DNA of 52,511 bases from Candidatus Levyibacteriota bacterium (GTDB lineage: Bacteria > Patescibacteriota > Microgenomatia > Levybacterales > UBA12049): the NCBI GenBank assembly GCA_016199085.1, contig JACQHJ010000008.1, positions 1 to 52,511 of the forward strand, given 5' to 3'. Positions 1-52,511 of the stretch are shown here, one piece after another; position 1 is the stretch's first letter, and every line of letters begins with the position of its first letter. Position numbers and translations under genes: made by a program. The notes beneath the pieces are model-generated. The model searched no databases. It saw only the letters and a list, made by a program, of their open reading frames with translations, and had not been told where the DNA came from.

Positions 1-1581
1 ATGTATAAGTTAGCGCTAGTTATAGGAATTTACTCATATCTTATTTTCTCACTTGGGGTAGCGGGACTTCTTTATAAGAATATTATTGCAATTTTGACCG
101 TTTTTTATTTTGTTTTTTTTGCAGTATTTTTTTTCAAAATTAAAAAGGTTTCCTTCCCCTTGGTAAACTTAGAAAAGCTAAGCAATTTTTCAAAAATATT
201 ACTTACACTTATTTTTATTCAAGTCGCGGTAAATTTTGTTGGAGTTGTTGGTCCGGAGATTTCCTTTGACGCTCTATGGTATCATCTAACACTCCCCAAG
301 CTTTATCTTGATAACCACGTTTTGTTTCATATCCCCGGAAATCTTCTGTATTACTCAGATATGCCAAAACTTATGGAAATGCTTTACGTAGGAACATTTT
401 CTTTCGGGGATGAAATCTTAGCCAAGTCTGTACATTTTGTTTTTGGAATCCTAACTCTATTTGCTATTTTCAAACTGTCAAGAAAATTCTTATCCGTTGA
501 ATATTCCCTCTTGTCGTGTCTTATATTTTACTCAAGCCTTGTGGTCTCTTGGATATCAATTGCTGCATACGTGGATTTGGCAAGCGCGTTTTTTGAGACA
601 GTGGCAATGCTTACGTTTCTTTCGTTTATTGAGACAAAAGACAAGAAACTTTTTTTTAGCTCCTCGGTTATGTTGGGCTTGGCGATTACGACAAAACTGA
701 TTTCACTTTTGTCTCTTTCAATCTACATAGTGTTAATTTGGTATGTGCTTAGAAAACGTAAAGAAGACATTGGACAGGTTTTAAAAAATGTTTTTCTTTT
801 TATTTGCGTATCAGTTCTTATAGCAGCACCTTGGTTTATATTTTCTTATTTAAATACGGGTAATCCTGTTTATCCGTTTTTTTCTATAGATCTAGGTCAA
901 AAACTGGATTTAAATATTTTTAATTACTTAAAGCAGTTTATTTTTGCACCTGATCCCATAAACATTTTCTACTTAATAAGTCTTCCCTTAATAGCCATAG
1001 GTTTTAAAAAAGCTGATAGGAAAACCACCCCCTTATATATTTATCTGGCTGTATCTTTGGTAATCTGGTTTCTTACGTATTCTATCGGAGGAAGCAGGTT
1101 TTTTGTTGCCTATCTTGGAGTTTTTTCAATTCTTTCAGCTAAATCTATTGAGAGGATTAAAGACAAATATCTAAAACTCTACTTGTTATCTATCGTTATC
1201 TTTATTTCAATAATTTCGATAGGGTATAGGGGACTGGCAAATTCTAAATACCTGCCGGTAGTTTTGAAAAGCCAGTCTAGAGAGGAGTTTCTAACTAAAA
1301 ACTTAAACTTTAATTTTGGAGATTTTTATGACAGTGATAATTACTTCAAAGAAAACATCAAGACAACAGACAAAGTTTTGCTATACGGATTTCATAATCT
1401 TTACTATGTTGAGTTTCCCTTTATTGACTCGTCATTTGTAAAAAAAGGGAATAAATTTAATTATGTGGCTACTCAAAACACGCAAATTCCTCAAAGGTTT
1501 TCCAACTGGAAACTAATCCATTATAATAAGACGACAAACGTTAAGCTTTATACTTTAGACAAAAAGATATGGGAATATTAA
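1..1581 (+). CDS. GT-C family membrane glycosyltransferase (ArnT/PMT-like)
   Basis: A 526-residue, very hydrophobic protein with about ten predicted membrane segments. The motif FDALWYHLTLPK at residues 89-100 carries the acidic residue in the first external loop expected of GT-C transferases that use polyprenyl-phosphate sugars. The poorly hydrophobic tail after about residue 420 would be the extracytoplasmic C-terminal domain. By family it would transfer a sugar onto an envelope glycan or protein at the outer face of the membrane; the substrate cannot be read from the sequence. The ATG is the first base of the window, so an upstream start cannot be excluded. It overlaps the following O-antigen-ligase-like gene by 13 bp, which suggests a joint polysaccharide operon. 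Confidence 0.7.
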   Translation: MYKLALVIGIYSYLIFSLGVAGLLYKNIIAILTVFYFVFFAVFFFKIKKVSFPLVNLEKLSNFSKILLTLIFIQVAVNFVGVVGPEISFDALWYHLTLPKLYLDNHVLFHIPGNLLYYSDMPKLMEMLYVGTFSFGDEILAKSVHFVFGILTLFAIFKLSRKFLSVEYSLLSCLIFYSSLVVSWISIAAYVDLASAFFETVAMLTFLSFIETKDKKLFFSSSVMLGLAITTKLISLLSLSIYIVLIWYVLRKRKEDIGQVLKNVFLFICVSVLIAAPWFIFSYLNTGNPVYPFFSIDLGQKLDLNIFNYLKQFIFAPDPINIFYLISLPLIAIGFKKADRKTTPLYIYLAVSLVIWFLTYSIGGSRFFVAYLGVFSILSAKSIERIKDKYLKLYLLSIVIFISIISIGYRGLANSKYLPVVLKSQSREEFLTKNLNFNFGDFYDSDNYFKENIKTTDKVLLYGFHNLYYVEFPFIDSSFVKKGNKFNYVATQNTQIPQRFSNWKLIHYNKTTNVKLYTLDKKIWEY

Positions 1582-2771
1582 ATTATTTGATCATTTTCCT
1601 CTTACTTATCTTTCCTATTGCAGAACTTGGAAAAATTCAATTAGGAGCTGTTTCATTTAGTCTAAACGACATAGCGTTTCTTACGGTTGCAACGGTCTGG
1701 GTGATTGTTGATTATAAAAAGATTAATAGAATAAAATTCAATCTTCTTAAGCCTATACTTTTATTTTCCGCAGTTGGTTTGTTTCCTCTTTTAATAAACT
1801 CCTTAAGTCTTACGCCCAATTCATTTTTTGTTTCACTTCTCTATTTAGTCAGATGGGTTTTGTATTCGTCAATTTATTTTGTTTTGATGACAAGGGATAA
1901 AAAATTTCTTGAACAGTTTAAATATCTGTTAGTTATCCCTATATCTCTATTTCTACTTATCGGTTTTGTCCAATTCTTTTATTACCCAAGTCTTGCCAAT
2001 CTTTTTTATCTTGGCTGGGACGAGCATTTGTACCGACTTTTTTCAAGTTTTCTTGATCCAAACTTTGCCGGAACATTTTTTGTAATTACTTTTCTATATC
2101 TTTCTTATTTATCCTGGGAAACATACAAAAAGAAAAAAACAAATAAAACAATTTTGCTTTCAATCATTTCGCTTATAAATTTAATAACGATTTATCTTAC
2201 ATACTCAAGAAGTGCTTTGATAATGCTTTTGGTAAGTACGACGACATTTTTGGTTTTAACAAAGAAATTAAAACTCGTTGGGTTTGTACTGGCAGCTCTT
2301 ATTCTTTTTATTTTTATCTCACCAAAATCTTTCCAGACAGAGGGCACCAATCTTTTAAGAATTGCCTCAGGACAGGCAAGAATAGAATCCGCAAATGATG
2401 CGCTTAAGATTATTTCGCAAAATCCGGTCTTTGGAGTAGGTTTCAACGCTTACAGATATGCCCAGTACAAATACACAAATCTTACTGATGCAAAATGGGA
2501 AACGACTCATTCGGGAGCGGGAACTGACAACAGCTTCTTATTTGTCCTTGCTACTACAGGAGTCGTTGGATTTGTGATCTACATATACCTTCTTTATAGA
2601 ATATTTATATTGGGCAGGGACAAGTCGAAAAATCCGGTATCGATTGTGCTTATATCAGTTCTAGCCGGTCTTTTGGTAAACAGTTTTTTCATAAACAGCC
2701 TTTTCTATGTCTATATTCTGGAGTGGATTTGGATTTTAGCTGCTCTAACCGAAGCTACTGAGAATAATTAA
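1569..2771 (+). CDS. O-antigen ligase / polymerase-like membrane protein
   Basis: A 400-residue polytopic membrane protein with about ten hydrophobic segments. A large non-membrane loop near residues 260-320 contains NPVFGVGFNAYRY and THSGAGTDNSFLF. This is the layout of the Wzy_C/O-antigen ligase family (WaaL/Wzy-like), where the external loop carries conserved Arg and His residues. TYSRSAL near residue 210 is also typical. The family joins undecaprenyl-linked glycan to an acceptor on the outer face of the membrane. It starts inside the preceding GT-C gene (13 bp overlap) and its 3' end overlaps the convergent Ig-like gene by 17 bp. The acceptor is unknown, because CPR cells usually lack LPS. 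Confidence 0.75.
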   Translation: MGILNYLIIFLLLIFPIAELGKIQLGAVSFSLNDIAFLTVATVWVIVDYKKINRIKFNLLKPILLFSAVGLFPLLINSLSLTPNSFFVSLLYLVRWVLYSSIYFVLMTRDKKFLEQFKYLLVIPISLFLLIGFVQFFYYPSLANLFYLGWDEHLYRLFSSFLDPNFAGTFFVITFLYLSYLSWETYKKKKTNKTILLSIISLINLITIYLTYSRSALIMLLVSTTTFLVLTKKLKLVGFVLAALILFIFISPKSFQTEGTNLLRIASGQARIESANDALKIISQNPVFGVGFNAYRYAQYKYTNLTDAKWETTHSGAGTDNSFLFVLATTGVVGFVIYIYLLYRIFILGRDKSKNPVSIVLISVLAGLLVNSFFINSLFYVYILEWIWILAALTEATENN

Positions 2772-3468
2772 CCTTCAGGGTTTTTTCCGTTCTGTTTCCT
2801 GCTGAATCCTCAGCTACAATTTTGATTTCATTATCTCCGTCATGAAGAGGCAGGACATATGAGAAATTATTGTCATCGTTTATCACGGCAAAGAATCCGT
2901 TGACCGTAACGGTTGCTCCGCCGTCAGTTTGTCCTTTAACCTCGACAGATTTATCCTCTTTTTTAAATGATGCGCCGTCGCTTGGGTTTGATATATCAAG
3001 TTTTGGAGCAGTCTTTTTGTACAAGACCGTATATTGGTTTGAAAGATCGCTCTTTTTATCCCTGACTACAGCTCTTGTTGAAATTACGTTATCTCCAAGA
3101 CGCAGGTCCTGCTCAAACCTGAAGCTTCCGTCTTCTTCGGTGTCTGTCTCATCGACTTTTCGGCTGTTTATAAATAGTTCAATTTTAGTATCCTTTTGGG
3201 AAAGACCCGTAATAATCATCGAAGCGCTGTTGGTAGCGGGTACTAGGGGGTTTAAGACCGGAGCCGCAACAAAGTTTATCGCATTTTGATTTCCGTTTAA
3301 GCCTGCATCTCCGCCTTTTCCGGAAAGAAACAAGCTGAAACTGATCAAAGTGGAAATGCCGAATTTAAAAAGAATAAAAAGAACAATGATAATTCCAATG
3401 ATGCTTAAAATCATTGTCTTTCTTGTCTTTTTCTGTAGCGTCTGATTTAGTCTTGATCGTCTTCTCAT
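2755..3468 (-). CDS. Membrane-anchored Ig-like (glucodextranase-B-like) domain protein
   Basis: A 237-residue protein: a basic N-terminus (MRRRSRLNQ, then KKTRK), one hydrophobic anchor at about residues 18-50, then two extracellular beta-sandwich repeats. The second repeat contains VKGQTDGGATVTVNG and LHDGDNEIKIVAEDSAGN, a pattern of glucodextranase B / bacterial Ig-like domains (small beta repeats ending in D.aGN). No catalytic motif is visible. A surface adhesion, sugar-binding or structural role is inferred. It ends inside the convergent O-antigen-ligase-like gene and starts 3 bp after the GNAT gene on the same strand. Confidence 0.7.
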   Translation of the reverse strand: MRRRSRLNQTLQKKTRKTMILSIIGIIIVLFILFKFGISTLISFSLFLSGKGGDAGLNGNQNAINFVAAPVLNPLVPATNSASMIITGLSQKDTKIELFINSRKVDETDTEEDGSFRFEQDLRLGDNVISTRAVVRDKKSDLSNQYTVLYKKTAPKLDISNPSDGASFKKEDKSVEVKGQTDGGATVTVNGFFAVINDDNNFSYVLPLHDGDNEIKIVAEDSAGNRTEKTLKVNYSQ

Positions 3469-3471
3469 CTC

Positions 3472-4026
3472 TTATTTAACATTTTTATACATATATATAT
3501 GATCAACGTATCCATTTTTTAATTTTACCCCTTTTGGTAATCTTCCTTCTTCAATAAAACCAAATTCTCTGTATAAATTATATGCTAAGCTGTTATTTGA
3601 AAATACACCAAGCAAAAGTATCTCAAGTTCTTCTAGGTTAACGATAGCTTCATTTATTACATTTTTCAAAAGTAGTCTGCCTATGCCTTCGCCTCTAAAG
3701 TTTTTTGCAATTGAAATACCCATAAGTCCGACATGTTTTTGAGTCCTTTGACCTAGATACACATTGGAAATTCCAATTAGGCTTCTGCCAGAAAAGACTA
3801 AGAGATGAACGCCTTTTTTGTCTTTTATCTTTTGCAGGAAACCTTTAAGATGTTTAATCTCTTCTTCTAGGGTAACTTGCTCACCTTGAAAGGTGATGAA
3901 AGTTTTCTCTTTGGACAATGTGTTTATATAATCCATCATTTGCTTAGCATCCTTTTTGTTTGGATACCTAATTATAATTTCAGTTCCTTTTTTAGATTTA
4001 CCTTGAAAAATAATTTTATCTTTCAT
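3472..4026 (-). CDS. GNAT family N-acetyltransferase
   Basis: A 184-residue single-domain GNAT. The acetyl-CoA pyrophosphate-binding motif A is clear as RGEGIGRLLL at residues 111-120, preceded by the beta-4 strand MGISIAKNF. The later AYNLYREFGFIEEG matches the Y..FGF motif B. The family transfers acetyl from acetyl-CoA to an amine; this member resembles RimJ/RimI-like or spermidine-acetyltransferase-like proteins and the substrate is unknown. The ATG lies only 4 nt after the 3' end of tRNA-Thr, with no room for a separate promoter or Shine-Dalgarno site, so it is probably expressed from the tRNA transcript. Confidence 0.85.
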   Translation of the reverse strand: MKDKIIFQGKSKKGTEIIIRYPNKKDAKQMMDYINTLSKEKTFITFQGEQVTLEEEIKHLKGFLQKIKDKKGVHLLVFSGRSLIGISNVYLGQRTQKHVGLMGISIAKNFRGEGIGRLLLKNVINEAIVNLEELEILLLGVFSNNSLAYNLYREFGFIEEGRLPKGVKLKNGYVDHIYMYKNVK

Positions 4027-4030
4027 AATG

Positions 4031-4102
4031 AGCCGAAGGTGAGATTCGGACTCACGACTTGCTCTTTACGAAAGAGCTACTCTACCACTGAGTTACTTCG
4101 GC
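4031..4102 (-). tRNA. tRNA-Thr (anticodon CGT)
   Basis: Complete cloverleaf on the minus strand. The acceptor pairs GCCGAAG with CTTCGGC, the D arm is ACTC..GAGT, the anticodon arm is GCTCT-TTCGTAA-AGAGC with anticodon CGT, and the T arm is GTGAG-TCCGAAT-CTCAC. CCA is not encoded (the 3' flank is CAT). A promoter lies at 4112-4140 and a GNAT ORF follows after 4 nt. Confidence 0.95.
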
Positions 4103-4111
4103 AGTATGCTT

Positions 4112-4140
4112 ATTTTATGAAATAAAAGATAAAAGAGCAA
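4112..4140 (-). promoter_or_regulatory. Promoter of tRNA-Thr
   Basis: Minus strand: TTGCTC (4135-4140), 17 bp spacer, TAAAAT (4112-4117), then 9 nt to the tRNA 5' end. It lies in the gap between atpC and tRNA-Thr, so it probably also drives the GNAT gene. Confidence 0.6.
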
Positions 4141-4152
4141 GAAAGAGAGGGA

Positions 4153-4568
4153 TTACTTACTGACTATTCTTTTGTGTTTTGTGGCAACCTTAAGTTCTAG
4201 AAGTGCTTTCCTAAGTTCTGCATTGGCAATTCTGAAGTCCTGGCCGGTTGCTTTGTCTTTCATTGCTTTCTGCGCTCTCTCTTGGGCTTCCTTTGCCCTA
4301 CCTACTTCTATGTCTTCGGCTCTGACTGCATAATCCGCCAAAATGCTGACTTTGTCTTTTGAAACTTCCAAAAACCCTCCGAAAACTGCAAACCCTTGGG
4401 ATCTGTTGCCCTTTTTGGTGATCATCTCTCCTGCAACAACCTTCGTTACCAGATTAACGTGTCCCGGAAGAATCGTTATCTCACCGTTAGCCGTTGGAAG
4501 AGTAATTTGATCCACCTCTTCGTCCATTACAGTAGCTGTTGGGGTGATTAGTTTTAATTGTAGTGACA

Positions 4569-4569
<1 letters not shown>
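4153..4569 (-). CDS. atpC: ATP synthase F1 subunit epsilon
   Basis: A 138-residue subunit of the F1 central stalk. The N-terminal beta sandwich (about 1-85) has the family signatures MSLQLKLITPTATVMDEEVDQI, here split as LQLKLITPT plus EVDQITLPTANGEITILPGH, followed by FGGFLEVSKDKVSILADYAVRA. A two-helix C-terminal hairpin (about 90-138) can inhibit hydrolysis in the family. It is the last gene of the canonical atpBEFHAGDC operon, and its start overlaps the atpD stop by one base. Confidence 0.97.
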
Positions 4570-6807
<2,238 letters not shown>

Positions 6808-6810
6808 AAT

Positions 6811-8334
6811 TTAAACTTTAAACATTTTCTTAAATTCTAAAATGCTTTTATCAATTTTTTTAAGTAGGTCTTCGCTTGGTTTTTGGCCGTTATCTAAAGT
6901 ATCGATAATATTTTGATATTTTCTCTTCATAAACTCATGGTACTGATTCTCAAAACGTAAAATTGCCTCAAGTGGGGTATCATCAAGACTTCCGCTGGTT
7001 GCAAGATAGATACTTAAGTATTCCAGTCCTTCGGAAAGAGGTTGGTATTGCGGTTGTTTTAGGATTTCGATTGTTCTTTTGCCTCTTTCAAGCTGCTTTG
7101 AGGTTTCTTCGTCAAGTTCTGAGCCAAACTGGGCAAAAGCAGCCAAGTTGTTGTATTGGGCGATCTCAAGTCTCATCTTGCTCGCGACTGATTTCATTGA
7201 AGAAGTCTGGGCTGCTCCACCGACTCTTGAAACAGAATTGCCAGGATCAATAGCTGGCCTAATTCCGCTATAGAAAAGATCTGTCTGGAAGAAAATCTGC
7301 CCGTCGGTTATGGATATGACATTGGTTGGGATATAGGCCGAGAGGTCGTTTGCCTGAGTTTCAATAATGGGAAGAGCTGTAATTGAGCCGTTTCCGTTTT
7401 GCTTATTCATCTTAACCGCTCTTTCCAAAAGTCTACTATGAAGATAGAAGATGTCGCCGGGATATGCCTCGCGTCCCGCAGGTCTTCTTAAGACCAAGCT
7501 GATCTGCCTGTATGCCCAGGCGTGTTTTGTTAAGTCGTCATAGACTACCAAAACGTCGTTTCCTTTTTCCATGAAATATTCGGCAATAGCTACTCCTGCA
7601 TATGGAGCAAGATAGAGAAGGGAAGCAGCATCAGATGCGCTTGCGACAACTATAGTTGTATAGTCTATTGCTCCTGTTTCTTTGAGTTTTTCAACAACCT
7701 GGGCGATTGTACTTTGTTTTTGACCGATGGCTACGTAGACGCAGTAAACGGGTTTTTGTCCTTTTTTGTGAGTCCCCTTTTGGTTTATGATTGCATCGAT
7801 TGCAACTGCGGTTTTTCCCGTACCCCTGTCTCCGATAATTAATTCTCTTTGTCCTCTTCCGATTGGGATCATTGCATCAATTGGCTTAATGCCCGTTTTT
7901 AAAGGAGTATTAACAGGTTCTCTTTCAACAACTCCTGCCGCAATTTTTTCCAAAGGCATGTCTTTTCCTTTTTTAATTTTCACTTTTCCGTCTTTTGTTT
8001 CACCTAAGGGATTTACGACTCTTCCTAAAATATCTTCAGAGACGTTGATTGATAATAGCTTTCCTGTCTTTTTAATTTCGTCGCCTTCTTCTATGTGATC
8101 CGACTTTTCCAAAGCAATGATAGAGACGCTGTCTTCGTCAAGGTTTAGAACTGTGCCAAGGGTTTTATCAGAAAACTCAACTAGTTCTCCCATTTGGGCA
8201 AGGGAGAGCCCGGTTGCAACAATAACACCGTCGGTGTTTTTAACAACACGTCCGACGTTTTTGACCTCTAATCTTTGGTCAAAAGATTCAAGCTTTTTCT
8301 CAAGACTTTTAATTATTTCATCAGGATTTTTCAT
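6811..8334 (-). CDS. atpA: ATP synthase F1 subunit alpha
   Basis: A 507-residue non-catalytic nucleotide-binding F1 subunit. The N-terminal beta barrel covers about 25-95. The P-loop is GDRGTGKT at 168-175; the usual GDRQTGKT has Gln where this protein has Gly. PAIDPGNSVSRVGGAAQ is the classic alpha/beta signature. The extreme N-terminal helix that docks onto the delta subunit is present (DEIIKSLEKKLESFDQR). It lies between atpH and atpG with gaps of 7 and 3 bp. Confidence 0.98.
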   Translation of the reverse strand: MKNPDEIIKSLEKKLESFDQRLEVKNVGRVVKNTDGVIVATGLSLAQMGELVEFSDKTLGTVLNLDEDSVSIIALEKSDHIEEGDEIKKTGKLLSINVSEDILGRVVNPLGETKDGKVKIKKGKDMPLEKIAAGVVEREPVNTPLKTGIKPIDAMIPIGRGQRELIIGDRGTGKTAVAIDAIINQKGTHKKGQKPVYCVYVAIGQKQSTIAQVVEKLKETGAIDYTTIVVASASDAASLLYLAPYAGVAIAEYFMEKGNDVLVVYDDLTKHAWAYRQISLVLRRPAGREAYPGDIFYLHSRLLERAVKMNKQNGNGSITALPIIETQANDLSAYIPTNVISITDGQIFFQTDLFYSGIRPAIDPGNSVSRVGGAAQTSSMKSVASKMRLEIAQYNNLAAFAQFGSELDEETSKQLERGKRTIEILKQPQYQPLSEGLEYLSIYLATSGSLDDTPLEAILRFENQYHEFMKRKYQNIIDTLDNGQKPSEDLLKKIDKSILEFKKMFKV

Positions 8335-8341
8335 AACTAAT

Positions 8342-8689
8342 TTATTCGCTTATATGCTTTATTAGGTTTTCTAATTTGTTTTTAAGATTTAATTCATAGA
8401 TATTGTCAAAATCTGCGATTTTAATTCCTGCCAAAAGAGATTTATCGTATTCTACGTAAACTTTCTTGGGAAAGAAAATTTTTTCAAAATGTTTTTTTAA
8501 ATCCTTTGTTTTATCTGTTGTGACACTAACCAAAACAGTGTTTTGCATTTCGAATAACTTCAACGCTTTAATATACTCCCTAAGCTCGCTTTTCTTAAGA
8601 TATTTTACGATCTTTGCGACTTTATCTTCGTCTAAATTTCCTTTTGTATAACTTGCCAAAACAAGCTTTCTTAATAACTTTTTATCCAT
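8342..8689 (-). CDS. atpH: ATP synthase subunit delta, shortened
   Basis: Only 115 residues, against about 175-180 in most bacteria. The C-terminal part fits the OSCP/delta family: an alpha/beta segment NTVLVSVTTDK, then YVEYDKSLLAGIKIADFDNIYE, where SLLAGI matches the family S.iGG. motif, and a final helix. The N-terminal six-helix domain that normally binds the alpha subunits is reduced to about 45-50 residues. Position between atpF and atpA supports the assignment. The reduction appears to be genuine, since no frameshift or extra in-frame sequence is seen in the 1 bp and 7 bp gaps to its neighbours. Confidence 0.85.
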   Translation of the reverse strand: MDKKLLRKLVLASYTKGNLDEDKVAKIVKYLKKSELREYIKALKLFEMQNTVLVSVTTDKTKDLKKHFEKIFFPKKVYVEYDKSLLAGIKIADFDNIYELNLKNKLENLIKHISE

Positions 8690-8690
8690 T

Positions 8691-9194
8691 TTAGTTTACT
8701 TTCTTTATTTGTTTAACTGCCTTTTGGACAATTTCTTTCTGCTCAGATTCCGTTAACATTCCCTGCAAGGATTTGGTAAGCATGTCTGCTGCCAATACGC
8801 TTACTTTCTCCATTAAGGCTTTTTCCATTTGTCTTGTATCCTGGTCCAACTGTGTTCTCATCTGAGTTAACATTTTTTCAGCCTGGACTTTTGCCTCTTC
8901 CTGGATATTTGAAGCAATTTGCCTTGACTCCTCTTTTGTTTCTTCAATAATTTTCTTTGCCTCGTCCTGGGCTTTGGTTAAGATTTTCTTTTCATCTACT
9001 AAAGTTTTTTCCATTAGTTCTTGAGCCTCCTGTGCCTGTTTTAAGCCAAGAGTGATTTTATCCTCTCTTTTTTTCACCATATCCATAACAGGCTTATATA
9101 AAAAGCGTTTTAATAAATAGAATATGATTAAGAAATTTAGAATTTGAGCCCCTAGCATAATTGGATCAAATCCTAGAGATTTTAAAAATTCCAT
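8691..9194 (-). CDS. atpF: ATP synthase F0 subunit b
   Basis: A 167-residue peripheral stalk subunit. One N-terminal membrane helix (about residues 10-32, LGAQILNFLIIFYLLKRFLY) is followed by a long charged helical region rich in K, E, Q and A through residue 160, the right-handed coiled coil that joins F0 to the delta subunit. Gaps to atpE (6 bp) and atpH (1 bp) are minimal. Confidence 0.95.
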   Translation of the reverse strand: MEFLKSLGFDPIMLGAQILNFLIIFYLLKRFLYKPVMDMVKKREDKITLGLKQAQEAQELMEKTLVDEKKILTKAQDEAKKIIEETKEESRQIASNIQEEAKVQAEKMLTQMRTQLDQDTRQMEKALMEKVSVLAADMLTKSLQGMLTESEQKEIVQKAVKQIKKVN

Positions 9195-9200
9195 ATGTTT

Positions 9201-9407
9201 TTATCCTATGAAAGCAAAAATTAAGGAATAGATGGCAATAGCTTCTGCGAATGCCATTCCTAAAAGCATTGCTGGAAGAATTTTTCCCGACGCTTCAGGG
9301 TTTCTTCCAATTGCTTCCATTGCTTTTGCACCGATAAGGCCGATAGCAAGAGCTGCCATTTGTCCTCCGATTGCTATGATTAAACCTCCGGAAATACTAA
9401 ATTCCAC
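9201..9407 (-). CDS. atpE: ATP synthase F0 subunit c (predicted proton type)
   Basis: A 68-residue proteolipid with two membrane helices joined by the polar loop GRNPEA (residues 34-39). The ion-binding carboxylate is Glu55 in MAFAEAIAIYS. Positions that would carry Gln in helix 1 and Ser/Thr next to the Glu in sodium-binding c rings are Ile, Ala and Ile here, so proton specificity is inferred. The start is GTG at 9407, overlapping the last base of the atpB TAG, and is set by an almost perfect Shine-Dalgarno site at 9415-9425. That site suits the high stoichiometry of this subunit. Confidence 0.95.
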   Translation of the reverse strand: MEFSISGGLIIAIGGQMAALAIGLIGAKAMEAIGRNPEASGKILPAMLLGMAFAEAIAIYSLIFAFIG

Positions 9408-10144
9408 TAGTGACTCACCTCCTTTGCGTGTGTTTTATGCGACGTCATCAAAATTGCCATAAATGCCATTGTCAGCATTGCAAAAACCAATGCCTGAACA
9501 AGTCCTACGACTACTTCAAGCATCAAAAAGGGGAGTGGAAATAAAATTGCAACCATTGAAGAAACTGTTCCCAAAACTATCTCTCCTGCAAAAATATTAC
9601 CAAAAAGCCTAAAAGATAAAGATATCATTTTCGTGATTTCTGAAATGATTTCAAGAAACCCTATAAAAAGGTTAATCGGATTTAAGGAAAAGTACCTGGA
9701 AAGATAATCGAAAATTCCGATGGTTCTGATTGAAAGAATATGTGTTGCTACAACTGACACAAGGGCAAGTCCGAGCGTTGCGTTAAAGTCACTTGTTGCA
9801 GGTCTAAGTAGGGGAATGAGGCCGTGCTCTTCCCTAATTCCTATTGCTGAGATCCCAGGAATAAGCCCTGTCCAGTTTGCTATAAGGATGAATATAAAAA
9901 AAGTCATAAAAAAGGGAAAGATTTTGGCTGCGTTTGTCCCTGCAACAGATTCAGTTATATTATAAAACTCTGAAATTATAGACTCTGTTACGGTTTGGAG
10001 CTTTCCCGGGATAAGACTGAGTTTTTTTCTGACTGAAAAAATAAGCCCCACTATAATTGCGTCTACTAGAAAAGTATCCAAAAATGAATTTGTAATGGCA
10101 AAATTGCCAATATAAACAATAGGTTCTGCTGCAAAAGAAACCAT
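9407..10144 (-). CDS. atpB: ATP synthase F0 subunit a
   Basis: A 245-residue membrane subunit that forms the two ion half-channels against the c ring. Five to six hydrophobic helices are present. The essential arginine is Arg179 in SLSFRLFGNIFAGE, and ATSDFNATLGLAL carries the conserved N and T residues. It is the first gene of the ATP synthase operon; no atpI gene precedes it. The ATG at 10144 is 7 nt from a -10 box, so the operon mRNA is predicted to be leaderless. Confidence 0.97.
   Translation of the reverse strand: MVSFAAEPIVYIGNFAITNSFLDTFLVDAIIVGLIFSVRKKLSLIPGKLQTVTESIISEFYNITESVAGTNAAKIFPFFMTFFIFILIANWTGLIPGISAIGIREEHGLIPLLRPATSDFNATLGLALVSVVATHILSIRTIGIFDYLSRYFSLNPINLFIGFLEIISEITKMISLSFRLFGNIFAGEIVLGTVSSMVAILFPLPFLMLEVVVGLVQALVFAMLTMAFMAILMTSHKTHAKEVSH
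9415..9425 (-). promoter_or_regulatory. Strong Shine-Dalgarno site for atpE, inside atpB
   Basis: The minus strand reads AAAGGAGGTGA, an 11-nt match to the 16S anti-Shine-Dalgarno sequence, 7 nt before the GTG start of atpE. It is embedded in the last codons of atpB (coding for Ala-Lys-Glu-Val-Ser). It decides the GTG start. Confidence 0.85.
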
Positions 10145-10151
10145 GTTTCTA

Positions 10152-10181
10152 ATTTTACAGGGAAAATTAGCTTTACGTCAA
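10152..10181 (-). promoter_or_regulatory. Promoter of the atp operon
   Basis: Minus strand: TTGACG (10176-10181), 18 bp spacer, TAAAAT (10152-10157), then 7 nt to the atpB ATG. The -35 box overlaps the TGA stop of dnaE. The geometry predicts a leaderless transcript starting at or next to the ATG. Confidence 0.65.
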
Positions 10182-13100
10182 GAAGAAAAAGATGTAAAAG
10201 CCTGTATTTTATCTGCAATTATAACGGGTTTGTCGTTTTTAGTATCAATTTTTCCTGTAATCAGGACTACGTTTTCTTTGGCCAGAATACTTTTATACAT
10301 GTCAAAGACTTTGGGAAAAATAACACACTCGATTAAGTTTCCGTTTTCATTACCGATCGTTATAAAAGCCATCTCTTTGCCTGATTTTTTGGTAAAGATT
10401 CTTCTAATTGTTTCAATTATTCCGCCAATTACAACTGTTTCGCTCGTTTTTTCTTCTTCAAGCGTTGCAATCTCGTGGGTGATTTGGGCCTTTATGGAAA
10501 TTAAATTGTCCATCTGTGGGTGGGCTGTTAAATAAAAGCCTAAAAATTCTTTTTCAAATGCAAGTTTTTCGTTTTGGGAAAATTCTTCGATCTCAACGGA
10601 TGTTATAGAAGAAAATGAAACACTAGCGTCATCATCGTCTCCAAAAAGGCTTCCCTGTCCGCTACTTCCTTCTTTTTTCTTTTTAGATGCCTTATCTACG
10701 ATTTCAGGATAATCCATTAAAAGCTTGGCTCTTTTGCCAAACCTGTCCATTGCCCCGGCTTTTATCAGGCTTTCAACGGTTTTTTTATTGATCGTAGAAA
10801 GATCAATTCTTTGACAAAAGTCCTCAAAACTCTTAAAATCACCCTTATTTCTGTTTTCTAAAGTGTTTCTAATAGCTGCATCTCCGACATTTTTAATGGC
10901 TGAAAGTCCAAAACGGATTTTTGTATTTTCTTCAATGGAGAATTCAGAATCTGATTTATTAATATCGGGCGGAAGAACTTCCACATTTAATCTCTTGCAT
11001 TCCGCAACAGCCATTGATATTTTCTCATTTTTTACAGGTCCTGTTGTTCCTCTGGATTCAGCTGTCAGAAGGGCCGTCATAAACTCGACAGGGAAATTTG
11101 CTTTAAGGTACGCAGTCCTGAAGGCAATTGTCGCGTAACAGGCTGCATGTGCCTTTCCGAATCCATAGCCTGCAAAAGGCTCGAATAAAATCCAAAGATT
11201 TTCAGCTTTTTCTTTAGTCATTCCGTTTGCAACACATCCGTTTACGAAATTATCATGTTCTTTTTTCATTTCTGAAGGAATCTTTTTGCCTACAGCTTTT
11301 CGAAGCTTGTCAGCTGTTAGCCAGGAGTATCCTGCAACCTTGATGGCTGTTAAAAGCATATCGTCCTGGAAGGTAATAATTCCGTATGATTCTTTTAAAA
11401 CATCTTCAAGTCTTTCGTCAGGGTATTTGATAAGCTTTGGGTTGTTCTTTCTTTTAATAAACTCAGGGATATTGGCCATTGGGCCGGGTCTGTATAAAGC
11501 AACCATTGCCTGAAGATCAAAAATAGTTGTAGGCTTTAGCTCTTTGATGTATCTTCTCATTCCGGGAGATTCCAGCTGGAATATTCCGGTTGTCTCGCCG
11601 GAGGCTAAAAGCTTATATGTTTTTTCATCTTCAAAAGTTATCTTTGAAAAATCAATTGTCTTTCCCTCATTTATCTGAATAAATCTTAAAGCTTCCTGGA
11701 TGATGGTTAAATTCCTAAGTCCTAAAAAGTCAATTTTCAAAAGACCAACGCCTGAAAAATCTGCTCCTATTGAGTACATGTCATACTGGGTGATTATTTT
11801 TTCTCCGTTTGTTTCCCTCTGAAGCGGAGTATATTCTGTAATATCTTTATCAGCTATGACCACGCCTGCTGCGTGAACAGATGCGTGTCTTGCTACACCT
11901 TCAAGTTTCCTGGCAAGGTTTAGAATTCTTTTAGTGTCATCTTCCATCGTGTAGGCAATTTTAAGCTCTGGACTTTGTTCTAAGGCTTTATCAATAGTCA
12001 TTGCGTGTCCTTGCCAGCCCGGGGGAATCATCTTGGAAATTCGGTCAGGAATCGCATAAGGATAGCCCAATACTCTTCCTACGTCTCGCACAGATCCCCT
12101 TGCTTCCATTGTTCCGAAGGTGATAATTTGGGCAACCTTATCATGTCCATATTTTTGTCTTACATACTCGATTACTTCATCCCTTCTATTGTCTGCAAAA
12201 TCAAGGTCAATATCGGGAGGGGATGGGCGCATGGGGTTTAAAAATCTTTCAAAAGGAAGTTTGAAAAAGAGGGGATCGATGTCAGAAATAGAAAGAGCAT
12301 ATGAAACGATTGAACCGGCATTTGATCCTCTTCCCGGTCCTACTGTAATGCCTTGGGATTTAGCCCAGTTTACAAAGTCGGCTACAATTAAAATATAAGT
12401 TTCGTAGCCTTTGCCTAGAATTACAGATAGTTCATAGTCTGTTCTTTCCTTAATCTCTTTAGTGATTTCTTTGTACCTTTTCTTAAGTCCAACTTTTACT
12501 TTTTCTTTCATAACATCAGCCGGGGTTTTCCCTTTGGGGACTTCAAAGATAGGCATTATCCATTTGTCCAATGGAATTTCAACGTTGCAATCTCTAGCAA
12601 TTTTTATCGTGTTTTCAATTGCCTCAGGAGTCTGGACAAAAAGACCTGTCATTTCCTCTGGGGATTTAATGTAGAAATCAGGGGAGTCAATCATGGATAA
12701 TTTTCTATCCTTGTCTGCCATGAATGTTTGCGTTTGGATACAAAGTAAAGCTTCCTGGGCTTCGGCATCATCATGTTTTACATAATGATTGTCGTTGGTT
12801 GCAACCAAGGGAAGACCTAATTTTTGAGACATTTCAATAAGTTTTGGGTTGACAATATCTTGATCAGGGACATGGGCGTGTTTTTGAATTTCCAGATAAA
12901 AGTTGTCTTTTCCGAAGATTTCTAAAAGCTTCAAAGCTCTTTCTTCGGCCTGCTTTTCCTGGTTTCTTAAAAGAGGCTCTGTTACAAATCCGTTAACACA
13001 GGCCGTAAGGCAGATTAATCCTTCATGGTACTTTTCTAAAACTTCAAGGTCAGCTCTTGGTTTATAATAATATCCTTCAAGACCGGCAACAGAAATTACC

Positions 13101-13411
13101 TTCATCAAGTTTTTATAACCCTGATAGTCTTTGGCAAGAAGAATAAGGTGGTTTGAGTCTGAATCAACTCCGGCTTCCTTATCGTGTCTTGATCTTTTGG
13201 CGATATATATTTCAGCACCGATTATCGGCTTTATCTCTTGGGCAACACATTCCTTATAAAACTTAATAACTCCATACATGTTGCCATGGTCTGTAATGGC
13301 AATTGCCTTCATCCCAAGCTCTTTGACACGGGTAACCATGTCTTTTGCTTTTGAAAGACCGTCTAGGAGTGAAAACTCGCTGTGGTTATGAAGGTGTACA
13401 AAGTCAGCCAT
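10178..13411 (-). CDS. dnaE: DNA polymerase III alpha subunit
   Basis: A 1077-residue C-family replicative polymerase. The N-terminal PHP domain (about 1-270) begins with HLHNHSEFSLLDG and keeps its metal-ligand-like histidines. Catalytic aspartates lie in PDIDLDFADNRRDE (about residue 400) and in LLKIDFLGLRNL (about residue 558). A helix-hairpin-helix region and a C-terminal OB fold (VVIGGIIETIRRIFTKKSGK onward) follow. It is somewhat shorter than the E. coli protein (1160), mostly at the extreme C-terminus. It follows the GGDEF gene by 2 bp on the same strand. Confidence 0.97.
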   Translation of the reverse strand: MADFVHLHNHSEFSLLDGLSKAKDMVTRVKELGMKAIAITDHGNMYGVIKFYKECVAQEIKPIIGAEIYIAKRSRHDKEAGVDSDSNHLILLAKDYQGYKNLMKVISVAGLEGYYYKPRADLEVLEKYHEGLICLTACVNGFVTEPLLRNQEKQAEERALKLLEIFGKDNFYLEIQKHAHVPDQDIVNPKLIEMSQKLGLPLVATNDNHYVKHDDAEAQEALLCIQTQTFMADKDRKLSMIDSPDFYIKSPEEMTGLFVQTPEAIENTIKIARDCNVEIPLDKWIMPIFEVPKGKTPADVMKEKVKVGLKKRYKEITKEIKERTDYELSVILGKGYETYILIVADFVNWAKSQGITVGPGRGSNAGSIVSYALSISDIDPLFFKLPFERFLNPMRPSPPDIDLDFADNRRDEVIEYVRQKYGHDKVAQIITFGTMEARGSVRDVGRVLGYPYAIPDRISKMIPPGWQGHAMTIDKALEQSPELKIAYTMEDDTKRILNLARKLEGVARHASVHAAGVVIADKDITEYTPLQRETNGEKIITQYDMYSIGADFSGVGLLKIDFLGLRNLTIIQEALRFIQINEGKTIDFSKITFEDEKTYKLLASGETTGIFQLESPGMRRYIKELKPTTIFDLQAMVALYRPGPMANIPEFIKRKNNPKLIKYPDERLEDVLKESYGIITFQDDMLLTAIKVAGYSWLTADKLRKAVGKKIPSEMKKEHDNFVNGCVANGMTKEKAENLWILFEPFAGYGFGKAHAACYATIAFRTAYLKANFPVEFMTALLTAESRGTTGPVKNEKISMAVAECKRLNVEVLPPDINKSDSEFSIEENTKIRFGLSAIKNVGDAAIRNTLENRNKGDFKSFEDFCQRIDLSTINKKTVESLIKAGAMDRFGKRAKLLMDYPEIVDKASKKKKEGSSGQGSLFGDDDDASVSFSSITSVEIEEFSQNEKLAFEKEFLGFYLTAHPQMDNLISIKAQITHEIATLEEEKTSETVVIGGIIETIRRIFTKKSGKEMAFITIGNENGNLIECVIFPKVFDMYKSILAKENVVLITGKIDTKNDKPVIIADKIQAFTSFSS

Positions 13412-13413
13412 AT

Positions 13414-14199
13414 TTAAGGATTGTTTTTCTCAAAAATTGAAAGAGAATTCGTGTCTCCTGCAAGTTTGCTTTGTTTTTTAGCTTCATACATTGCATGATC
13501 AGCATCATCAAAAGACTGAGACGGGTTATCTAAGTCAACTGCGCTTGCTCCCATTGATATCGTAAGGCTTATCCCTTTTCCTTGCAAAACCTGTTGGGAG
13601 GGAAGCATGGCTAAGGAAAGATTAATTCTATTAAAAAGCTTTTCGATAGTTTCTTTATCTGCTCCCGAAAGTAATATTACAAATTCGTCACCACCGTATC
13701 TAGCGGCTTGTCCGTTTGTTTCTTCGTCTGACTCTTCAATTCTTGCCGCCGTATCTGTAGGTCTGATTTTGCTTCCCAACATGCCGCCAAATTCCGCAAG
13801 TAAACGATTTGCCCCTTCATGTCCAAGTGCCGTATTAATATCTTTAAACTTATTTAAATCTACAAAAAGAAGCACAAGTCCCTCTCCTGTTTTTTTTGCA
13901 CTTGCAACTTCGTGCTCGTAGATTTGTTTAAACGTTGCTAGGTTATTAAGTCTGGTAAGACTATCAATTTTTGCATCTTCAATGATTGAATCAACCTCTG
14001 TTCTTAAACTGTCTGCCGCTATAAATGCCGCATTCCTTTTTATTTTTCTTTCTTTAGGATCTGTAACATCAAAAAGCGCTCTTCTTACGTGAGGCAGGAC
14101 TCTTTCGTACCTTTTCCTAAGCTCTCCAAAAGGCGTCTTTCCGCCTTCTGATTGGCTTGGATTTGGTTTTGATACTGTCTCTGTTATTTCTTCGGTCAT
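13414..14199 (-). CDS. GGDEF domain protein (putative diguanylate cyclase)
   Basis: A 261-residue soluble protein. About 95 charged, helical N-terminal residues precede a GGDEF domain that starts at DSLTRLNN and has the metal-binding VDLNKFKDIN, an intact active site RYGGDEF (GGDEF at about 168-172) and the C-terminal HAMYEAKK. By family it would make cyclic di-GMP from two GTP. The usual RxxD product-inhibition site five residues before GGDEF is absent; an acidic insert (EESDEETNGQ) occupies that region. No membrane or recognisable sensor domain is seen. It overlaps the gatB stop by 4 bp and precedes dnaE by 2 bp. Confidence 0.85.
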   Translation of the reverse strand: MTEEITETVSKPNPSQSEGGKTPFGELRKRYERVLPHVRRALFDVTDPKERKIKRNAAFIAADSLRTEVDSIIEDAKIDSLTRLNNLATFKQIYEHEVASAKKTGEGLVLLFVDLNKFKDINTALGHEGANRLLAEFGGMLGSKIRPTDTAARIEESDEETNGQAARYGGDEFVILLSGADKETIEKLFNRINLSLAMLPSQQVLQGKGISLTISMGASAVDLDNPSQSFDDADHAMYEAKKQSKLAGDTNSLSIFEKNNP

Positions 14200-15509
14200 T
14201 TTAATTCCTCCACAATGAGATTTCTTAAATGGTTAACGTCAATCTTCTTTCTTAATACATACATAACCTGTCCTATGGCAAACTGTAGTACGCTTTCATT
14301 TCCCAAAGCATAGTCTGCCCTTATTTTGGGATTTTTGGCTAAAACTTCTTTAATGATTTTTATTAAGTCTTCTCTTGAAACATCTTCGATTTTACTTGAA
14401 GATAATATTTCTGCAATTAATTTCGCAGGAAACACATTATTAATATTAACTTTTTTGTTAATAATATGATTTGCTATTTGTTTTGGAGTGACAGCCTTGT
14501 CTAGTTTAACTGCTTCTTCAAAATAATCTGCCAAATCTATCTCTCTGGTTAGAATTTCCGCATTGTAGTCAGAAAGACGATATTGTTTTATAAATCTATT
14601 TAGTTTTTCATCCGGAAGCTCTGGTAGGCTCTCGTTTAGTTTTGCCAGCTCTTTTTCGTTCCATTTGATTGGAGGAATATCGGGTTCCGGAAAATATCTG
14701 TAGTCGTTTGCTTCTTCTTTTACTCGCTGGGTTACGGTTTTTTGTTTTGTCTCGTCCCAGCCTCTTGTTTCCTGAACGGGAGTTTCGCCTCTTTCTAGAA
14801 TCTCAAGCTGTCTTTTAATCTCAAAGTTAATAGCTTTCTCTACAAAACTAAAGGAATTGATGTTTTTAACTTCAACTTTGTATTTAGGTAGACTTTTAGA
14901 GTTTTCATCTAAAGAAATAGAGATGTTTGGCTCAAGACGCATCTGACCTTTCTCCATGTCTGCATCAGAGACTCCCAGGTATCTGACAATTTGCTGAAGT
15001 TTTTGAAGATAGGCTTTTACGTTCTTTGCATTATCAAAGTCAGGCTCTGTGACTATCTCAACCAAGGGAACTCCGCTTCGGTTAAAGTCGATTAAGGATA
15101 CTTTTTCTCCATCTACGGTTTCGTGTAGTAATTTTCCCGTATCTTCTTCCATGTGGACTCTGGTTATTCCGATTTTTGCTCCATTTACCGCAATTTCTCC
15201 TTTGAGGCAGAAAGGTTCATCGTACTGGGATATTTGATATCCCTTGGGGAGATCAGGGTAGAAGTAGTTTTTTCTATCAAACTTGGAAAAAGAGGGAATC
15301 GAACAGTTTAATGCCATTCCTATTTGCGTACACCACTGTATTGCCTTTCTATTTGCAACAGGAAGAGCTCCGGGAAGTCCTAGGCAGACTGGGCAGGTAT
15401 GAGTATTTGGTTCCTGTCCGAAATATTGGGCGCTACAATTACAAAACATCTTTCTTCTTGTTTTTAGTTCCACGTGTACCTCAAGGCCGATAATTACCCT
15501 ATGTTTCAT
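14196..15509 (-). CDS. gatB: Asp-tRNA(Asn)/Glu-tRNA(Gln) amidotransferase subunit B
   Basis: GatB, 437 residues from the chosen ATG at 15509 (MKHRVIIGLEVHVEL). The frame is open upstream to 15545, but the ATG is preceded by AAAGGA at a suitable distance and starts with the family N-terminus. The cysteine cluster FCNCSAQYFG plus CPVCLGLPG is the zinc site. HMEEDTGKL, DFNRSGVPLVEIV and the helical C-terminal YqeY-like tail (from about 290) are present. It activates the mischarged aminoacyl-tRNA with ATP. It overlaps gatA by 11 bp. Confidence 0.96.
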   Translation of the reverse strand: MKHRVIIGLEVHVELKTRRKMFCNCSAQYFGQEPNTHTCPVCLGLPGALPVANRKAIQWCTQIGMALNCSIPSFSKFDRKNYFYPDLPKGYQISQYDEPFCLKGEIAVNGAKIGITRVHMEEDTGKLLHETVDGEKVSLIDFNRSGVPLVEIVTEPDFDNAKNVKAYLQKLQQIVRYLGVSDADMEKGQMRLEPNISISLDENSKSLPKYKVEVKNINSFSFVEKAINFEIKRQLEILERGETPVQETRGWDETKQKTVTQRVKEEANDYRYFPEPDIPPIKWNEKELAKLNESLPELPDEKLNRFIKQYRLSDYNAEILTREIDLADYFEEAVKLDKAVTPKQIANHIINKKVNINNVFPAKLIAEILSSSKIEDVSREDLIKIIKEVLAKNPKIRADYALGNESVLQFAIGQVMYVLRKKIDVNHLRNLIVEELK

Positions 15510-16914
15510 AAGGATTCCTTTCAAACCATTTGTGCTCCTGTTCATATCTGTGTCCTAGATTAAATAGCAATTCTTCTTTAAAATGCGGACCGATTATCTG
15601 CATTCCGACGGGGAATCCGTCGACAAAGCCTGTTGGAATGGAAAGTCCCGGATGTCCTGTGATGTTGGCTGTAACCGTAAAAACATCTGATAAATACATT
15701 GACAGTGGATCGTTTGCTTTCTCCCCTATTTTCCATGGCAAAGTGGGGGAGACGGGTGCAATTATTGCGTCTACTTTTTTGAAAGCTTCTTCAAAATCTT
15801 TTATTAGAAGAGTTCTAACTTTTAAGGCCTTTTTGTAATATGCATCGTAATATCCAACACTAAGCGTAAAAGTTCCAAGCATGATTCTTCTTTTTGCTTC
15901 TTCTCCGAAAGTCTTCCTTTTGTTTCCATACCTTATCCCGTCGTATCTTGCCAGATTTGAGGATACTTCTGCTGGCTGGATAATGTAATAGGTAGCGATT
16001 GCATATTCAGTATGGGGAAGGCTTATTTGCTCAATTTTACAACCATTTTCCTCATAAAACTTGATTGCTTTTTCAATATTTTCCCGTACTTTTGGATCCA
16101 TTCCGGCAATGAAATACTCCTTTGGAATTCCAATTCTTATCCCTTTAATGTCTTTATCCAATTTTTTTGTGTAGTCAGGCACTTCAACGGTTGGAGTAGT
16201 TCCGTCAAGCGGGTCGTTTCCTGCGGTTACGTTTAAAAACAGGGCACTGTCTTCAACGTTTTTTGTAAAATGACCGATTGAGTCAAGAGATGAAGCCATG
16301 GCAACTATTCCGTATCTTGATACCCTTCCATAGGTTGGCTTTAGTCCTACAGTATTTGTAAAGCTGGCCGGAAGTCTGATGGAGCCTCCTGTATCTGTTC
16401 CAGTTGCTGCAATTGCCATTTGTGCAGAAACGCTGACTGCTGAACCGCTTGATGAGCCTCCTGGAACAAAATCAGTATTCCATGGGTTTTTAGTTGGTCC
16501 AAAATCTGAATTTTCGCCGCTTGAACCATGTGCCCAGGCATCTAAGTTCGTTTTTCCAATAATAACTGCTCCTGCTTCTTTAAGTCTTGCCACAACAGTT
16601 GCGTCAAAAGGCGGAATATATCCTTTTAAGACGTTTGATCCTGCTGTTGTTTGTATTCCCTTAGTTGAGTAGATGTCTTTTAGGGCAATGGGAATACCAA
16701 GAAGCGGTAGATCCTGACCTTCACTTAGCAATTTATCAGCGTGCTTTGCCTGTTCCAAAGCTTCAGATTTACAAACAGTAATAAAAGCATTTAGCTCACT
16801 GTTTTTCCTCTCAATTTGCTCAAGGTATGCATTTAGAAGTTCAACTGCACTGAAATCTTTTTTTAAAAGACCTTCCCTTGCTTTTTTAATTGTTAAGTTG
16901 TTATGGCTGGTCAT
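15499..16914 (-). CDS. gatA: Asp-tRNA(Asn)/Glu-tRNA(Gln) amidotransferase subunit A
   Basis: A 471-residue amidase-signature glutaminase. The Ser-cisSer-Lys triad is visible as Lys79 (GIPIALKDIY), Ser154 (PGGSSSGSAV) and Ser178 (TDTGGSIRLPAS), matching the numbering of known GatA enzymes. It releases ammonia from glutamine and channels it to GatB. The gene is coupled on both sides by overlaps (gatC 14 bp, gatB 11 bp). The presence of GatCAB implies that Gln-tRNA and/or Asn-tRNA are made by transamidation. Confidence 0.97.
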   Translation of the reverse strand: MTSHNNLTIKKAREGLLKKDFSAVELLNAYLEQIERKNSELNAFITVCKSEALEQAKHADKLLSEGQDLPLLGIPIALKDIYSTKGIQTTAGSNVLKGYIPPFDATVVARLKEAGAVIIGKTNLDAWAHGSSGENSDFGPTKNPWNTDFVPGGSSSGSAVSVSAQMAIAATGTDTGGSIRLPASFTNTVGLKPTYGRVSRYGIVAMASSLDSIGHFTKNVEDSALFLNVTAGNDPLDGTTPTVEVPDYTKKLDKDIKGIRIGIPKEYFIAGMDPKVRENIEKAIKFYEENGCKIEQISLPHTEYAIATYYIIQPAEVSSNLARYDGIRYGNKRKTFGEEAKRRIMLGTFTLSVGYYDAYYKKALKVRTLLIKDFEEAFKKVDAIIAPVSPTLPWKIGEKANDPLSMYLSDVFTVTANITGHPGLSIPTGFVDGFPVGMQIIGPHFKEELLFNLGHRYEQEHKWFERNPYET

Positions 16915-17188
16915 TTAATATTCCTTTCACCTTAAAGAGGCCATTGTGTTTGTTTTGGGAGTTAGATAAGGCATCATCTTGAGACAAAGAAGGAAAAGTT
17001 TGGTCATCAGAGGTAACATTTTCAAGACCCGTTACCTGGCTTGTTTCTGGGACGTTTTTGGTATCTACTTTTTGAAGCTTATCGATATAAGAAAGAATCG
17101 AGGATAATTGTTCTTCGTATTTTGCTATTTCTTCTTTAGACAGTGTTAGATTTGCCAATTTTGCAATGTGTAAAACATCGACTTTCAT
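16901..17188 (-). CDS. gatC: Asp-tRNA(Asn)/Glu-tRNA(Gln) amidotransferase subunit C
   Basis: A 95-residue GatC. The N-terminal VLHIAKLANLTLSKEEIAKYEEQLSSILSYI region (two helices, residues 5-35) and the VPETSQVTGLENVTSDD stretch are typical of the belt subunit that wraps the GatA-GatB interface. The first gene of gatCAB, it starts 8 bp downstream of the gatD stop and overlaps gatA by 14 bp. Confidence 0.93.
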   Translation of the reverse strand: MKVDVLHIAKLANLTLSKEEIAKYEEQLSSILSYIDKLQKVDTKNVPETSQVTGLENVTSDDQTFPSLSQDDALSNSQNKHNGLFKVKGILNDQP

Positions 17189-17196
17189 TTAGAATA

Positions 17197-17946
17197 TTAT
17201 ATTTCAATTCCTAGGCGTTTGGCAATTGCCAGTCTTGCATTTTCCTCGATTGCATCATCAAGTTTTTCAAGTGAAATCTTTTCTTTGTATTTTATTTCCA
17301 AAGCTTTTTGAATCAGATAATCGGCAAATACTGGGTTTTTGGGTAAAATTGGTCCGTGTAAATATGTCCCAAAGCTGTTTTTATAGATTGCCCCCTCAAG
17401 TCCATCCTCTGCGTTATTGCCAAATCCTTTAACAACTTTTCCAAACGGCATAAGGTTTTTACCAAGAAAGGTTCTTCCTCCGTGGTTTTCAAAGCCGATA
17501 AGCGTATAGTCCAATTCCCCAAATTTAAATGCAGCATTTCCGATAAGCCTTTTTGTATCCTCTCCCGGATTTTGGGTATAAAGATTAAATATCGAAAGGC
17601 CTTTTATTTTTTGTCCGTTTGCTTCCTTGTAGAAATTTCCCAAGAATTGATATGCGCCGCAGATGTATAAACCGGGTATTCCTTTTTCAATAATTGACTG
17701 GAGTTTATCTTTGTTTTTGGTTAAATCTTTGGCTACGGCTTGTTGCTGTTTATCCTGGGCTCCTCCCATCAAAATTAGATCACAAGAAATTAGATCTTTG
17801 AGGTCAAACCCAAGATTTAAGTATTTAACCTTTGTATCAATATTTCTCCATTTGCAGCGTTTTTGTAGGACAAAGACGTTACCTCTGTCTCCGTAAATGT
17901 TCATAAGCTCTGGATATAGCCAGCCGATTGTTAAACTCTTTTTCAT
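17197..17946 (-). CDS. gatD: Lipid II isoglutaminyl synthase, glutaminase subunit GatD
   Basis: A 249-residue CobB/CobQ-type class I glutamine amidotransferase. The nucleophile is Cys96 in PGLYICGAYQFLG and the catalytic His is His197 in GTYLHGPILPKNP. DLILMGGAQDKQQ and YGDRGNV are also characteristic of GatD. It supplies ammonia to MurT to amidate the D-Glu of lipid II to D-isoGln. The start codon overlaps the murT stop by 4 bp, the arrangement known for murT-gatD pairs. Confidence 0.9.
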   Translation of the reverse strand: MKKSLTIGWLYPELMNIYGDRGNVFVLQKRCKWRNIDTKVKYLNLGFDLKDLISCDLILMGGAQDKQQQAVAKDLTKNKDKLQSIIEKGIPGLYICGAYQFLGNFYKEANGQKIKGLSIFNLYTQNPGEDTKRLIGNAAFKFGELDYTLIGFENHGGRTFLGKNLMPFGKVVKGFGNNAEDGLEGAIYKNSFGTYLHGPILPKNPVFADYLIQKALEIKYKEKISLEKLDDAIEENARLAIAKRLGIEI

Positions 17947-19226
17947 AGTATTTTTTTACCAGTTAAAATCTCTCTTGTCTCAAGCATTGCTGAATAGTTG
18001 GGTAATACATATAGCTTTTCATTCTTGTCCAGATTTTCAATCATTTTGTCTATCGCGTTTCTTACGTTGTCTGTTATGTGAGCATAAACCTCGGCATATT
18101 TAAGTCTTAAAGCCATGTCATAAGCTCTTTGTCCCGAAACCATAATATTCATGTTTTTAGTTAAAATGTTTTCAAAATCAATGTCCCAAATCCAGGAAAC
18201 ATCTAAGCCGTCCGGGATCTGATCGTTTAGAACAATAAGTATGTTTTTCCCTCCTAACTTTCTAACAGTTGAAAGCGACTCGTTAAAGCTGATGGGGTTT
18301 TTGGAAAGGAATATCTGTATGTCTTTTTCCATAAAACTGACTGTTTCCTGTCTTCCGAAGGCGGGCTTAAACTCTCTTAGGGCATTCTTTATGGTTTTAT
18401 CGTTCACTTTAATCTGTTTTGCAAAAAGTACTGCTGCCAAGATATCGTACAGAGAATACGTTCCTTCAAGCGGAGGATAGAAATCTAGTTTAGAAAGATT
18501 TGGCTTTGGTCTTTTTAATCCGCATTTATCGCATTGCCATTTACCAAGATGCGAGAAGTAAAAACATTCAAAGGATAGTTTATTCTGGCATTTTGGGCAA
18601 AGGATTGAGTCTGCGCCGTGCTGTAAGGAAGAACTTGAAAGACTTTTGTCTTCCAGCCCGAAAAACAAAACATTCTTTTTAAGACTTTGGGCAAGATAGG
18701 CAACCTGAGGATCGTCGGCATTTAAAATAAGAGTTGTGTTGTCAAGTTTTTCAAGTGCCTTTTTCCAGTTGGAAGAGATTGTATCTATTTCACCGTATCT
18801 ATCAAGCTGGTCCCTAAAAAGGTTTAAAACTATGACGAAATCCGGTTTTATGCTGTCCACAAACAAAGGGAAAGCGTTTTCATCTACTTCAAAAAGTGCA
18901 AAGTCTTTTTTTAATTTCCCGTCCCATTTGCTTGAAATGATGATTGACGAAGCCATTCCGTTTAGGAGGTTGGCTCCGGACATGTTGTAGACGCTTTTTA
19001 GATTGTCTTTTTTTAAGATGGTTCTAATAAGTTTTGAGGTGGTTGTCTTTCCGTTTGTTCCGATAATTAAAACCGTTTTTACCTTAGATTTCCTAAGAGT
19101 TTGTCCGATAAAGTCCTTGTTTAAAGACAAAGCTATATGCCCTGGCCATGTTGATCCATTTCCAAGGTTAAGTAGCCTGACAAGACTGGAAAATATTTTC
19201 CCAAATATTATTATCAAGAAATTCAT
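17943..19226 (-). CDS. murT: Lipid II isoglutaminyl synthase, Mur ligase subunit MurT
   Basis: A 427-residue Mur-ligase-fold protein. The P-loop is GTNGKTTT at residues 56-63. A four-Cys zinc ribbon (CPKCQNKLSFEC then CDKCG, about 212-240) is inserted in the central domain. The C-terminal DUF1727 domain has NPISFNESLSTV and LNDQIPDGLDVSWIWD. With GatD it amidates lipid II using ATP and glutamine. Coupled to gatD (4 bp overlap) and to htpX (shared TAATG). No other mur gene is in the window. Confidence 0.92.
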   Translation of the reverse strand: MNFLIIIFGKIFSSLVRLLNLGNGSTWPGHIALSLNKDFIGQTLRKSKVKTVLIIGTNGKTTTSKLIRTILKKDNLKSVYNMSGANLLNGMASSIIISSKWDGKLKKDFALFEVDENAFPLFVDSIKPDFVIVLNLFRDQLDRYGEIDTISSNWKKALEKLDNTTLILNADDPQVAYLAQSLKKNVLFFGLEDKSLSSSSLQHGADSILCPKCQNKLSFECFYFSHLGKWQCDKCGLKRPKPNLSKLDFYPPLEGTYSLYDILAAVLFAKQIKVNDKTIKNALREFKPAFGRQETVSFMEKDIQIFLSKNPISFNESLSTVRKLGGKNILIVLNDQIPDGLDVSWIWDIDFENILTKNMNIMVSGQRAYDMALRLKYAEVYAHITDNVRNAIDKMIENLDKNEKLYVLPNYSAMLETREILTGKKIL

Positions 19227-20110
19227 TACATTGTACGAAGTATCTTAATTCTGTCTTCAAGCGGGGGGTGCGTGTTAAAAAGGCCTGTAAAAAAGTTTTT
19301 AACCTTTTTATTATCAAACGGGTTCTCTATGAATAAATGTGCGGTTGCATTGCTTGCAACTCTGGGTGGAGTTTTGTCTTTTGCCAGCTTTTCCAAGGCC
19401 GATGCAAGGCCTTCAGGGTATCTTGTAAGTAAAACTCCAGATGCGTCTGCCAGATATTCTCTTTTTCTTGAAACAGCAAGCTGGATAAGCGTTGCGGCAA
19501 TCGGCGAAAGGATAGCAAAAACAATAGCCAAAATCATAAAAATTGCATTTGCCTTGTCATTATCCCTGTCCGAGTAAAAGTTGATTCTAATAAATAAATC
19601 AGACATTATGGCAATAAAGCCAACGAGGATTGCAACGATTCCCATAAGCCGAATATCAAAATTTCTGATATGTGAAAGTTCATGGCCGATTACTCCCTCA
19701 AGCTCTGCGTCATTCATCATCTCCAAAAGTCCCGTTGTTGCACAAACCACTGCGTGTTTTGGATCTCTGCCTGTTGCAAAAGCATTTGGTGAGGGGTCAT
19801 CCATAATGTAGACTTTAGGCATAGGAATGCCTGCTCCTATACAGAGGTTTTCAACCGTTTTGTAGTATTTTGGATAGTCCTCTTTTTTTATTTGCTTTGC
19901 ACCTGTCGTTGCCAAAACCAGCTTATCTGAATAATAATAGCTTCCTATACTTGTTATACCCGCAATGACCAAAGCAAAGCCCGCAAGGCCTAATCCGTAA
20001 CCTAAGGCTTTTGAAAACACGTAAACCATAGTCGTAATAATTACGACAAACAAAAACATGACTAACCATGTTTTATTCTTGTTTGAAGAAATCGCAGAAT
20101 AAATGTTCAT
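19226..20110 (-). CDS. htpX: Membrane zinc protease HtpX (M48)
   Basis: A 294-residue membrane metalloprotease. Two N-terminal membrane helices (about 14-58) precede the zinc motif HELSHIRNFD (HELSH 143-147), with two more helices after it (about 155-215). The third ligand Glu lies in SRKREYLADASG. FATGRDPKHAVV is the M48B signature. It degrades misfolded membrane proteins. Directly downstream of lemA (1 bp gap), a frequent partnership. Confidence 0.93.
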   Translation of the reverse strand: MNIYSAISSNKNKTWLVMFLFVVIITTMVYVFSKALGYGLGLAGFALVIAGITSIGSYYYSDKLVLATTGAKQIKKEDYPKYYKTVENLCIGAGIPMPKVYIMDDPSPNAFATGRDPKHAVVCATTGLLEMMNDAELEGVIGHELSHIRNFDIRLMGIVAILVGFIAIMSDLFIRINFYSDRDNDKANAIFMILAIVFAILSPIAATLIQLAVSRKREYLADASGVLLTRYPEGLASALEKLAKDKTPPRVASNATAHLFIENPFDNKKVKNFFTGLFNTHPPLEDRIKILRTM

Positions 20111-20111
20111 G

Positions 20112-20660
20112 CTAGAAACTTACCTTAACGGCTTTTCTCTCCTGTTCTGTTGCTGCAAAAAATTCTGCAGGCTTAAATCCTAAAAGACCCGCTATCAAAA
20201 CGTTTGGGAAGATAACTAGTTTTGTGTTGTAATCCAAGACATTTGAATTATAGAACTGTCTTGAATAGGCAATTTTATCTTCTGTATCGGAAATTTCTTC
20301 CTGAAGTTGCATAAAGTTCTCGCTGGCACGAAGTGCCGGATAGGCCTCTGCGACTGCAAAAATAGACTTAAAAGTCTCAGTCAACTGATTGTTAACTTTT
20401 GCCTTTTCTTCCAAGCTTTTTGCAGAAACGAGATTTGCTCTTTCTTTAGTTACTTCTTCAAAAAGCTGCTTTTCATGCTTTGCGTATCCTTTGACGGTCT
20501 CAATTAAATTTGGGATTAAATCTATCCTTCTTTTAAGCTGGACGTCAATTTGGGAAAGCGCTTCGTTTACTCTTAGTTTTGCAACAATAATGCTGTTATA
20601 CAAAAACCAGATGAAGGCAAGTACTGCTATGATTATGACTGCTATTACTACTAAATTCAT
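20112..20660 (-). CDS. lemA: LemA family protein
   Basis: A 182-residue protein with one N-terminal membrane helix (about 3-25) and a helical domain containing LRVNEALSQIDVQLKRRIDLIPNLI (family core, positions about 30-54), then VTKERANLVSA and AEAYPALRASENF. The C-terminal helices carry YNTKLVIFPNVLIAGLLGF. Function is poorly defined; it commonly pairs with HtpX. A good Shine-Dalgarno site (GGAGGTGA) precedes the ATG, 14 bp after the polX stop. Confidence 0.93.
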   Translation of the reverse strand: MNLVVIAVIIIAVLAFIWFLYNSIIVAKLRVNEALSQIDVQLKRRIDLIPNLIETVKGYAKHEKQLFEEVTKERANLVSAKSLEEKAKVNNQLTETFKSIFAVAEAYPALRASENFMQLQEEISDTEDKIAYSRQFYNSNVLDYNTKLVIFPNVLIAGLLGFKPAEFFAATEQERKAVKVSF

Positions 20661-20674
20661 TTATTATTCACCTC

Positions 20675-22450
20675 CTATACATTTACATTAAACCAATCTT
20701 TAACTTCATTATACGTCATTGTATTAATTATGTCACTTGCCGTTGCCCATCCTCGTCTTGCCATGAACACGCCGTACTTTTGTAATTCCATTTGCGAGAC
20801 TGCGTGGCTGTCGCTGCCTATGACAAGTTTTACCTTCTTTTCTACGGCTTGTTTAATAAGAGAGTCAGGAAGATCAAGTCTTTGCGGCCAGCTGTTTATC
20901 TCAAGGGCTTTATCGTTTTTCTTACAAAAATCAAAGACTTTGTCAAAGTCCAAATCATATCCGTATCTGTTGTTTAAGAGTCTGCCTGTTGGATGTGCAA
21001 GTATCTTTGCTTTTTTATGGGACAAGCCTTTCAAGACCCGCTCGGTCATCTTTACCCGGTCCATGTTAAATACGCTGTGGATTGAAACGATTGCTCCGTC
21101 CAGAAGGTCAAGCGAATTATCATCAATTGCCAAATCGCCGTTGGGCAATATGTCAACTTCGAGTAGTTTAAATATTCGAACATTGTTTATATTCTCTTTA
21201 AGTTGTTCAATTTTTTCATCTCTTTTTTTGAGCAGTTCGTAGATTTCCTTTAACGAATGTTTTGAAGTGCTTGGATTGTGCTCTGAAAATCCGAGATATT
21301 CATAATTTAGCTGCCTTGCTTTTTCTAACATGTCTTCCATTGAGTCTTTTCCCAGGTCATGGCTTGGCTCAATTGGAAAACTTGAATGGATATGAAAATC
21401 TCCCTTAATGTCTTTTATGTCGATAATCTTTGGCAGTTTATTTCTAACTGCAGCTTCAATTTCCCCAAGATCTTCTCTTAACTCTGGTTCTATCCAGGGG
21501 AGTCCTAAAGCCTTGTAGAAGTCTTCCTCAGAGGAGTATGTTTGAAGTTTTTTGTTTTTTGATCTTAGGTCTTTTATTCCGTATTCAGATAGAGAAAGAC
21601 CTTTCTTAAGAGAATATTCTCTTAGGTGTACATTATGATTTTTACTTCCGGTGAAGTGTTGTAAGAGCGATCCGAATGCTTTGGAGGATTGAATTAAAAG
21701 ATCTATTTGTTTTCCGCCAGATATAAGTATTGAAGAAGAGACATCTCCTTTTTCTATGACTCTGTCTTTATACGGATAGTTTGTAAAATACTCGATTACT
21801 TTTTTGGGATCTTTGGTGGCTACGGCAAAATCAATGTCTCCAATGGTCGGCGATCTTCTTCGCAGGCTGCCTAATGCCTCAACTCTTTCAACTAAAGGGT
21901 TTTTCGCCAGATAATCTATTACCTTTTGGGCAATTTCAAAAGCATAGGGAAGAACCATCCTTGTTGTTTTCCCTTTGCCTTCCCTAAATTCTGCAATCGC
22001 TCTTAAAATGTCTTCCTGGGATTTCTCACCGAAACCCTCCAGACTTGCGATTTTTCCTTTCTTTGCAACTTTTTCAAGTTCGTCGATAACGGTTTTTGGA
22101 TTATTGAGCTTAAAAAAAGTTACAAGCTTAAATGCTTTCTTTGGGCCAAAGGAGGGGATATCTGTTAAGACAAAGATTGACTTGGGGATTCCTTTAAAGA
22201 CCCATTCAAAATGTTTGACCCTTTTTTTCTTAAAAAGCTCTATTAAATGTCCTTGAATTGTGGGACCTATTCCTGGAAGGCTTTCTAATTTTCCTTCCTT
22301 GTAGTATTCTGAGAGTTCGCCGTTAAGTCCTGCAATAGTTTCAGAGGCTTTTAAATAAGCAATTATCTGAAACCTAAACTTCTTTTCGTTCTTTATTGTA
22401 TAGGCTGTTGCTACGTTTTTGAGAAGGCTGGCAATTTCAAGGTTTGACAT
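20675..22450 (-). CDS. polX: PolX family DNA polymerase / 3'-5' exonuclease
   Basis: 591 residues from the ATG at 22450 (MSNLEIASLL). A TTG at 22468 would add six residues. The N-terminal 8-kDa-like and helix-hairpin-helix domains contain LESLPGIGPTI and LTDIPSFGPKKAFKL. The polymerase-beta palm has GSLRRRSPTIGDIDFAV and KQIDLLI (three carboxylates). The C-terminal PHP domain (about 345 onward) has DFHIHSS, YLGFSEHNPS and GSDSHAV. By family it fills gaps in base-excision repair and has 3'-5' exonuclease activity. First gene of the long minus-strand run; it faces tRNA-Asp. Confidence 0.94.
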   Translation of the reverse strand: MSNLEIASLLKNVATAYTIKNEKKFRFQIIAYLKASETIAGLNGELSEYYKEGKLESLPGIGPTIQGHLIELFKKKRVKHFEWVFKGIPKSIFVLTDIPSFGPKKAFKLVTFFKLNNPKTVIDELEKVAKKGKIASLEGFGEKSQEDILRAIAEFREGKGKTTRMVLPYAFEIAQKVIDYLAKNPLVERVEALGSLRRRSPTIGDIDFAVATKDPKKVIEYFTNYPYKDRVIEKGDVSSSILISGGKQIDLLIQSSKAFGSLLQHFTGSKNHNVHLREYSLKKGLSLSEYGIKDLRSKNKKLQTYSSEEDFYKALGLPWIEPELREDLGEIEAAVRNKLPKIIDIKDIKGDFHIHSSFPIEPSHDLGKDSMEDMLEKARQLNYEYLGFSEHNPSTSKHSLKEIYELLKKRDEKIEQLKENINNVRIFKLLEVDILPNGDLAIDDNSLDLLDGAIVSIHSVFNMDRVKMTERVLKGLSHKKAKILAHPTGRLLNNRYGYDLDFDKVFDFCKKNDKALEINSWPQRLDLPDSLIKQAVEKKVKLVIGSDSHAVSQMELQKYGVFMARRGWATASDIINTMTYNEVKDWFNVNV

Positions 22451-22472
22451 GCTACAAAATGATACCAAAGCA

Positions 22473-22501
22473 TTGATTACATTTCAAATTTTTGTTAATA
22501 T
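22473..22501 (+). promoter_or_regulatory. Promoter of tRNA-Asp
   Basis: TTGATT (22473-22478), 17 bp, TGtTAATAT with -10 at 22496-22501, then 11 nt to the tRNA. Extended -10. Probably also drives the LysM gene 46 nt after the tRNA. Confidence 0.65.
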
Positions 22502-22512
22502 ACGGTAAGTTT

Positions 22513-22586
22513 GGGGTGGTAGCTCAGCTGGTTAGAGCGCCTCCCTGTCACGGAGGAGGTCGCGGGTTCGAGTCCCGTCCATCCCG
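22513..22586 (+). tRNA. tRNA-Asp (anticodon GTC)
   Basis: Complete cloverleaf: acceptor GGGGTGG with CCATCCC, D arm GCTC..GAGC, anticodon arm CCTCC-CTGTCAC-GGAGG with GTC, T arm CGGG-TTCGAGT-CCCG. CCA is not encoded (3' flank CCT after discriminator G). Confidence 0.96.
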
Positions 22587-22632
22587 CCTCGCCCAAACTA
22601 CAATTATTCTTCTGTCCTGAAAGGAGGCGAAA

Positions 22633-23220
22633 ATGGCAAGAACAAAAAAACAAATTCAGACAAGACAAAACGGACTTTTATCCCAGATTAAATGGGGAGA
22701 GTCTTATACGAGTCTTTTCCTTGGAGCAGTCGTAGTGGTTGTAGCGTTAGTTTTGGTTTTTTCTTTCCTTCGGGGAAGAAATGATCAGACCCAACAAACA
22801 ACCTCAACATCGGTAACTGCTGAAGAGCAAGTGGTAAACGGAAAAATTGTTCCAAAAGTATATACAGTTAAAGAAGGAGAAGATCTTTGGCACATTGCCC
22901 AAGGATTATACGGGTCCGGATATAACTGGGTAGATCTGGCCCAGGAAAATAAATTAACTGATCCAAATTATATCTCTGTCGGAGCAAAACTTACCGTCCC
23001 AAACGTAAAACCAAAAGAATTAACAACTGACGAGGTCGTAGCAACACAGCCTGCTTCAATAAAAGCTACCTCATATACAGTAGTTACGGGAGATTATCTT
23101 TGGGACATAGCGGTTAGGGCGTACGGAGACGGATTTAAGTGGGTTGAGATTTCAAAAGCAAATAGTCTTACAAACCCAGACTTAATCTATCCGGGAGACG
23201 TTTTAAAACTACCTAGATAA
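22633..23220 (+). CDS. Membrane-anchored protein with two LysM domains
   Basis: A 195-residue protein. A basic N-terminus and one membrane helix (about 29-50) are followed by a Ser/Thr/Gln-rich linker and two LysM repeats, YTVKEGEDLWHIAQGLYG (about 77-122) and YTVVTGDYLWDIAVRAYG (about 152-194). Each ends in the GAKLTVP or GDVLKLP type motif. LysM binds N-acetylglucosamine in peptidoglycan, so a cell-wall-associated structural or scaffold role is inferred. The ATG has a strong AAAGGAGG site. It lies downstream of tRNA-Asp and its end overlaps a convergent ORFan by 12 bp. Confidence 0.9.
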   Translation: MARTKKQIQTRQNGLLSQIKWGESYTSLFLGAVVVVVALVLVFSFLRGRNDQTQQTTSTSVTAEEQVVNGKIVPKVYTVKEGEDLWHIAQGLYGSGYNWVDLAQENKLTDPNYISVGAKLTVPNVKPKELTTDEVVATQPASIKATSYTVVTGDYLWDIAVRAYGDGFKWVEISKANSLTNPDLIYPGDVLKLPR

Positions 23221-23514
23221 AACTACCTTACTTCGACGTTTTCGAGGAGTGTGGTAGATGTCTACAATTGGGGGAATTTGTTTAATATCCCTTACTGTTG
23301 CTGAGTCTAATAAGTACCTAACTTTACCTCTCATTAAGACACAGTTTTGTCTTCTTTCTTGTTGATTTGAATCGTATGATCTTAACACAACAGAAATAAG
23401 CTCATACTTTTCGTCTCGAGTAAAACCAGGGACAAGGGCGGCTATTTCACTAATTCTACATGCAACATCTTCAAACAAAATACCGACATTATATCTTTCG
23501 CTTCTTGTACTCAT
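23209..23514 (-). CDS. Hypothetical ORFan, arginine-rich
   Basis: About 101 residues from the ATG at 23514 (MSTRSERYNV); another ATG lies one codon upstream. No family recognised. The promoter at 23522-23549 places the second ATG 7 nt after TATAAT, which supports both the gene and this start and predicts a leaderless message. Arg clearly exceeds Lys, and the C-terminus is basic (RKRRSKVVLSR). It ends 12 bp inside the convergent LysM gene. Confidence 0.6.
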   Translation of the reverse strand: MSTRSERYNVGILFEDVACRISEIAALVPGFTRDEKYELISVVLRSYDSNQQERRQNCVLMRGKVRYLLDSATVRDIKQIPPIVDIYHTPRKRRSKVVLSR

Positions 23515-23521
23515 CATTTGG

Positions 23522-23549
23522 ATTATACTCCAAGTCTTCCTTTAATCAA
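23522..23549 (-). promoter_or_regulatory. Promoter of the 23209-23514 ORFan
   Basis: Minus strand: TTGATT (23544-23549), 16 bp, TATAAT (23522-23527), 7 nt to ATG. Overlaps the region upstream of tRNA-Gly on the other strand. Confidence 0.6.
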
Positions 23550-23553
23550 GGAT

Positions 23554-23581
23554 TTGCACAAAAATAAAATTAAACTATAAT
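23554..23581 (+). promoter_or_regulatory. Promoter of tRNA-Gly
   Basis: TTGCAC (23554-23559), 16 bp, TATAAT (23576-23581), 10 nt before the tRNA 5' end. Confidence 0.6.
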
Positions 23582-23591
23582 TAGCTTTGAC

Positions 23592-23662
23592 GCGGGATTA
23601 GTACAGTGGTAGTATGCTACCTTCCCAAGGTAGAGATGCGAGTTCGATTCTCGTATCCCGCT
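23592..23662 (+). tRNA. tRNA-Gly (anticodon CCC)
   Basis: Cloverleaf of 71 nt: acceptor GCGGGAT with ATCCCGC, anticodon arm CTACC-TTCCCAA-GGTAG with CCC, T arm GCGAG-TTCGATT-CTCGT (one wobble pair). CCA is not encoded (3' flank CAC). Confidence 0.95.
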
Positions 23663-23715
23663 CACTCTATACAATGAAAGAATTAAAAACTGCTGTGTAA
23701 AACAGACATTACCAG

Positions 23716-23744
23716 TTGACTGCATTTGGGAATTTTGATATAGT
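23716..23744 (+). promoter_or_regulatory. Promoter of pyrG (leaderless)
   Basis: TTGACT (23716-23721), 17 bp, TGaTATAGT with -10 at 23739-23744, then 5 nt to the GTG start of pyrG. It leaves no room for an untranslated leader and supports the GTG start. Confidence 0.7.
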
Positions 23745-23749
23745 AAATC

Positions 23750-25417
23750 GTGCCCAGTAGAAAATCTACAAAATATATATTTGTATCAGGTGGGGTAATA
23801 TCCGGAATCGGAAAAGGAACCACCGTTGCCTCTATCGCTCTTCTCTTAAAGTCTTCGGGATACAAAGTTTCACCTATAAAATTTGAGAATTATTTAAACA
23901 TAGATGCCGGTACTATCAATCCAATCGAGCACGGAGATCCGTTTCTTTGCGAAGACGGAACAGAAGGCGATATGGATATCGGAAGTTATGAAAAATACCT
24001 AAACGAGGATATGGGAAAGGATAATTTTGTAACAATGGGGCAAATTTATAAAACCGTAATAGACAGGGAAAGACGTTTTGAATATAACGGTGAAGATGTA
24101 GAAGCAATCCCGTATATAACTGATGAGATTATTGCAAGAATTGAGAATCTTGCAAAAAAAGATAATAGCGACATAGTAATAATTGAATTGGGCGGGACGG
24201 CAGGGGAATATCAAAACCTTTTTTATTACGAGGCATCGAGAATGATTTCTTTAAAAAAACCCGGGGATGTCCTACATATTCATGTAAGTTACGTTCCTAC
24301 ACCAAGTCATCTTGGAGAACCTAAAACAAAACCTACACAGCTATCTGTCAGGACGTTAAACTCAATGGGAATTCAACCTGATTTTGTAATTACAAGAAGT
24401 GAGAAGTTTTTAGATCAAAGAAGAAGAGACAGAGTAGCTCTTTTTGGCAATATACACCCAGACGATGTCATATCAAGCCCTGATGTAGACAGTGTATATG
24501 AAATTCCTGTGGTATTAGAAAAACAGGGAATGGATGCAAAGATATTAAAAAAATTAAATCTTAAAAACGCAAAACCCAACTTAACTGAATGGAAAAAATT
24601 TATCAACAGTACTAAAAGACATACTAAAATCATAAGAATTGCAATTGTTGGTAAATATTTCGGAACAGGGGAGTATCAATTAAAAGATTCATACGCAGCT
24701 CTTTTCGATGCTATAGACCATGCCAGTTGGAAATTGGGAGTTAAAACAGAAACTGTTTGGGTAGATGCGGAAAGAGTTGAAAAGTTAGGTACAGAAAAAG
24801 TCTTTTCCGATGTTGGGAAAATTGACGGCATAATTGTTCCAATAGGTTGGGGAGAGCGGGGAGCAGAAGGAATGATCCAGGCAGCCTCTTTTGCAAGAAT
24901 TAACAAAGTCCCCTACCTTGGTCTTTGTTACGGAATGCAGCTGGCTACAATTGCTTTTGCAAGAGATGTTCTTAATTTTAAAGATGCAAACACAGAGGAA
25001 AATAAAAAGACTAAACATCCCGTGATTCATTTTATTTCTGAACAAAAAGATTTAGTAAGAAAAAAAGAATTTGGCGGAACAATGAGACTAGGCGGATGGG
25101 ACGCAATAATTAAAAAAAACACACGTACCTACCAAATCTATGATAAACACAAAGGGTTTAAGGATAAGAAAAAAGATTTAACCAGTGAAAGACACAGGCA
25201 TAGATATGAATTTAACAATAAGTATGCTTTAGAATTTGAAAGAAACGGACTAATAATATCTGCAAGATCTGTTAAAGAAAATCTTGTCGAGATTGTTGAG
25301 CTTTCCCAAAAAGACCACCCTTTCTATCTTGGTACACAAGGACACCCCGAATATAAAAGCAGACCTCTTAGTCCTCATCCAATCTTTCTGGAGTTTATAA
25401 CCGCTTGCAGCAAATAA
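23750..25417 (+). CDS. pyrG: CTP synthase
   Basis: A 555-residue enzyme that converts UTP to CTP with ATP and glutamine. The N-terminal synthetase domain opens with KYIFVSGGVISGIGKGT and has the HGDPFLCEDGTEGDMDIG region and ELGGTAGEYQN. The C-terminal glutaminase (from about 290) has the nucleophile in YLGLCYGMQLA (Cys about 389) and the His/Glu pair near QGHPEYKSRP. The start is GTG, fixed by the adjacent promoter. Usual length is about 535-550. Transcribed toward rplS. Confidence 0.97.
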   Translation: MPSRKSTKYIFVSGGVISGIGKGTTVASIALLLKSSGYKVSPIKFENYLNIDAGTINPIEHGDPFLCEDGTEGDMDIGSYEKYLNEDMGKDNFVTMGQIYKTVIDRERRFEYNGEDVEAIPYITDEIIARIENLAKKDNSDIVIIELGGTAGEYQNLFYYEASRMISLKKPGDVLHIHVSYVPTPSHLGEPKTKPTQLSVRTLNSMGIQPDFVITRSEKFLDQRRRDRVALFGNIHPDDVISSPDVDSVYEIPVVLEKQGMDAKILKKLNLKNAKPNLTEWKKFINSTKRHTKIIRIAIVGKYFGTGEYQLKDSYAALFDAIDHASWKLGVKTETVWVDAERVEKLGTEKVFSDVGKIDGIIVPIGWGERGAEGMIQAASFARINKVPYLGLCYGMQLATIAFARDVLNFKDANTEENKKTKHPVIHFISEQKDLVRKKEFGGTMRLGGWDAIIKKNTRTYQIYDKHKGFKDKKKDLTSERHRHRYEFNNKYALEFERNGLIISARSVKENLVEIVELSQKDHPFYLGTQGHPEYKSRPLSPHPIFLEFITACSK

Positions 25418-25420
25418 ATA

Positions 25421-25449
25421 TTGAGAAAATGCCCTATTTAAGATATAAT
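25421..25449 (+). promoter_or_regulatory. Promoter of rplS (leaderless)
   Basis: TTGAGA (25421-25426), 17 bp, TATAAT (25444-25449), then 7 nt to the ATG of rplS. Transcription would start at the A of ATG. Confidence 0.75.
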
Positions 25450-25456
25450 CATACAC

Positions 25457-25744
25457 ATGATTTCACAAATTGATTTCGTTGTCGGAGATACAGTTAGAGT
25501 TTTCCAAAAAGTAACAGAAGGAGAAAAAACAAGAACTCAGGTTTTTGAAGGTGTTGTTTTAGGCATTAAGGGAAGAGGAGAAAACAAAACGTTCACAGTT
25601 AGAAAGCTTGTTGGAGATATAGCTGTTGAAAGAATTTTTCCGATGCTTTCTCCAAATATTGAAAAAGTAGTTGTAAAAGCTCACTCAAAGAAAAAAATCA
25701 GACGTGCGAAACTATATTACCTTCGAAACAGCACCCCAAGATAA
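25457..25744 (+). CDS. rplS: 50S ribosomal protein L19
   Basis: A 95-residue L19, slightly shorter than the usual 115. The family core is present: [20 protein letters not shown] (residues about 7-26), [25 protein letters not shown], then [16 protein letters not shown] and the basic RRAKLYYLR. It sits at the 30S-50S interface in the large subunit. The promoter geometry predicts a leaderless mRNA. It stands alone between pyrG and the DUF763 gene, without its usual trmD/rimM neighbours. Confidence 0.96.
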
Positions 25745-25771
25745 GAATTTTATAAACTTTTCCTCAAGACC

Positions 25772-25799
25772 TTGACACATTTTCCAATAAGTGTATTAT
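25772..25799 (+). promoter_or_regulatory. Promoter of the DUF763 gene
   Basis: TTGACA (25772-25777), 16 bp, TATTAT (25794-25799), about 33 nt of predicted leader before the ATG at 25839. A consensus -35 box. Confidence 0.55.
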
Positions 25800-25838
25800 T
25801 AAATTAAATCCGTTTGTATTTTTTTCGTAATTTAAATT

Positions 25839-26990
25839 ATGATTAAACGAGGCTTAGCTACTTTTACTCTTGATACCGGCAAATGCCCTCCCTGGCTTTT
25901 TGAAAGAATGGTAAGGCTTGGAAGGTCAATGACTGAGGTTTTGATCGATGAATACGGTCCTGATGAATACATCAAAAGAATTGCAGATCCGATTTGGTTT
26001 CAGTCTTTGGGAACGGTTCTAGCTTTTGACTGGAATGCCTCGGGGCTTACTACAATTTTAACCGCAGCACTTAAGGAAGCTATTAAAGATCAGGAGAAAG
26101 ACCTTGGTATTTTTATTGCAGGAGGAAAGGGAGCAACAAGCCGCAAAACGCCTGACCAGATAGAGACTTGGGGAAATAGGCTTAATTTTAACGATGAGAA
26201 GACGAAAAGTTTGGTCTATTCCTCTAAGATGAGTGCAAAAGTCGATAGTTCCTTGGTTCAGGATGGCTATACGTTATACCACCATGCATTTTTCTTTAGT
26301 AAAAGTGGCTCTTGGACTGTAGTCCAACAGGGAATGAATACACAAAATTCTACAGCAAGAAGATATCATTGGTATTCTGATAGTTTTGATAGTTTTGTAA
26401 ACGAACCCCACAGCGGAATTGCGAGTCAGCTTTTTAAGAAAAAGGCTTTAAATCTTGTTGCAAAGGCAAGTTTTAAAAACAGAAAAGTGTCATTAGAACT
26501 TGCCAATGCTAGCTATTTGACGCTTATGAAAGACATTCAGATTCTTCGAAAGCACGACTCAGAGCTTACAAAAATGATTGCTCTAAAAACAGGTGACGAA
26601 CAATTAACAATAGCAAGCATTGCTGGACTTGAGTTTAAGCACCACCCAGTTGAATACGAGGATTTTGGAAAAAGTAAGTATCTAGAAAAGATTCTTGCAA
26701 GAATCACAGAGTTAAGACCCCAAAATTATGAAAAGCTTTTGGAGATAAAAGGAGTGGGCGGAAAAACAATGAGAGCATTGTCTTTGGTTTCAGAAATAAT
26801 CTATGGTGCTGATCCTTCATATGAAGATCCGGCAAGGTATAGTTTTGCCCACGGAGGAAAAGACGCAACGCCATATCCGGTTGACAGAAAAACTTATGAT
26901 AAGACTATTCAGATACTACAAACCGCAGTAAGAAAAGCAAAAATAAGTCCTGTTGAGAAAGATAAAGCTTTAAGAAGAATTTCGAAATAA
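25839..26990 (+). CDS. DUF763 domain protein
   Basis: A 383-residue protein that I recognise as DUF763 (COG1415): GLATFTLDTGKCPPWLF at the N-terminus, WNASGLTT, then FIAGGKGATSRKTP, DGYTLYHHAFFFS and WTVVQQGMN. A helix-hairpin-helix motif (LLEIKGVGGKTMRALSL) near residue 300 suggests DNA or RNA contact. The C-terminal part has SFAHGGKDATPYPVDRKTYD. The biochemical function is not established. To my knowledge the family is best known from archaea and also occurs in CPR bacteria. It has its own promoter. Confidence 0.85.
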   Translation: MIKRGLATFTLDTGKCPPWLFERMVRLGRSMTEVLIDEYGPDEYIKRIADPIWFQSLGTVLAFDWNASGLTTILTAALKEAIKDQEKDLGIFIAGGKGATSRKTPDQIETWGNRLNFNDEKTKSLVYSSKMSAKVDSSLVQDGYTLYHHAFFFSKSGSWTVVQQGMNTQNSTARRYHWYSDSFDSFVNEPHSGIASQLFKKKALNLVAKASFKNRKVSLELANASYLTLMKDIQILRKHDSELTKMIALKTGDEQLTIASIAGLEFKHHPVEYEDFGKSKYLEKILARITELRPQNYEKLLEIKGVGGKTMRALSLVSEIIYGADPSYEDPARYSFAHGGKDATPYPVDRKTYDKTIQILQTAVRKAKISPVEKDKALRRISK

Positions 26991-26991
26991 A

Positions 26992-27336
26992 TTACGATTC
27001 CGTTATATGATCATGTAGGGGAATTATGGAGGTTCTATCGGTAAATGCTGTAACCGGTCCAGCCTGTAATGATCCTCTTTGTTCAACTGTTCCATGACCG
27101 CTAAGACCTACGCTTGGTTGGTCAATTTCGACTGCGGATGCTGGGTGGCCACCTATGACTGGTTCATCGGAAGGAGTTGGTTCTCTTCGTCCATAATCTA
27201 ATGCAGGATCCCAATGTTCAATAACCCTGTGGGGAAGTGGCCTACCTGCGGTAAAAAGCGATCTTACCAGTCTTTTTACACGAGCATCTGGTCCTCTTCT
27301 TACTCTTTCACCTGTTTTTGGTCCTCGTTCTGACAT
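26992..27336 (-). CDS. Hypothetical ORFan, Pro/Arg-rich
   Basis: 114 residues with no recognised family; Arg and Pro rich, with only two lysines, probably largely disordered. Evidence that it is real: a consensus-like promoter at 27352-27380 upstream of the ATG, a clean open frame, and a fit exactly between the uvrB and DUF763 ends. Lysine depletion sets it apart from neighbouring core genes. Confidence 0.5.
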   Translation of the reverse strand: MSERGPKTGERVRRGPDARVKRLVRSLFTAGRPLPHRVIEHWDPALDYGRREPTPSDEPVIGGHPASAVEIDQPSVGLSGHGTVEQRGSLQAGPVTAFTDRTSIIPLHDHITES

Positions 27337-27351
27337 ATAAATAAGATTCTG

Positions 27352-27380
27352 ATTATATATTTAATTCGACTATAAGTCAA
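27352..27380 (-). promoter_or_regulatory. Promoter of the 26992-27336 ORFan
   Basis: Minus strand: TTGACT (27375-27380), 17 bp, TATAAT (27352-27357), 15 nt to the ATG. Confidence 0.6.
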
Positions 27381-27382
27381 AT

Positions 27383-29368
27383 TTAGCGGCGAAGCGTTCT
27401 TATCTGATCACGAAGAATTGTAGCCGTCTCAAAATCTAATTCTTTGGCAGCGTTTTGCATCTCTTTTCTTAATTTCTTAATCAGCTTTTCTTTTTCATCT
27501 GGTAGTAAAATCTCTTTTTTTTGAAGAGTTTGAAGATAATTTATTTCTTCTTCCTCCACTTGTTGTTCAACTAATTTTGCTCGTATTGCTTTTTGAATAG
27601 TTTGAGGAGTAATTTGATGTTTTTTATTGTATTCAAGCTGTTTTTTTCTTCTTCTTTCAACTTCTTCTATTGCTGCTTTCATAGATTTTGTAACAGTATC
27701 AGCATACATTATCACCCGGCTGTCAATGTTTCGGGCAGCTCTTCCCATGGTTTGGATAAGGGAAGTCCTGCTTCTTAAAAATCCTTCTTTATCTGCATCC
27801 AAAATAGCAACGAGCGCCACCTCTGGTAGATCAAGACCTTCCCTTAAAAGATTAATACCAACCAAAACGTCATATTCTCCCTCTCTTAGTCTGTCTAAAA
27901 CGTCTTGTCTGTCTAAAGTCTCAATATCTGAGTGAAGATAGGAAATCTTAATATCTCTTTCTTTTAGATATGAAGAAAGGTCTTCGGCCATCCTTTTGGT
28001 AAGCGTCGTAACCAATACTCTTTGTTTTTTGGCAACTGCCTTCTCAATCTCTTTTATTAAATCTTCAATCTGTCCTTTAGTCGGTCTGACGCTAACCTCG
28101 GGATCAACCAGCCCGGTTGGTCTAATAAGCTGTTCTGCAATGCCGTCGTATTGTGTTGCAAGAGAAAGTTCATATTCATCAGGCGTTGCGCTGACATAAA
28201 TAGCCTTATCTATCCTTGTCATAAACTCCTCAAATTTTAATGGTCTATTGTCCAGTGCAGAAGGAAGTCTGAATCCATAATCAATTAATGTCTGTTTTCT
28301 ACTTCTATCCCCGTTATACATTCCTCGAATTTGGGGAACAGTAATGTGTGACTCATCAATTATTGTTAAGTAGTCTTTTGAACACTGTGACATGTAGTTT
28401 AGAAGAGAAAAAGGAGGATCCCCGGGTTTTCTTCCGTCAAAATATCTTGAATAGTTTTCGATACCGTTGACATAGCCAAGCTCCGAGATCATATCCAAGT
28501 CAAAGCTTGTTCGCTGTTGCAGTCTTTGGGCTTCCAAAAGCTTTCCTTCTGCTTTTAGCTGACCAGCCCTTTGCTCCATATCTTTCCTTATTTGCGGAAA
28601 AACATCCTTATATGTAGAAGGGTCTGTCATATAGTGTTTTGCAGGATAAATGACAGTTGAATCAAGGATTTTTACAACGTTTCCGGTTATGGCGCTGAAT
28701 TCGTAAAGCTTGGTTAAAATTCCGTTTTGGACGACAAATCTAAGACCGTTATCTAAGTAAGCGGGAAAAAGATCTATATCTTCACCCCTAACCCTAAAAG
28801 TTCCCCTGGTAAAGCCATAGTCGTTTCTTTCGTATTGCAAATCAGAAAGTCTAGTCAGAATATCCCTTTGATTGATCTTTACTCCCGGTCTAATTTCCAT
28901 TACGAATTTTCCGTATTCGATGGGAGAGCCTAGGTTATAAATACAGGAGACAGATGCAATTACGATTACATCTTTTCGTGTAAGAAGATTTGTCGTAGCA
29001 GACAATCTTAGTTTATCAATCTCTTCATTTATCTCAACCTCTTTTTCAATATATGTATCAGACGAGGGAATATACGCTTCAGGCTGATAGAAATCGTAAT
29101 ATGAAACAAAATATGAAACTGCATTTTCAGGAAAGAAATCCCTAAACTCCTGGTAGAGCTGGCCGGCAAGAGTTTTATTGTGAGAAATGATAAGAGTAGG
29201 CTTTTGAATATTTTGGATGACGTTTGAAATGGAAAATGTTTTTCCAGATCCAGTTGTTCCAAGTAGTACTTGATGTTTTGAATTATTTACAAGACCTTTC
29301 GTCAGTTTCTCAATTGCTTGGGGCTGGTCGCCTGTAGGTTTAAAGTTAGATACTAATTTAAAGCTCAC
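27383..29368 (-). CDS. uvrB: UvrABC excinuclease subunit B
   Basis: A 661-residue damage-verification helicase. Walker A is GTTGSGKT (about 38-45). The beta-hairpin region has YYDFYQPEAYIPSSDTYIEK, motif II is IIDESH, and motifs V-VI are GINLLREGLDLPE and QTMGRAARN. The C-terminal UVR motif (EMQNAAKELDFETATILRDQI), which binds UvrC, is present. The start is GTG at 29368, 6 nt from a TGtTAAAAT extended -10 box, so it is predicted leaderless. Divergent from lexA across 99 bp, consistent with SOS control. Neither uvrA nor uvrC is in the window. Confidence 0.97.
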   Translation of the reverse strand: MSFKLVSNFKPTGDQPQAIEKLTKGLVNNSKHQVLLGTTGSGKTFSISNVIQNIQKPTLIISHNKTLAGQLYQEFRDFFPENAVSYFVSYYDFYQPEAYIPSSDTYIEKEVEINEEIDKLRLSATTNLLTRKDVIVIASVSCIYNLGSPIEYGKFVMEIRPGVKINQRDILTRLSDLQYERNDYGFTRGTFRVRGEDIDLFPAYLDNGLRFVVQNGILTKLYEFSAITGNVVKILDSTVIYPAKHYMTDPSTYKDVFPQIRKDMEQRAGQLKAEGKLLEAQRLQQRTSFDLDMISELGYVNGIENYSRYFDGRKPGDPPFSLLNYMSQCSKDYLTIIDESHITVPQIRGMYNGDRSRKQTLIDYGFRLPSALDNRPLKFEEFMTRIDKAIYVSATPDEYELSLATQYDGIAEQLIRPTGLVDPEVSVRPTKGQIEDLIKEIEKAVAKKQRVLVTTLTKRMAEDLSSYLKERDIKISYLHSDIETLDRQDVLDRLREGEYDVLVGINLLREGLDLPEVALVAILDADKEGFLRSRTSLIQTMGRAARNIDSRVIMYADTVTKSMKAAIEEVERRRKKQLEYNKKHQITPQTIQKAIRAKLVEQQVEEEEINYLQTLQKKEILLPDEKEKLIKKLRKEMQNAAKELDFETATILRDQIRTLRR

Positions 29369-29374
29369 AAACCC

Positions 29375-29383
29375 ATTTTAACA
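29375..29383 (-). promoter_or_regulatory. Extended -10 promoter of uvrB (leaderless GTG)
   Basis: The minus strand reads TGtTAAAAT (-10 at 29375-29380), then 6 nt to the GTG start. No strong -35 box is seen, as often with TGn promoters. Confidence 0.55.
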
Positions 29384-29405
29384 CAATAAGATACAGTAAG
29401 ACTAC

Positions 29406-29435
29406 TTGACAAAGTTTCATTTTTTTTCGTATAAA
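29406..29435 (+). promoter_or_regulatory. Promoter of lexA
   Basis: TTGACA (29406-29411), 18 bp, TATAAA (29430-29435). Predicted leader about 25 nt with a weak AGAGAG site before the ATG at 29468. Confidence 0.6.
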
Positions 29436-29441
29436 ATATAC
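29429..29441. promoter_or_regulatory. Candidate LexA operator (palindrome over the lexA -10 box)
   Basis: GTATA-AAA-TATAC, perfect 5-bp arms with a 3-bp centre, lies directly on the lexA -10 box. It resembles neither the E. coli (CTGT-N8-ACAG) nor the Bacillus SOS box. Autoregulation by LexA is inferred from position only. Confidence 0.35.
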
Positions 29442-29467
29442 ATAGACCCAAAAAGAGAGAAATAAAT

Positions 29468-30094
29468 ATGGCCGGAGTATTATATAGAAAAGAAAGAGAA
29501 GTCTTGGAATTTTTAGCCCAGTTTCAAAGACAATACGGGTATTCTCCAACGCTGTCTGAAATAGCACAAGGAACAGGACACAAAAGCAACTCCACTGTGC
29601 ATACTATTATCAAGTCTTTGGTCGATAAGGGTTATGTCCAAAAATCTGATGGAAACACCAGGCTTTTAAAAATTGTGGATGAAAAAGTGCAATTTTCCCT
29701 TCTTGGCAGCAAACCCGCAATAGAACTGCCGCTTTTGGGATACATAGCCGCAGGGCAACCCCTGGAACCATACAGTGACCCGAATGCATCTTTTTTTGTC
29801 TCCGCGTCCCTTTTGTCAGGAAAAAATACAGCCTATGTATTACAGGTAAAGGGCAGGTCAATGATTGAAGACGGAATATTAGACGGAGACTATGTGGTAA
29901 TAGAAAAAGTAACGGAAGCTGCAAACGGAGAAATAGTCGTAGCCATGGTTGATGATAATCTGGCAACTTTAAAAAAGTTCTATAAAGAAGACGGCAGAGT
30001 TATTTTAAAGCCTGCGAATTCGGAAATGGCACCTATTTATCCCACCAAACTTACCATACAGGGAAAAGTGGTGGGACTTGTCAGAAAGTTTTAA
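29468..30094 (+). CDS. lexA: SOS repressor LexA
   Basis: A 208-residue repressor-protease. The N-terminal winged helix (about 1-68) has YGYSPTLSEIAQGTGHKSNSTVH. The self-cleavage site is Ala95-Gly96 in GYIAAGQPLE. The catalytic dyad is Ser131 (KGRSMIEDGI) and Lys169 (LATLKKF). All residues needed for RecA-stimulated autoproteolysis are present. It represses DNA-damage genes; the divergent uvrB is an obvious candidate target. The end is 4 bp from the convergent dedA end. Confidence 0.96.
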   Translation: MAGVLYRKEREVLEFLAQFQRQYGYSPTLSEIAQGTGHKSNSTVHTIIKSLVDKGYVQKSDGNTRLLKIVDEKVQFSLLGSKPAIELPLLGYIAAGQPLEPYSDPNASFFVSASLLSGKNTAYVLQVKGRSMIEDGILDGDYVVIEKVTEAANGEIVVAMVDDNLATLKKFYKEDGRVILKPANSEMAPIYPTKLTIQGKVVGLVRKF

Positions 30095-30098
30095 AAGT

Positions 30099-30722
30099 TT
30101 ATTTTCTAAACTTAATGATTTTTAACTTGTGGTTTATGTACCACAAAGCGCCGAGGATAAAGACTGCGGCAATCAAAATCTCAAACCTTCTGTAAATTGG
30201 CTCCAATGAATGCCACTCATTTCCAAAATAGACACCTACGTATGTAAGAAGGGCTGACCAGATAAAAGAACCGATAAATGTATAAAAAGAGAATTTCCAA
30301 ATATTCATTTCAGCAAGTCCGGCAGGGAGTGAAATAAACGTTCGCACAGCAGGCAGTACTCTTGAGAAAAATGCAACAAAGTCTCCGTACTTTTTAAGAA
30401 GATGTACTCCTTTTAGATAATCATGCTCTGTGACTAATAAGAATTTTCCGTATTTGTTGACCAATTTTAGTATCACGTGTTCTTCAAGATAAAAACCGAG
30501 GCCGTAGGCAATAAGAGAGCCTACGAGGTTTCCTACAGTTCCGGCAAGAACTACTAACCAAAAATTTAGTTTTCCCTGCTCAACCAGGAAACCTGCAAAA
30601 GGCATTGTTACTTCAGAGGGGATAGGAATTAAGGCGGACTCAAGCGTCATTAGAACAAACACGCCGAGATAGCCAGTAGATTCGATTAGTTGTATAATAA
30701 AGCCTGTTAAAAGTTCTAGCAT
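30099..30722 (-). CDS. DedA family membrane protein
   Basis: A 207-residue VTT/DedA membrane protein with four to five hydrophobic segments. The re-entrant loop signatures PIPSEVTMPFAGFLV and FFSRVLPAVRTFISLPAGLAEM are present. The family includes polyprenyl-phosphate and phospholipid flippases and affects proton-motive force. The ATG abuts the ATG of divergent rsmI (CATATG, no base between). A TATAAA box 8 nt upstream of its start, inside rsmI, would give a nearly leaderless mRNA. Confidence 0.9.
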   Translation of the reverse strand: MLELLTGFIIQLIESTGYLGVFVLMTLESALIPIPSEVTMPFAGFLVEQGKLNFWLVVLAGTVGNLVGSLIAYGLGFYLEEHVILKLVNKYGKFLLVTEHDYLKGVHLLKKYGDFVAFFSRVLPAVRTFISLPAGLAEMNIWKFSFYTFIGSFIWSALLTYVGVYFGNEWHSLEPIYRRFEILIAAVFILGALWYINHKLKIIKFRK

Positions 30723-31418
30723 ATGGGCAATTTATACATTGTAGCAACACCTATAGGCAATTTACAAGACATAACACTAAGGGCACTAGAAACCCTGGAA
30801 GAGGTTGATTTTATTGCATCTGAGGATACAAGAAAAACAACAATTCTAATCAATAATTTCTTTAAAGGAAAAGAAAGGCTGATGCAGGACAAGCTTTTTT
30901 CATACTATGAACAGGTTGAAGTGCAAAAAATACCTCAGGTTGTAAACTTGCTTAAAAACGGGAAAAACGTAGCTTTGGTATCAGATGCGGGTACGCCCGC
31001 AGTTTCAGATCCCGGGTTTAAGTTAATCAGGGAATGCATAAAAGAGGGGATTAGCGTCATTTCGATTCCGGGTCCGAGTTCTATTTTACCCTCTCTTACG
31101 TCATCAGGACTTCCAACCGACAAGTTTTTGTTCTTAGGATTCTTACCTCAAAAACCAGGACACAGAGTTAAGCTTTTGGAAAATCTTAGAGAAAGCCTTA
31201 AATTTATAAATTCAACTGTAATTATCTTTGAATCGCCGTATAAGCTGGTAAAAAGCCTTTTGGATATAGAAAAGGTTTTCGGAGATATAGAAGTAGTAAT
31301 CGTAAGAGAAATTACAAAAATTCACGAAGAGATAAAAAAAGATAAAATATCTAACCTTTTAGATTTTTATAAAGGAAAAATAAAGGGAGAAATCGTAATT
31401 CTATTTAACCTAAAGTGA
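30723..31418 (+). CDS. rsmI: 16S rRNA (cytidine-1402 2'-O)-methyltransferase
   Basis: A 231-residue SAM-dependent methyltransferase of the tetrapyrrole methylase fold: LYIVATPIGNLQDITLRAL at the N-terminus, DFIASEDTRKT, SDAGTPAVSDPG, and SIPGPSSILPSLTSSGLPTDKF. The C-terminal RsmI HTH extension of about 50 residues is absent, so the enzyme is shorter than in E. coli (286). Divergent from dedA with adjoining start codons; it overlaps the convergent eno end by 9 bp. Confidence 0.95.
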   Translation: MGNLYIVATPIGNLQDITLRALETLEEVDFIASEDTRKTTILINNFFKGKERLMQDKLFSYYEQVEVQKIPQVVNLLKNGKNVALVSDAGTPAVSDPGFKLIRECIKEGISVISIPGPSSILPSLTSSGLPTDKFLFLGFLPQKPGHRVKLLENLRESLKFINSTVIIFESPYKLVKSLLDIEKVFGDIEVVIVREITKIHEEIKKDKISNLLDFYKGKIKGEIVILFNLK

Positions 31419-32669
31419 TTTTAATTGGCTTTCGATTGATAAAAGCCTATTGTATTTAGCGACCCTTTCACCTCTGACTGGTGCTCCAAACTTTACGTAA
31501 TCGGCTGAAACAGCTACGGCAAAGTCCGCTATAAAATCGTCGTTTGTCTCTCCGCTTCTATGCGACACGACTACTTTAAGCCCTGCCTGTTTTGCCATTT
31601 CACAAACAGCCAAAGACTCAAGAATTGTACCAATCTGGTTAGGCTTAATAATTACTCCGCTTAAGGCACTTTTTGATATTGCTTCGGAGAGTCTGAAGGG
31701 ATTTGTTGCAACAAGATCGTCTCCAACTATTAGCGTCTGCTGACTCATGGTAGCATAAAGCTCTTTCCATCCTTCCCAGTCGTCCTCTGCAAGTCCGTCC
31801 TCAAGGTATAAAAGATGGAACTGTTCGTTGACCATCTTATAAAACATGATTAAATCCTTTGAAGTAAGGGTTGTTGATTTATCTCTAATCATATATTTAT
31901 TCTCGTTGTAAAAGTTATTCGCTGCGGCATCAAGACCTAAAAACATGTCAAAACCAACTCTCAAATTAGCCGCTTCCAGGGCCTGTTTTATTAAAAGTAA
32001 GGCATCCTGGTTTGAAGAAAGCTTGGGAGAAAAACCGCCCTCATAGCCGATTAAAGACGATAGATTATTGCTTTCGATTGCTTTTTTCAGCGCAAAATAA
32101 ACATTTGTCCCAAGCTGGAGGCTTTCCGAGTATTTCTTGCTTGTTGCGGGAATGATCAAAAATTCCTGGAAGTCGATACTGCCGCCTCCGTGTACTCCGC
32201 CGTTTATGATGTTAAAACAAGGTGTAGGAATTTTAAGTGGAGCATCGTCTTTTTTTACAAATTCGCGTAAATACAAAAATAATGGAAGTACAGCGCTTCT
32301 GGCCGAGGCTTTTGCAACTGCAATGGAAACGGATAAAATAGCGTTTGCACCGATTTTGCTTTTGTTGGGTGTTGCGTCTAATTCAATCATCTTTTTGTCA
32401 ACTTGTTGCTGATTTGAAGCTTCAAGCCCTGTTAAAAGGGGAGTAAGTACTTTATGAATGCTACCTATGGCATTTAAGACTCCGTTGCCGTTAAATCTTT
32501 TTGGATCGTTATCTTTTAAATCAACTGCTTCATATTTACCTACAGATGTACCGCTTGGAACAGAAGCAATACCGACGGCTCCGTCACTTAGTATAACCGT
32601 TGTTTCAATTGTGGGCTCGCCTTTGGCGTTTAATATTTCCCTTGCAGAGATTTGTTTTATTTTTGCCAT
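31410..32669 (-). CDS. eno: Enolase
   Basis: A 419-residue enzyme that converts 2-phosphoglycerate to phosphoenolpyruvate. The mobile loop Ser (VPSGTSVG), metal ligands (GLDAAANNFY, YLEDGLAEDDW, VGDDLVATN), the catalytic Lys in IIKPNQIGT, and SHRSGET near the C-terminus are all present. Variant positions compared with typical enolases include NGGVHGGGSIDFQEF (usually NGGxHADN) and GAPVRGERVAKYN (usually GAPxRSER). The enzyme is divergent but apparently functional. Followed upstream by ppsA on the same strand (5 bp gap), a PEP-linked pair. Confidence 0.95.
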   Translation of the reverse strand: MAKIKQISAREILNAKGEPTIETTVILSDGAVGIASVPSGTSVGKYEAVDLKDNDPKRFNGNGVLNAIGSIHKVLTPLLTGLEASNQQQVDKKMIELDATPNKSKIGANAILSVSIAVAKASARSAVLPLFLYLREFVKKDDAPLKIPTPCFNIINGGVHGGGSIDFQEFLIIPATSKKYSESLQLGTNVYFALKKAIESNNLSSLIGYEGGFSPKLSSNQDALLLIKQALEAANLRVGFDMFLGLDAAANNFYNENKYMIRDKSTTLTSKDLIMFYKMVNEQFHLLYLEDGLAEDDWEGWKELYATMSQQTLIVGDDLVATNPFRLSEAISKSALSGVIIKPNQIGTILESLAVCEMAKQAGLKVVVSHRSGETNDDFIADFAVAVSADYVKFGAPVRGERVAKYNRLLSIESQLKSL

Positions 32670-32674
32670 ATTTA

Positions 32675-34939
32675 CTATCTATTTAACAATTCTTTTTCAA
32701 AATGTGCAATAAGTTTTCTTGTATTTTCTATTGCATCAGGAGATACAGAAACGCTTGTAATACCAAGTCCTACGAGCCTTTTAACAAGTTCAGGATAGGT
32801 TGAAACAGCCTGTCCGCACATTGATGTAGTCACGTGGTGTTTGTTGGCTACCCTGATTGTCTCTTCAAATGCCCATAAAGCCGCAGGATTCATTTCATCG
32901 AATTCGTGGGCGACTTCAAAATTATCCCTGTCCGTTCCCAAAACAAGCATTGTCAAGTCGTTTGAGCCGATCGATACCCCGTCAATTCCAATTTCAATGA
33001 ATTTTTCAAGCTCAATGACGTTTGAAGGAATTTCTACCATCATCCAAAGCTTGAATGTCTCAGATCTGTGCAGGCCGAAATCGGTTATGATTTTTTTAAC
33101 CTTAACAAGTTCGTCAACTGTTCTTATAAAGGGGATCATTATCCAAAGGTTTTTGTATCCCATTTTATCCCTGACCATTCTTATAGCCTCTAGCTCGAGC
33201 CTGAACACTTCCGGATCGTGGATATATCTAAAAGCACCTCTGTAACCTAGCATCGGATTTGGTTCGTTTGGTTCATAGTCCTTTCCTCCCACAAGGTTTC
33301 TGTATTCATTGGTTTTAAAGTCAGATGCTCTATAGACAACCGGACGCGGTGAGAAAGCAGAACAGAATTTAGCAATGTCCGTTGCCAAATGCTCAATGAA
33401 CTCATGGCGCTTTCCGTCTTTTATCATTTTCTTTGGATGTGTCCCGATTCCTGCCATCATAAATTCGGCACGTAAGAGTCCTACGCCGTCGACGTTTCTG
33501 GCTGCATTTCTGTCGGCAAGTTCAGGTTCCGCCAGGTTTACATAGACTTTTGTTGCAGTTTTTAAGTCTTTTGTAACAATGGTTTGTTTTGCACCGGCAG
33601 TTGCATAACCGCCTTCATAAACCTCTCCTTTTGTACCGTCAACTGTTACGATATTTTCGTTTTTAAGTTTTTTTGTGGCATCCTGGGTTCCTACGACTGC
33701 TGGAATACCCAGTTCTCTTGATATGATCGCGGCATGCGAAGTCTTTCCTCCCAAATCGGTGATAACTGCAACTGCTTTTTTCATAGCGGGAACATAGTCC
33801 GGATTAGTCATCGGAGTAACTAGAACGTCACCAGGTATCACCTTATCAATTTCTTTTGCAGATAACACTATCTTTACCGGGCCGCTTGAAATACCCGGAC
33901 TTGCGGAATCTCCCTTTAAGATAAGCTTGGAAGCGGGGATATGTTCTACGGTTTTTTCCCGTTGCTTCTCGCTATGAGTTGTCGTCACAGCTCTAGTTTG
34001 CACTATATAGATGGTTTTTCTCTCAATTGCCCATTCAATGTCTTGGGGAAAATAATAATGTTTTTCAATAGCTTTGCCAGTCTTTGCCAGCTCAATTATC
34101 TGGCTGTCAGTTATTTTTTGTTTAGTAGAGTCTTTTTTGGAAAGCTTTATTTTTTTATTTGTAGCTCCTTTTTTTTCAAGAAGATGATCCTGGACGCCAA
34201 TTTTTTTATTTAATATCTTAAATTCCTTGCTATCCACCTCGTAATGGTCAGGGTTTACTTCTCCCTGGACAATCATTTCCCCAAGGCCCAAAATAGCCTC
34301 AATTACGACCTTTGATTTGTCATTTGTGACAGGATCAATCGTAAACATAACGCCAGACTTGTCTGATTCAACCATTTTTTGGACAACGAGAGCAATACCT
34401 GTTTTTATATGATCAAATTTCTGCTGGTGTCTGTAAAAAATGGCTCTTGATTCAAAAAGAGAAGTCCAGCCCTGTTTTATCTTTTCTATTAAAACTGCAT
34501 CACCAAGGACGTTTAAATATGTTTCCTGCTGTCCTGCAAATGAAGCGTTTGCCAAATCTTCTGCTGTTGCTGATGACCTGACTGCGACCAATGGTTCTTT
34601 AAAAGCAGTCCCTAGCTTTCTATATGCTTCAAGGATTTCCGCGATCAACTCTTTTGAAAGACTATGGGAAACAATCATTTTTTTAATATGCTCTGAAACC
34701 TGATTAAGTGATTTAGGATTGTCAAAATTAGCAGAGGAAATCAAGTGTTTAATTTTTATGGCCAGATTGTTTTCCCTTATAAAGTCATAGTATGCGTGGG
34801 AAGTTAAAACAAAGCCCGGTGGAACATTAAAGCCTGCTTTGGTTATTTCTCCAAGATTTGCGCCTTTTCCGCCTACGAGTGAAACATCTTCTTTATCAAT
34901 CTTGTCAAACCAGAGTATATGATGGGCAGAATCAGCCAT
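32675..34939 (-). CDS. ppsA: Phosphoenolpyruvate synthase
   Basis: A 754-residue three-domain enzyme interconverting pyruvate + ATP and PEP + AMP. The N-terminal ATP-grasp domain has GGKGANLGEI and VRSSATAEDLANASFAGQQET. The swivelling phosphohistidine domain has the active His in LGGKTSHAAIISRELG (about residue 403). The C-terminal PEP-binding barrel has the catalytic Cys in TSMCGQAVS (about 707). It lies 5 bp upstream of eno on the same strand, suggesting a lower-glycolysis or gluconeogenesis unit. Confidence 0.95.
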   Translation of the reverse strand: MADSAHHILWFDKIDKEDVSLVGGKGANLGEITKAGFNVPPGFVLTSHAYYDFIRENNLAIKIKHLISSANFDNPKSLNQVSEHIKKMIVSHSLSKELIAEILEAYRKLGTAFKEPLVAVRSSATAEDLANASFAGQQETYLNVLGDAVLIEKIKQGWTSLFESRAIFYRHQQKFDHIKTGIALVVQKMVESDKSGVMFTIDPVTNDKSKVVIEAILGLGEMIVQGEVNPDHYEVDSKEFKILNKKIGVQDHLLEKKGATNKKIKLSKKDSTKQKITDSQIIELAKTGKAIEKHYYFPQDIEWAIERKTIYIVQTRAVTTTHSEKQREKTVEHIPASKLILKGDSASPGISSGPVKIVLSAKEIDKVIPGDVLVTPMTNPDYVPAMKKAVAVITDLGGKTSHAAIISRELGIPAVVGTQDATKKLKNENIVTVDGTKGEVYEGGYATAGAKQTIVTKDLKTATKVYVNLAEPELADRNAARNVDGVGLLRAEFMMAGIGTHPKKMIKDGKRHEFIEHLATDIAKFCSAFSPRPVVYRASDFKTNEYRNLVGGKDYEPNEPNPMLGYRGAFRYIHDPEVFRLELEAIRMVRDKMGYKNLWIMIPFIRTVDELVKVKKIITDFGLHRSETFKLWMMVEIPSNVIELEKFIEIGIDGVSIGSNDLTMLVLGTDRDNFEVAHEFDEMNPAALWAFEETIRVANKHHVTTSMCGQAVSTYPELVKRLVGLGITSVSVSPDAIENTRKLIAHFEKELLNR

Positions 34940-34990
34940 ATCTATACAATATTATGAGATTATTTTGCAAAATTTACAAGGGGATTTATC

Positions 34991-36034
34991 TTATTTTGCA
35001 AGCTTTTCTTTAAAATAGTCAACCCAGGGGATAAGGCTTGGGTCTTCGTTATATAAAATACCAAGATAAAAAGTTATATATCCTCCAAAAGACAAGGTGC
35101 TTAGCGACTGGGATAATTCCGTTGTGCCAAATGGAGTAAGATGCTCGCTTTCAATACCGTTTTGAGAAACAACGTCCTCGGTCAATGCTATTCTTTTTTT
35201 GTATTTTTCATTGTAAAACTGACTATCCAGAAATAATACTTTAATTTTTAAATCTTTGGGATACTTAAACCCCTCCATTAGATGATGATTAAGCTCAGGA
35301 ATGTCCTCAAAAGCTGCAAAAGTCTTTGAAGTCTCATTAAACTGATTTCTTAAAACGTGTGCATTTCCGTTTAGAAATCCGCAGGACATTATTAGAGGGA
35401 AGTATCCGACAAATTTTTGGGACAGTTCAACTGCCTTATTTTGAATATTTTGCCGGTTTTGTCTAAGTTCTGAAACGACCTTATTGATTTCACCATCAGT
35501 TACGGATAAGAGATTGAATTTTGTCAAAAGAGCAATTGTTCCAATTGCCATATAGCCAGTTCCGAGTCTTGGTTGTCCGGAAGGATTGTTTTTTGCAGCA
35601 AACTGTAAAAAGGGAAGACTGTTCTCTTTGAAAAATTCCGCAAGCTTTCCTCCGTTTGTGATACCCGTAACCGTTAAGCCTTTTTCTAAAGCTTGATTTG
35701 CGCAAGCCAGTGATTCTTCTGTCGATCCAGAATAACTTGAGAGAATAATAAGGCTTTTTTTGGTTGCAAATGCGGGAAGATCGTAGTCATTGTTAGAAAT
35801 TAAAGGAATCTTAAGACTGTTTTTAAAAAGAGACTGGATTATGTATCCGCTATATGCTGATCCTCCCATACCGCAAAGAATTATATTGTCAAAATCCTTG
35901 TAACTGGCTGGGAAACTTAGCGTTTTTGCATCCTTCCAGATTTGTTCAACCTGGTCAAAAAGCATACCAGTTGATCCAAAGACGTTTTTTGGGTCAAGAT
36001 CTTTAAACGCAGCTGGGTTATTTAAATCAATCAT
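34991..36034 (-). CDS. Bifunctional phosphoglucose/phosphomannose isomerase (SIS domains)
   Basis: A 347-residue protein with two SIS domains. The first has ILCGMGGSAYSGY and LSSYSGSTEESL (about 50-105). The C-terminal half with HHLMEGF and the LTPFGTTELSQSLSTLSFGGY region fits the small archaeal/bacterial bifunctional PGI/PMI family. It would interconvert fructose-6-P with glucose-6-P and mannose-6-P. It overlaps the downstream end of the phosphohexomutase gene by 4 bp, forming a sugar-phosphate module. Confidence 0.85.
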   Translation of the reverse strand: MIDLNNPAAFKDLDPKNVFGSTGMLFDQVEQIWKDAKTLSFPASYKDFDNIILCGMGGSAYSGYIIQSLFKNSLKIPLISNNDYDLPAFATKKSLIILSSYSGSTEESLACANQALEKGLTVTGITNGGKLAEFFKENSLPFLQFAAKNNPSGQPRLGTGYMAIGTIALLTKFNLLSVTDGEINKVVSELRQNRQNIQNKAVELSQKFVGYFPLIMSCGFLNGNAHVLRNQFNETSKTFAAFEDIPELNHHLMEGFKYPKDLKIKVLFLDSQFYNEKYKKRIALTEDVVSQNGIESEHLTPFGTTELSQSLSTLSFGGYITFYLGILYNEDPSLIPWVDYFKEKLAK

Positions 36035-37410
36035 TTCGCAAGAATATTTATATAATCCTTAAGTTCATTAAATCTTCTTTGTGTAATATCTTTTTGCAGA
36101 GACTCGACGTTTAGCCTCAAAAGAGGCTCTGTATTTGAAGTTCTTGCGCTAAATCTCCAATCAGGATAGGTAACAGCTACTCCATCAAATTCAGAAACGT
36201 CTCCATCGCTATATTTTACTTTTAGTTGTTCAAGAATTTCTTTCGCATTCGAGACTTTGAAATTAAACTCTCCAGACTCATAGCTTCTTCTAAGCTCCTC
36301 TGTCAGTTCTGAAAGTTTTTTGTTTTCTCTTGTCATTACAGCCAAAACTGTTAAGATAACTGGAATTGGTGCTTCGCCATTTCCTGCTTCTTTGTAAAAG
36401 AAGTGGGACGATGATTCTCCTGCAAAAATGGCGCCTGTTTCGTGCATTTTTTCCGTGATAAATGCATGACCGACTTTAGTTATGTCATATTTACCACCGT
36501 TTTCTTCGATTATCTTAATTGGGTTTAAGATATATCTTATATCAAAAAGTATCATTGCTCCCGGGTTTTTCTTGAGTAATTCCCTTGCTACCAAAGAAGT
36601 GATGATTGACGGAGGGACAATTTCTCCATTTTCATCTATAAAGAAAAATCTATCACCGTCTCCGTCCGGAGCAAAACCAATATCTGCTTTTTCGTCGATT
36701 ACTTTTTTCTGAAGATCAACCAGGGTATCAAAATTCAAAGGATCAGGTTGATGAGAGGGGAATGTTCCGTCAAGATTAAAGTTCATGCGGATTAATTCAC
36801 CAGGAATATGCTTAAACAATTCATCTAAATATACTGCTCCCATAGAATTTGCCGCGTCGGCTACGATTTTGAATTTTTTAATCTTTGGATTTCCTGCAAT
36901 CCTGATAGAATTTTGCACTTCTTTCTCAACAATATCTTTTACATGAGTTATAGAACCTTCAGTTACTTTTATAGGAGGTGTCTGTCCTAAGCTAATAGTC
37001 TTGACATCTTCCATACCTGTACTCTTGCCGATTTTAATGAGTCCCTGTGGGGAATTTGCAACCATTTTTAGACCGTTCCATTCTTTAGGATTATGTGATG
37101 CACTTATCTGAATCCCCCCATCAGCACCCAGTTTAAACACTGCAAAATAAAAAGAGGGGGTTGATGCAAGTCCGATATCTATGACTTCTATACCACAATC
37201 AAGAAGCGCTTTTTGAGCAATTTCTGAAAGGGAGGGAGAGGAGATACGCATGTCTCTACTTAATACAACGCTGAATTTTTCTTTTCCAACCTTCTCTGAG
37301 AGCACTTTATAAATTGCTTGGACTATGCGGTAAATGCCTTCCTCATCTAATTGCGTTTTGTATATTCCCCTGATGTCGTAGGACTTAAAAATAGAAGGAT
37401 CAATTATCAT
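36031..37410 (-). CDS. Phosphomannomutase/phosphoglucomutase
   Basis: A 459-residue alpha-D-phosphohexomutase. FKSYDIRGIY is at the N-terminus, the phosphoserine loop is SASHNPKEWNG with Ser105, the metal loop is APDGDGDRFFF, the sugar-specificity loop is GESSSHFF, and the phosphate-binding loop is RTSNTEPLLRLNVE. It converts mannose- or glucose-6-P to the 1-phosphate, feeding nucleotide sugars for the envelope glycans suggested by the GT-C genes. Overlaps the isomerase gene by 4 bp. Confidence 0.93.
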   Translation of the reverse strand: MIIDPSIFKSYDIRGIYKTQLDEEGIYRIVQAIYKVLSEKVGKEKFSVVLSRDMRISSPSLSEIAQKALLDCGIEVIDIGLASTPSFYFAVFKLGADGGIQISASHNPKEWNGLKMVANSPQGLIKIGKSTGMEDVKTISLGQTPPIKVTEGSITHVKDIVEKEVQNSIRIAGNPKIKKFKIVADAANSMGAVYLDELFKHIPGELIRMNFNLDGTFPSHQPDPLNFDTLVDLQKKVIDEKADIGFAPDGDGDRFFFIDENGEIVPPSIITSLVARELLKKNPGAMILFDIRYILNPIKIIEENGGKYDITKVGHAFITEKMHETGAIFAGESSSHFFYKEAGNGEAPIPVILTVLAVMTRENKKLSELTEELRRSYESGEFNFKVSNAKEILEQLKVKYSDGDVSEFDGVAVTYPDWRFSARTSNTEPLLRLNVESLQKDITQRRFNELKDYINILAK

Positions 37411-37419
37411 TTGTCTATA

Positions 37420-38109
37420 TTATAAACCAATTAGAAAAATGTCAATGGCAGAGCTTAGGTTAAAACTTGATAAACCGTATTTTGTTTCATAATCAATTTT
37501 ATATAGTTTTTTATAAGCATGAATTAGTTTTTCTTTTCCAAAGTATTGAGCTTGTTTTTTAAGCTTTGAGATTTGCCAAGGTGCCAGTCTTTTTGCCTCG
37601 TCGATATTTTTAGAACCATCGCTACTAACTGCCAAAAGAAGCCTAAATTGTCTTATCATCATATAAAAGATAAGCTCTGTCTCCATCGTTTCGCTAAGAT
37701 CATGGAAAAGCTTAACAGAGGAGGGATTATTTGGTTTTATGTTATCCAAAAAAGTAAAAAGAACCTGGGGGTAGTTAAAAAGCTGCGCTGATGCGTTTTT
37801 GAAAGCTGCTATTTGGGTTTTTGTCAGTTCTTTGTCCTCCCAGAAAACTATCTCAAAGTCCTTATTCTTATTTAGATATTCAACGATTTGCTTAAACTCT
37901 ATTGAGTTTGATTTAATTTTGGAAATGTAGTTTTCTATAAAAATAAAACGTTTCTCACTAAAAAGAGAATTTCCCTCAAGTGCTTGGAATAGAGTATTGT
38001 AGTCGAGTTTTTCGCCTTCAAAGATATCGGGATTTTGAAACCTTTGCCTTTGTTCTATATAGAAATTTCTGGATTTTTCTATATCGTTTCCATGGATTAT
38101 CGTAATCAT
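37420..38109 (-). CDS. DNA polymerase III delta subunit-like protein, short
   Basis: A 229-residue protein that I assign to the HolA/delta family with moderate confidence. MITIIHGNDIEKSRNFY, SLFSEKRFIFIENY and the C-terminal IFYMMIRQFRLLLAV and KLYKIDYETKYGL stretches match the delta clamp-loader pattern. Typical delta is 320-340 residues, so the AAA-like middle is reduced. By family it opens the sliding clamp. The start overlaps the end of the COG4900-type gene by 4 bp, and a phosphohexomutase follows after 9 bp. Confidence 0.65.
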   Translation of the reverse strand: MITIIHGNDIEKSRNFYIEQRQRFQNPDIFEGEKLDYNTLFQALEGNSLFSEKRFIFIENYISKIKSNSIEFKQIVEYLNKNKDFEIVFWEDKELTKTQIAAFKNASAQLFNYPQVLFTFLDNIKPNNPSSVKLFHDLSETMETELIFYMMIRQFRLLLAVSSDGSKNIDEAKRLAPWQISKLKKQAQYFGKEKLIHAYKKLYKIDYETKYGLSSFNLSSAIDIFLIGL

Positions 38110-38534
38110 ACAGAGTTTTTATATATCTCAAAGAGTTTATTTGCAGTTTTACCAAGATGTCTAGATCTTGTGCGGTGGGGGACAAGCGCGCCTGAAAAAT
38201 TCTGGGGAATATGTAAAAGTTCATGAATTATGACTTTGGATTTCTCATCATCTGAAAGCCTGTCATAATATCTTGCCAAGACTTCGATAACATAATGTGG
38301 CTCAAGCTTTAAGGCTCTTTGGAAAATCTTTGGCATTGCCCAGATTCTGGCATACGCTCTAGACTTTGAACCTTCGGTTCTATAGCAGTGGATATTTTCA
38401 GGCTTGATATGAGGCAAATCAAGCGCTTTTAAAATCTTTACTATTTTTATTTTGACATCTTGGGCGTCTTCCCACTCAAGTTTTGTATTTCGCATATTTA
38501 GAAATTGGATGGATTTAGGTATGCTTGTCTGCAA
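38106..38534 (-). CDS. Predicted metallopeptidase (COG4900-type)
   Basis: A 142-residue protein with a zinc motif VIIHELLHIPQNFSG (HELLH at about residue 103) followed by HRTRSRHLGKT, giving an additional His ligand. The segments IHCYRTEGSKSRAYARIWAMP and PHYVIEVLARYYD are characteristic of a small predicted metallopeptidase family that I know mainly from archaea. No signal peptide, so probably cytoplasmic. It overlaps the YkuK-type gene by 20 bp upstream and the HolA-like gene by 4 bp downstream. Confidence 0.75.
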   Translation of the reverse strand: MQTSIPKSIQFLNMRNTKLEWEDAQDVKIKIVKILKALDLPHIKPENIHCYRTEGSKSRAYARIWAMPKIFQRALKLEPHYVIEVLARYYDRLSDDEKSKVIIHELLHIPQNFSGALVPHRTRSRHLGKTANKLFEIYKNSV

Positions 38535-39036
38535 CGTAAGATGCAGCGTATGCGTCTGGCTTTGTCTTTGCTACGTATCCGTTTCCGGTTACCATTCCCA
38601 CTACCTCTTTAATCATATTCCTTGTGTCTCCGTGTTCTCCGACATCGACGTGGATCTCAAGATTATAGTTTGGTTCGTGTCCGTTTAGAGCTTTTTTGAA
38701 AAGGGGAACAAAGATTGAGGCAAAGGCGAGCGAAACCGTAGTTTCCGCATAGATTTTTTGCCTTAATGAATGGATATTTTTTTGCTCTTGTCTTCGCCAG
38801 AAGTATTTGCCTCCAAAACCTTTTCTGTGAATAAGTATTGCCGTAACAAGATTAATCGTGCTGCCTATTTTTTTGTCAACTGATTTTTTCTCATGAGAAT
38901 CCGTGCCAATTACAAGCGAGTACTGTGCATTTGGTCTTTCTTCTAAGAATTCCCTTATTCGTTCTATGGTTTCCGTGATGTTTAAGATTCCGTGCGTGTG
39001 GCTGTGGAAAATTTCATCAGTTAAGTCCTTATTCAT
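38515..39036 (-). CDS. YkuK/DUF458 family RNase H-like protein
   Basis: 173 residues from the ATG at 39036; a TTG at 39048 would add four. The N-terminal FHSHTHGILNITETIERI and the core YSLVIGTDSHEKK, HRKGFGGKYFWRR and LEIHVDVGEHGDTRNMIKEVVGMV match the DUF458 family with an RNase H-like fold (acidic D in GTDSH and in HVDVG). The role is unknown, possibly nuclease. An extended -10 promoter lies at 39054-39062. First gene of a tightly overlapping run into the HolA-like gene. Confidence 0.85.
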   Translation of the reverse strand: MNKDLTDEIFHSHTHGILNITETIERIREFLEERPNAQYSLVIGTDSHEKKSVDKKIGSTINLVTAILIHRKGFGGKYFWRRQEQKNIHSLRQKIYAETTVSLAFASIFVPLFKKALNGHEPNYNLEIHVDVGEHGDTRNMIKEVVGMVTGNGYVAKTKPDAYAASYVADKHT

Positions 39037-39053
39037 ACACTTTGACAATCTAA

Positions 39054-39062
39054 ATTATACCA
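39054..39062 (-). promoter_or_regulatory. Extended -10 promoter of the YkuK-type gene
   Basis: The minus strand reads TGGTATAAT (-10 at 39054-39059), 17 nt before the ATG at 39036. A perfect TGnTATAAT. It also sits 5 nt before an in-frame TTG. Confidence 0.55.
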
Positions 39063-39069
39063 TAGGAGC

Positions 39070-40212
39070 TCAAATGTGAAGAAGCCATCTCAAAAAGGTT
39101 GTGGTTTGGTCATTTATTTTATTGTAAATCGTTTTTGTAAACTCCTGGGTAAAGTAGCGGGTTTTTAGAACAGTGCTTTTGACAGCTGTCTGGATTGTTT
39201 TTGGCTCTATTTGTGGTGTTCCTTTAATTTTGGGAAGCTTTGCGTAAGCTTCGTAAACCGGCGTTCTTTTGTTATCCAAGATGAAGGAAAATTTGCGAAA
39301 AGGTTCACCTTCTGAATGAAGTAAAAAGGGAGTTACCGCGACAATATTTTTATCACTCCAGGCGTTTTCAAATGCTCTTTTATAATACTGGACCTGAGCC
39401 TCGTGGGAAGTAGACTCAGTTGTCCAACCTGTTTCTGTAATAAAGACAGGTAAGTTTTTATCTGTAAAATTAGCTATTAAATCTTTTTCAAATTCATAGG
39501 AATATATTCCGTTAACTCCTCTATACTCAGGAGTTGAAGAAAATCCCGGATTTGGATATGCGTGGACAGATAATCCATCAATTCTTTCAAAAATACCCGG
39601 TACTGCCTGGTTCATTTCGCGAAGATAATTGAACTGGCTTATGTATTTTTGATAAACATCTGGGGCTGCATTGTCTAATCCTCCTCCAATAATGAAAAAC
39701 CTTCCGTCTCTTTTTTTAAAGACATCAACGGCATAGTTTAAAATATCGGCATATTCTTGAGGGTTTGGTATTCCACCCCATTCATCACCCCTGTTTGGTT
39801 CATTTAAAACGATTATGTACCGGTTTTTCGTTGGCCAGTTAAGCGAACTTAGAAAGTTTGCAAAATCAATCATTGAGTACTTATTGGGTTTTTCCCATGA
39901 AGCTTTATTGAAATAATCTCCTTCCGTTGCAAGCCTGATTAAAGGAATTACTTTATAGTTTGCACTGTCATCTAAAAATTTCTGCCATTTCTCAATGTTT
40001 CTATCAGAAATCCTAATTGGAATTGTAACGTATCCCCATTCTCCTCCACTTGAATTAACAAGATGAGCTGCTTCTGATATCTCTTCGGGGAAAAGAATAT
40101 GGATGCCGTATTTATTGTTTGAAGTAGATAGGGGATCATAGATTGCATATGAGGATTTGGGGGAAAGAAGCATGACAGAGATTAAAAATAAAAAGAGAAG
40201 TAGATTTTTCAT
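39070..40212 (-). CDS. Secreted glycoside hydrolase-like protein (clan A TIM barrel)
   Basis: A 380-residue protein with an N-terminal signal peptide (hydrophobic residues 3-22 ending SSYA). The barrel has the acid/base Glu in IIVLNEPNRGDEW and the nucleophile Glu in VFITETGWT, the two-glutamate spacing of clan-A hydrolases. DGLSVHAYPNPG is the intervening strand with a conserved His. The exact GH family and substrate cannot be assigned by eye. The C-terminal 60 residues after the barrel are basic and helical, perhaps wall-associated. Confidence 0.75.
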   Translation of the reverse strand: MKNLLLFLFLISVMLLSPKSSYAIYDPLSTSNNKYGIHILFPEEISEAAHLVNSSGGEWGYVTIPIRISDRNIEKWQKFLDDSANYKVIPLIRLATEGDYFNKASWEKPNKYSMIDFANFLSSLNWPTKNRYIIVLNEPNRGDEWGGIPNPQEYADILNYAVDVFKKRDGRFFIIGGGLDNAAPDVYQKYISQFNYLREMNQAVPGIFERIDGLSVHAYPNPGFSSTPEYRGVNGIYSYEFEKDLIANFTDKNLPVFITETGWTTESTSHEAQVQYYKRAFENAWSDKNIVAVTPFLLHSEGEPFRKFSFILDNKRTPVYEAYAKLPKIKGTPQIEPKTIQTAVKSTVLKTRYFTQEFTKTIYNKINDQTTTFLRWLLHI

Positions 40213-40251
40213 TGAGCTTTTATTTTACATCAATCAGAAATAAGTAGCTAC

Positions 40252-40938
40252 TTAAATAGAAGTCTGGGGTCTATTTTTAACAAGATATGCTAGTGCACCT
40301 GCACCTGCATATAAGCTTACTCGTTCTGCTTTGAAATCCGCATTATGAGTATTGTAGACTAATGGAATTGTTAAGTCAGTTGAGGGTGGATAAAGTTGAG
40401 GGACAAATACGCCGTATGCTCCTGGATCTCTTTCAAGACATGCGCAATTTCCGAAAGTTTGCACCCTAAACATTCCGTTTGTATTAGCTTGTGAACTAAA
40501 AACCATCGGACCTCTTGGTCTACCTGGCCTCAAAAGTCTGGGCAATTCCGCTGATGGATTAATTTTTTTATAAACTTTTCTCATTATGGTTTCAACTTGA
40601 GACATTGTTTCTGTAAATCTTGAAGGATCAGCAGTGAGCAATGCCAATTCTCTTCTAAAACTGGGTAATTGAACAAGTGATCGGGAAATTATCATATATA
40701 AAAATTTATCGCTATCTTTATCTACGGGACCTATATGATCAGCTAGTAATCTTATAATGCTTGATTGATCCTCAAAAGCCAATGGATCAAGTCTTTTCTC
40801 CTTATCTCCAGACCCAATCAGAAATTGCATTGATTTTGGGTCAAAATAAAAAGGGACACCATCCCAAATTGATATCCCGATCTCTTCGGTAGCGTCAGGC
40901 AAATGAGTGCTAGAATCTTCTTTTTTGTTGCGTGGCAT
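40252..40938 (-). CDS. Hypothetical ORFan
   Basis: 228 residues, no family recognised. The N-terminus is polar (MPRNKKEDSSTHLPD), the middle is helical, and a Pro/Arg-rich stretch (RLLRPGRPRGP) precedes a C-terminal domain with one CAC motif. No signal peptide or membrane segment. An extended -10 box (TGtTATAAT, -10 at 40949-40954) ends 10 nt before the ATG, supporting a real gene with a very short leader. Confidence 0.6.
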   Translation of the reverse strand: MPRNKKEDSSTHLPDATEEIGISIWDGVPFYFDPKSMQFLIGSGDKEKRLDPLAFEDQSSIIRLLADHIGPVDKDSDKFLYMIISRSLVQLPSFRRELALLTADPSRFTETMSQVETIMRKVYKKINPSAELPRLLRPGRPRGPMVFSSQANTNGMFRVQTFGNCACLERDPGAYGVFVPQLYPPSTDLTIPLVYNTHNADFKAERVSLYAGAGALAYLVKNRPQTSI

Positions 40939-40948
40939 ATTGACAGGG

Positions 40949-40957
40949 ATTATAACA
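40949..40957 (-). promoter_or_regulatory. Extended -10 promoter of the 40252-40938 ORFan
   Basis: The minus strand reads TGtTATAAT, 10 nt before the ATG. Confidence 0.5.
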
Positions 40958-40959
40958 TA

Positions 40960-41808
40960 TCAAAATCTAGCAATTATTCCAGTAGACAGCATTCTGTTTC
41001 TATCGTTTTCTTCCAATGCAAGCTCTCCACATTGGATCTGATCCTTTGGGAGTTTTAGATAATCTTCCATCATGTTTCTAAGCATTAAAGATGACGCAGA
41101 GATTGCATATGCATTTATTATTACAAAAAGGGGATTTTTGTTAAGCGCTGCTCTACAATTCTCAAGCAAAACTGAAAAAGACTTATTGAAATCCCAAATC
41201 TCTCCATTTGGTCCGTGGCCATAGACTGGTGGATCCATGATTATTGCGTCATACATGTTTCCCCGTCTTGCTTCTCTTGCCGTAAACTCAACTGCATCAT
41301 CTAAAATCCATCTGATCGGTTTATCGGCAAGACCGCTTAACTGCTGGTTTTCTCTTGCCCAGGAAATTGCAGGTTTTGAGCCGTCCAAATGGGTTACTTT
41401 TGCTCCGTTTGCCGAACAGATAAGCGAAGCAATGCCTGTATATCCAAAAAGGTTTAAAACGTTTATTTCTTTTTTTGTGTTTTTTAATTTTTCTTCAATA
41501 AAATCCCAGTTCAATACTTGCTCGGGGAATACTCCCGTGTGTTTGAAGTTTGTAAGCTTTGCATAAAACTTTACGTTTTTATATGAAAGTGGCCATTTAT
41601 CTGGGAGACTGTTTTTGTTCCATTTCTTTTCTTCATCGAGATAGGTTGCATCGGCTTTATCCCAATCAGCTTTTGGCAGATGAGGTTTCCAGATTGCCTG
41701 TGGGTCAGGCTTTGAGATAATGTATTTACCAAATCTTTCAAGCCTTTTGCCGTTTCCAGAGTCTAATAATTCGTAATCCTGCCAGCCTTTGGTAGAAAGA
41801 AGCTTCAT
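40960..41808 (-). CDS. Class I SAM-dependent methyltransferase (RlmI-like)
   Basis: 282 residues from the ATG at 41808 (MKLLSTKGWQDYELLDSG). The longer frame to 41925 runs across the divergent obgE start and is rejected. The Rossmann motif I is VLNLFGYTGIASLICSANGA, followed by VTHLDGSKPAISWARENQ and the catalytic-type AIIMDPPVYGHGP. This resembles the RlmI/RlmK family of rRNA cytosine-C5 methyltransferases, but the PUA domain is absent and the target is uncertain. A TGgTAAGAT box (-10 at 41816-41821) 7 nt from the ATG predicts a leaderless mRNA. Confidence 0.85.
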   Translation of the reverse strand: MKLLSTKGWQDYELLDSGNGKRLERFGKYIISKPDPQAIWKPHLPKADWDKADATYLDEEKKWNKNSLPDKWPLSYKNVKFYAKLTNFKHTGVFPEQVLNWDFIEEKLKNTKKEINVLNLFGYTGIASLICSANGAKVTHLDGSKPAISWARENQQLSGLADKPIRWILDDAVEFTAREARRGNMYDAIIMDPPVYGHGPNGEIWDFNKSFSVLLENCRAALNKNPLFVIINAYAISASSLMLRNMMEDYLKLPKDQIQCGELALEENDRNRMLSTGIIARF

Positions 41809-41815
41809 AGAGCTA

Positions 41816-41824
41816 ATCTTACCA
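41816..41824 (-). promoter_or_regulatory. Extended -10 promoter of the methyltransferase gene
   Basis: The minus strand reads TGgTAAGAT (-10 at 41816-41821), 7 nt before the ATG at 41808. Shares a 36-bp divergent region with the obgE promoter. Confidence 0.5.
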
Positions 41825-41829
41825 TAAAA

Positions 41830-41838
41830 TGTTAAAAT
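41830..41838 (+). promoter_or_regulatory. Extended -10 promoter of obgE
   Basis: TGtTAAAAT (-10 at 41833-41838), 6 nt before the obgE ATG. Predicted leaderless. Confidence 0.55.
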
Positions 41839-41844
41839 AGGGCT

Positions 41845-42810
41845 ATGTTGGTGGATGAGGTACAAATTATAGTCAAAGCGGGAAATGGCGGAAACGGATC
41901 CTCTTCTTTTAAAAGAAATGCCCAAACAGCTAGAGGTGGTCCTGATGGTGGAAATGGAGGGAAAGGTGGCAGTGTCTATGTTGTCGGAGTAAATGATATT
42001 GATGCTTTACAGACATTTCGATATGCAAAAAAAGCAAACGCTGAAGACGGGATAAACGGAGGAAGACAAAAATTGTTCGGAAGAAACGGACAGGATTTAA
42101 TAATCAAAGTCCCTTTTGGAACATTTATTCATGATTTATCAAACAATACAACATTTGAAGTGATAGATGAACAATCAAAACACCTTATCGCAAGGGGCGG
42201 AAAAGGCGGTAGAGGAAATACAGAGTTTAAATCCGCTACAAACCAAGCCCCCAAGTTTGCCGAAAAAGGAGAAGCCGGTGAAGAAAAAAGAATTAATTTA
42301 GAACTTAAGCTTATCGCAGATGTTGGCCTTATAGGACTCCCAAATGCAGGCAAAAGCAGTCTTTTGGAGGTTTTGACTAATGCGCATCCAAAGATAGGGA
42401 ATTATCCGTTTACAACTCTTGAGCCAAACCTTGGAGTTATGGAAGGACTTATTATAGCCGACATTCCGGGACTGATAGAAGGAGCACACAGCGGAAAAGG
42501 GCTGGGGGATAAGTTTCTAAAACACATTGAAAGAACTAAAATTTTGGTTCACTGTATTGACGTTTCTTCAAATGATCCATATAAGGATTATGAAACCATA
42601 CGGTTGGAGTTAAAAAGCTTTACTGAAACCTTACTTTCCAAAAAAGAAATTATTTTAATCACAAAATCTGATTTAATAAGTACGGAAAATGTAAAAAAGT
42701 TCGTATCACTTTTTAAGAAAAAGGGCAAAGAAGTATTACCTGTATCGATTTATGATGATAATTCATTAAAATTACTTAAAGAAAAGATTAGAGAACTTAT
42801 TGATAAATGA
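41845..42810 (+). CDS. obgE: GTPase Obg
   Basis: A 321-residue ribosome-assembly GTPase. The glycine-rich Obg fold (KAGNGGNGSSSFKR, then RGGPDGGNGGKGG) spans about 1-155. The G domain has G1 GLPNAGKSS (about 161), G2 with YPFTTLEPNLG, G3 DIPGLIEGA and G4 TKSD. The variable C-terminal OCT domain is absent. It overlaps the following GT-C gene by 4 bp (ATGA). It shares a 36-bp divergent promoter region with the methyltransferase gene. Confidence 0.97.
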   Translation: MLVDEVQIIVKAGNGGNGSSSFKRNAQTARGGPDGGNGGKGGSVYVVGVNDIDALQTFRYAKKANAEDGINGGRQKLFGRNGQDLIIKVPFGTFIHDLSNNTTFEVIDEQSKHLIARGGKGGRGNTEFKSATNQAPKFAEKGEAGEEKRINLELKLIADVGLIGLPNAGKSSLLEVLTNAHPKIGNYPFTTLEPNLGVMEGLIIADIPGLIEGAHSGKGLGDKFLKHIERTKILVHCIDVSSNDPYKDYETIRLELKSFTETLLSKKEIILITKSDLISTENVKKFVSLFKKKGKEVLPVSIYDDNSLKLLKEKIRELIDK

Positions 42811-43967
42811 AGTATTTGCAAATCTTTGCAAACATCTGTCTAGTTTTAGCATTATATTATTTAATCTATTACGTTTATCTGGGTATTGTCTCTCCTATTC
42901 CTCAAGCGGGAGACAGTTTTGACTATCATATTCCAATTGCAAAATCTATTTTAGACGGAAGCTTTCTAAGCGGCCTTGGTTTTACCAAATATCAGCATTT
43001 CTATCCTGGCACGAGTGAAATTATTAATTCCTTATTTATTCTTTTAAACATTCCCTTAACCCTTTCAAACATAATACCTTCGGTTTTGCTTGGTATCTCA
43101 TGTTTTATCTTGGGAAGAGTATACAGATTGGATAAGTACTCAGCAATAATCTTTGCATCTTCAATTTTTACCTTAAATGCGATCCTTCGATGGATGAATG
43201 CAGTCAGTGTTGACGCTTGGATAGGAGTATATTTTGTTTTAGCTTTGATTCTTTTAAAAAATCCAAACAAAACCGTTTTGTATTTTTTAAAATTAGGTGT
43301 CGTGTTCGGACTCCTAATAGGAACAAAGTATTCTGCAGTTTTGCTTTCTTTAGTATTACTTGTTTTTTATTTCAAAGATTTAATTAAAGTTTTAAATTTA
43401 AGAAACCTCATCTCCTTTTTGATTCCTTTTAGCGCACTAGGCCTTTTTTGGTATTTTAGAAATTTCTTGATAATGGGAAACCCTTTTTATCCCGTACCAA
43501 TTCTTGGATTTCCCGGAAAAGACGTTTTTAACGGTACTACAATGTTAAAAGCTACAATTAATTATCCAATAGATATGTTTAATGCAGCTTTCTCTGAGTA
43601 TAAATTGTGGTTTTTAACTGTAATTGCTGCTCCAATACTTCTATATAAAAAGAGGGTAGAGGGGGAGATCGGAAAGCTTTTACTTTTGGGAATTGTAAGC
43701 TTTATAATTTTTCTTTTTTTTCCGACAGACAATCATACCTGGGTAATGGTTTCTAGTTTTAGATATTCTTACTTTGTCTTTGTTCCGTTAATCCTTGGTG
43801 TATTTTTATATTTCAATTCTCTTAGAAAAATGAAGTGGCTCTCTTATTTTGCTATTGCCAATATGCTTGGGGTGTCTGTAATAACATACCAGCCGAAGCT
43901 GATATTGATAGTTATACCACTTGCCTTAGCTCTTGCATGGATAAGTTCTTGGCGCACAGGAAGATGA
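42807..43967 (+). CDS. GT-C family membrane protein (second copy type)
   Basis: A 386-residue polytopic membrane protein with about ten hydrophobic segments. GDSFDYHIPIAKSILDG near residues 35-51 carries the acidic first-loop motif (DSFDYH), and KYQHFYPGTSEIINSLF follows, as in GT-C transferases. It resembles the gene at the left edge (FDALWYHLTLPK) but lacks the long C-terminal domain. Role: probable lipid-linked sugar transfer in envelope glycan assembly, inferred. Translationally coupled to obgE (4 bp overlap); its 3' end overlaps the convergent metalloprotease gene by 42 bp. Confidence 0.65.
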   Translation: MKYLQIFANICLVLALYYLIYYVYLGIVSPIPQAGDSFDYHIPIAKSILDGSFLSGLGFTKYQHFYPGTSEIINSLFILLNIPLTLSNIIPSVLLGISCFILGRVYRLDKYSAIIFASSIFTLNAILRWMNAVSVDAWIGVYFVLALILLKNPNKTVLYFLKLGVVFGLLIGTKYSAVLLSLVLLVFYFKDLIKVLNLRNLISFLIPFSALGLFWYFRNFLIMGNPFYPVPILGFPGKDVFNGTTMLKATINYPIDMFNAAFSEYKLWFLTVIAAPILLYKKRVEGEIGKLLLLGIVSFIIFLFFPTDNHTWVMVSSFRYSYFVFVPLILGVFLYFNSLRKMKWLSYFAIANMLGVSVITYQPKLILIVIPLALALAWISSWRTGR

Positions 43968-45011
43968 AGATACCTCTGCAACTATTTTATAGTTATGGAC
44001 ATTAATTGCCAGTAGATACTCTGCTGTGCTTGGAGCAGCTGCCTCAAGTCTTGCAAGAAGAAGTTTTGCCTTCTCTAACTGCACGGGCGTATATGATCTG
44101 TAATCCGAAAAGGGAGTAAGTATGTCTGCGTATATTTCAGCTTTATCCTCATACATTTTAGTAGTACTATATTTGCTGACTACATACCTGTCATACCCTG
44201 GCATTATACTACCGTAAACAAAACCATCCGGATTTAAGTGTCTATATTCAGGATCTCTTTCATATACGAACATTCCGCAATATGACGTATCTACTCCGTG
44301 GCCAAGCTCATGGATTATGACATGAGGCTTACCATTATAAAATGTATGAAGGGGAAGTATCATGGTATCGGGTAAAGCCTCGTAAACACCGGCTGTTCTC
44401 ATTCCATTTGCAAATGGGCTCTCGTCGACAATCTTAACTTTTCTAATTTCTGAAGCCCTAACAATTTCTACGGGAACAAAGTTAAAAGTACTCATAAATA
44501 TTTCTGTTCCCGATTTCAATCTCTCAAAATCCAATGAGTCAAAATCAACAGCTTTATATGGAAGAAATACATCTTTTAATTCCATTCCTGAAGGAACTTC
44601 AACAGAGAAAGAAAAATTGCTGGTAAAAGCATTTAACAGATCCAAAACCTCTCTTGTTGTTGATGCTTGGTAAAGCTGATCAAGGTAAGGTTCAACTTCC
44701 ACTAAAGTTAACCCTAATTCTTTTGCCTTATTTTGAGCGAATTGTTTAAATATTCCATAGTCTGTGCTTGGCACTTGACCCTTCCTGTTGAAAGCAAAGT
44801 CAACAATCCTTGCGGCTTCTGAAGGCACAACAGGACATGCATCTTGCAGAAAATTTTGCGCAAGTCTGGGAAGAAGAAAAGGATCGTTTGCGGAATATTC
44901 ACCCACACCAGCTGTTGATGCAATAGAAAGAGCAACGGCAGCAGACACAAAAGGCCGCATATTTCTACGCCTTACAAAATGTGGACCATTATCACGCTCT
45001 CTGTTAAACAT
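43926..45011 (-). CDS. Secreted or anchored putative zinc metalloprotease
   Basis: 361 residues. A basic start (MFNRERDNGPHFVRRRNMR) and a hydrophobic segment (about 19-36) suggest a signal or anchor. The zinc motif is HVIIHELGHGVDTSYC (HELGH at about 234) and the third ligand is probably Glu in YEDKAEIYADIL (about 293), a gluzincin-like arrangement. Six cysteines occur outside the cytoplasmic part. No exact family assigned. The promoter at 45020-45048 (TTGATA-17-TGaTATAAT) ends 8 nt before the ATG. The C-terminus overlaps the convergent GT-C gene by 42 bp. Confidence 0.7.
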   Translation of the reverse strand: MFNRERDNGPHFVRRRNMRPFVSAAVALSIASTAGVGEYSANDPFLLPRLAQNFLQDACPVVPSEAARIVDFAFNRKGQVPSTDYGIFKQFAQNKAKELGLTLVEVEPYLDQLYQASTTREVLDLLNAFTSNFSFSVEVPSGMELKDVFLPYKAVDFDSLDFERLKSGTEIFMSTFNFVPVEIVRASEIRKVKIVDESPFANGMRTAGVYEALPDTMILPLHTFYNGKPHVIIHELGHGVDTSYCGMFVYERDPEYRHLNPDGFVYGSIMPGYDRYVVSKYSTTKMYEDKAEIYADILTPFSDYRSYTPVQLEKAKLLLARLEAAAPSTAEYLLAINVHNYKIVAEVSSSSCAPRTYPCKS

Positions 45012-45019
45012 AAGCGATA

Positions 45020-45048
45020 ATTATATCAGTCATGTCAGTAAATATCAA
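45020..45048 (-). promoter_or_regulatory. Promoter of the metalloprotease gene
   Basis: Minus strand: TTGATA (45043-45048), 17 bp, TGaTATAAT (-10 at 45020-45025), 8 nt to the ATG. It separates this gene from the structured RNA transcribed just upstream. Confidence 0.7.
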
Positions 45049-45073
45049 ACTATAGGTTAGACAAGGAAACCGC

Positions 45074-45097
45074 AAAAAAACCCCTTGCGGGGCTTTT
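45074..45097 (-). terminator. Rho-independent terminator of the candidate small RNA
   Basis: The minus strand reads AAAAAGCCCC-GCAA-GGGG followed by TTTTTTT: a GC stem with a GCAA tetraloop and a U tract. The A-rich 5' side could make it work on both strands. It is the only classical terminator I see in the window. Confidence 0.8.
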
Positions 45098-45151
45098 TCG
45101 GGGTAATCTATTGCTAGATCTCCTGCCTTTAATACTTTCGTATTAGAGGTA
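45074..45151 (-). ncRNA. Candidate small structured RNA (about 78 nt)
   Basis: Minus strand, between a consensus promoter (45158-45186) and a terminator. Three successive hairpins, each closed by a GNRA tetraloop: (1) CCTcTAATAC-GAAA-GTATTAaAGG, a ten-position stem with one mismatch; (2) ATCTA-GCAA-TAGAT; (3) the terminator CCCC-GCAA-GGGG. No start codon with an RBS is visible. The next gene downstream has its own promoter, so this is more likely a free RNA than a leader. I cannot match it to tmRNA, 6S, RNase P, SRP RNA or a known riboswitch. Confidence 0.6.
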
Positions 45152-45157
45152 AAAAGC

Positions 45158-45186
45158 ATTTTATACTCCTAATCATACTTTGTCAA
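45158..45186 (-). promoter_or_regulatory. Promoter of the candidate small RNA
   Basis: Minus strand: TTGACA (45181-45186), 17 bp, TAAAAT (45158-45163). Predicted start at about 45150-45151. A consensus -35 and ideal spacing. Confidence 0.7.
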
Positions 45187-45213
45187 TAGGCAAAATATAA
45201 AACACAAATTAAG

Positions 45214-45471
45214 TTACTGGCGTGCTTGAAGTTTTGATTTCACCTCTTGGTTAAATGAACTGTACCATCCTTCAAAGTCCGCTTGTTTTCTTTCAATGTT
45301 TGAGAATTTACTTTTATAGATAGATTGGTTTTTGGAAATAATTTGATTAAATTCATTAAAATTATTCTCGATGTTGCTTAGTTTTGTCGAAAGAACAACA
45401 AAAAGAATTGCTATTGCTGCAAATGAGAGTATTGAAATGTAAAACCCGATAATTCCTAACTTTGACTCCAT
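45214..45471 (-). CDS. Small membrane protein with coiled coil
   Basis: 85 residues: one N-terminal membrane helix (about 7-28, rich in I, F, A) followed by a polar helical region with heptad-like spacing (LSNIENNFNEFNQIISKNQ and onward). Family not recognised. An AAAGGAG site precedes the ATG. It lies 11 bp downstream of another 85-codon gene on the same strand, so it is probably the second gene of an operon. Confidence 0.6.
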   Translation of the reverse strand: MESKLGIIGFYISILSFAAIAILFVVLSTKLSNIENNFNEFNQIISKNQSIYKSKFSNIERKQADFEGWYSSFNQEVKSKLQARQ

Positions 45472-45482
45472 AATACTCCTTT

Positions 45483-45740
45483 CTAAGCAGTCCTCATTCT
45501 TGGTGAGGATACAATGAGAGGTCTAACAAGTGTTCCTCCGCCGATTGGAACTAACCTTCTTGGTATAGTCGTCGCTACGTATACCACAGGATTTCCTTCT
45601 TGGGGTGTCGATCTTTTGTGAACAACCGTTGCTTCTACTCTTGCTCTTTTTTCATTTGGTCCTTGAAAGTATATGACAACATCTGTTCCCAGGCTTACTG
45701 TTCTTACTTTTTTAAATTCTCCCTGTCTTCTTTCCGGCAT
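45483..45740 (-). CDS. Hypothetical ORFan, arginine-rich
   Basis: 85 residues, probably a small beta-rich protein (VRTVSLGTDVVIYFQG, ARVEATVVHKRS, VVYVATTIPRR). No family recognised. The promoter at 45749-45777 (TTGACA-17-TGaTAATAT) ends 8 nt before the ATG and strongly supports the gene. Arg exceeds Lys about threefold. Confidence 0.6.
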   Translation of the reverse strand: MPERRQGEFKKVRTVSLGTDVVIYFQGPNEKRARVEATVVHKRSTPQEGNPVVYVATTIPRRLVPIGGGTLVRPLIVSSPRMRTA

Positions 45741-45748
45741 AGTCGAAG

Positions 45749-45777
45749 ATATTATCAGACTAATAATAACTTGTCAA
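45749..45777 (-). promoter_or_regulatory. Promoter of the 45483-45740 ORFan
   Basis: Minus strand: TTGACA (45772-45777), 17 bp, TGaTAATAT (-10 at 45749-45754), 8 nt to ATG. Confidence 0.7.
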
Positions 45778-45781
45778 TTGA

Positions 45782-46339
45782 TTAAGGTTTTATAAAGTTT
45801 GAAGCGGTTATTACAAGCAAAACTCCAATGGTATTAAATATAAATGAAATTATAATAAATTTATAAACCTTTACTTTTGATATTCCAAGCAAACTTACTC
45901 CGATTTCATCAGGCAGGGGAGAGGCAATAATAAAGGCACCAATCACAGGCAGAGTCCAGCTGAAGTATTTTGTGTGCAAAACGTGATTAATATGATTTCC
46001 CCCTAATCTTTCATAAATACCGTCAATTTCTTTTACCAAATCATCTTTTACAAATTTATATATCGTCAAGTCTCCAAGTACTGCTCCCAAACCAGCTAGT
46101 ATCCCTAGTTCTATGGGAGAAAGTGTTTCGGCAAGAATAAGTAAAATTACGGTCGCAGTTGCAACGGTAAATGAAGACGTAAAAAAAATTCCGGCAATAA
46201 AACCACCTATGTAACCTAATTCTCCAAAACGAAGTAGGAAAGTATGGAATTGTTCGGATCTTGAAAGAATCAGTGCAAAAACAATGGAAAGGAAAAGAAA
46301 AGTCAGGTTTCTATATTTCCAATGTTTTAATAAGTACAT
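45782..46339 (-). CDS. Multi-pass membrane protein, VTT/DedA-like
   Basis: 185 residues with about five hydrophobic segments. GELGYIGGFIAGIFF and LGAVLGDLTIYKFVKDD, then IGAFIIASPLPDEIGVSLLG, recall the VTT/DedA fold (the GD.. and PLPDE motifs in place of FxRxxP), but similarity is weak and the protein differs from the DedA at 30.1-30.7 kb. A TGcTATAGT box ends 6 nt before the ATG, so it is predicted leaderless. Function unknown; lipid or small-molecule transport is a guess. Confidence 0.65.
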   Translation of the reverse strand: MYLLKHWKYRNLTFLFLSIVFALILSRSEQFHTFLLRFGELGYIGGFIAGIFFTSSFTVATATVILLILAETLSPIELGILAGLGAVLGDLTIYKFVKDDLVKEIDGIYERLGGNHINHVLHTKYFSWTLPVIGAFIIASPLPDEIGVSLLGISKVKVYKFIIISFIFNTIGVLLVITASNFIKP

Positions 46340-46353
46340 GTATTTACTATAGC

Positions 46354-46372
46354 AAAATATTTGTAATATTTT
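46354..46372. repeat. Inverted repeat in a divergent intergenic region
   Basis: AAAATATT-tgt-AATATTTT, perfect 8-bp arms, 15 nt upstream of the start of the VTT-like gene. Possible operator; AT-rich, so chance is not excluded. Confidence 0.35.
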
Positions 46373-46387
46373 AAATAAACTATATAC

Positions 46388-46401
46388 TTAATGATCATTA
46401 A
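46388..46401. repeat. Perfect 14-bp palindrome in the same intergenic region
   Basis: TTAATGATCATTAA, between two divergent genes, 9 bp before the -35 box of the plus-strand gene. Possible operator. Confidence 0.35.
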
Positions 46402-46409
46402 TCCTATAG

Positions 46410-46438
46410 TTGAATTCAGGACTTTTGCATGCTAATAT
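46410..46438 (+). promoter_or_regulatory. Promoter of the 46445-47077 gene
   Basis: TTGAAT (46410-46415), 17 bp, TGcTAATAT (-10 at 46433-46438), 6 nt to ATG. Predicted leaderless. Confidence 0.7.
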
Positions 46439-46444
46439 GTAACG

Positions 46445-47077
46445 ATGTCTGAGCTGATTGGTAAAAATCCCAAGCTTCAACCAGAATATTGGGAAGGAAA
46501 AACAATCCATGATGGTGGAGAATTAACTGATTATCCTGAATATGGAAAAGGCGAAATTGCCTTTGCAAGAGAGTCAGTAAGGGCCGTATTGGGCAATCCG
46601 CCATTCGCAATTCCCCACGAACCGGTTGCAATCTTTGAACATGGCACAACTTTTGACTCCTCTGCTTATCAACCAGGTACAGTCGTAAATCTAACCGTAG
46701 AATCATTAATAGGTCCCTTAGGCAACAATTTAGCGTTGTTTATTAGAAAGTACTGGGCATCTGTAGTGAAATCTAAGGACAAGGCTCCAGGCCCAGAATC
46801 CCTTTTAATTGGATTCAACGAATGGGTTGAGCATGTTGGATATAGCAATCGAGAAGTTAGAAGAATGAATTATGGAATAAGTCCCGTCCCTTTCCCCGTA
46901 AGTTTTAGGATTGGGGAAATTTGGAGAGACCAAGTTTCAAGTGTTGGAAATATAGAAGAGCTAAGGAAAGCTACTAGACTTGAGGTAATTGCCGTAGGTC
47001 AACAAGTAAAAAGAGATGTTAGAGAAAGAAATCCTCTTAGGAGACTACGACTCGTTCCATCTAGGTTTTCGGCTTAA
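46445..47077 (+). CDS. Hypothetical ORFan
   Basis: 210 residues, soluble, no recognised family. Aromatic and Pro-rich N-terminus (LQPEYWEGKTIHDGGEL), a middle with ESLIGPLGNNLALFIRKYW, and a basic C-terminus (RNPLRRLRLVPSRFSA). The promoter placed 6 nt before the ATG supports expression as a leaderless mRNA. It ends 21 bp from the convergent ORFan at 47099. Confidence 0.6.
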   Translation: MSELIGKNPKLQPEYWEGKTIHDGGELTDYPEYGKGEIAFARESVRAVLGNPPFAIPHEPVAIFEHGTTFDSSAYQPGTVVNLTVESLIGPLGNNLALFIRKYWASVVKSKDKAPGPESLLIGFNEWVEHVGYSNREVRRMNYGISPVPFPVSFRIGEIWRDQVSSVGNIEELRKATRLEVIAVGQQVKRDVRERNPLRRLRLVPSRFSA

Positions 47078-47098
47078 TTGTCATTAGAGACAGTGGAA

Positions 47099-47587
47099 TT
47101 ATTCTCTTTCTACTCCTCTTCCGAAGTCCTGAGCAGTCTCGGTTCCCATTAGAGTTGGTATAACCATTCCGTTCTCAATAGTTACTAATCCTGCATCAAC
47201 CATCATATCAGCCCATGATTTAATAGGTAATAGCTCAAAAGCATCTTCCTCTGTCGCTTGAAATACTTCGTTTAGCTCTCCACAGAATGCTTCAGAAACT
47301 TCATGTGCAGCTAAATAACTGTCAGGATGTGCTTCGCTGTATAAGCTGGATGCAGAATCACGCAACATTCCTGCTGCAAGAGGATAAATATGGTCAAAAT
47401 CTCCCGCATCTACTGTTCCGGCCCATTCTTCGGATATTCTGTATCTTTGTTGAAATTCCTGTCGTAATCCAGTTTGTAGTGTGGTGTCAAAAAGAATTAA
47501 GGCTCCTGAATTACCAGACTGCTCTACTCTTGTACGAACTTGTCCTAAAAATTGAGGCAATGGTATTTCTCTGTTTTGAAGTGTCAT
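47099..47587 (-). CDS. Hypothetical ORFan, acidic and lysine-poor
   Basis: 162 residues, acidic, with a single lysine and about nine arginines; no recognised family. Segments such as HIYPLAAGMLRDSASSL and YLAAHEVSEAFCGELNEVF predict helices. A promoter (TTGACA-17-TATTTT, 47597-47625) lies 9 nt upstream of the ATG. The composition is unlike the lysine-rich core genes of the window. Confidence 0.6.
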   Translation of the reverse strand: MTLQNREIPLPQFLGQVRTRVEQSGNSGALILFDTTLQTGLRQEFQQRYRISEEWAGTVDAGDFDHIYPLAAGMLRDSASSLYSEAHPDSYLAAHEVSEAFCGELNEVFQATEEDAFELLPIKSWADMMVDAGLVTIENGMVIPTLMGTETAQDFGRGVERE

Positions 47588-47596
47588 TCAAGTAAC

Positions 47597-47625
47597 AAAA
47601 TAGCACCTAACAAATACTTTGTCAA
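47597..47625 (-). promoter_or_regulatory. Promoter of the 47099-47587 ORFan
   Basis: Minus strand: TTGACA (47620-47625), 17 bp, TATTTT (47597-47602), 9 nt to ATG. Confidence 0.65.
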
Positions 47626-47640
47626 CGATAATCTGATTAG

Positions 47641-47716
47641 TCTGGTTCAGCAATCTAAGCATCACTTAAATTTGTACCGCCAAATGCTTAGGAATTGGAA
47701 CCAGATATTGAATCTC
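47641..47716 (+). repeat. Dispersed repeat copy R1 with imperfect palindrome
   Basis: The core TTTGTACCGCCAAATGC and GGAATTGGAACCAGATA (47671-47707) matches copies R2-R4. In this copy the core is the right arm of an imperfect palindrome: TCTGGTTC (47641-47648) with GAACCAGA (47698-47705), and TAAGCAT (47656-47662) with ATGCTTA (47684-47690). The ATG at 47684 opens a 50-codon frame beginning MLRNWNQILNLL. Beyond about codon 14 that frame is antisense to the nucleotidyltransferase gene. Confidence 0.75.
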
Positions 47717-47726
47717 TTAGCTTATT

Positions 47727-48179
47727 TTAAAAGTCGTCATTTTCCAGTTTCCATTCCTCAACTACATGAGAGTCTCTTGCGACAAAAGGAGATTGTGAAT
47801 GCATTCGGTAATAATGGCTTCTCTCGCTTGGTGTAAGAAGCTCACTTTTAATTGTGGCTCTAATATCTACTGTTAATCCACTTCTCCTGAATGCTGCTGT
47901 TACGCGTCTATATCTTCTGCTTCCCCAACCTGTTTGCCACTCTCCTCCATTAAATATTATATCTAAGTCTATATCCTCTCCATCTTCATATGTTCCTTTT
48001 GCATAACTTCCGCCTAGAGTAAACGCGTCTATAGATGGAATACTAGTAAGCAATGCAGCTAATATTGTAGGAACCGTTAGATAGATAGAGTGTCGACTTT
48101 TATTGTGATACCCTGCAATATATAAATGCGTTTGTTCTACGTCTGGAATTTTCCGTTTAGTTCTGTGTTCAGGCGACAT
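47727..48179 (-). CDS. Minimal nucleotidyltransferase-like protein (Pol beta superfamily)
   Basis: 150 residues. The motif TLGGSYAKGTYEDGEDIDLDI (residues 54-74, split as LGGSYAKG and EDIDLDI) is the GS...DxD signature of the nucleotidyltransferase superfamily. A later VDIR may give the third carboxylate. It could transfer a nucleotide to protein or RNA, or be part of a toxin-antitoxin MNT system, but no HEPN partner is next to it. The promoter TTGAAA-17-TAAAAT (48187-48215) ends 7 nt before the ATG (leaderless). Flanked by repeats R1 and R2. Confidence 0.7.
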   Translation of the reverse strand: MSPEHRTKRKIPDVEQTHLYIAGYHNKSRHSIYLTVPTILAALLTSIPSIDAFTLGGSYAKGTYEDGEDIDLDIIFNGGEWQTGWGSRRYRRVTAAFRRSGLTVDIRATIKSELLTPSERSHYYRMHSQSPFVARDSHVVEEWKLENDDF

Positions 48180-48186
48180 GGAGCAT

Positions 48187-48215
48187 ATTTTAACTCAAGA
48201 AAACTTTAATTTCAA
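48187..48215 (-). promoter_or_regulatory. Promoter of the nucleotidyltransferase-like gene
   Basis: Minus strand: TTGAAA (48210-48215), 17 bp, TAAAAT (48187-48192), 7 nt to ATG. Predicted leaderless. Confidence 0.65.
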
Positions 48216-48226
48216 ACTATAGGGCT

Positions 48227-48294
48227 GAGCACCCCAAATGTTTCAGAATTGGAACGAGATACGAGTTTCGCTGGAGAAATGGAAAGAACTTTAA
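48227..48294 (+). repeat. Dispersed repeat copy R2 / micropeptide frame
   Basis: GAGCACCCCAAATG then TTTCAGAATTGGAACGAGATACG. The ATG at 48238 gives an 18-residue frame, MFQNWNEIRVSLEKWKEL, ending at 48294. It aligns in frame with R3 and R4, with several synonymous differences. It lies upstream of the promoter of the first PurM-like gene. Confidence 0.7.
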
Positions 48295-48314
48295 ATCCCA
48301 ATCCGCAGCAACTT

Positions 48315-48343
48315 TTGACTTTAACTAAATTAGATATTAGAAT
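48315..48343 (+). promoter_or_regulatory. Promoter of the first PurM-like gene
   Basis: TTGACT (48315-48320), 17 bp, TAGAAT (48338-48343), 13 nt to the ATG at 48357. The predicted leader is about 7 nt, which supports the internal ATG over 48249. Confidence 0.65.
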
Positions 48344-48356
48344 CATTTATATCTTC

Positions 48357-49367
48357 ATGTCTATCACTTACCAAAAATCGGGAGTAAATTATAACCTCAT
48401 GGATCAGTTTAAAAACGCCTGTATAAAAGCTGGAAATAATTCTCCTCAATTAATAGAAATTCATGATTATTATCTAATTGATGTTCTTGAAGGACTGGGT
48501 AGTTTAGGCAAATTAGCTGATGATATTTATAAGCTAACTGGCAAGGACTACTATTATGAGGTGGGTTGGGGAAATGCAGCAACCGTAATAAACGATCTAA
48601 TATCCATAGGAGCTACTCCTTTAACATTAAAGCTATTCGTTGCAGCAGGAAATGAAAAATGGTTTGGAGATAAAAAGAGATGGAAGAATTTAGTTAAAGG
48701 CTTTAAGGATGCCGCAAACTACTCAAAAGCATTATGGAATGGCGGCGAAACCCAAACATTAGTAAAAGTTGTCTCTCCAGATTCTATCGTCTTAGCAGGG
48801 TCAGCTACTGGTATTGTAAAACCAAAGAGTTGGTTAATAGACGAAAACAATATTAGGGAAAACGACGATATCATATTTTTCAAAAGCTCTGGCATTCACA
48901 CAAACGGCGTCACCTTGATAAGAAAGCTATTTCAAAACAACGGAAAAACCCTAATAAAAGTAATTGAGCAGAAGACTATAATTTATAGCCCAATAATACT
49001 TAAGATTTTAAAAAATAATATAAAAATTCATTTCGCAACCCACATTACAGGTCATGGGTGGCGTAAGATTATGCGGCCTAAAAAGAATTTTGTTTACAGA
49101 ATAGATGAGATACCAACTCCTCCAGAAATTTTTAAAATTATTCAAACCAAAGCAAGTTTATCCGATTTACAAATGTATTCAGATTTTAATATGGGCGTAG
49201 GATATGCAATATTTGTTTCCCAAAAAGATACAAAGAAAGTATTAGAAATTGCAAGAAACTTGAAATTTAATGCATTTGCTGCTGGAAAAGTTGAATCAGG
49301 AGAAAGAAAAGTAATTATAGAACCATTGAATATTACCCTAGAAGGTAAATCTTTAAAAATAAGATAG
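48357..49367 (+). CDS. PurM-like (AIR synthase-related) protein 1
   Basis: 336 residues from the ATG at 48357. The open frame to 48249 crosses repeat R2 and the promoter, so it is not used. YQKSGVNYNLMDQFK (PurM N-terminal ATP-site segment), VINDLISIGATPL, GGETQTL, SSGIHTNGVTLIRKL and the C-terminal GHGWRKIMRP with YSDFNMGVGYAIFV follow PurM (phosphoribosylformylglycinamidine cyclo-ligase) in order. True PurM activity is uncertain. By eye it has about 38 Lys and 9 Arg, unlike its tandem paralog. Flanked by R2 and R3. Confidence 0.8.
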   Translation: MSITYQKSGVNYNLMDQFKNACIKAGNNSPQLIEIHDYYLIDVLEGLGSLGKLADDIYKLTGKDYYYEVGWGNAATVINDLISIGATPLTLKLFVAAGNEKWFGDKKRWKNLVKGFKDAANYSKALWNGGETQTLVKVVSPDSIVLAGSATGIVKPKSWLIDENNIRENDDIIFFKSSGIHTNGVTLIRKLFQNNGKTLIKVIEQKTIIYSPIILKILKNNIKIHFATHITGHGWRKIMRPKKNFVYRIDEIPTPPEIFKIIQTKASLSDLQMYSDFNMGVGYAIFVSQKDTKKVLEIARNLKFNAFAAGKVESGERKVIIEPLNITLEGKSLKIR

Positions 49368-49375
49368 TTTTAAAC

Positions 49376-49485
49376 GAGTACCCCAAATGTTTATGAATTG
49401 GAACCAAATACGAAGCTCGCTTAAAGCATGGCATGCGTCATTAAACCCTAGCTTTAACTCGAGACGATCATATGCTATAAAGTAA
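49376..49485 (+). repeat. Dispersed repeat copy R3 / micropeptide frame
   Basis: GAGTACCCCAAATG then TTTATGAATTGGAACCAAATACG. The ATG at 49387 opens a 32-codon frame beginning MFMNWNQIRSSLKAW and ending at 49485. It starts 9 nt after the stop of PurM-like 1. Confidence 0.7.
49473..49481 (+). promoter_or_regulatory. Extended -10 promoter of the second PurM-like gene
   Basis: TGcTATAAA (-10 at 49476-49481), predicted leader about 23 nt with AGGA 8 nt before the ATG at 49512. No clear -35. Confidence 0.4.
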
Positions 49486-49511
49486 CTACCTTAAGCTAAT
49501 AGGACTAAGTC

Positions 49512-50627
49512 ATGACAAACGAAAACCGATCAATTACTTATGCATCTACAGGAGTTAATTACGATGCCATGGATCCTATTAAAAGATTTGCTCAAATGGC
49601 GGCAAGAACCACTTCAGGAAACTTACGAGATTTAGGTTTTCAAGAACTTGAAGCAAGTAGAGGAGAGTCAGCCCATGTTATTGATGTTGGTCCATTTTAT
49701 CTTGCAACAGTAATGGAGGGATTAGGAACGAAAAATCTTGTTGCTGACGCAGTAAGAAGCGATAAAGAGCCATCCTTTTATAACAAAATAGCACAGGATA
49801 CTGTAGCGATGATAGTTAATGATTTAGTTGTCGTTGGTGCTAGACCAATGGTAGTAAGTGCATACTGGACTGCGGGAAGCGGAGACTGGTTTGAAGATGA
49901 AACAAGATCCAGGGAATTAGCAGAAGGATGGGCTAATGCTTGCAATAAGGCTGAAGCAATCTATGGAGGGGGTGAAACACCCACCCTTAAAGACATTATT
50001 AACCCTGGGACAGTAGATTTAGCTGGATCTGCAGTAGGGATCATTCAACCTAAGAGTAGACTTACATTAGGAGATAGAATTGCAGAAGGCGATAGGATTA
50101 TTTTAGCTCCGAGCTCAGGGATTCATGCTAATGGACTTACCTTAGCAAGAAGAATTGCTTTAGAAATTGCTGATGGATATAACACCAGATTATCTGATGG
50201 TAGAACCTATGGAGAAACCCTACTACAACCAACTCCAATATACGCCAAATTAGTACGAGAGCTTTTTGATGCAGGAGTTGACATTCATTATATGGTTAAT
50301 GTGACTGGACATGGCTGGAGGAAATTAATGAGAGCTACAAAAGATTACAAATATGTCATTGATGCTATACCTCAAGTACAACCAGAGTTTGATTTTATTA
50401 AGGGACATTCAGGCAATACCCTAGAGGAAATGTATGGAAATTTTAATATGGGCGCAGGATTTGCCTTTTTTGTTCCCGAACATGCAATGGAAAGAACTTT
50501 AGCTATAGCAAAAACCAGAGCATGTATTAATTTATTAAATGCAGGGGTCATTGAACCTGGACCGAAAGAAGTTGTAATAAATCCTGTTGGAGTAAGTTTT
50601 AAAGGAGAATCATTAAGTGTAAGATAA
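49512..50627 (+). CDS. PurM-like (AIR synthase-related) protein 2
   Basis: 371 residues, paralogous to the preceding gene over the whole length: ASTGVNYDAMDPIKRF, MEGLGTKNLVADA, MIVNDLVVVGARPM, GGGETPTL, SSGIHANGLTLARRI, TGHGWRKLMRATKDY and GNFNMGAGFAFFV. These are the PurM ATP- and substrate-binding segments. It resembles PurM more closely than the first copy does (GLGTKNL matches PurM GVGTK). By eye 15 Lys and 22 Arg. No other purine-biosynthesis gene is in the window, so the pathway role is open. Flanked by R3 and R4. Confidence 0.82.
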   Translation: MTNENRSITYASTGVNYDAMDPIKRFAQMAARTTSGNLRDLGFQELEASRGESAHVIDVGPFYLATVMEGLGTKNLVADAVRSDKEPSFYNKIAQDTVAMIVNDLVVVGARPMVVSAYWTAGSGDWFEDETRSRELAEGWANACNKAEAIYGGGETPTLKDIINPGTVDLAGSAVGIIQPKSRLTLGDRIAEGDRIILAPSSGIHANGLTLARRIALEIADGYNTRLSDGRTYGETLLQPTPIYAKLVRELFDAGVDIHYMVNVTGHGWRKLMRATKDYKYVIDAIPQVQPEFDFIKGHSGNTLEEMYGNFNMGAGFAFFVPEHAMERTLAIAKTRACINLLNAGVIEPGPKEVVINPVGVSFKGESLSVR

Positions 50628-50652
50628 TCCTGTCATAACAATCTAATCTTCA

Positions 50653-50747
50653 ATTTTGTACCCCAAATGTTTCAGAATTGGAATCAGATACGTAAAAATT
50701 TGGAAAAGTGGAGAAGTATTCTTCAACTCGTGCCTAACATCTCTTAG
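50653..50747 (+). repeat. Dispersed repeat copy R4 / micropeptide frame
   Basis: TTTTGTACCCCAAATG then TTTCAGAATTGGAATCAGATACG. The ATG at 50667 opens a 26-codon frame beginning MFQNWNQIRKNLEKWRSIL and ending at 50747. Upstream bases TTTGTACC are shared with R1. Confidence 0.7.
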
Positions 50748-50799
50748 ACTTTAACTGCCAAAGTGGATTAAAAATTGTTAAAAGCCCAGGAAATATTAC

Positions 50800-51237
50800 T
50801 TATTCTATGTAGGAAAGCCTTTGTCTTCTTGTTACTCTATAAGCGGCAATGCTTTTCCATAAATCACTTATTTCATTATCTAAATTGTCAGCGGTCCTAA
50901 AAACATCACGAGTTCGCCATGCTTCACCAGGAATAGAATATTCTACAGCAGATAATCTTCTATCGTAAGCGAGAGGCTCCAATGTTCTAACTAATAATGT
51001 ATCTTTTTCAGCTTGATCCCTAGCTGGTTCTAAATCAATTATGTCATCAACGACACGCATAACTGTTTGACCAACTTGGCTTTCAGACATGCCTTTTCTC
51101 TCCAACCTCCCTTTAATATCTCTAACTTCATCAAGCACTCTTACTAATTTCGTCCTATCTTCGATACCAGTATAAGTAACGACAACACCAGTACGTAGCA
51201 TGCCCGAGGGTAAAGGCTCTCCAGTTTCTGGACGCAC
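50800..51237 (-). CDS. Hypothetical ORFan, 3' part of a frameshifted gene
   Basis: A 145-residue frame starting at a GTG (51237) that is probably not the true start. The same frame stays open without any ATG, GTG or TTG for another 60 codons upstream (to 51417) and reads like protein (LVQINELIPIGNL, then ADGLTQAGLGTYSYAVA). A promoter and ATG in the other frame lie at 51455. The intact product would be about 218 residues, Arg-rich, with a helical middle (DRTKLVRVLDEVRDIKGRLE). No family recognised. Located between R4 and tRNA-Glu. Confidence 0.55.
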   Translation of the reverse strand: MRPETGEPLPSGMLRTGVVVTYTGIEDRTKLVRVLDEVRDIKGRLERKGMSESQVGQTVMRVVDDIIDLEPARDQAEKDTLLVRTLEPLAYDRRLSAVEYSIPGEAWRTRDVFRTADNLDNEISDLWKSIAAYRVTRRQRLSYIE

Positions 51238-51455
51238 TTGCTGTTTTGCAACTGCGTAACTATATGTACCTAATCCCGCTTGGGTAAGACCGTCTGCTAC
51301 CGCTTGATAGAAGGATAAGTTACCTATGGGTATTAATTCATTTATTTGAACAAGGACAGGTCTTGGTCCTTCAAATGCGCTGGTTGTTCCTCCAGGTGTG
51401 GAGGAGTAGCTCCTGCTTTATGTCCAGTTTTTCGCCTTTCGCTTGGAGGTGTCAT
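51238..51455 (-). pseudogene. 5' part of the frameshifted ORFan
   Basis: The ATG at 51455 (MTPPSERRKTGHKAGATPP) is preceded at 8 nt by a promoter (51464-51492). This frame stops at 51342-51344, while the frame of the 50800-51237 ORF is open from 51417 on, so one base appears to be missing within 51345-51417. A 7-bp hairpin, TCCTCCA-cacc-TGGAGGA (51388-51405), lies at the likely junction. It may be a real mutation, a sequence error, or recoding. Confidence 0.55.
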
Positions 51456-51463
51456 GATTTGGG

Positions 51464-51492
51464 ATTCTAACACACAGTAGGTTATTTTTCAA
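51464..51492 (-). promoter_or_regulatory. Promoter of the frameshifted ORFan
   Basis: Minus strand: TTGAAA (51487-51492), 17 bp, TGtTAGAAT (-10 at 51464-51469), 8 nt to the ATG at 51455. Confidence 0.65.
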
Positions 51493-51530
51493 CGAATAAA
51501 ACGCTACAATTTCTTTTTAAAGAATTGAAG

Positions 51531-51556
51531 GTTTAGATTGATATATAAGTCTAAAC
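51531..51556 (-). terminator. Hairpin downstream of tRNA-Glu
   Basis: GTTTAGA-12 nt-TCTAAAC, perfect 7-bp arms, 8 nt after the tRNA-Glu 3' end on the minus strand. No U tract, so termination is only a possibility. The rest of 51456-51562 shows only the ORFan promoter. Confidence 0.3.
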
Positions 51557-51564
51557 AAATAATG

Positions 51565-51638
51565 TACCGCCAAGGGGAGTCGAACCCCTGATTCTCTGGC
51601 TGAAAACCAGATGTCCTAGGCCACTAGACGATGGCGGC
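51565..51638 (-). tRNA. tRNA-Glu (anticodon TTC)
   Basis: Minus strand cloverleaf of 74 nt: acceptor GCCGCCA with TGGCGGT (one wobble), anticodon arm TCTGG-TTTTCAG-CCAGA with TTC, T arm AGGGG-TTCGACT-CCCCT. CCA is not encoded (3' flank CAT). An 11-bp sequence covering its 3' end (51563-51573) recurs in repeat R1. Confidence 0.96.
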
Positions 51639-51646
51639 ATAAACTA

Positions 51647-51675
51647 ATTATACCTAAATTGTGTTTTTAAGGCAA
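51647..51675 (-). promoter_or_regulatory. Promoter of tRNA-Glu
   Basis: Minus strand: TTGCCT (51670-51675), 17 bp, TATAAT (51647-51652), 8 nt to the tRNA 5' end. Confidence 0.65.
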
Positions 51676-51676
51676 A

Positions 51677-52336
51677 CTATTTAAGTCTTTTTCTTAAGTT
51701 TTCCAATATGTCTTTAGCTGTATCCTGTCCGCCGAGTCCGAAAGCTATTCCTCCAGCCACTGCCACCATTGCAACAAGCCCTGTAAACAAGATTCTTATT
51801 AAATCGGTTGCTACTCCAAGCTGGCTTAAGACGGCAAGGATAACAAATACGTTTATTGCCCATCTGACAGCCGAAGCAACTGTTGTTGATGTTTGACTGT
51901 CAACTCCTTTGACAGATGCCAAAACTATGTCATGCGCAATTCTGGCAAAGACAAATCCAACTATTGCAATTACCGCTGCTACAAAGACATTGGGAAGATA
52001 GAATAACACTTCATTTAAAACAGTAATTATTCTAGGTAATCCCCAAACGTCTGCTGTTGGAACAAGGAAAACTAAGATAACAAACCATCTTGCAATCTCT
52101 GCAAGTATATTTGTCCATGTCAATTCATCCTTTAATTCCGGAACTCCGTATTTTTTAAGATATGTTTCCACTCTTAAAGCTTTGGAGCCGCTTATAACTA
52201 TTTGTTTTACCAAGGATCCTACTATGACACCGATTATCAAAATGATTGCTCCTGTTAAAAACCTTGGAATGAAGGAAACCGTTGCGTAGAAAGCATTATT
52301 AAAAGATGCAACTAAGGTTGTACCAATATCGGTCAT
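51677..52336 (-). CDS. Mechanosensitive channel-like membrane protein (TM-helix repeat)
   Basis: 219 residues with five to six hydrophobic segments. FIPRFLTGAIILIIGVIVG, LPNVFVAAVIAIVGFVFAR and the C-terminal LVAMVAVAGGIAFGLGGQDTAKDIL are typical of the TM-helix (PF05552-like) and MscS pore region: the Gly/Ala-rich helix ending GLGGQD. The cytoplasmic beta and vestibule domains of full MscS are missing. The ATG has an AAAGGAGGTGA site. Probably a small osmotic-stress channel or a related membrane protein; gating is not demonstrable. Confidence 0.8.
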   Translation of the reverse strand: MTDIGTTLVASFNNAFYATVSFIPRFLTGAIILIIGVIVGSLVKQIVISGSKALRVETYLKKYGVPELKDELTWTNILAEIARWFVILVFLVPTADVWGLPRIITVLNEVLFYLPNVFVAAVIAIVGFVFARIAHDIVLASVKGVDSQTSTTVASAVRWAINVFVILAVLSQLGVATDLIRILFTGLVAMVAVAGGIAFGLGGQDTAKDILENLRKRLK

Positions 52337-52394
52337 TTAATTCACCTCCTTTCATCTTTTTGATTACACAAGTTATATATTTTTTTGTTTACGC

Positions 52395-52424
52395 TTGTCA
52401 AGAAGCATTACAAATTGGTATAAT
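52395..52424 (+). promoter_or_regulatory. Promoter of tRNA-Lys
   Basis: TTGTCA (52395-52400), 18 bp, TATAAT (52419-52424), 11 nt to the tRNA. Confidence 0.65.
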
Positions 52425-52435
52425 TTACTCTACGC

Positions 52436-52507
52436 GGGCCGTTAGCTCAGCGGTAGAGCAGGAGCCTTTTAAGCTCTTGGTCACAGGTTCGAATCCTGTA
52501 CGGCTCA
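52436..52507 (+). tRNA. tRNA-Lys (anticodon TTT)
   Basis: Cloverleaf of 72 nt: acceptor GGGCCGT with ACGGCTC (one wobble), D arm GCTC..GAGC, anticodon arm GGAGC-CTTTTAA-GCTCT with TTT, T arm ACAGG-TTCGAAT-CCTGT. CCA is not encoded (3' flank CAA). Confidence 0.95.
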
Positions 52508-52511
52508 CAAA

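Follow-up and report, generated by a model that had tools for sequence, protein, structure and literature searches.

IstR-2 and the SOS type I toxin-antitoxin RNAs of E. coli are non-coding RNAs linked to the SOS response, and CsrB/CsrC and 6S are compact, hairpin-rich sRNAs that bind proteins, those of the CsrB type through GGA loops. The SOS type I toxin-antitoxin RNAs act in cis (PMC10907235). In Klebsiella, DinR is a LexA-controlled sRNA processed from the 3' UTR of the dinI mRNA; it needs Hfq and pairs with the ftsZ mRNA, and the study describing it mentions no further trans-acting sRNA under direct LexA regulation (PMC10907235). LexA proteins with direct-repeat sites are also known, and a Patescibacteria study is cited among them (PMC7739468). 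It is rare in any bacterium for a stand-alone sRNA to be controlled by LexA directly, and our literature searches returned no description of a regulatory RNA from the Candidate Phyla Radiation. In this work, we analyzed a locus within a stretch of 52,511 nucleotides (hereafter, the window) of a genome of 0.94 Mb in 10 contigs. The results give good support to a conserved, stand-alone sRNA of three hairpins that ends in a terminator, its transcript being predicted from the DNA. Furthermore, we consider it fairly likely that this is a regulatory RNA with a compact, protein-binding fold, which LexA would repress through the lexA-type array carried by its relatives.

The feature reads along the minus strand, from 45186 to 45074, a strand that the first-pass annotation had not named, and all the elements that this annotation had described were recovered there (Table 1): the TTGACA-17-TAAAAT promoter, a transcript of about 78 nt, three hairpins with the loops GAAA, GCAA and GCAA, which the minimum-energy fold reproduced, a first stem of ten positions, in which the fold shows one C.A mismatch, and a GC-rich, U-tailed terminator, which is hairpin 3 with its 12 pairs. 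The promoter agrees with the consensus at 11 of 12 positions and is joint best among 19 sites in 3.5 kb. The fold, at -29.0 kcal/mol, has a z value of -5.10 relative to dinucleotide shuffles, none of which was as stable (0 of 200). An RNA of the plus strand was rejected: its fold is stable too (z -3.9), but no promoter-like site precedes it closely on that strand, and weak opposite-strand matches of the covariance model were discarded as mirror images. The terminator DNA (45070-45100) is itself a dyad usable both ways, reading CCGCAAAAAAACCCCUUGCGG and then GGCUUUUU on the plus strand, where the GCGG/CCGCAA pair resembles a terminator of the opposite orientation; GCGG past the U tract is kept in most relatives, and in many of them a convergent gene lies there.

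Table 1. Features of the sRNA locus and of lexA in the window
Feature	Position	Strand	Remarks
Site of the relatives' lexA-type array, degenerate here (TTTGTGTTTTATATTTTGCCTA)	45187..45226	-	-5.2 bits
-35 box TTGACA	45181..45186	-	kept in nearly all homologs
-10 box TAAAAT	45158..45163	-	kept as TAtAAT in homologs
Small RNA	45074..45151	-	5' end ~45151 predicted from the promoter, 7 nt past the -10 box
Hairpin 1, CCUCUAAUAC-GAAA-GUAUUAAAGG, loop 45139-45136	45126..45149	-	fold and stem covariation
Hairpin 2, GG-A-GAUCUA-GCAA-UAGAUU-A-CC, loop 45114-45111	45102..45123	-	fold and stem covariation
Hairpin 3 (intrinsic terminator), GAAAAAGCCCC-GCAA-GGGGUUUUUUU, loop 45088-45085	45074..45099	-	fold and covariation
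Conserved GCGG past the U tract, dyad with CCGCAA	45070..45073	-	putative function
lexA promoter region, drifted operator AAGATACAGTAAGACTACTTGACA	29388..29411	+	5.1 bits
lexA, 208 aa, LexA_DNA_bind and Peptidase_S24	29468..30094	+	candidate regulator, 15 kb distant on this contig

The pairing itself has been conserved among homologs. Stems were cut outward, without gaps, from the three loops of each homolog and only then aligned, which avoids fitting the alignment to the structure. In the resulting set of 25 distinct sequences, 97.2% of the stem cells were paired, compared with 74.9% in shuffles, a figure that leans somewhat towards structure because the loops were placed from single-sequence folds, and against this the slid and shuffled controls guard. 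Doubly changed cells numbered 80 versus 22 in shuffles (0 of 500 shuffles reached the observed value), the covariation score was 0.62 versus 0.19, and pairing fell to 28-50% once partners were shifted by 1-3 columns. Every pair of hairpins 1 and 2 varies, and 14 of the 17 pairs show changes on both sides. Loss of the stems in relatives, which had been set beforehand as refuting evidence, was thus not seen: relatives retain them, and compensatory changes are plentiful. Over 29 copies, the loop of hairpin 1 is GCAA, GAAA or GUAA in 28, that of hairpin 2 is GNAA in 27 and that of hairpin 3 is GCAA or GUAA in all, and the exceptions (UUUA, UUUU, UCCG) indicate that a GNRA loop is favored rather than obligatory. 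The ATG at 45159, which follows AGGAG and opens 51 codons, could be taken for the start of a small, conserved protein-coding gene across the hairpins; the probability of such a gene is negligible, since this ATG overlaps the -10 box, the hairpin spacing varies regardless of codons, the frame is missing from many homologs, and what is conserved is pairing, not codons. This ORF was ruled out as coding, in agreement with the initial statement that no credible ORF is present. Furthermore, loop-to-loop distances occupy all three frames and ATG-started frames differ between copies, which argues that the sRNA is not coding.

The surroundings of the sRNA bear on whether it is the leader of another gene. 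The next gene in the window (43926-45011, minus strand) had been credited with a promoter of its own, and a promoter-like TTGATA-17-TATAAT does lie at 45048-45020, about 25 bp past the terminator; as its -10 sits 8 bp ahead of the ATG, the transcript would be nearly leaderless. The 361-aa product looks secreted, contains HELGH (a zinc-metallopeptidase signature) and has no Pfam match. Upstream of the sRNA, 45214-45471 and 45483-45740 (minus strand) encode two 85-aa proteins, also without a Pfam match. Two genes that lie side by side, 48249-49367 and 49512-50627 (plus strand), encode AIR-synthase-like proteins (PurM family) of 372 and 371 aa and seem to be a tandem pair. Judging from genes named informally from translated sequences, the sRNA of same-family relatives often adjoins obg, frequently in convergent orientation, and that of other lineages lies near mraZ/rsmH, recO or glycosyltransferases, while promoter and terminator accompany it across relatives. 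This varied context of an RNA with its own promoter and terminator speaks for excluding a leader role and supports the stand-alone RNA that had been preferred from the start. The sRNA does stand upstream of a same-strand gene and end in a terminator, as would be expected if it served that gene as a leader or attenuator, but the chance of this is very slight given that the downstream genes of relatives are unrelated or convergent, that the next gene has the promoter-like site mentioned above and that Rfam gave no leader match.

With regard to known classes, the Rfam 15 search of the window region and of the sRNA in 20 homologous loci returned nothing at the gathering threshold; the RNA therefore still matches no known class, as first noted, and the known leader whose appearance had been set beforehand as refuting evidence was not among the results at that threshold. 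Relaxed E-values produced sub-threshold matches only, the best being RF00506 Thr_leader at 24.7 versus 55 bits, mainly from the terminator. Thr_leader and the window sRNA have in common hairpins followed by a GC-rich terminator, whereas neither a leader peptide nor a threonine operon is found at the sRNA. A TPP riboswitch (63.8 bits) was observed near the sRNA in genome G050 (L046, 1329-1440, minus strand).

A pattern joining the hairpin-2 loop and the terminator matched six named genomes, five of Candidatus Levybacteria and one of a Patescibacteria group bacterium, and these matches place the family within the class Microgenomates/Microgenomatia (Candidate Phyla Radiation). Homologs were found by DNA search in 19 of 100 relatives. 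The covariance model detected the sRNA in 28 of the 82 genomes from the order and in 49 of the 374 from the class, counts that are approximate near the threshold, as matches below about 28 bits, inspected individually, were mostly false and a few from the class-wide search with somewhat higher scores were doubtful. Matches L060-L063 (below about 28 bits) and, from the class-wide search, L135, L145 and L123 were rejected as false, the promoter or such hairpins being missing. Beyond the class there was nearly nothing (one 39-bit match among the other classes sampled), and a sequence-pattern search of viral contigs gave no match. The window RNA belongs to a Microgenomatia RNA family that had no earlier description. 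As only about one third of the order's genomes hold a detectable copy, either the RNA is not essential group-wide or the model misses copies. Some genomes (G021, G053) carry at least two; in G021 two divergent copies lie about 860 bp apart (L032, C7 153733-154679). About 180 bp downstream of the sRNA of L009 / L028 (G030:C24 ~60677-60760), a second hairpin-rich stretch ends with an identical CCCCGCAAGGGGTTTTTTTGCGG terminator and is perhaps a second RNA. Six loci (L121, L125, L146, L118, L056, L057) form a second, nearly invariant three-hairpin subfamily (AAAUAGCUCUAUGGCGCAAGC...), found across several genera and without the lexA-type array.

When promoters were aligned on the -35 box, most close relatives showed two to three direct repeats TTGAYATNTT, 10 bp apart, upstream of the box and ending on it. 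TTG occurs at -29 and at -19 (within one position) in 20 of 26 sRNA promoters each; among 15 other promoters, selected because they share the -35 context, it does so in 2 and 1, respectively. The repeats had first been read as an OmpR/PhoB-type operator, a reading dropped since lexA promoters carry the same array. Across 137 genomes of the class, the array pattern matched four lexA and two nrdR genes (named from translated sequence), the remaining matches being GNRA-hairpin RNAs and some sites with no evident gene. Upstream regions of lexA gathered from 20 relatives share the architecture of the sRNA array, for example TTGATTCACT TTGAATATTT TTGTCATCTTGACA in G010. On a weight matrix made from lexA regions only, using 22 columns upstream of -35 and leaving out the -35 box, sRNA promoters averaged 6.3 bits and 453 other TTGAC sites -7.2 bits. 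Scores of at least 7 bits were reached by 16 of 26 sRNA promoters versus one of the 453 background sites (Mann-Whitney for sRNA versus background, p = 1.4e-13, which overstates the difference as homologs are not independent). Copies L056, L057 and L110 are without the array. The array also occurs upstream of recA in five genomes (p 0.001-0.025 each), not in most others, which suggests that the regulon is probably small and variable.

These repeats could alternatively be a strong-promoter element (phased T-tracts, UP-like) of a constitutive, highly expressed sRNA, common to lexA by chance. The -35 context CCTATTGACA is found at tRNA, tuf and membrane-protein promoters as well, T-rich blocks recur every 10 bp, and the window copy has a near-consensus promoter without the array. 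However, the rarity of TTG at -29/-19 in other promoters of the same context, the G and C positions that the repeats contain beyond their T-tracts, and the presence of lexA and nrdR among the identifiable non-sRNA matches of the pattern make this explanation quite unlikely. The sRNA is, on the strength of its promoters, probably SOS-linked, and the shared lexA-type array points to an RNA arm within the SOS response. Under the SOS reading, LexA would bind the array abutting the -35 box and repress the sRNA, as the shared promoter architecture suggests, and upon DNA damage RecA would trigger the self-cleavage of LexA, whereupon the sRNA would be made. Another factor acting on lexA and the sRNA alike would be expected to leave the same promoter picture.

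The genome of the window contains recA, with no site in its upstream region on the lexA-type array search, and a LexA whose peptidase domain is complete. In the promoter region of lexA itself, AAG replaces TTG twice in the operator. In the window copy of the sRNA (L038), no operator is detectable on the lexA-trained matrix; to judge by its sequence, the operator of this copy is decayed. With the array decayed and the lexA promoter drifted, SOS control is a statement about the family, and for the window copy itself we regard it as somewhat doubtful.

The array reappears in a second lineage, family f5, whose class-wide matches include RNAs of 57-121 nt with one to three hairpins, mostly GNAA-capped, followed by a GNAA-capped terminator; several of them form a three-way junction closed by ACCUGU/ACAGGU, starting at the predicted start site. 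Seven f5 hairpin-array RNAs carry a lexA-type array at 10-15 bits, while the three-hairpin paralogs have negative scores even within one genome (in G183, 10.5 bits for L136 versus -7.5 bits for L124). In two families distant from each other, the array thus singles out one kind of RNA gene. The hairpin arrays of f5 are either true homologs of the window RNA or similar to it only in build. In six f5 RNAs (L129, L134, L136-L138, L153), a conserved linker that stays unpaired (UUCUCUAAG/UUCUCGAAG) stands just ahead of the terminator, and it is a possible base-pairing seed.

Concerning its mode of action, the sRNA may act through a compact fold, by binding or titrating a protein, and not in the manner of an Hfq-type antisense RNA. 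Four observations favor this: (i) most of the conserved sequence is located in paired stems and tetraloops, (ii) relatives differ in how many GNAA hairpins they have, (iii) nearly all of the genomes searched yielded neither Hfq nor CsrA (Hfq in 0 of 40, the window genome included; CsrA in 1 of 40, the window genome being without it), and (iv) the subfamily of the window has no conserved unpaired stretch that could serve as a seed. Protein binding is, in our estimation, just on the probable side, and a trans-acting sRNA that pairs with mRNAs, as Klebsiella DinR does with ftsZ, here through short linkers or its 5' end and without Hfq, rather unlikely. Base pairing has a precedent in the LexA-controlled sRNA (PMC10907235) and could draw on the conserved f5 linker; against it stand a 5' tail that is variable, conserved unpaired stretches of no more than a few bases in the subfamily of the window, and the lack of Hfq in all 40 genomes searched. 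As for which protein is bound, the GGCAGGA that most members of the window's subfamily have ahead of hairpin 2 recalls a CsrA sponge acting through the conserved CAGGA between hairpins 1 and 2. This motif is situated outside the hairpin loops and is missing from other subfamilies, and with CsrA in a single one of the 40 relatives and not found in the window genome the sponge is largely refuted and hardly credible. The frame G067:C30 15609-15923 encodes two CsrA-like domains in 128 aa, in a genome group otherwise without CsrA. Returning to the protein-binding fold, it can be extended, tentatively and with considerable reserve, to a class-wide, fast-evolving family of SOS-controlled RNAs with a variable number of GNAA hairpins, acting via a protein partner in hosts seemingly without Hfq and CsrA.

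If true, this would be a structural-RNA arm of the DNA-damage response in bacteria that seemingly have neither Hfq nor CsrA, and the family offers an RNA backed by covariance, a candidate regulator that has a name, and promoter sites open to tests with purified LexA that need no culture of the organism. In comparison with known systems, the family resembles CsrB/CsrC and 6S in being compact and hairpin-rich, with similar hairpins repeated in some relatives. It differs from CsrB/CsrC in that the loops are GNAA rather than GGA and the window genome has no CsrA, and from 6S in being far too short and of another shape. With the IstR-2-type RNAs it would share the nature of an SOS-linked non-coding RNA, whereas no conserved toxin gene or antisense partner adjoins it. 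Unlike DinR, the window sRNA is driven by a promoter of its own and consists almost wholly of hairpins, and Hfq was not found in its relatives; what the two would have in common is being a small RNA tied to the LexA regulon.

Follow-up and report, generated by a model that had tools for sequence, protein, structure and literature searches.

The repeat array and its genes

The genome of a Candidatus Levyibacteriota bacterium carries direct copies of a short sequence between adjacent genes, and we asked what these repeats are and how the genes between them came to lie in such an array. Analysis of the window, that is the whole stretch of 52,511 nucleotides examined here, located four core copies, near positions 47671, 48227, 49376 and 50653; each has + orientation and lies between genes. 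The pattern CCAAATGNTTNNGAATTGGAANNA, which covers the repeat core and was searched with up to 3 mismatches, matched the window exactly four times, while 100 dinucleotide shuffles averaged 0.05 matches and never gave more than 1, in agreement with the original prediction of four repeats in the same orientation and of no copy elsewhere in the window. A similar core pattern applied to the genome itself (939,047 bases in 10 contigs, 94% complete) returned these four copies and one unrelated 3-mismatch match (window 1489), and the pattern search of this 939-kb genome found no further true copy.

The core of about 37 bp that had been described is real, but it is the outer third of a conserved unit of about 117 bp, here called E, whose inner end carries a second conserved block, TTAACTACCATTAGGGATTAGAA. 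Three copies of E are full length and c4 is the closest to a tRNA-Glu gene (Table 1), while c1 is a damaged partial element. The outer tip of c1, GTACCGCCAA (47674-47683), was identified in a suffix-repeat search as a repeat of the 10 nt that end the tRNA-Glu gene. The inner part of c1 extends over the 3' end of the nucleotidyltransferase-like gene.

Table 1. Positions of the element copies, cargo genes and flanking features in the window.
Feature	Position	Strand	Evidence and remarks
Remaining part of the tRNA-Glu island past c1 (five genes)	45199..47673		blastn of tRNA-to-obgE regions
Element copy 1 (c1)	47674..47765	+	partial, degenerate; R2 match 47679-47765, 28.9 bits, model 4-101/116
Nucleotidyltransferase-like cargo, 150 aa	47727..48179	-	PF01909, E-value 1.8e-5
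Element copy 2 (c2)	48229..48342	+	full length; outer tip GCACC; R1/R2 72.5/62.2 bits
PurM/AIR-synthase-related cargo	48357..49367	+	PF00586/PF02769; TIGR00878 below cut-off; ATG 48357 is the chosen start; start of the listed ORF, 48249, is within c2
Element copy 3 (c3)	49378..49509	+	full length; outer tip GTACC; R1/R2 69.8/59.7 bits; end taken from the alignment, R1/R2 matches stopping at 49503/49502
Second PurM/AIR-synthase-related cargo, 371 aa	49512..50627	+	35% identical to the first; family profile matches
Element copy 4 (c4)	50658..50773	+	full length; outer tip GTACC; R1/R2 72.3/64.4 bits
Cargo between c4 and tRNA, 145 aa	50800..51237	-	listed ORF, GTG start; 133 aa from ATG
tRNA-Glu(TTC)	51564..51638	-	ARAGORN, Rfam RF00005; 3' end (51564) toward the array
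Mechanosensitive-channel-like flank gene	51677..52336	-	PF05552

The tRNA-Glu(TTC) gene is the anchor of the array and probably its primary insertion site. This decisive feature sits just past the segment covered by the original prediction, which missed the anchor, the tRNA-end repeat, the length of the element and its coding-like signal because these lie outside that segment or need relatives to be recognised. The term ORFan island suits the bracketed genes poorly, one being nucleotidyltransferase-like and two belonging to the AIR synthase/PurM family; the protein of the gene between c4 and the tRNA gave no family match above the cut-off in a profile search. The mechanosensitive-channel-like gene, which adjoins tRNA-Glu across the family, is backbone and lies outside the array. 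On the other side, the blastn comparison of tRNA-to-obgE regions showed that similarity to the relatives G060, G035 and G014 picks up again at about 45199, with another two-gene difference between this edge and obgE, and no recognisable E was found among the five genes past c1.

Distribution of E and its link to tRNA genes

The element of about 117 bp was found in several Microgenomates families. At 22 of the 33 mapped E loci, which are not independent because several represent the same tRNA in related genera, and which exclude the divergent weak loci L072, L073 and L143 (each without a tRNA in the available stretch), a tRNA gene lies within 2.5 kb and E is downstream of it in one fixed orientation. 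These tRNA genes are 19 tRNA-Glu, 2 tRNA-Lys(CTT) and 1 tRNA-Arg, whereas tRNA-Glu occurred 1, 1 and 1 times in the other three side/orientation configurations of the 33 loci. The expected placement is missing at 11 of the 33 loci: two have a tRNA 5-8 kb off, two a differently oriented tRNA-Glu (G045:C43 and G084) and seven no tRNA in the available stretch, three of the seven with at most 1.1 kb of contig left. At 37 family loci with the same tRNA as in the window, picked from genomes without a known E there, the element was absent.

The cargo at tRNA-Glu(TTC) is different in G000, G035, G339, G334 and G281, and the channel-gene/tRNA-Glu locus is a conserved place whose contents vary between relatives. 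Toxins, HAD hydrolases, acetyltransferases, nucleotidyltransferases and PurM-like enzymes are among the types of cargo linked to E. The E tree is weakly resolved, with 25 of 32 inner branches open, and transfers are not datable from it. Comparisons between species indicated that cargo changes and E is retained and that gene order is not common to relatives, and they revealed no larger gene with the repeats inside it, all of which favours the initial reading of a cassette-like array or mobile unit.

Agreement with tRNA ends and insertion breakpoints

The outer tip of E agreed with the 3' end of its own tRNA over a mean of 4.43 nt compared with 3.18 nt after permutation (24 loci, 35 E), and none of 20,000 permutations of the 24 loci reached so high a value. 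This reference figure derives from the final version of the test, in which wide tips were taken from the DNA and which covers 24 of the 26 tRNA-bearing loci (G021:C7 and G227, without an outer end, were omitted); versions with 19 loci (without G014, G334 and G045:C68, and with the G084 segment cut short) and with 21 loci (G084 segment lengthened by hand) agree with it. Tip sequences include GGCTCAC next to a tRNA-Lys, GGGTCAC at three loci with tRNA-Glu and GGGGTAC at one with tRNA-Arg. Agreement is uneven: c2 agrees with its tRNA over 2 nt and c3 and c4 over 5, the tip in G334 matches by only 3 nt and that in G014, the clean insertion case, is decayed and matches by 0 nt.

Of 26 tRNAs at E loci, 7 had an exact repeat of their 3' suffix (at least 10 nt) on the downstream side, compared with 3 of 33 at control loci. 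No such repeat was antisense, and the upstream side of the 22 testable tRNAs had none. Only those of the window (10 nt, c1), G045 (17 nt) and G018 (14 nt) lie behind or among the units, those of G334, G138 and G276 preceding the first E, on the stretch that separates it from the tRNA. The repeat of G272 is a second tRNA-Glu-like gene.

Alignment of relatives revealed that DNA identity ends at the tRNA 3' end in G035 versus G060 and in G014 versus G031, breakpoints that fit insertion at the exact tRNA 3' end. Two ORFs and E part the tRNA of G014 from the convergent gene adjacent to it in G031, where the stop codon of this gene is 7 nt behind the tRNA. A C39-peptidase cassette was found at two loci, tRNA-Glu(TTC) in G227 and tRNA-Glu(CTC) in G270; the two share 70% identity along a 706-nt stretch that runs from the 3' half of the TTC tRNA into E, and G270 holds a remnant of this TTC tRNA 3' half attached to the cassette. 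All comparisons were between species, and neither an excised circle nor a population polymorphism was seen in them.

Search for a recombinase

None of 46 PF00589 matches in 21 E-bearing genomes was at an array, no recombinase was seen at the 33 E loci and tyrosine recombinase was absent at the arrays tested. The only tyrosine recombinase found in G035 and G021 is of a type seen across the family. The genome of the window itself has two tyrosine recombinases, and a serine recombinase is located near the excluded locus L073. A prophage-like element at tRNA-Glu(CTC) of G013 (L171) carries its integrase behind the tRNA, without E. A split integrase, whose gene would overlap att and end in E, was rejected as the C-termini of candidate ORFs are unlike the E peptide by eye and as an HMM search of the retrieved ORFs had none above 88 aa among its best 120 matches; the motif filter used for it gave 17 ORFs in 16 of 20 regions of one set and 3 ORFs in 3 of 20 regions of another. 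Viral contigs yielded 0 E matches, the 12 candidates of a loose search failing the E model, a phage collection had none and plasmids one chance match (E-value 8). A search for a left-end motif gave nothing clear.

Coding-like signal and alternative explanations

E may encode a small protein of about 30-37 aa (MFxNWNQIRxSLxxWKxIL...) or be the detached end of a larger gene from a mobile element, a reading to which we give a real though minor chance. The repeats would then be gene copies, carried along or duplicated in the vicinity of tRNA genes, and not recombination sites. Stops in the frame of the core ATG occupy 9 of 630 codons versus 41 of 630 and 45 of 629 in the other + frames (35 copies). 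In a set of 32 copies this frame contained 12 stops and each of the other five frames 36-64, where shuffles averaged 36.4 and went no lower than 16. With 200 column permutations as the null, changed codons scored BLOSUM +0.33 (null maximum -0.13) and the synonymous fraction was 0.21 (null maximum 0.16). Because the copies are related, all these counts are of non-independent events. Against this, 8 of 35 copies in one set and 10 of 32 in the other bear stops, other copies have frameshifts or no ATG, and both DNA ends of E are conserved regardless of frame. The HMM search of the ORFs from the retrieved loci had none longer than 88 aa among its best 120 matches, weak matches in longer ORFs were chance-like where checked (252-aa ORF, G171), and neither a relative in Pfam, NCBIfam or PHROGs nor a convincing one in PDB was found. 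Gene copies would also leave the tip/tRNA agreement and the insertion breakpoints unexplained. The small-gene reading is nevertheless compatible with cassettes and does not exclude them. The conserved reading frame inside E is unexplained by the cassette model.

Mostly single-gene units with one site each, uniform site orientation within arrays and accessory and toxin-like cargo recall an integron, with E as attC and the array as a CALIN. However, the RYYYAAC/GTTRRRY core pair was present in 0 of 39 E copies (shuffled mean 0.4), 15 single-strand folds (7 RNA, 8 DNA) revealed no attC-like hairpin, with z from -1.60 to +1.30, the arrays tested have no PF00589 match and a tRNA 3' end takes the place of attI as anchor; the attC reading, ruled out by the missing core pair and the ordinary folds, is very improbable. 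A structured RNA or regulatory leader, suggested by c2 and c3 ending 14 and 2 nt ahead of start codons, is just as hard to credit: E has no Rfam match, RNAalifold shows no covariation, fold z-scores are around 0 and many E copies face convergent genes, and a small RNA or riboswitch was rejected on the first three of these. A non-autonomous transposon (MITE) favouring sites near tRNA and bracketing resident genes by chance is unlikely, if a little less so; its ends CCCAAATG/CATTRGGG are partly complementary by eye and seven E loci are without a tRNA in the available stretch, but it leaves the cargo and the tRNA ends unexplained; the bracketed genes are accessory and variable among relatives, insertion brings cargo (G014 versus G031) and the tip tracks the tRNA end instead of a random target duplication.

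Aligned to three tRNA-Glu, the E consensus outscored every one of 1000 shuffles for two of them and gave p=0.27 for the third; its alignments to tRNA-Arg (0.023) and tRNA-Asp (0.045) were weak, and the registers differed. That E might be a decayed tRNA-Glu is thereby no more than a suggestion.

Discussion

The repeats are most likely the distal terminal elements of small integrative cassettes, mostly single-gene, that have a tRNA 3' end as their insertion site. The position and orientation of E, the tip/tRNA match, the breakpoints and the presence of one cassette at two tRNA-Glu loci, read like the changing cargo from nucleotide sequences, therefore point to a unit of cargo plus E that enters there, and the window is a stack of such units behind tRNA-Glu. 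A cassette, made of cargo and E, would enter a tRNA gene, in most cases tRNA-Glu, at its 3' end by site-specific recombination, the crossover falling in the final 5-10 nt of the tRNA or deeper in the T-arm. Each new insertion would displace the previous neighbour of the tRNA, so that E would sit at the former position of the tRNA 3' end, its tip repeating that end. Successive insertions at the tRNA, or at the E tip that mimics it, would stack cassettes in one orientation in the order tRNA-gene-E-gene-E-gene-E. The stack presumably grows by accretion beside the tRNA, E may be usable as a secondary attachment site, and a tyrosine-type integrase of a phage, helper element or former resident might act in trans.

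The array works like an integron yet is none: integrons and CALINs share the mostly single-gene cassettes, one site each, the same orientation and a recombinase possibly in trans, while the present array is tRNA-anchored and has no attC core, hairpin or array-side tyrosine integrase. In Xer-dependent pdif modules, two-arm XerC/XerD sites of about 28 bp form the module borders.

The E cassettes belong with the additive islands that target tRNA genes, but have a new terminal element of coding-like character. Additive flexible genomic islands described for Alteromonas, Ca. Actinomarinales and Ca. Methylopumilus likewise have a conserved tRNA as cassette target; part of the tRNA 3' end is repeated at the ends of their cassettes, and their sizes go down to 330 bp (PMC4119200, PMC7771536, PMC10872708). 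The repeats described there are a tRNA fragment alone (20 and 52 nt are named), whereas here the putative repeat is 5-10 nt and the cassettes end in a conserved coding-like element of about 117 bp common to families. The Dehalococcoides ssrA islands are also reported as stacked in tandem behind an RNA gene whose 3' end is repeated at their borders, with a conserved motif beside the repeat, and 15 of 31 are given as lacking an integration module (PMC3146451); according to that account their target is tmRNA, the motif is 15 bp and 16 islands have a serine-recombinase module, in contrast to the tRNA-Glu/Lys/Arg targets, the 117-bp element and no integrase seen here. Tycheposons resemble the array as tRNA-anchored cargo elements of streamlined genomes, but are described as 4-200 kb with a tyrosine recombinase (PMC10872708), unlike the window cassettes of about 0.5-1.3 kb each, without recombinase.

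It is conceivable, though we consider it rather doubtful, that Microgenomates own an integron-like form of gene capture with tRNA-Glu as platform, E as a portable tRNA-mimicking secondary site and, while mobile, a recombination-related peptide or protein tail, and a recombinase from outside the host genome. The question raised is which recombinase moves the cassettes where the sole tyrosine recombinase found is of a family-wide type (G035 and G021). CPR bacteria have tiny genomes and their gain of accessory genes is poorly known. If the cassette explanation is true, a fixed single-gene entry port with a 117-bp tag would make cassette pools minable across uncultured Patescibacteria, and the diverse cargo linked to E would be tied to one vehicle.

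Extent and distribution of the repeat element

The four direct copies claimed in the original prediction lie at 47671, 48227, 49376 and 50653 of the window, on one strand and with their cores intergenic, and a pattern search of the window's own genome found no further copy. The core pattern matched four times in the window, against a mean of 0.05 in 100 shuffles of it. Comparison with relatives and two alignments of copies (A1 and A2) indicated that the roughly 37-bp core is real but is not the full unit; it forms one end of an element of about 117 bp, whose outer end is GTACCCCAAATGTTTNNGAATTGGAACCAG and inner end TTAACTACCATTAGGGATTAGAA. The pattern occurred in eight named records, four of them from Levybacteria or Levyibacteriota; a Rickettsia record (L025) had nothing beyond the pattern match in common.

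At an E-value of ≤1e-4, the sequence-only model R1 detected the element in 16 genomes out of 82 from the order, and R2 did so in 23 out of 373 drawn from the class. Carriers belong to families f1, f2, f5 and f10, with weak matches in f8 and f42. Single-orientation arrays spaced by about one gene were found in G000 (four copies), G035 (three) and G339 (three), and two-copy arrays in G018, G334, G281, G084, G075:C58 and G270; matches were weak (E-values 0.004-0.009) for the third copy in G035 and for the second in both G334 and G270.

Read from the core ATG, the element has a coding-like frame, in that stops are rare and codon changes conservative and often synonymous; the column-identity phase test was modest (p=0.03), and stops interrupted 8 of 35 and 10 of 32 copies in two samples, i.e. 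a quarter to a third. The peptide is perhaps a small factor in recombination, or else the tail end of a gene since lost; as an integrase tail it matched none of those open to inspection. REP-like palindromes of various types, named by eye, were seen in several genera near one spot inside the element, between GAATTG and GAACC, where insertion may recur or a hairpin may be tolerated.

Association with tRNA genes

ARAGORN analysis of the fetched stretches showed that tRNA-Glu adjoins most loci of the element. At 19 of 33 loci it was antisense to the element and no more than 2.5 kb away on the cargo side; the other three configurations of tRNA-Glu occurred once each. The loci are not independent, because related genera have the same tRNA in common. 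In the same count the cargo-side antisense tRNA was tRNA-Lys(CTT) at two loci and tRNA-Arg(TCT) at one, and five cargo-side sense tRNA-Lys(TTT) genes were part of a conserved channel-gene neighbourhood. Exceptions numbered 11: tRNA-Glu was 5-8 kb away at two loci, differently oriented at two and absent from the stretch examined at seven, three of these being near a contig end. The targets comprise tRNA-Glu(TTC), tRNA-Glu(CTC), tRNA-Lys and tRNA-Arg.

Read in the orientation of the tRNA, the end of the element resembles that of the adjoining tRNA. The tip is GGGTCAC in G045, G075:C54 and G018, where the tRNA also ends GGGTCAC, GGCTCAC beside tRNA-Lys in G021, GGGGTAC beside tRNA-Arg in G276 and GGTAC at many tRNA-Glu(TTC) loci. 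The longest tRNA suffix in the tip averaged 4.43 nt (24 loci, 35 elements), compared with a mean of 3.18 and a maximum of 4.40 in 20,000 permutations in which tRNAs were swapped among loci; for the best tip per locus the value was 4.75 nt versus 3.28 (maximum 4.54). Low matches, which the averages include, were those of G014 (0 nt), window copy 2 (2), G088 (2), G281 (2) and G334 (3 and 2). The tip of window copy 1 repeats the final 10 nt of its tRNA gene, TTGGCGGTAC, and copies 3 and 4, the latter nearest tRNA-Glu(TTC), match 5 nt.

Exact repeats of at least 10 nt of the tRNA 3'-suffix were present downstream of 7 of 26 tRNAs at element loci versus 3 of 33 at loci lacking it; none was antisense, and none lay upstream of the 22 tRNAs with sufficient upstream DNA, all at element loci. 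The repeat lay behind or among the units in the window (copy 1), G045 and G018, whereas in G334, G138 and G276 it preceded the first element and was just 111-133 nt downstream of the tRNA; that in G272 is a second tRNA-Glu-like gene. These tRNAs therefore serve as sites of integration whether or not the element is present. Other small integrants at these tRNAs probably account for six segments of 0.1-0.4 kb that lack the element and have 15-21-nt repeats of the tRNA 3' end at their borders. G122 carries a 13-nt tip repeat, GGTACCGAGCGAT, and further on a 34-nt stretch, each both behind the tRNA and behind the element, as if a left end were common to two cassettes.

Insertion and movement of cassettes

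A mechanosensitive-channel-like gene (PF05552) and tRNA-Glu(TTC) form a conserved pair in the family. The element was absent (E-value ≤1) from all 37 extra channel/tRNA loci, some of them short, fetched from genomes not known to have it there; tRNA-Glu was detected in 35. Within one genus, G035 and G060 show 94% identity across 90 nt that run through the tRNA and end at its last base, and similarity returns upstream of obgE (PF01018) after 2.3 and 0.77 kb, respectively. A convergent gene of 183 aa in G031 ends, with its stop codon, 7 nt behind the tRNA; its 185-aa homologue in G014 lies directly behind the element, two ORFs and the element separating it from the tRNA. G014 thus holds a cassette that went in at the 3' end of the tRNA and whose element tip has decayed since. 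The island of the window extends past copy 1, from the tRNA to about position 45199.

G227 has a C39-peptidase gene with the element behind tRNA-Glu(TTC), and G270 has one behind tRNA-Glu(CTC). These stretches are 70% identical (495/706 nt) in an alignment that begins within the 3' half of the TTC tRNA and extends into the element; in G270 this half survives as a remnant, located 6 nt behind an intact tRNA-Glu(CTC). The unit moved along with a piece of its previous target, and the carried tRNA half suggests that crossover may occur deeper within the tRNA than the tip indicates.

The typical unit has one gene. Of 30 scanned proteins adjacent to the element, 17 had a Pfam match (E-value ≤0.01): HAD hydrolases (four), acetyltransferases (two), methyltransferases (two), SDR, RpiB, HbpS-like, SLOG, C39 peptidase, zeta toxin, an AAA protein, a weak HicA and, for one protein, a TAT signal only. 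The window cargo comprises a nucleotidyltransferase-like and two PurM-like proteins; PADLOC gave no match for five window proteins. The PurM-like paralogues are 35% identical, and homologues of the second are patchy across the class (82 of 281 genomes).

Candidate recombinases

PF00589 matches occurred in 70 of the 73 genomes of the family and in all 21 element-bearing genomes examined; none of the 46 matches in the latter was at an array. Array and match shared a contig only in G122 and G138, more than 160 kb apart. The sole PF00589 protein of G035 (98% complete) and of G021 (97%) is of a roughly 288-aa type found across the family. This absence from the arrays suggests either that the recombinase is, or once was, supplied in trans or that one of these genomic proteins fills the role.

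Divergent element-like matches at L072, L073 and L143 all have TGTGGACATT ahead of the core; L143 lies immediately before an IS200-like transposase, and a resolvase-family protein (PF00239) about 2.2 kb from L073, a weak locus omitted from the 33-locus count. In G013:C4 a tRNA-Glu judged by eye to be truncated is followed by an intact tRNA-Glu(CTC) and a protein of 355 aa whose PF00589 match falls slightly below the cut-off; this element seems to have brought along its own tRNA-Glu. A 384-aa ORF in G095:C41 matches PF00589 and overlaps a tRNA-Thr gene at the latter's 5' part.

Coordinates of features at the window and the fetched loci
Feature	Locus	Position
PurM-like paralogues	window	48357-50627
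Double repeats (G122)	L133	6266-6310, 7855-7945
Palindrome in element	L068	4942-5075
Palindrome in element	L019	9302-9444
Palindrome in element	L135	8130-8271
Palindrome in element	L139	7349-7485
Palindrome in element	L130	529-692
Palindrome in element	L061	
Segment without element, offset behind tRNA	L188	+122
Segment without element, offset behind tRNA	L198	+353
Segment without element, offset behind tRNA	L207	+367
Segment without element, offset behind tRNA	L130	+114
Segment without element, offset behind tRNA	L135	+111
Segment without element, offset behind tRNA	L136	+133
tRNA-Glu pair and 355-aa protein	L171	7960-9293
384-aa ORF	L175	8772-9968

Relation to known systems

Stacking of cassettes at tRNA genes is already described for additive genomic islands (PMC4119200, PMC7771536, PMC10872708), and comparable stacking at tmRNA in Dehalococcoides (PMC3146451). 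Literature searches for Levybacteria or Microgenomates repeats with an integrase and tRNA gene found no paper, and titles and opening lines of abstracts among the matches listed for CPR integrases, tRNAs and genomic islands and for Patescibacteria mentioned no such arrays. As far as these searches reach, what is new is a conserved terminal element that looks coding, its occurrence in several families and, for CPR, a format of mostly single genes.
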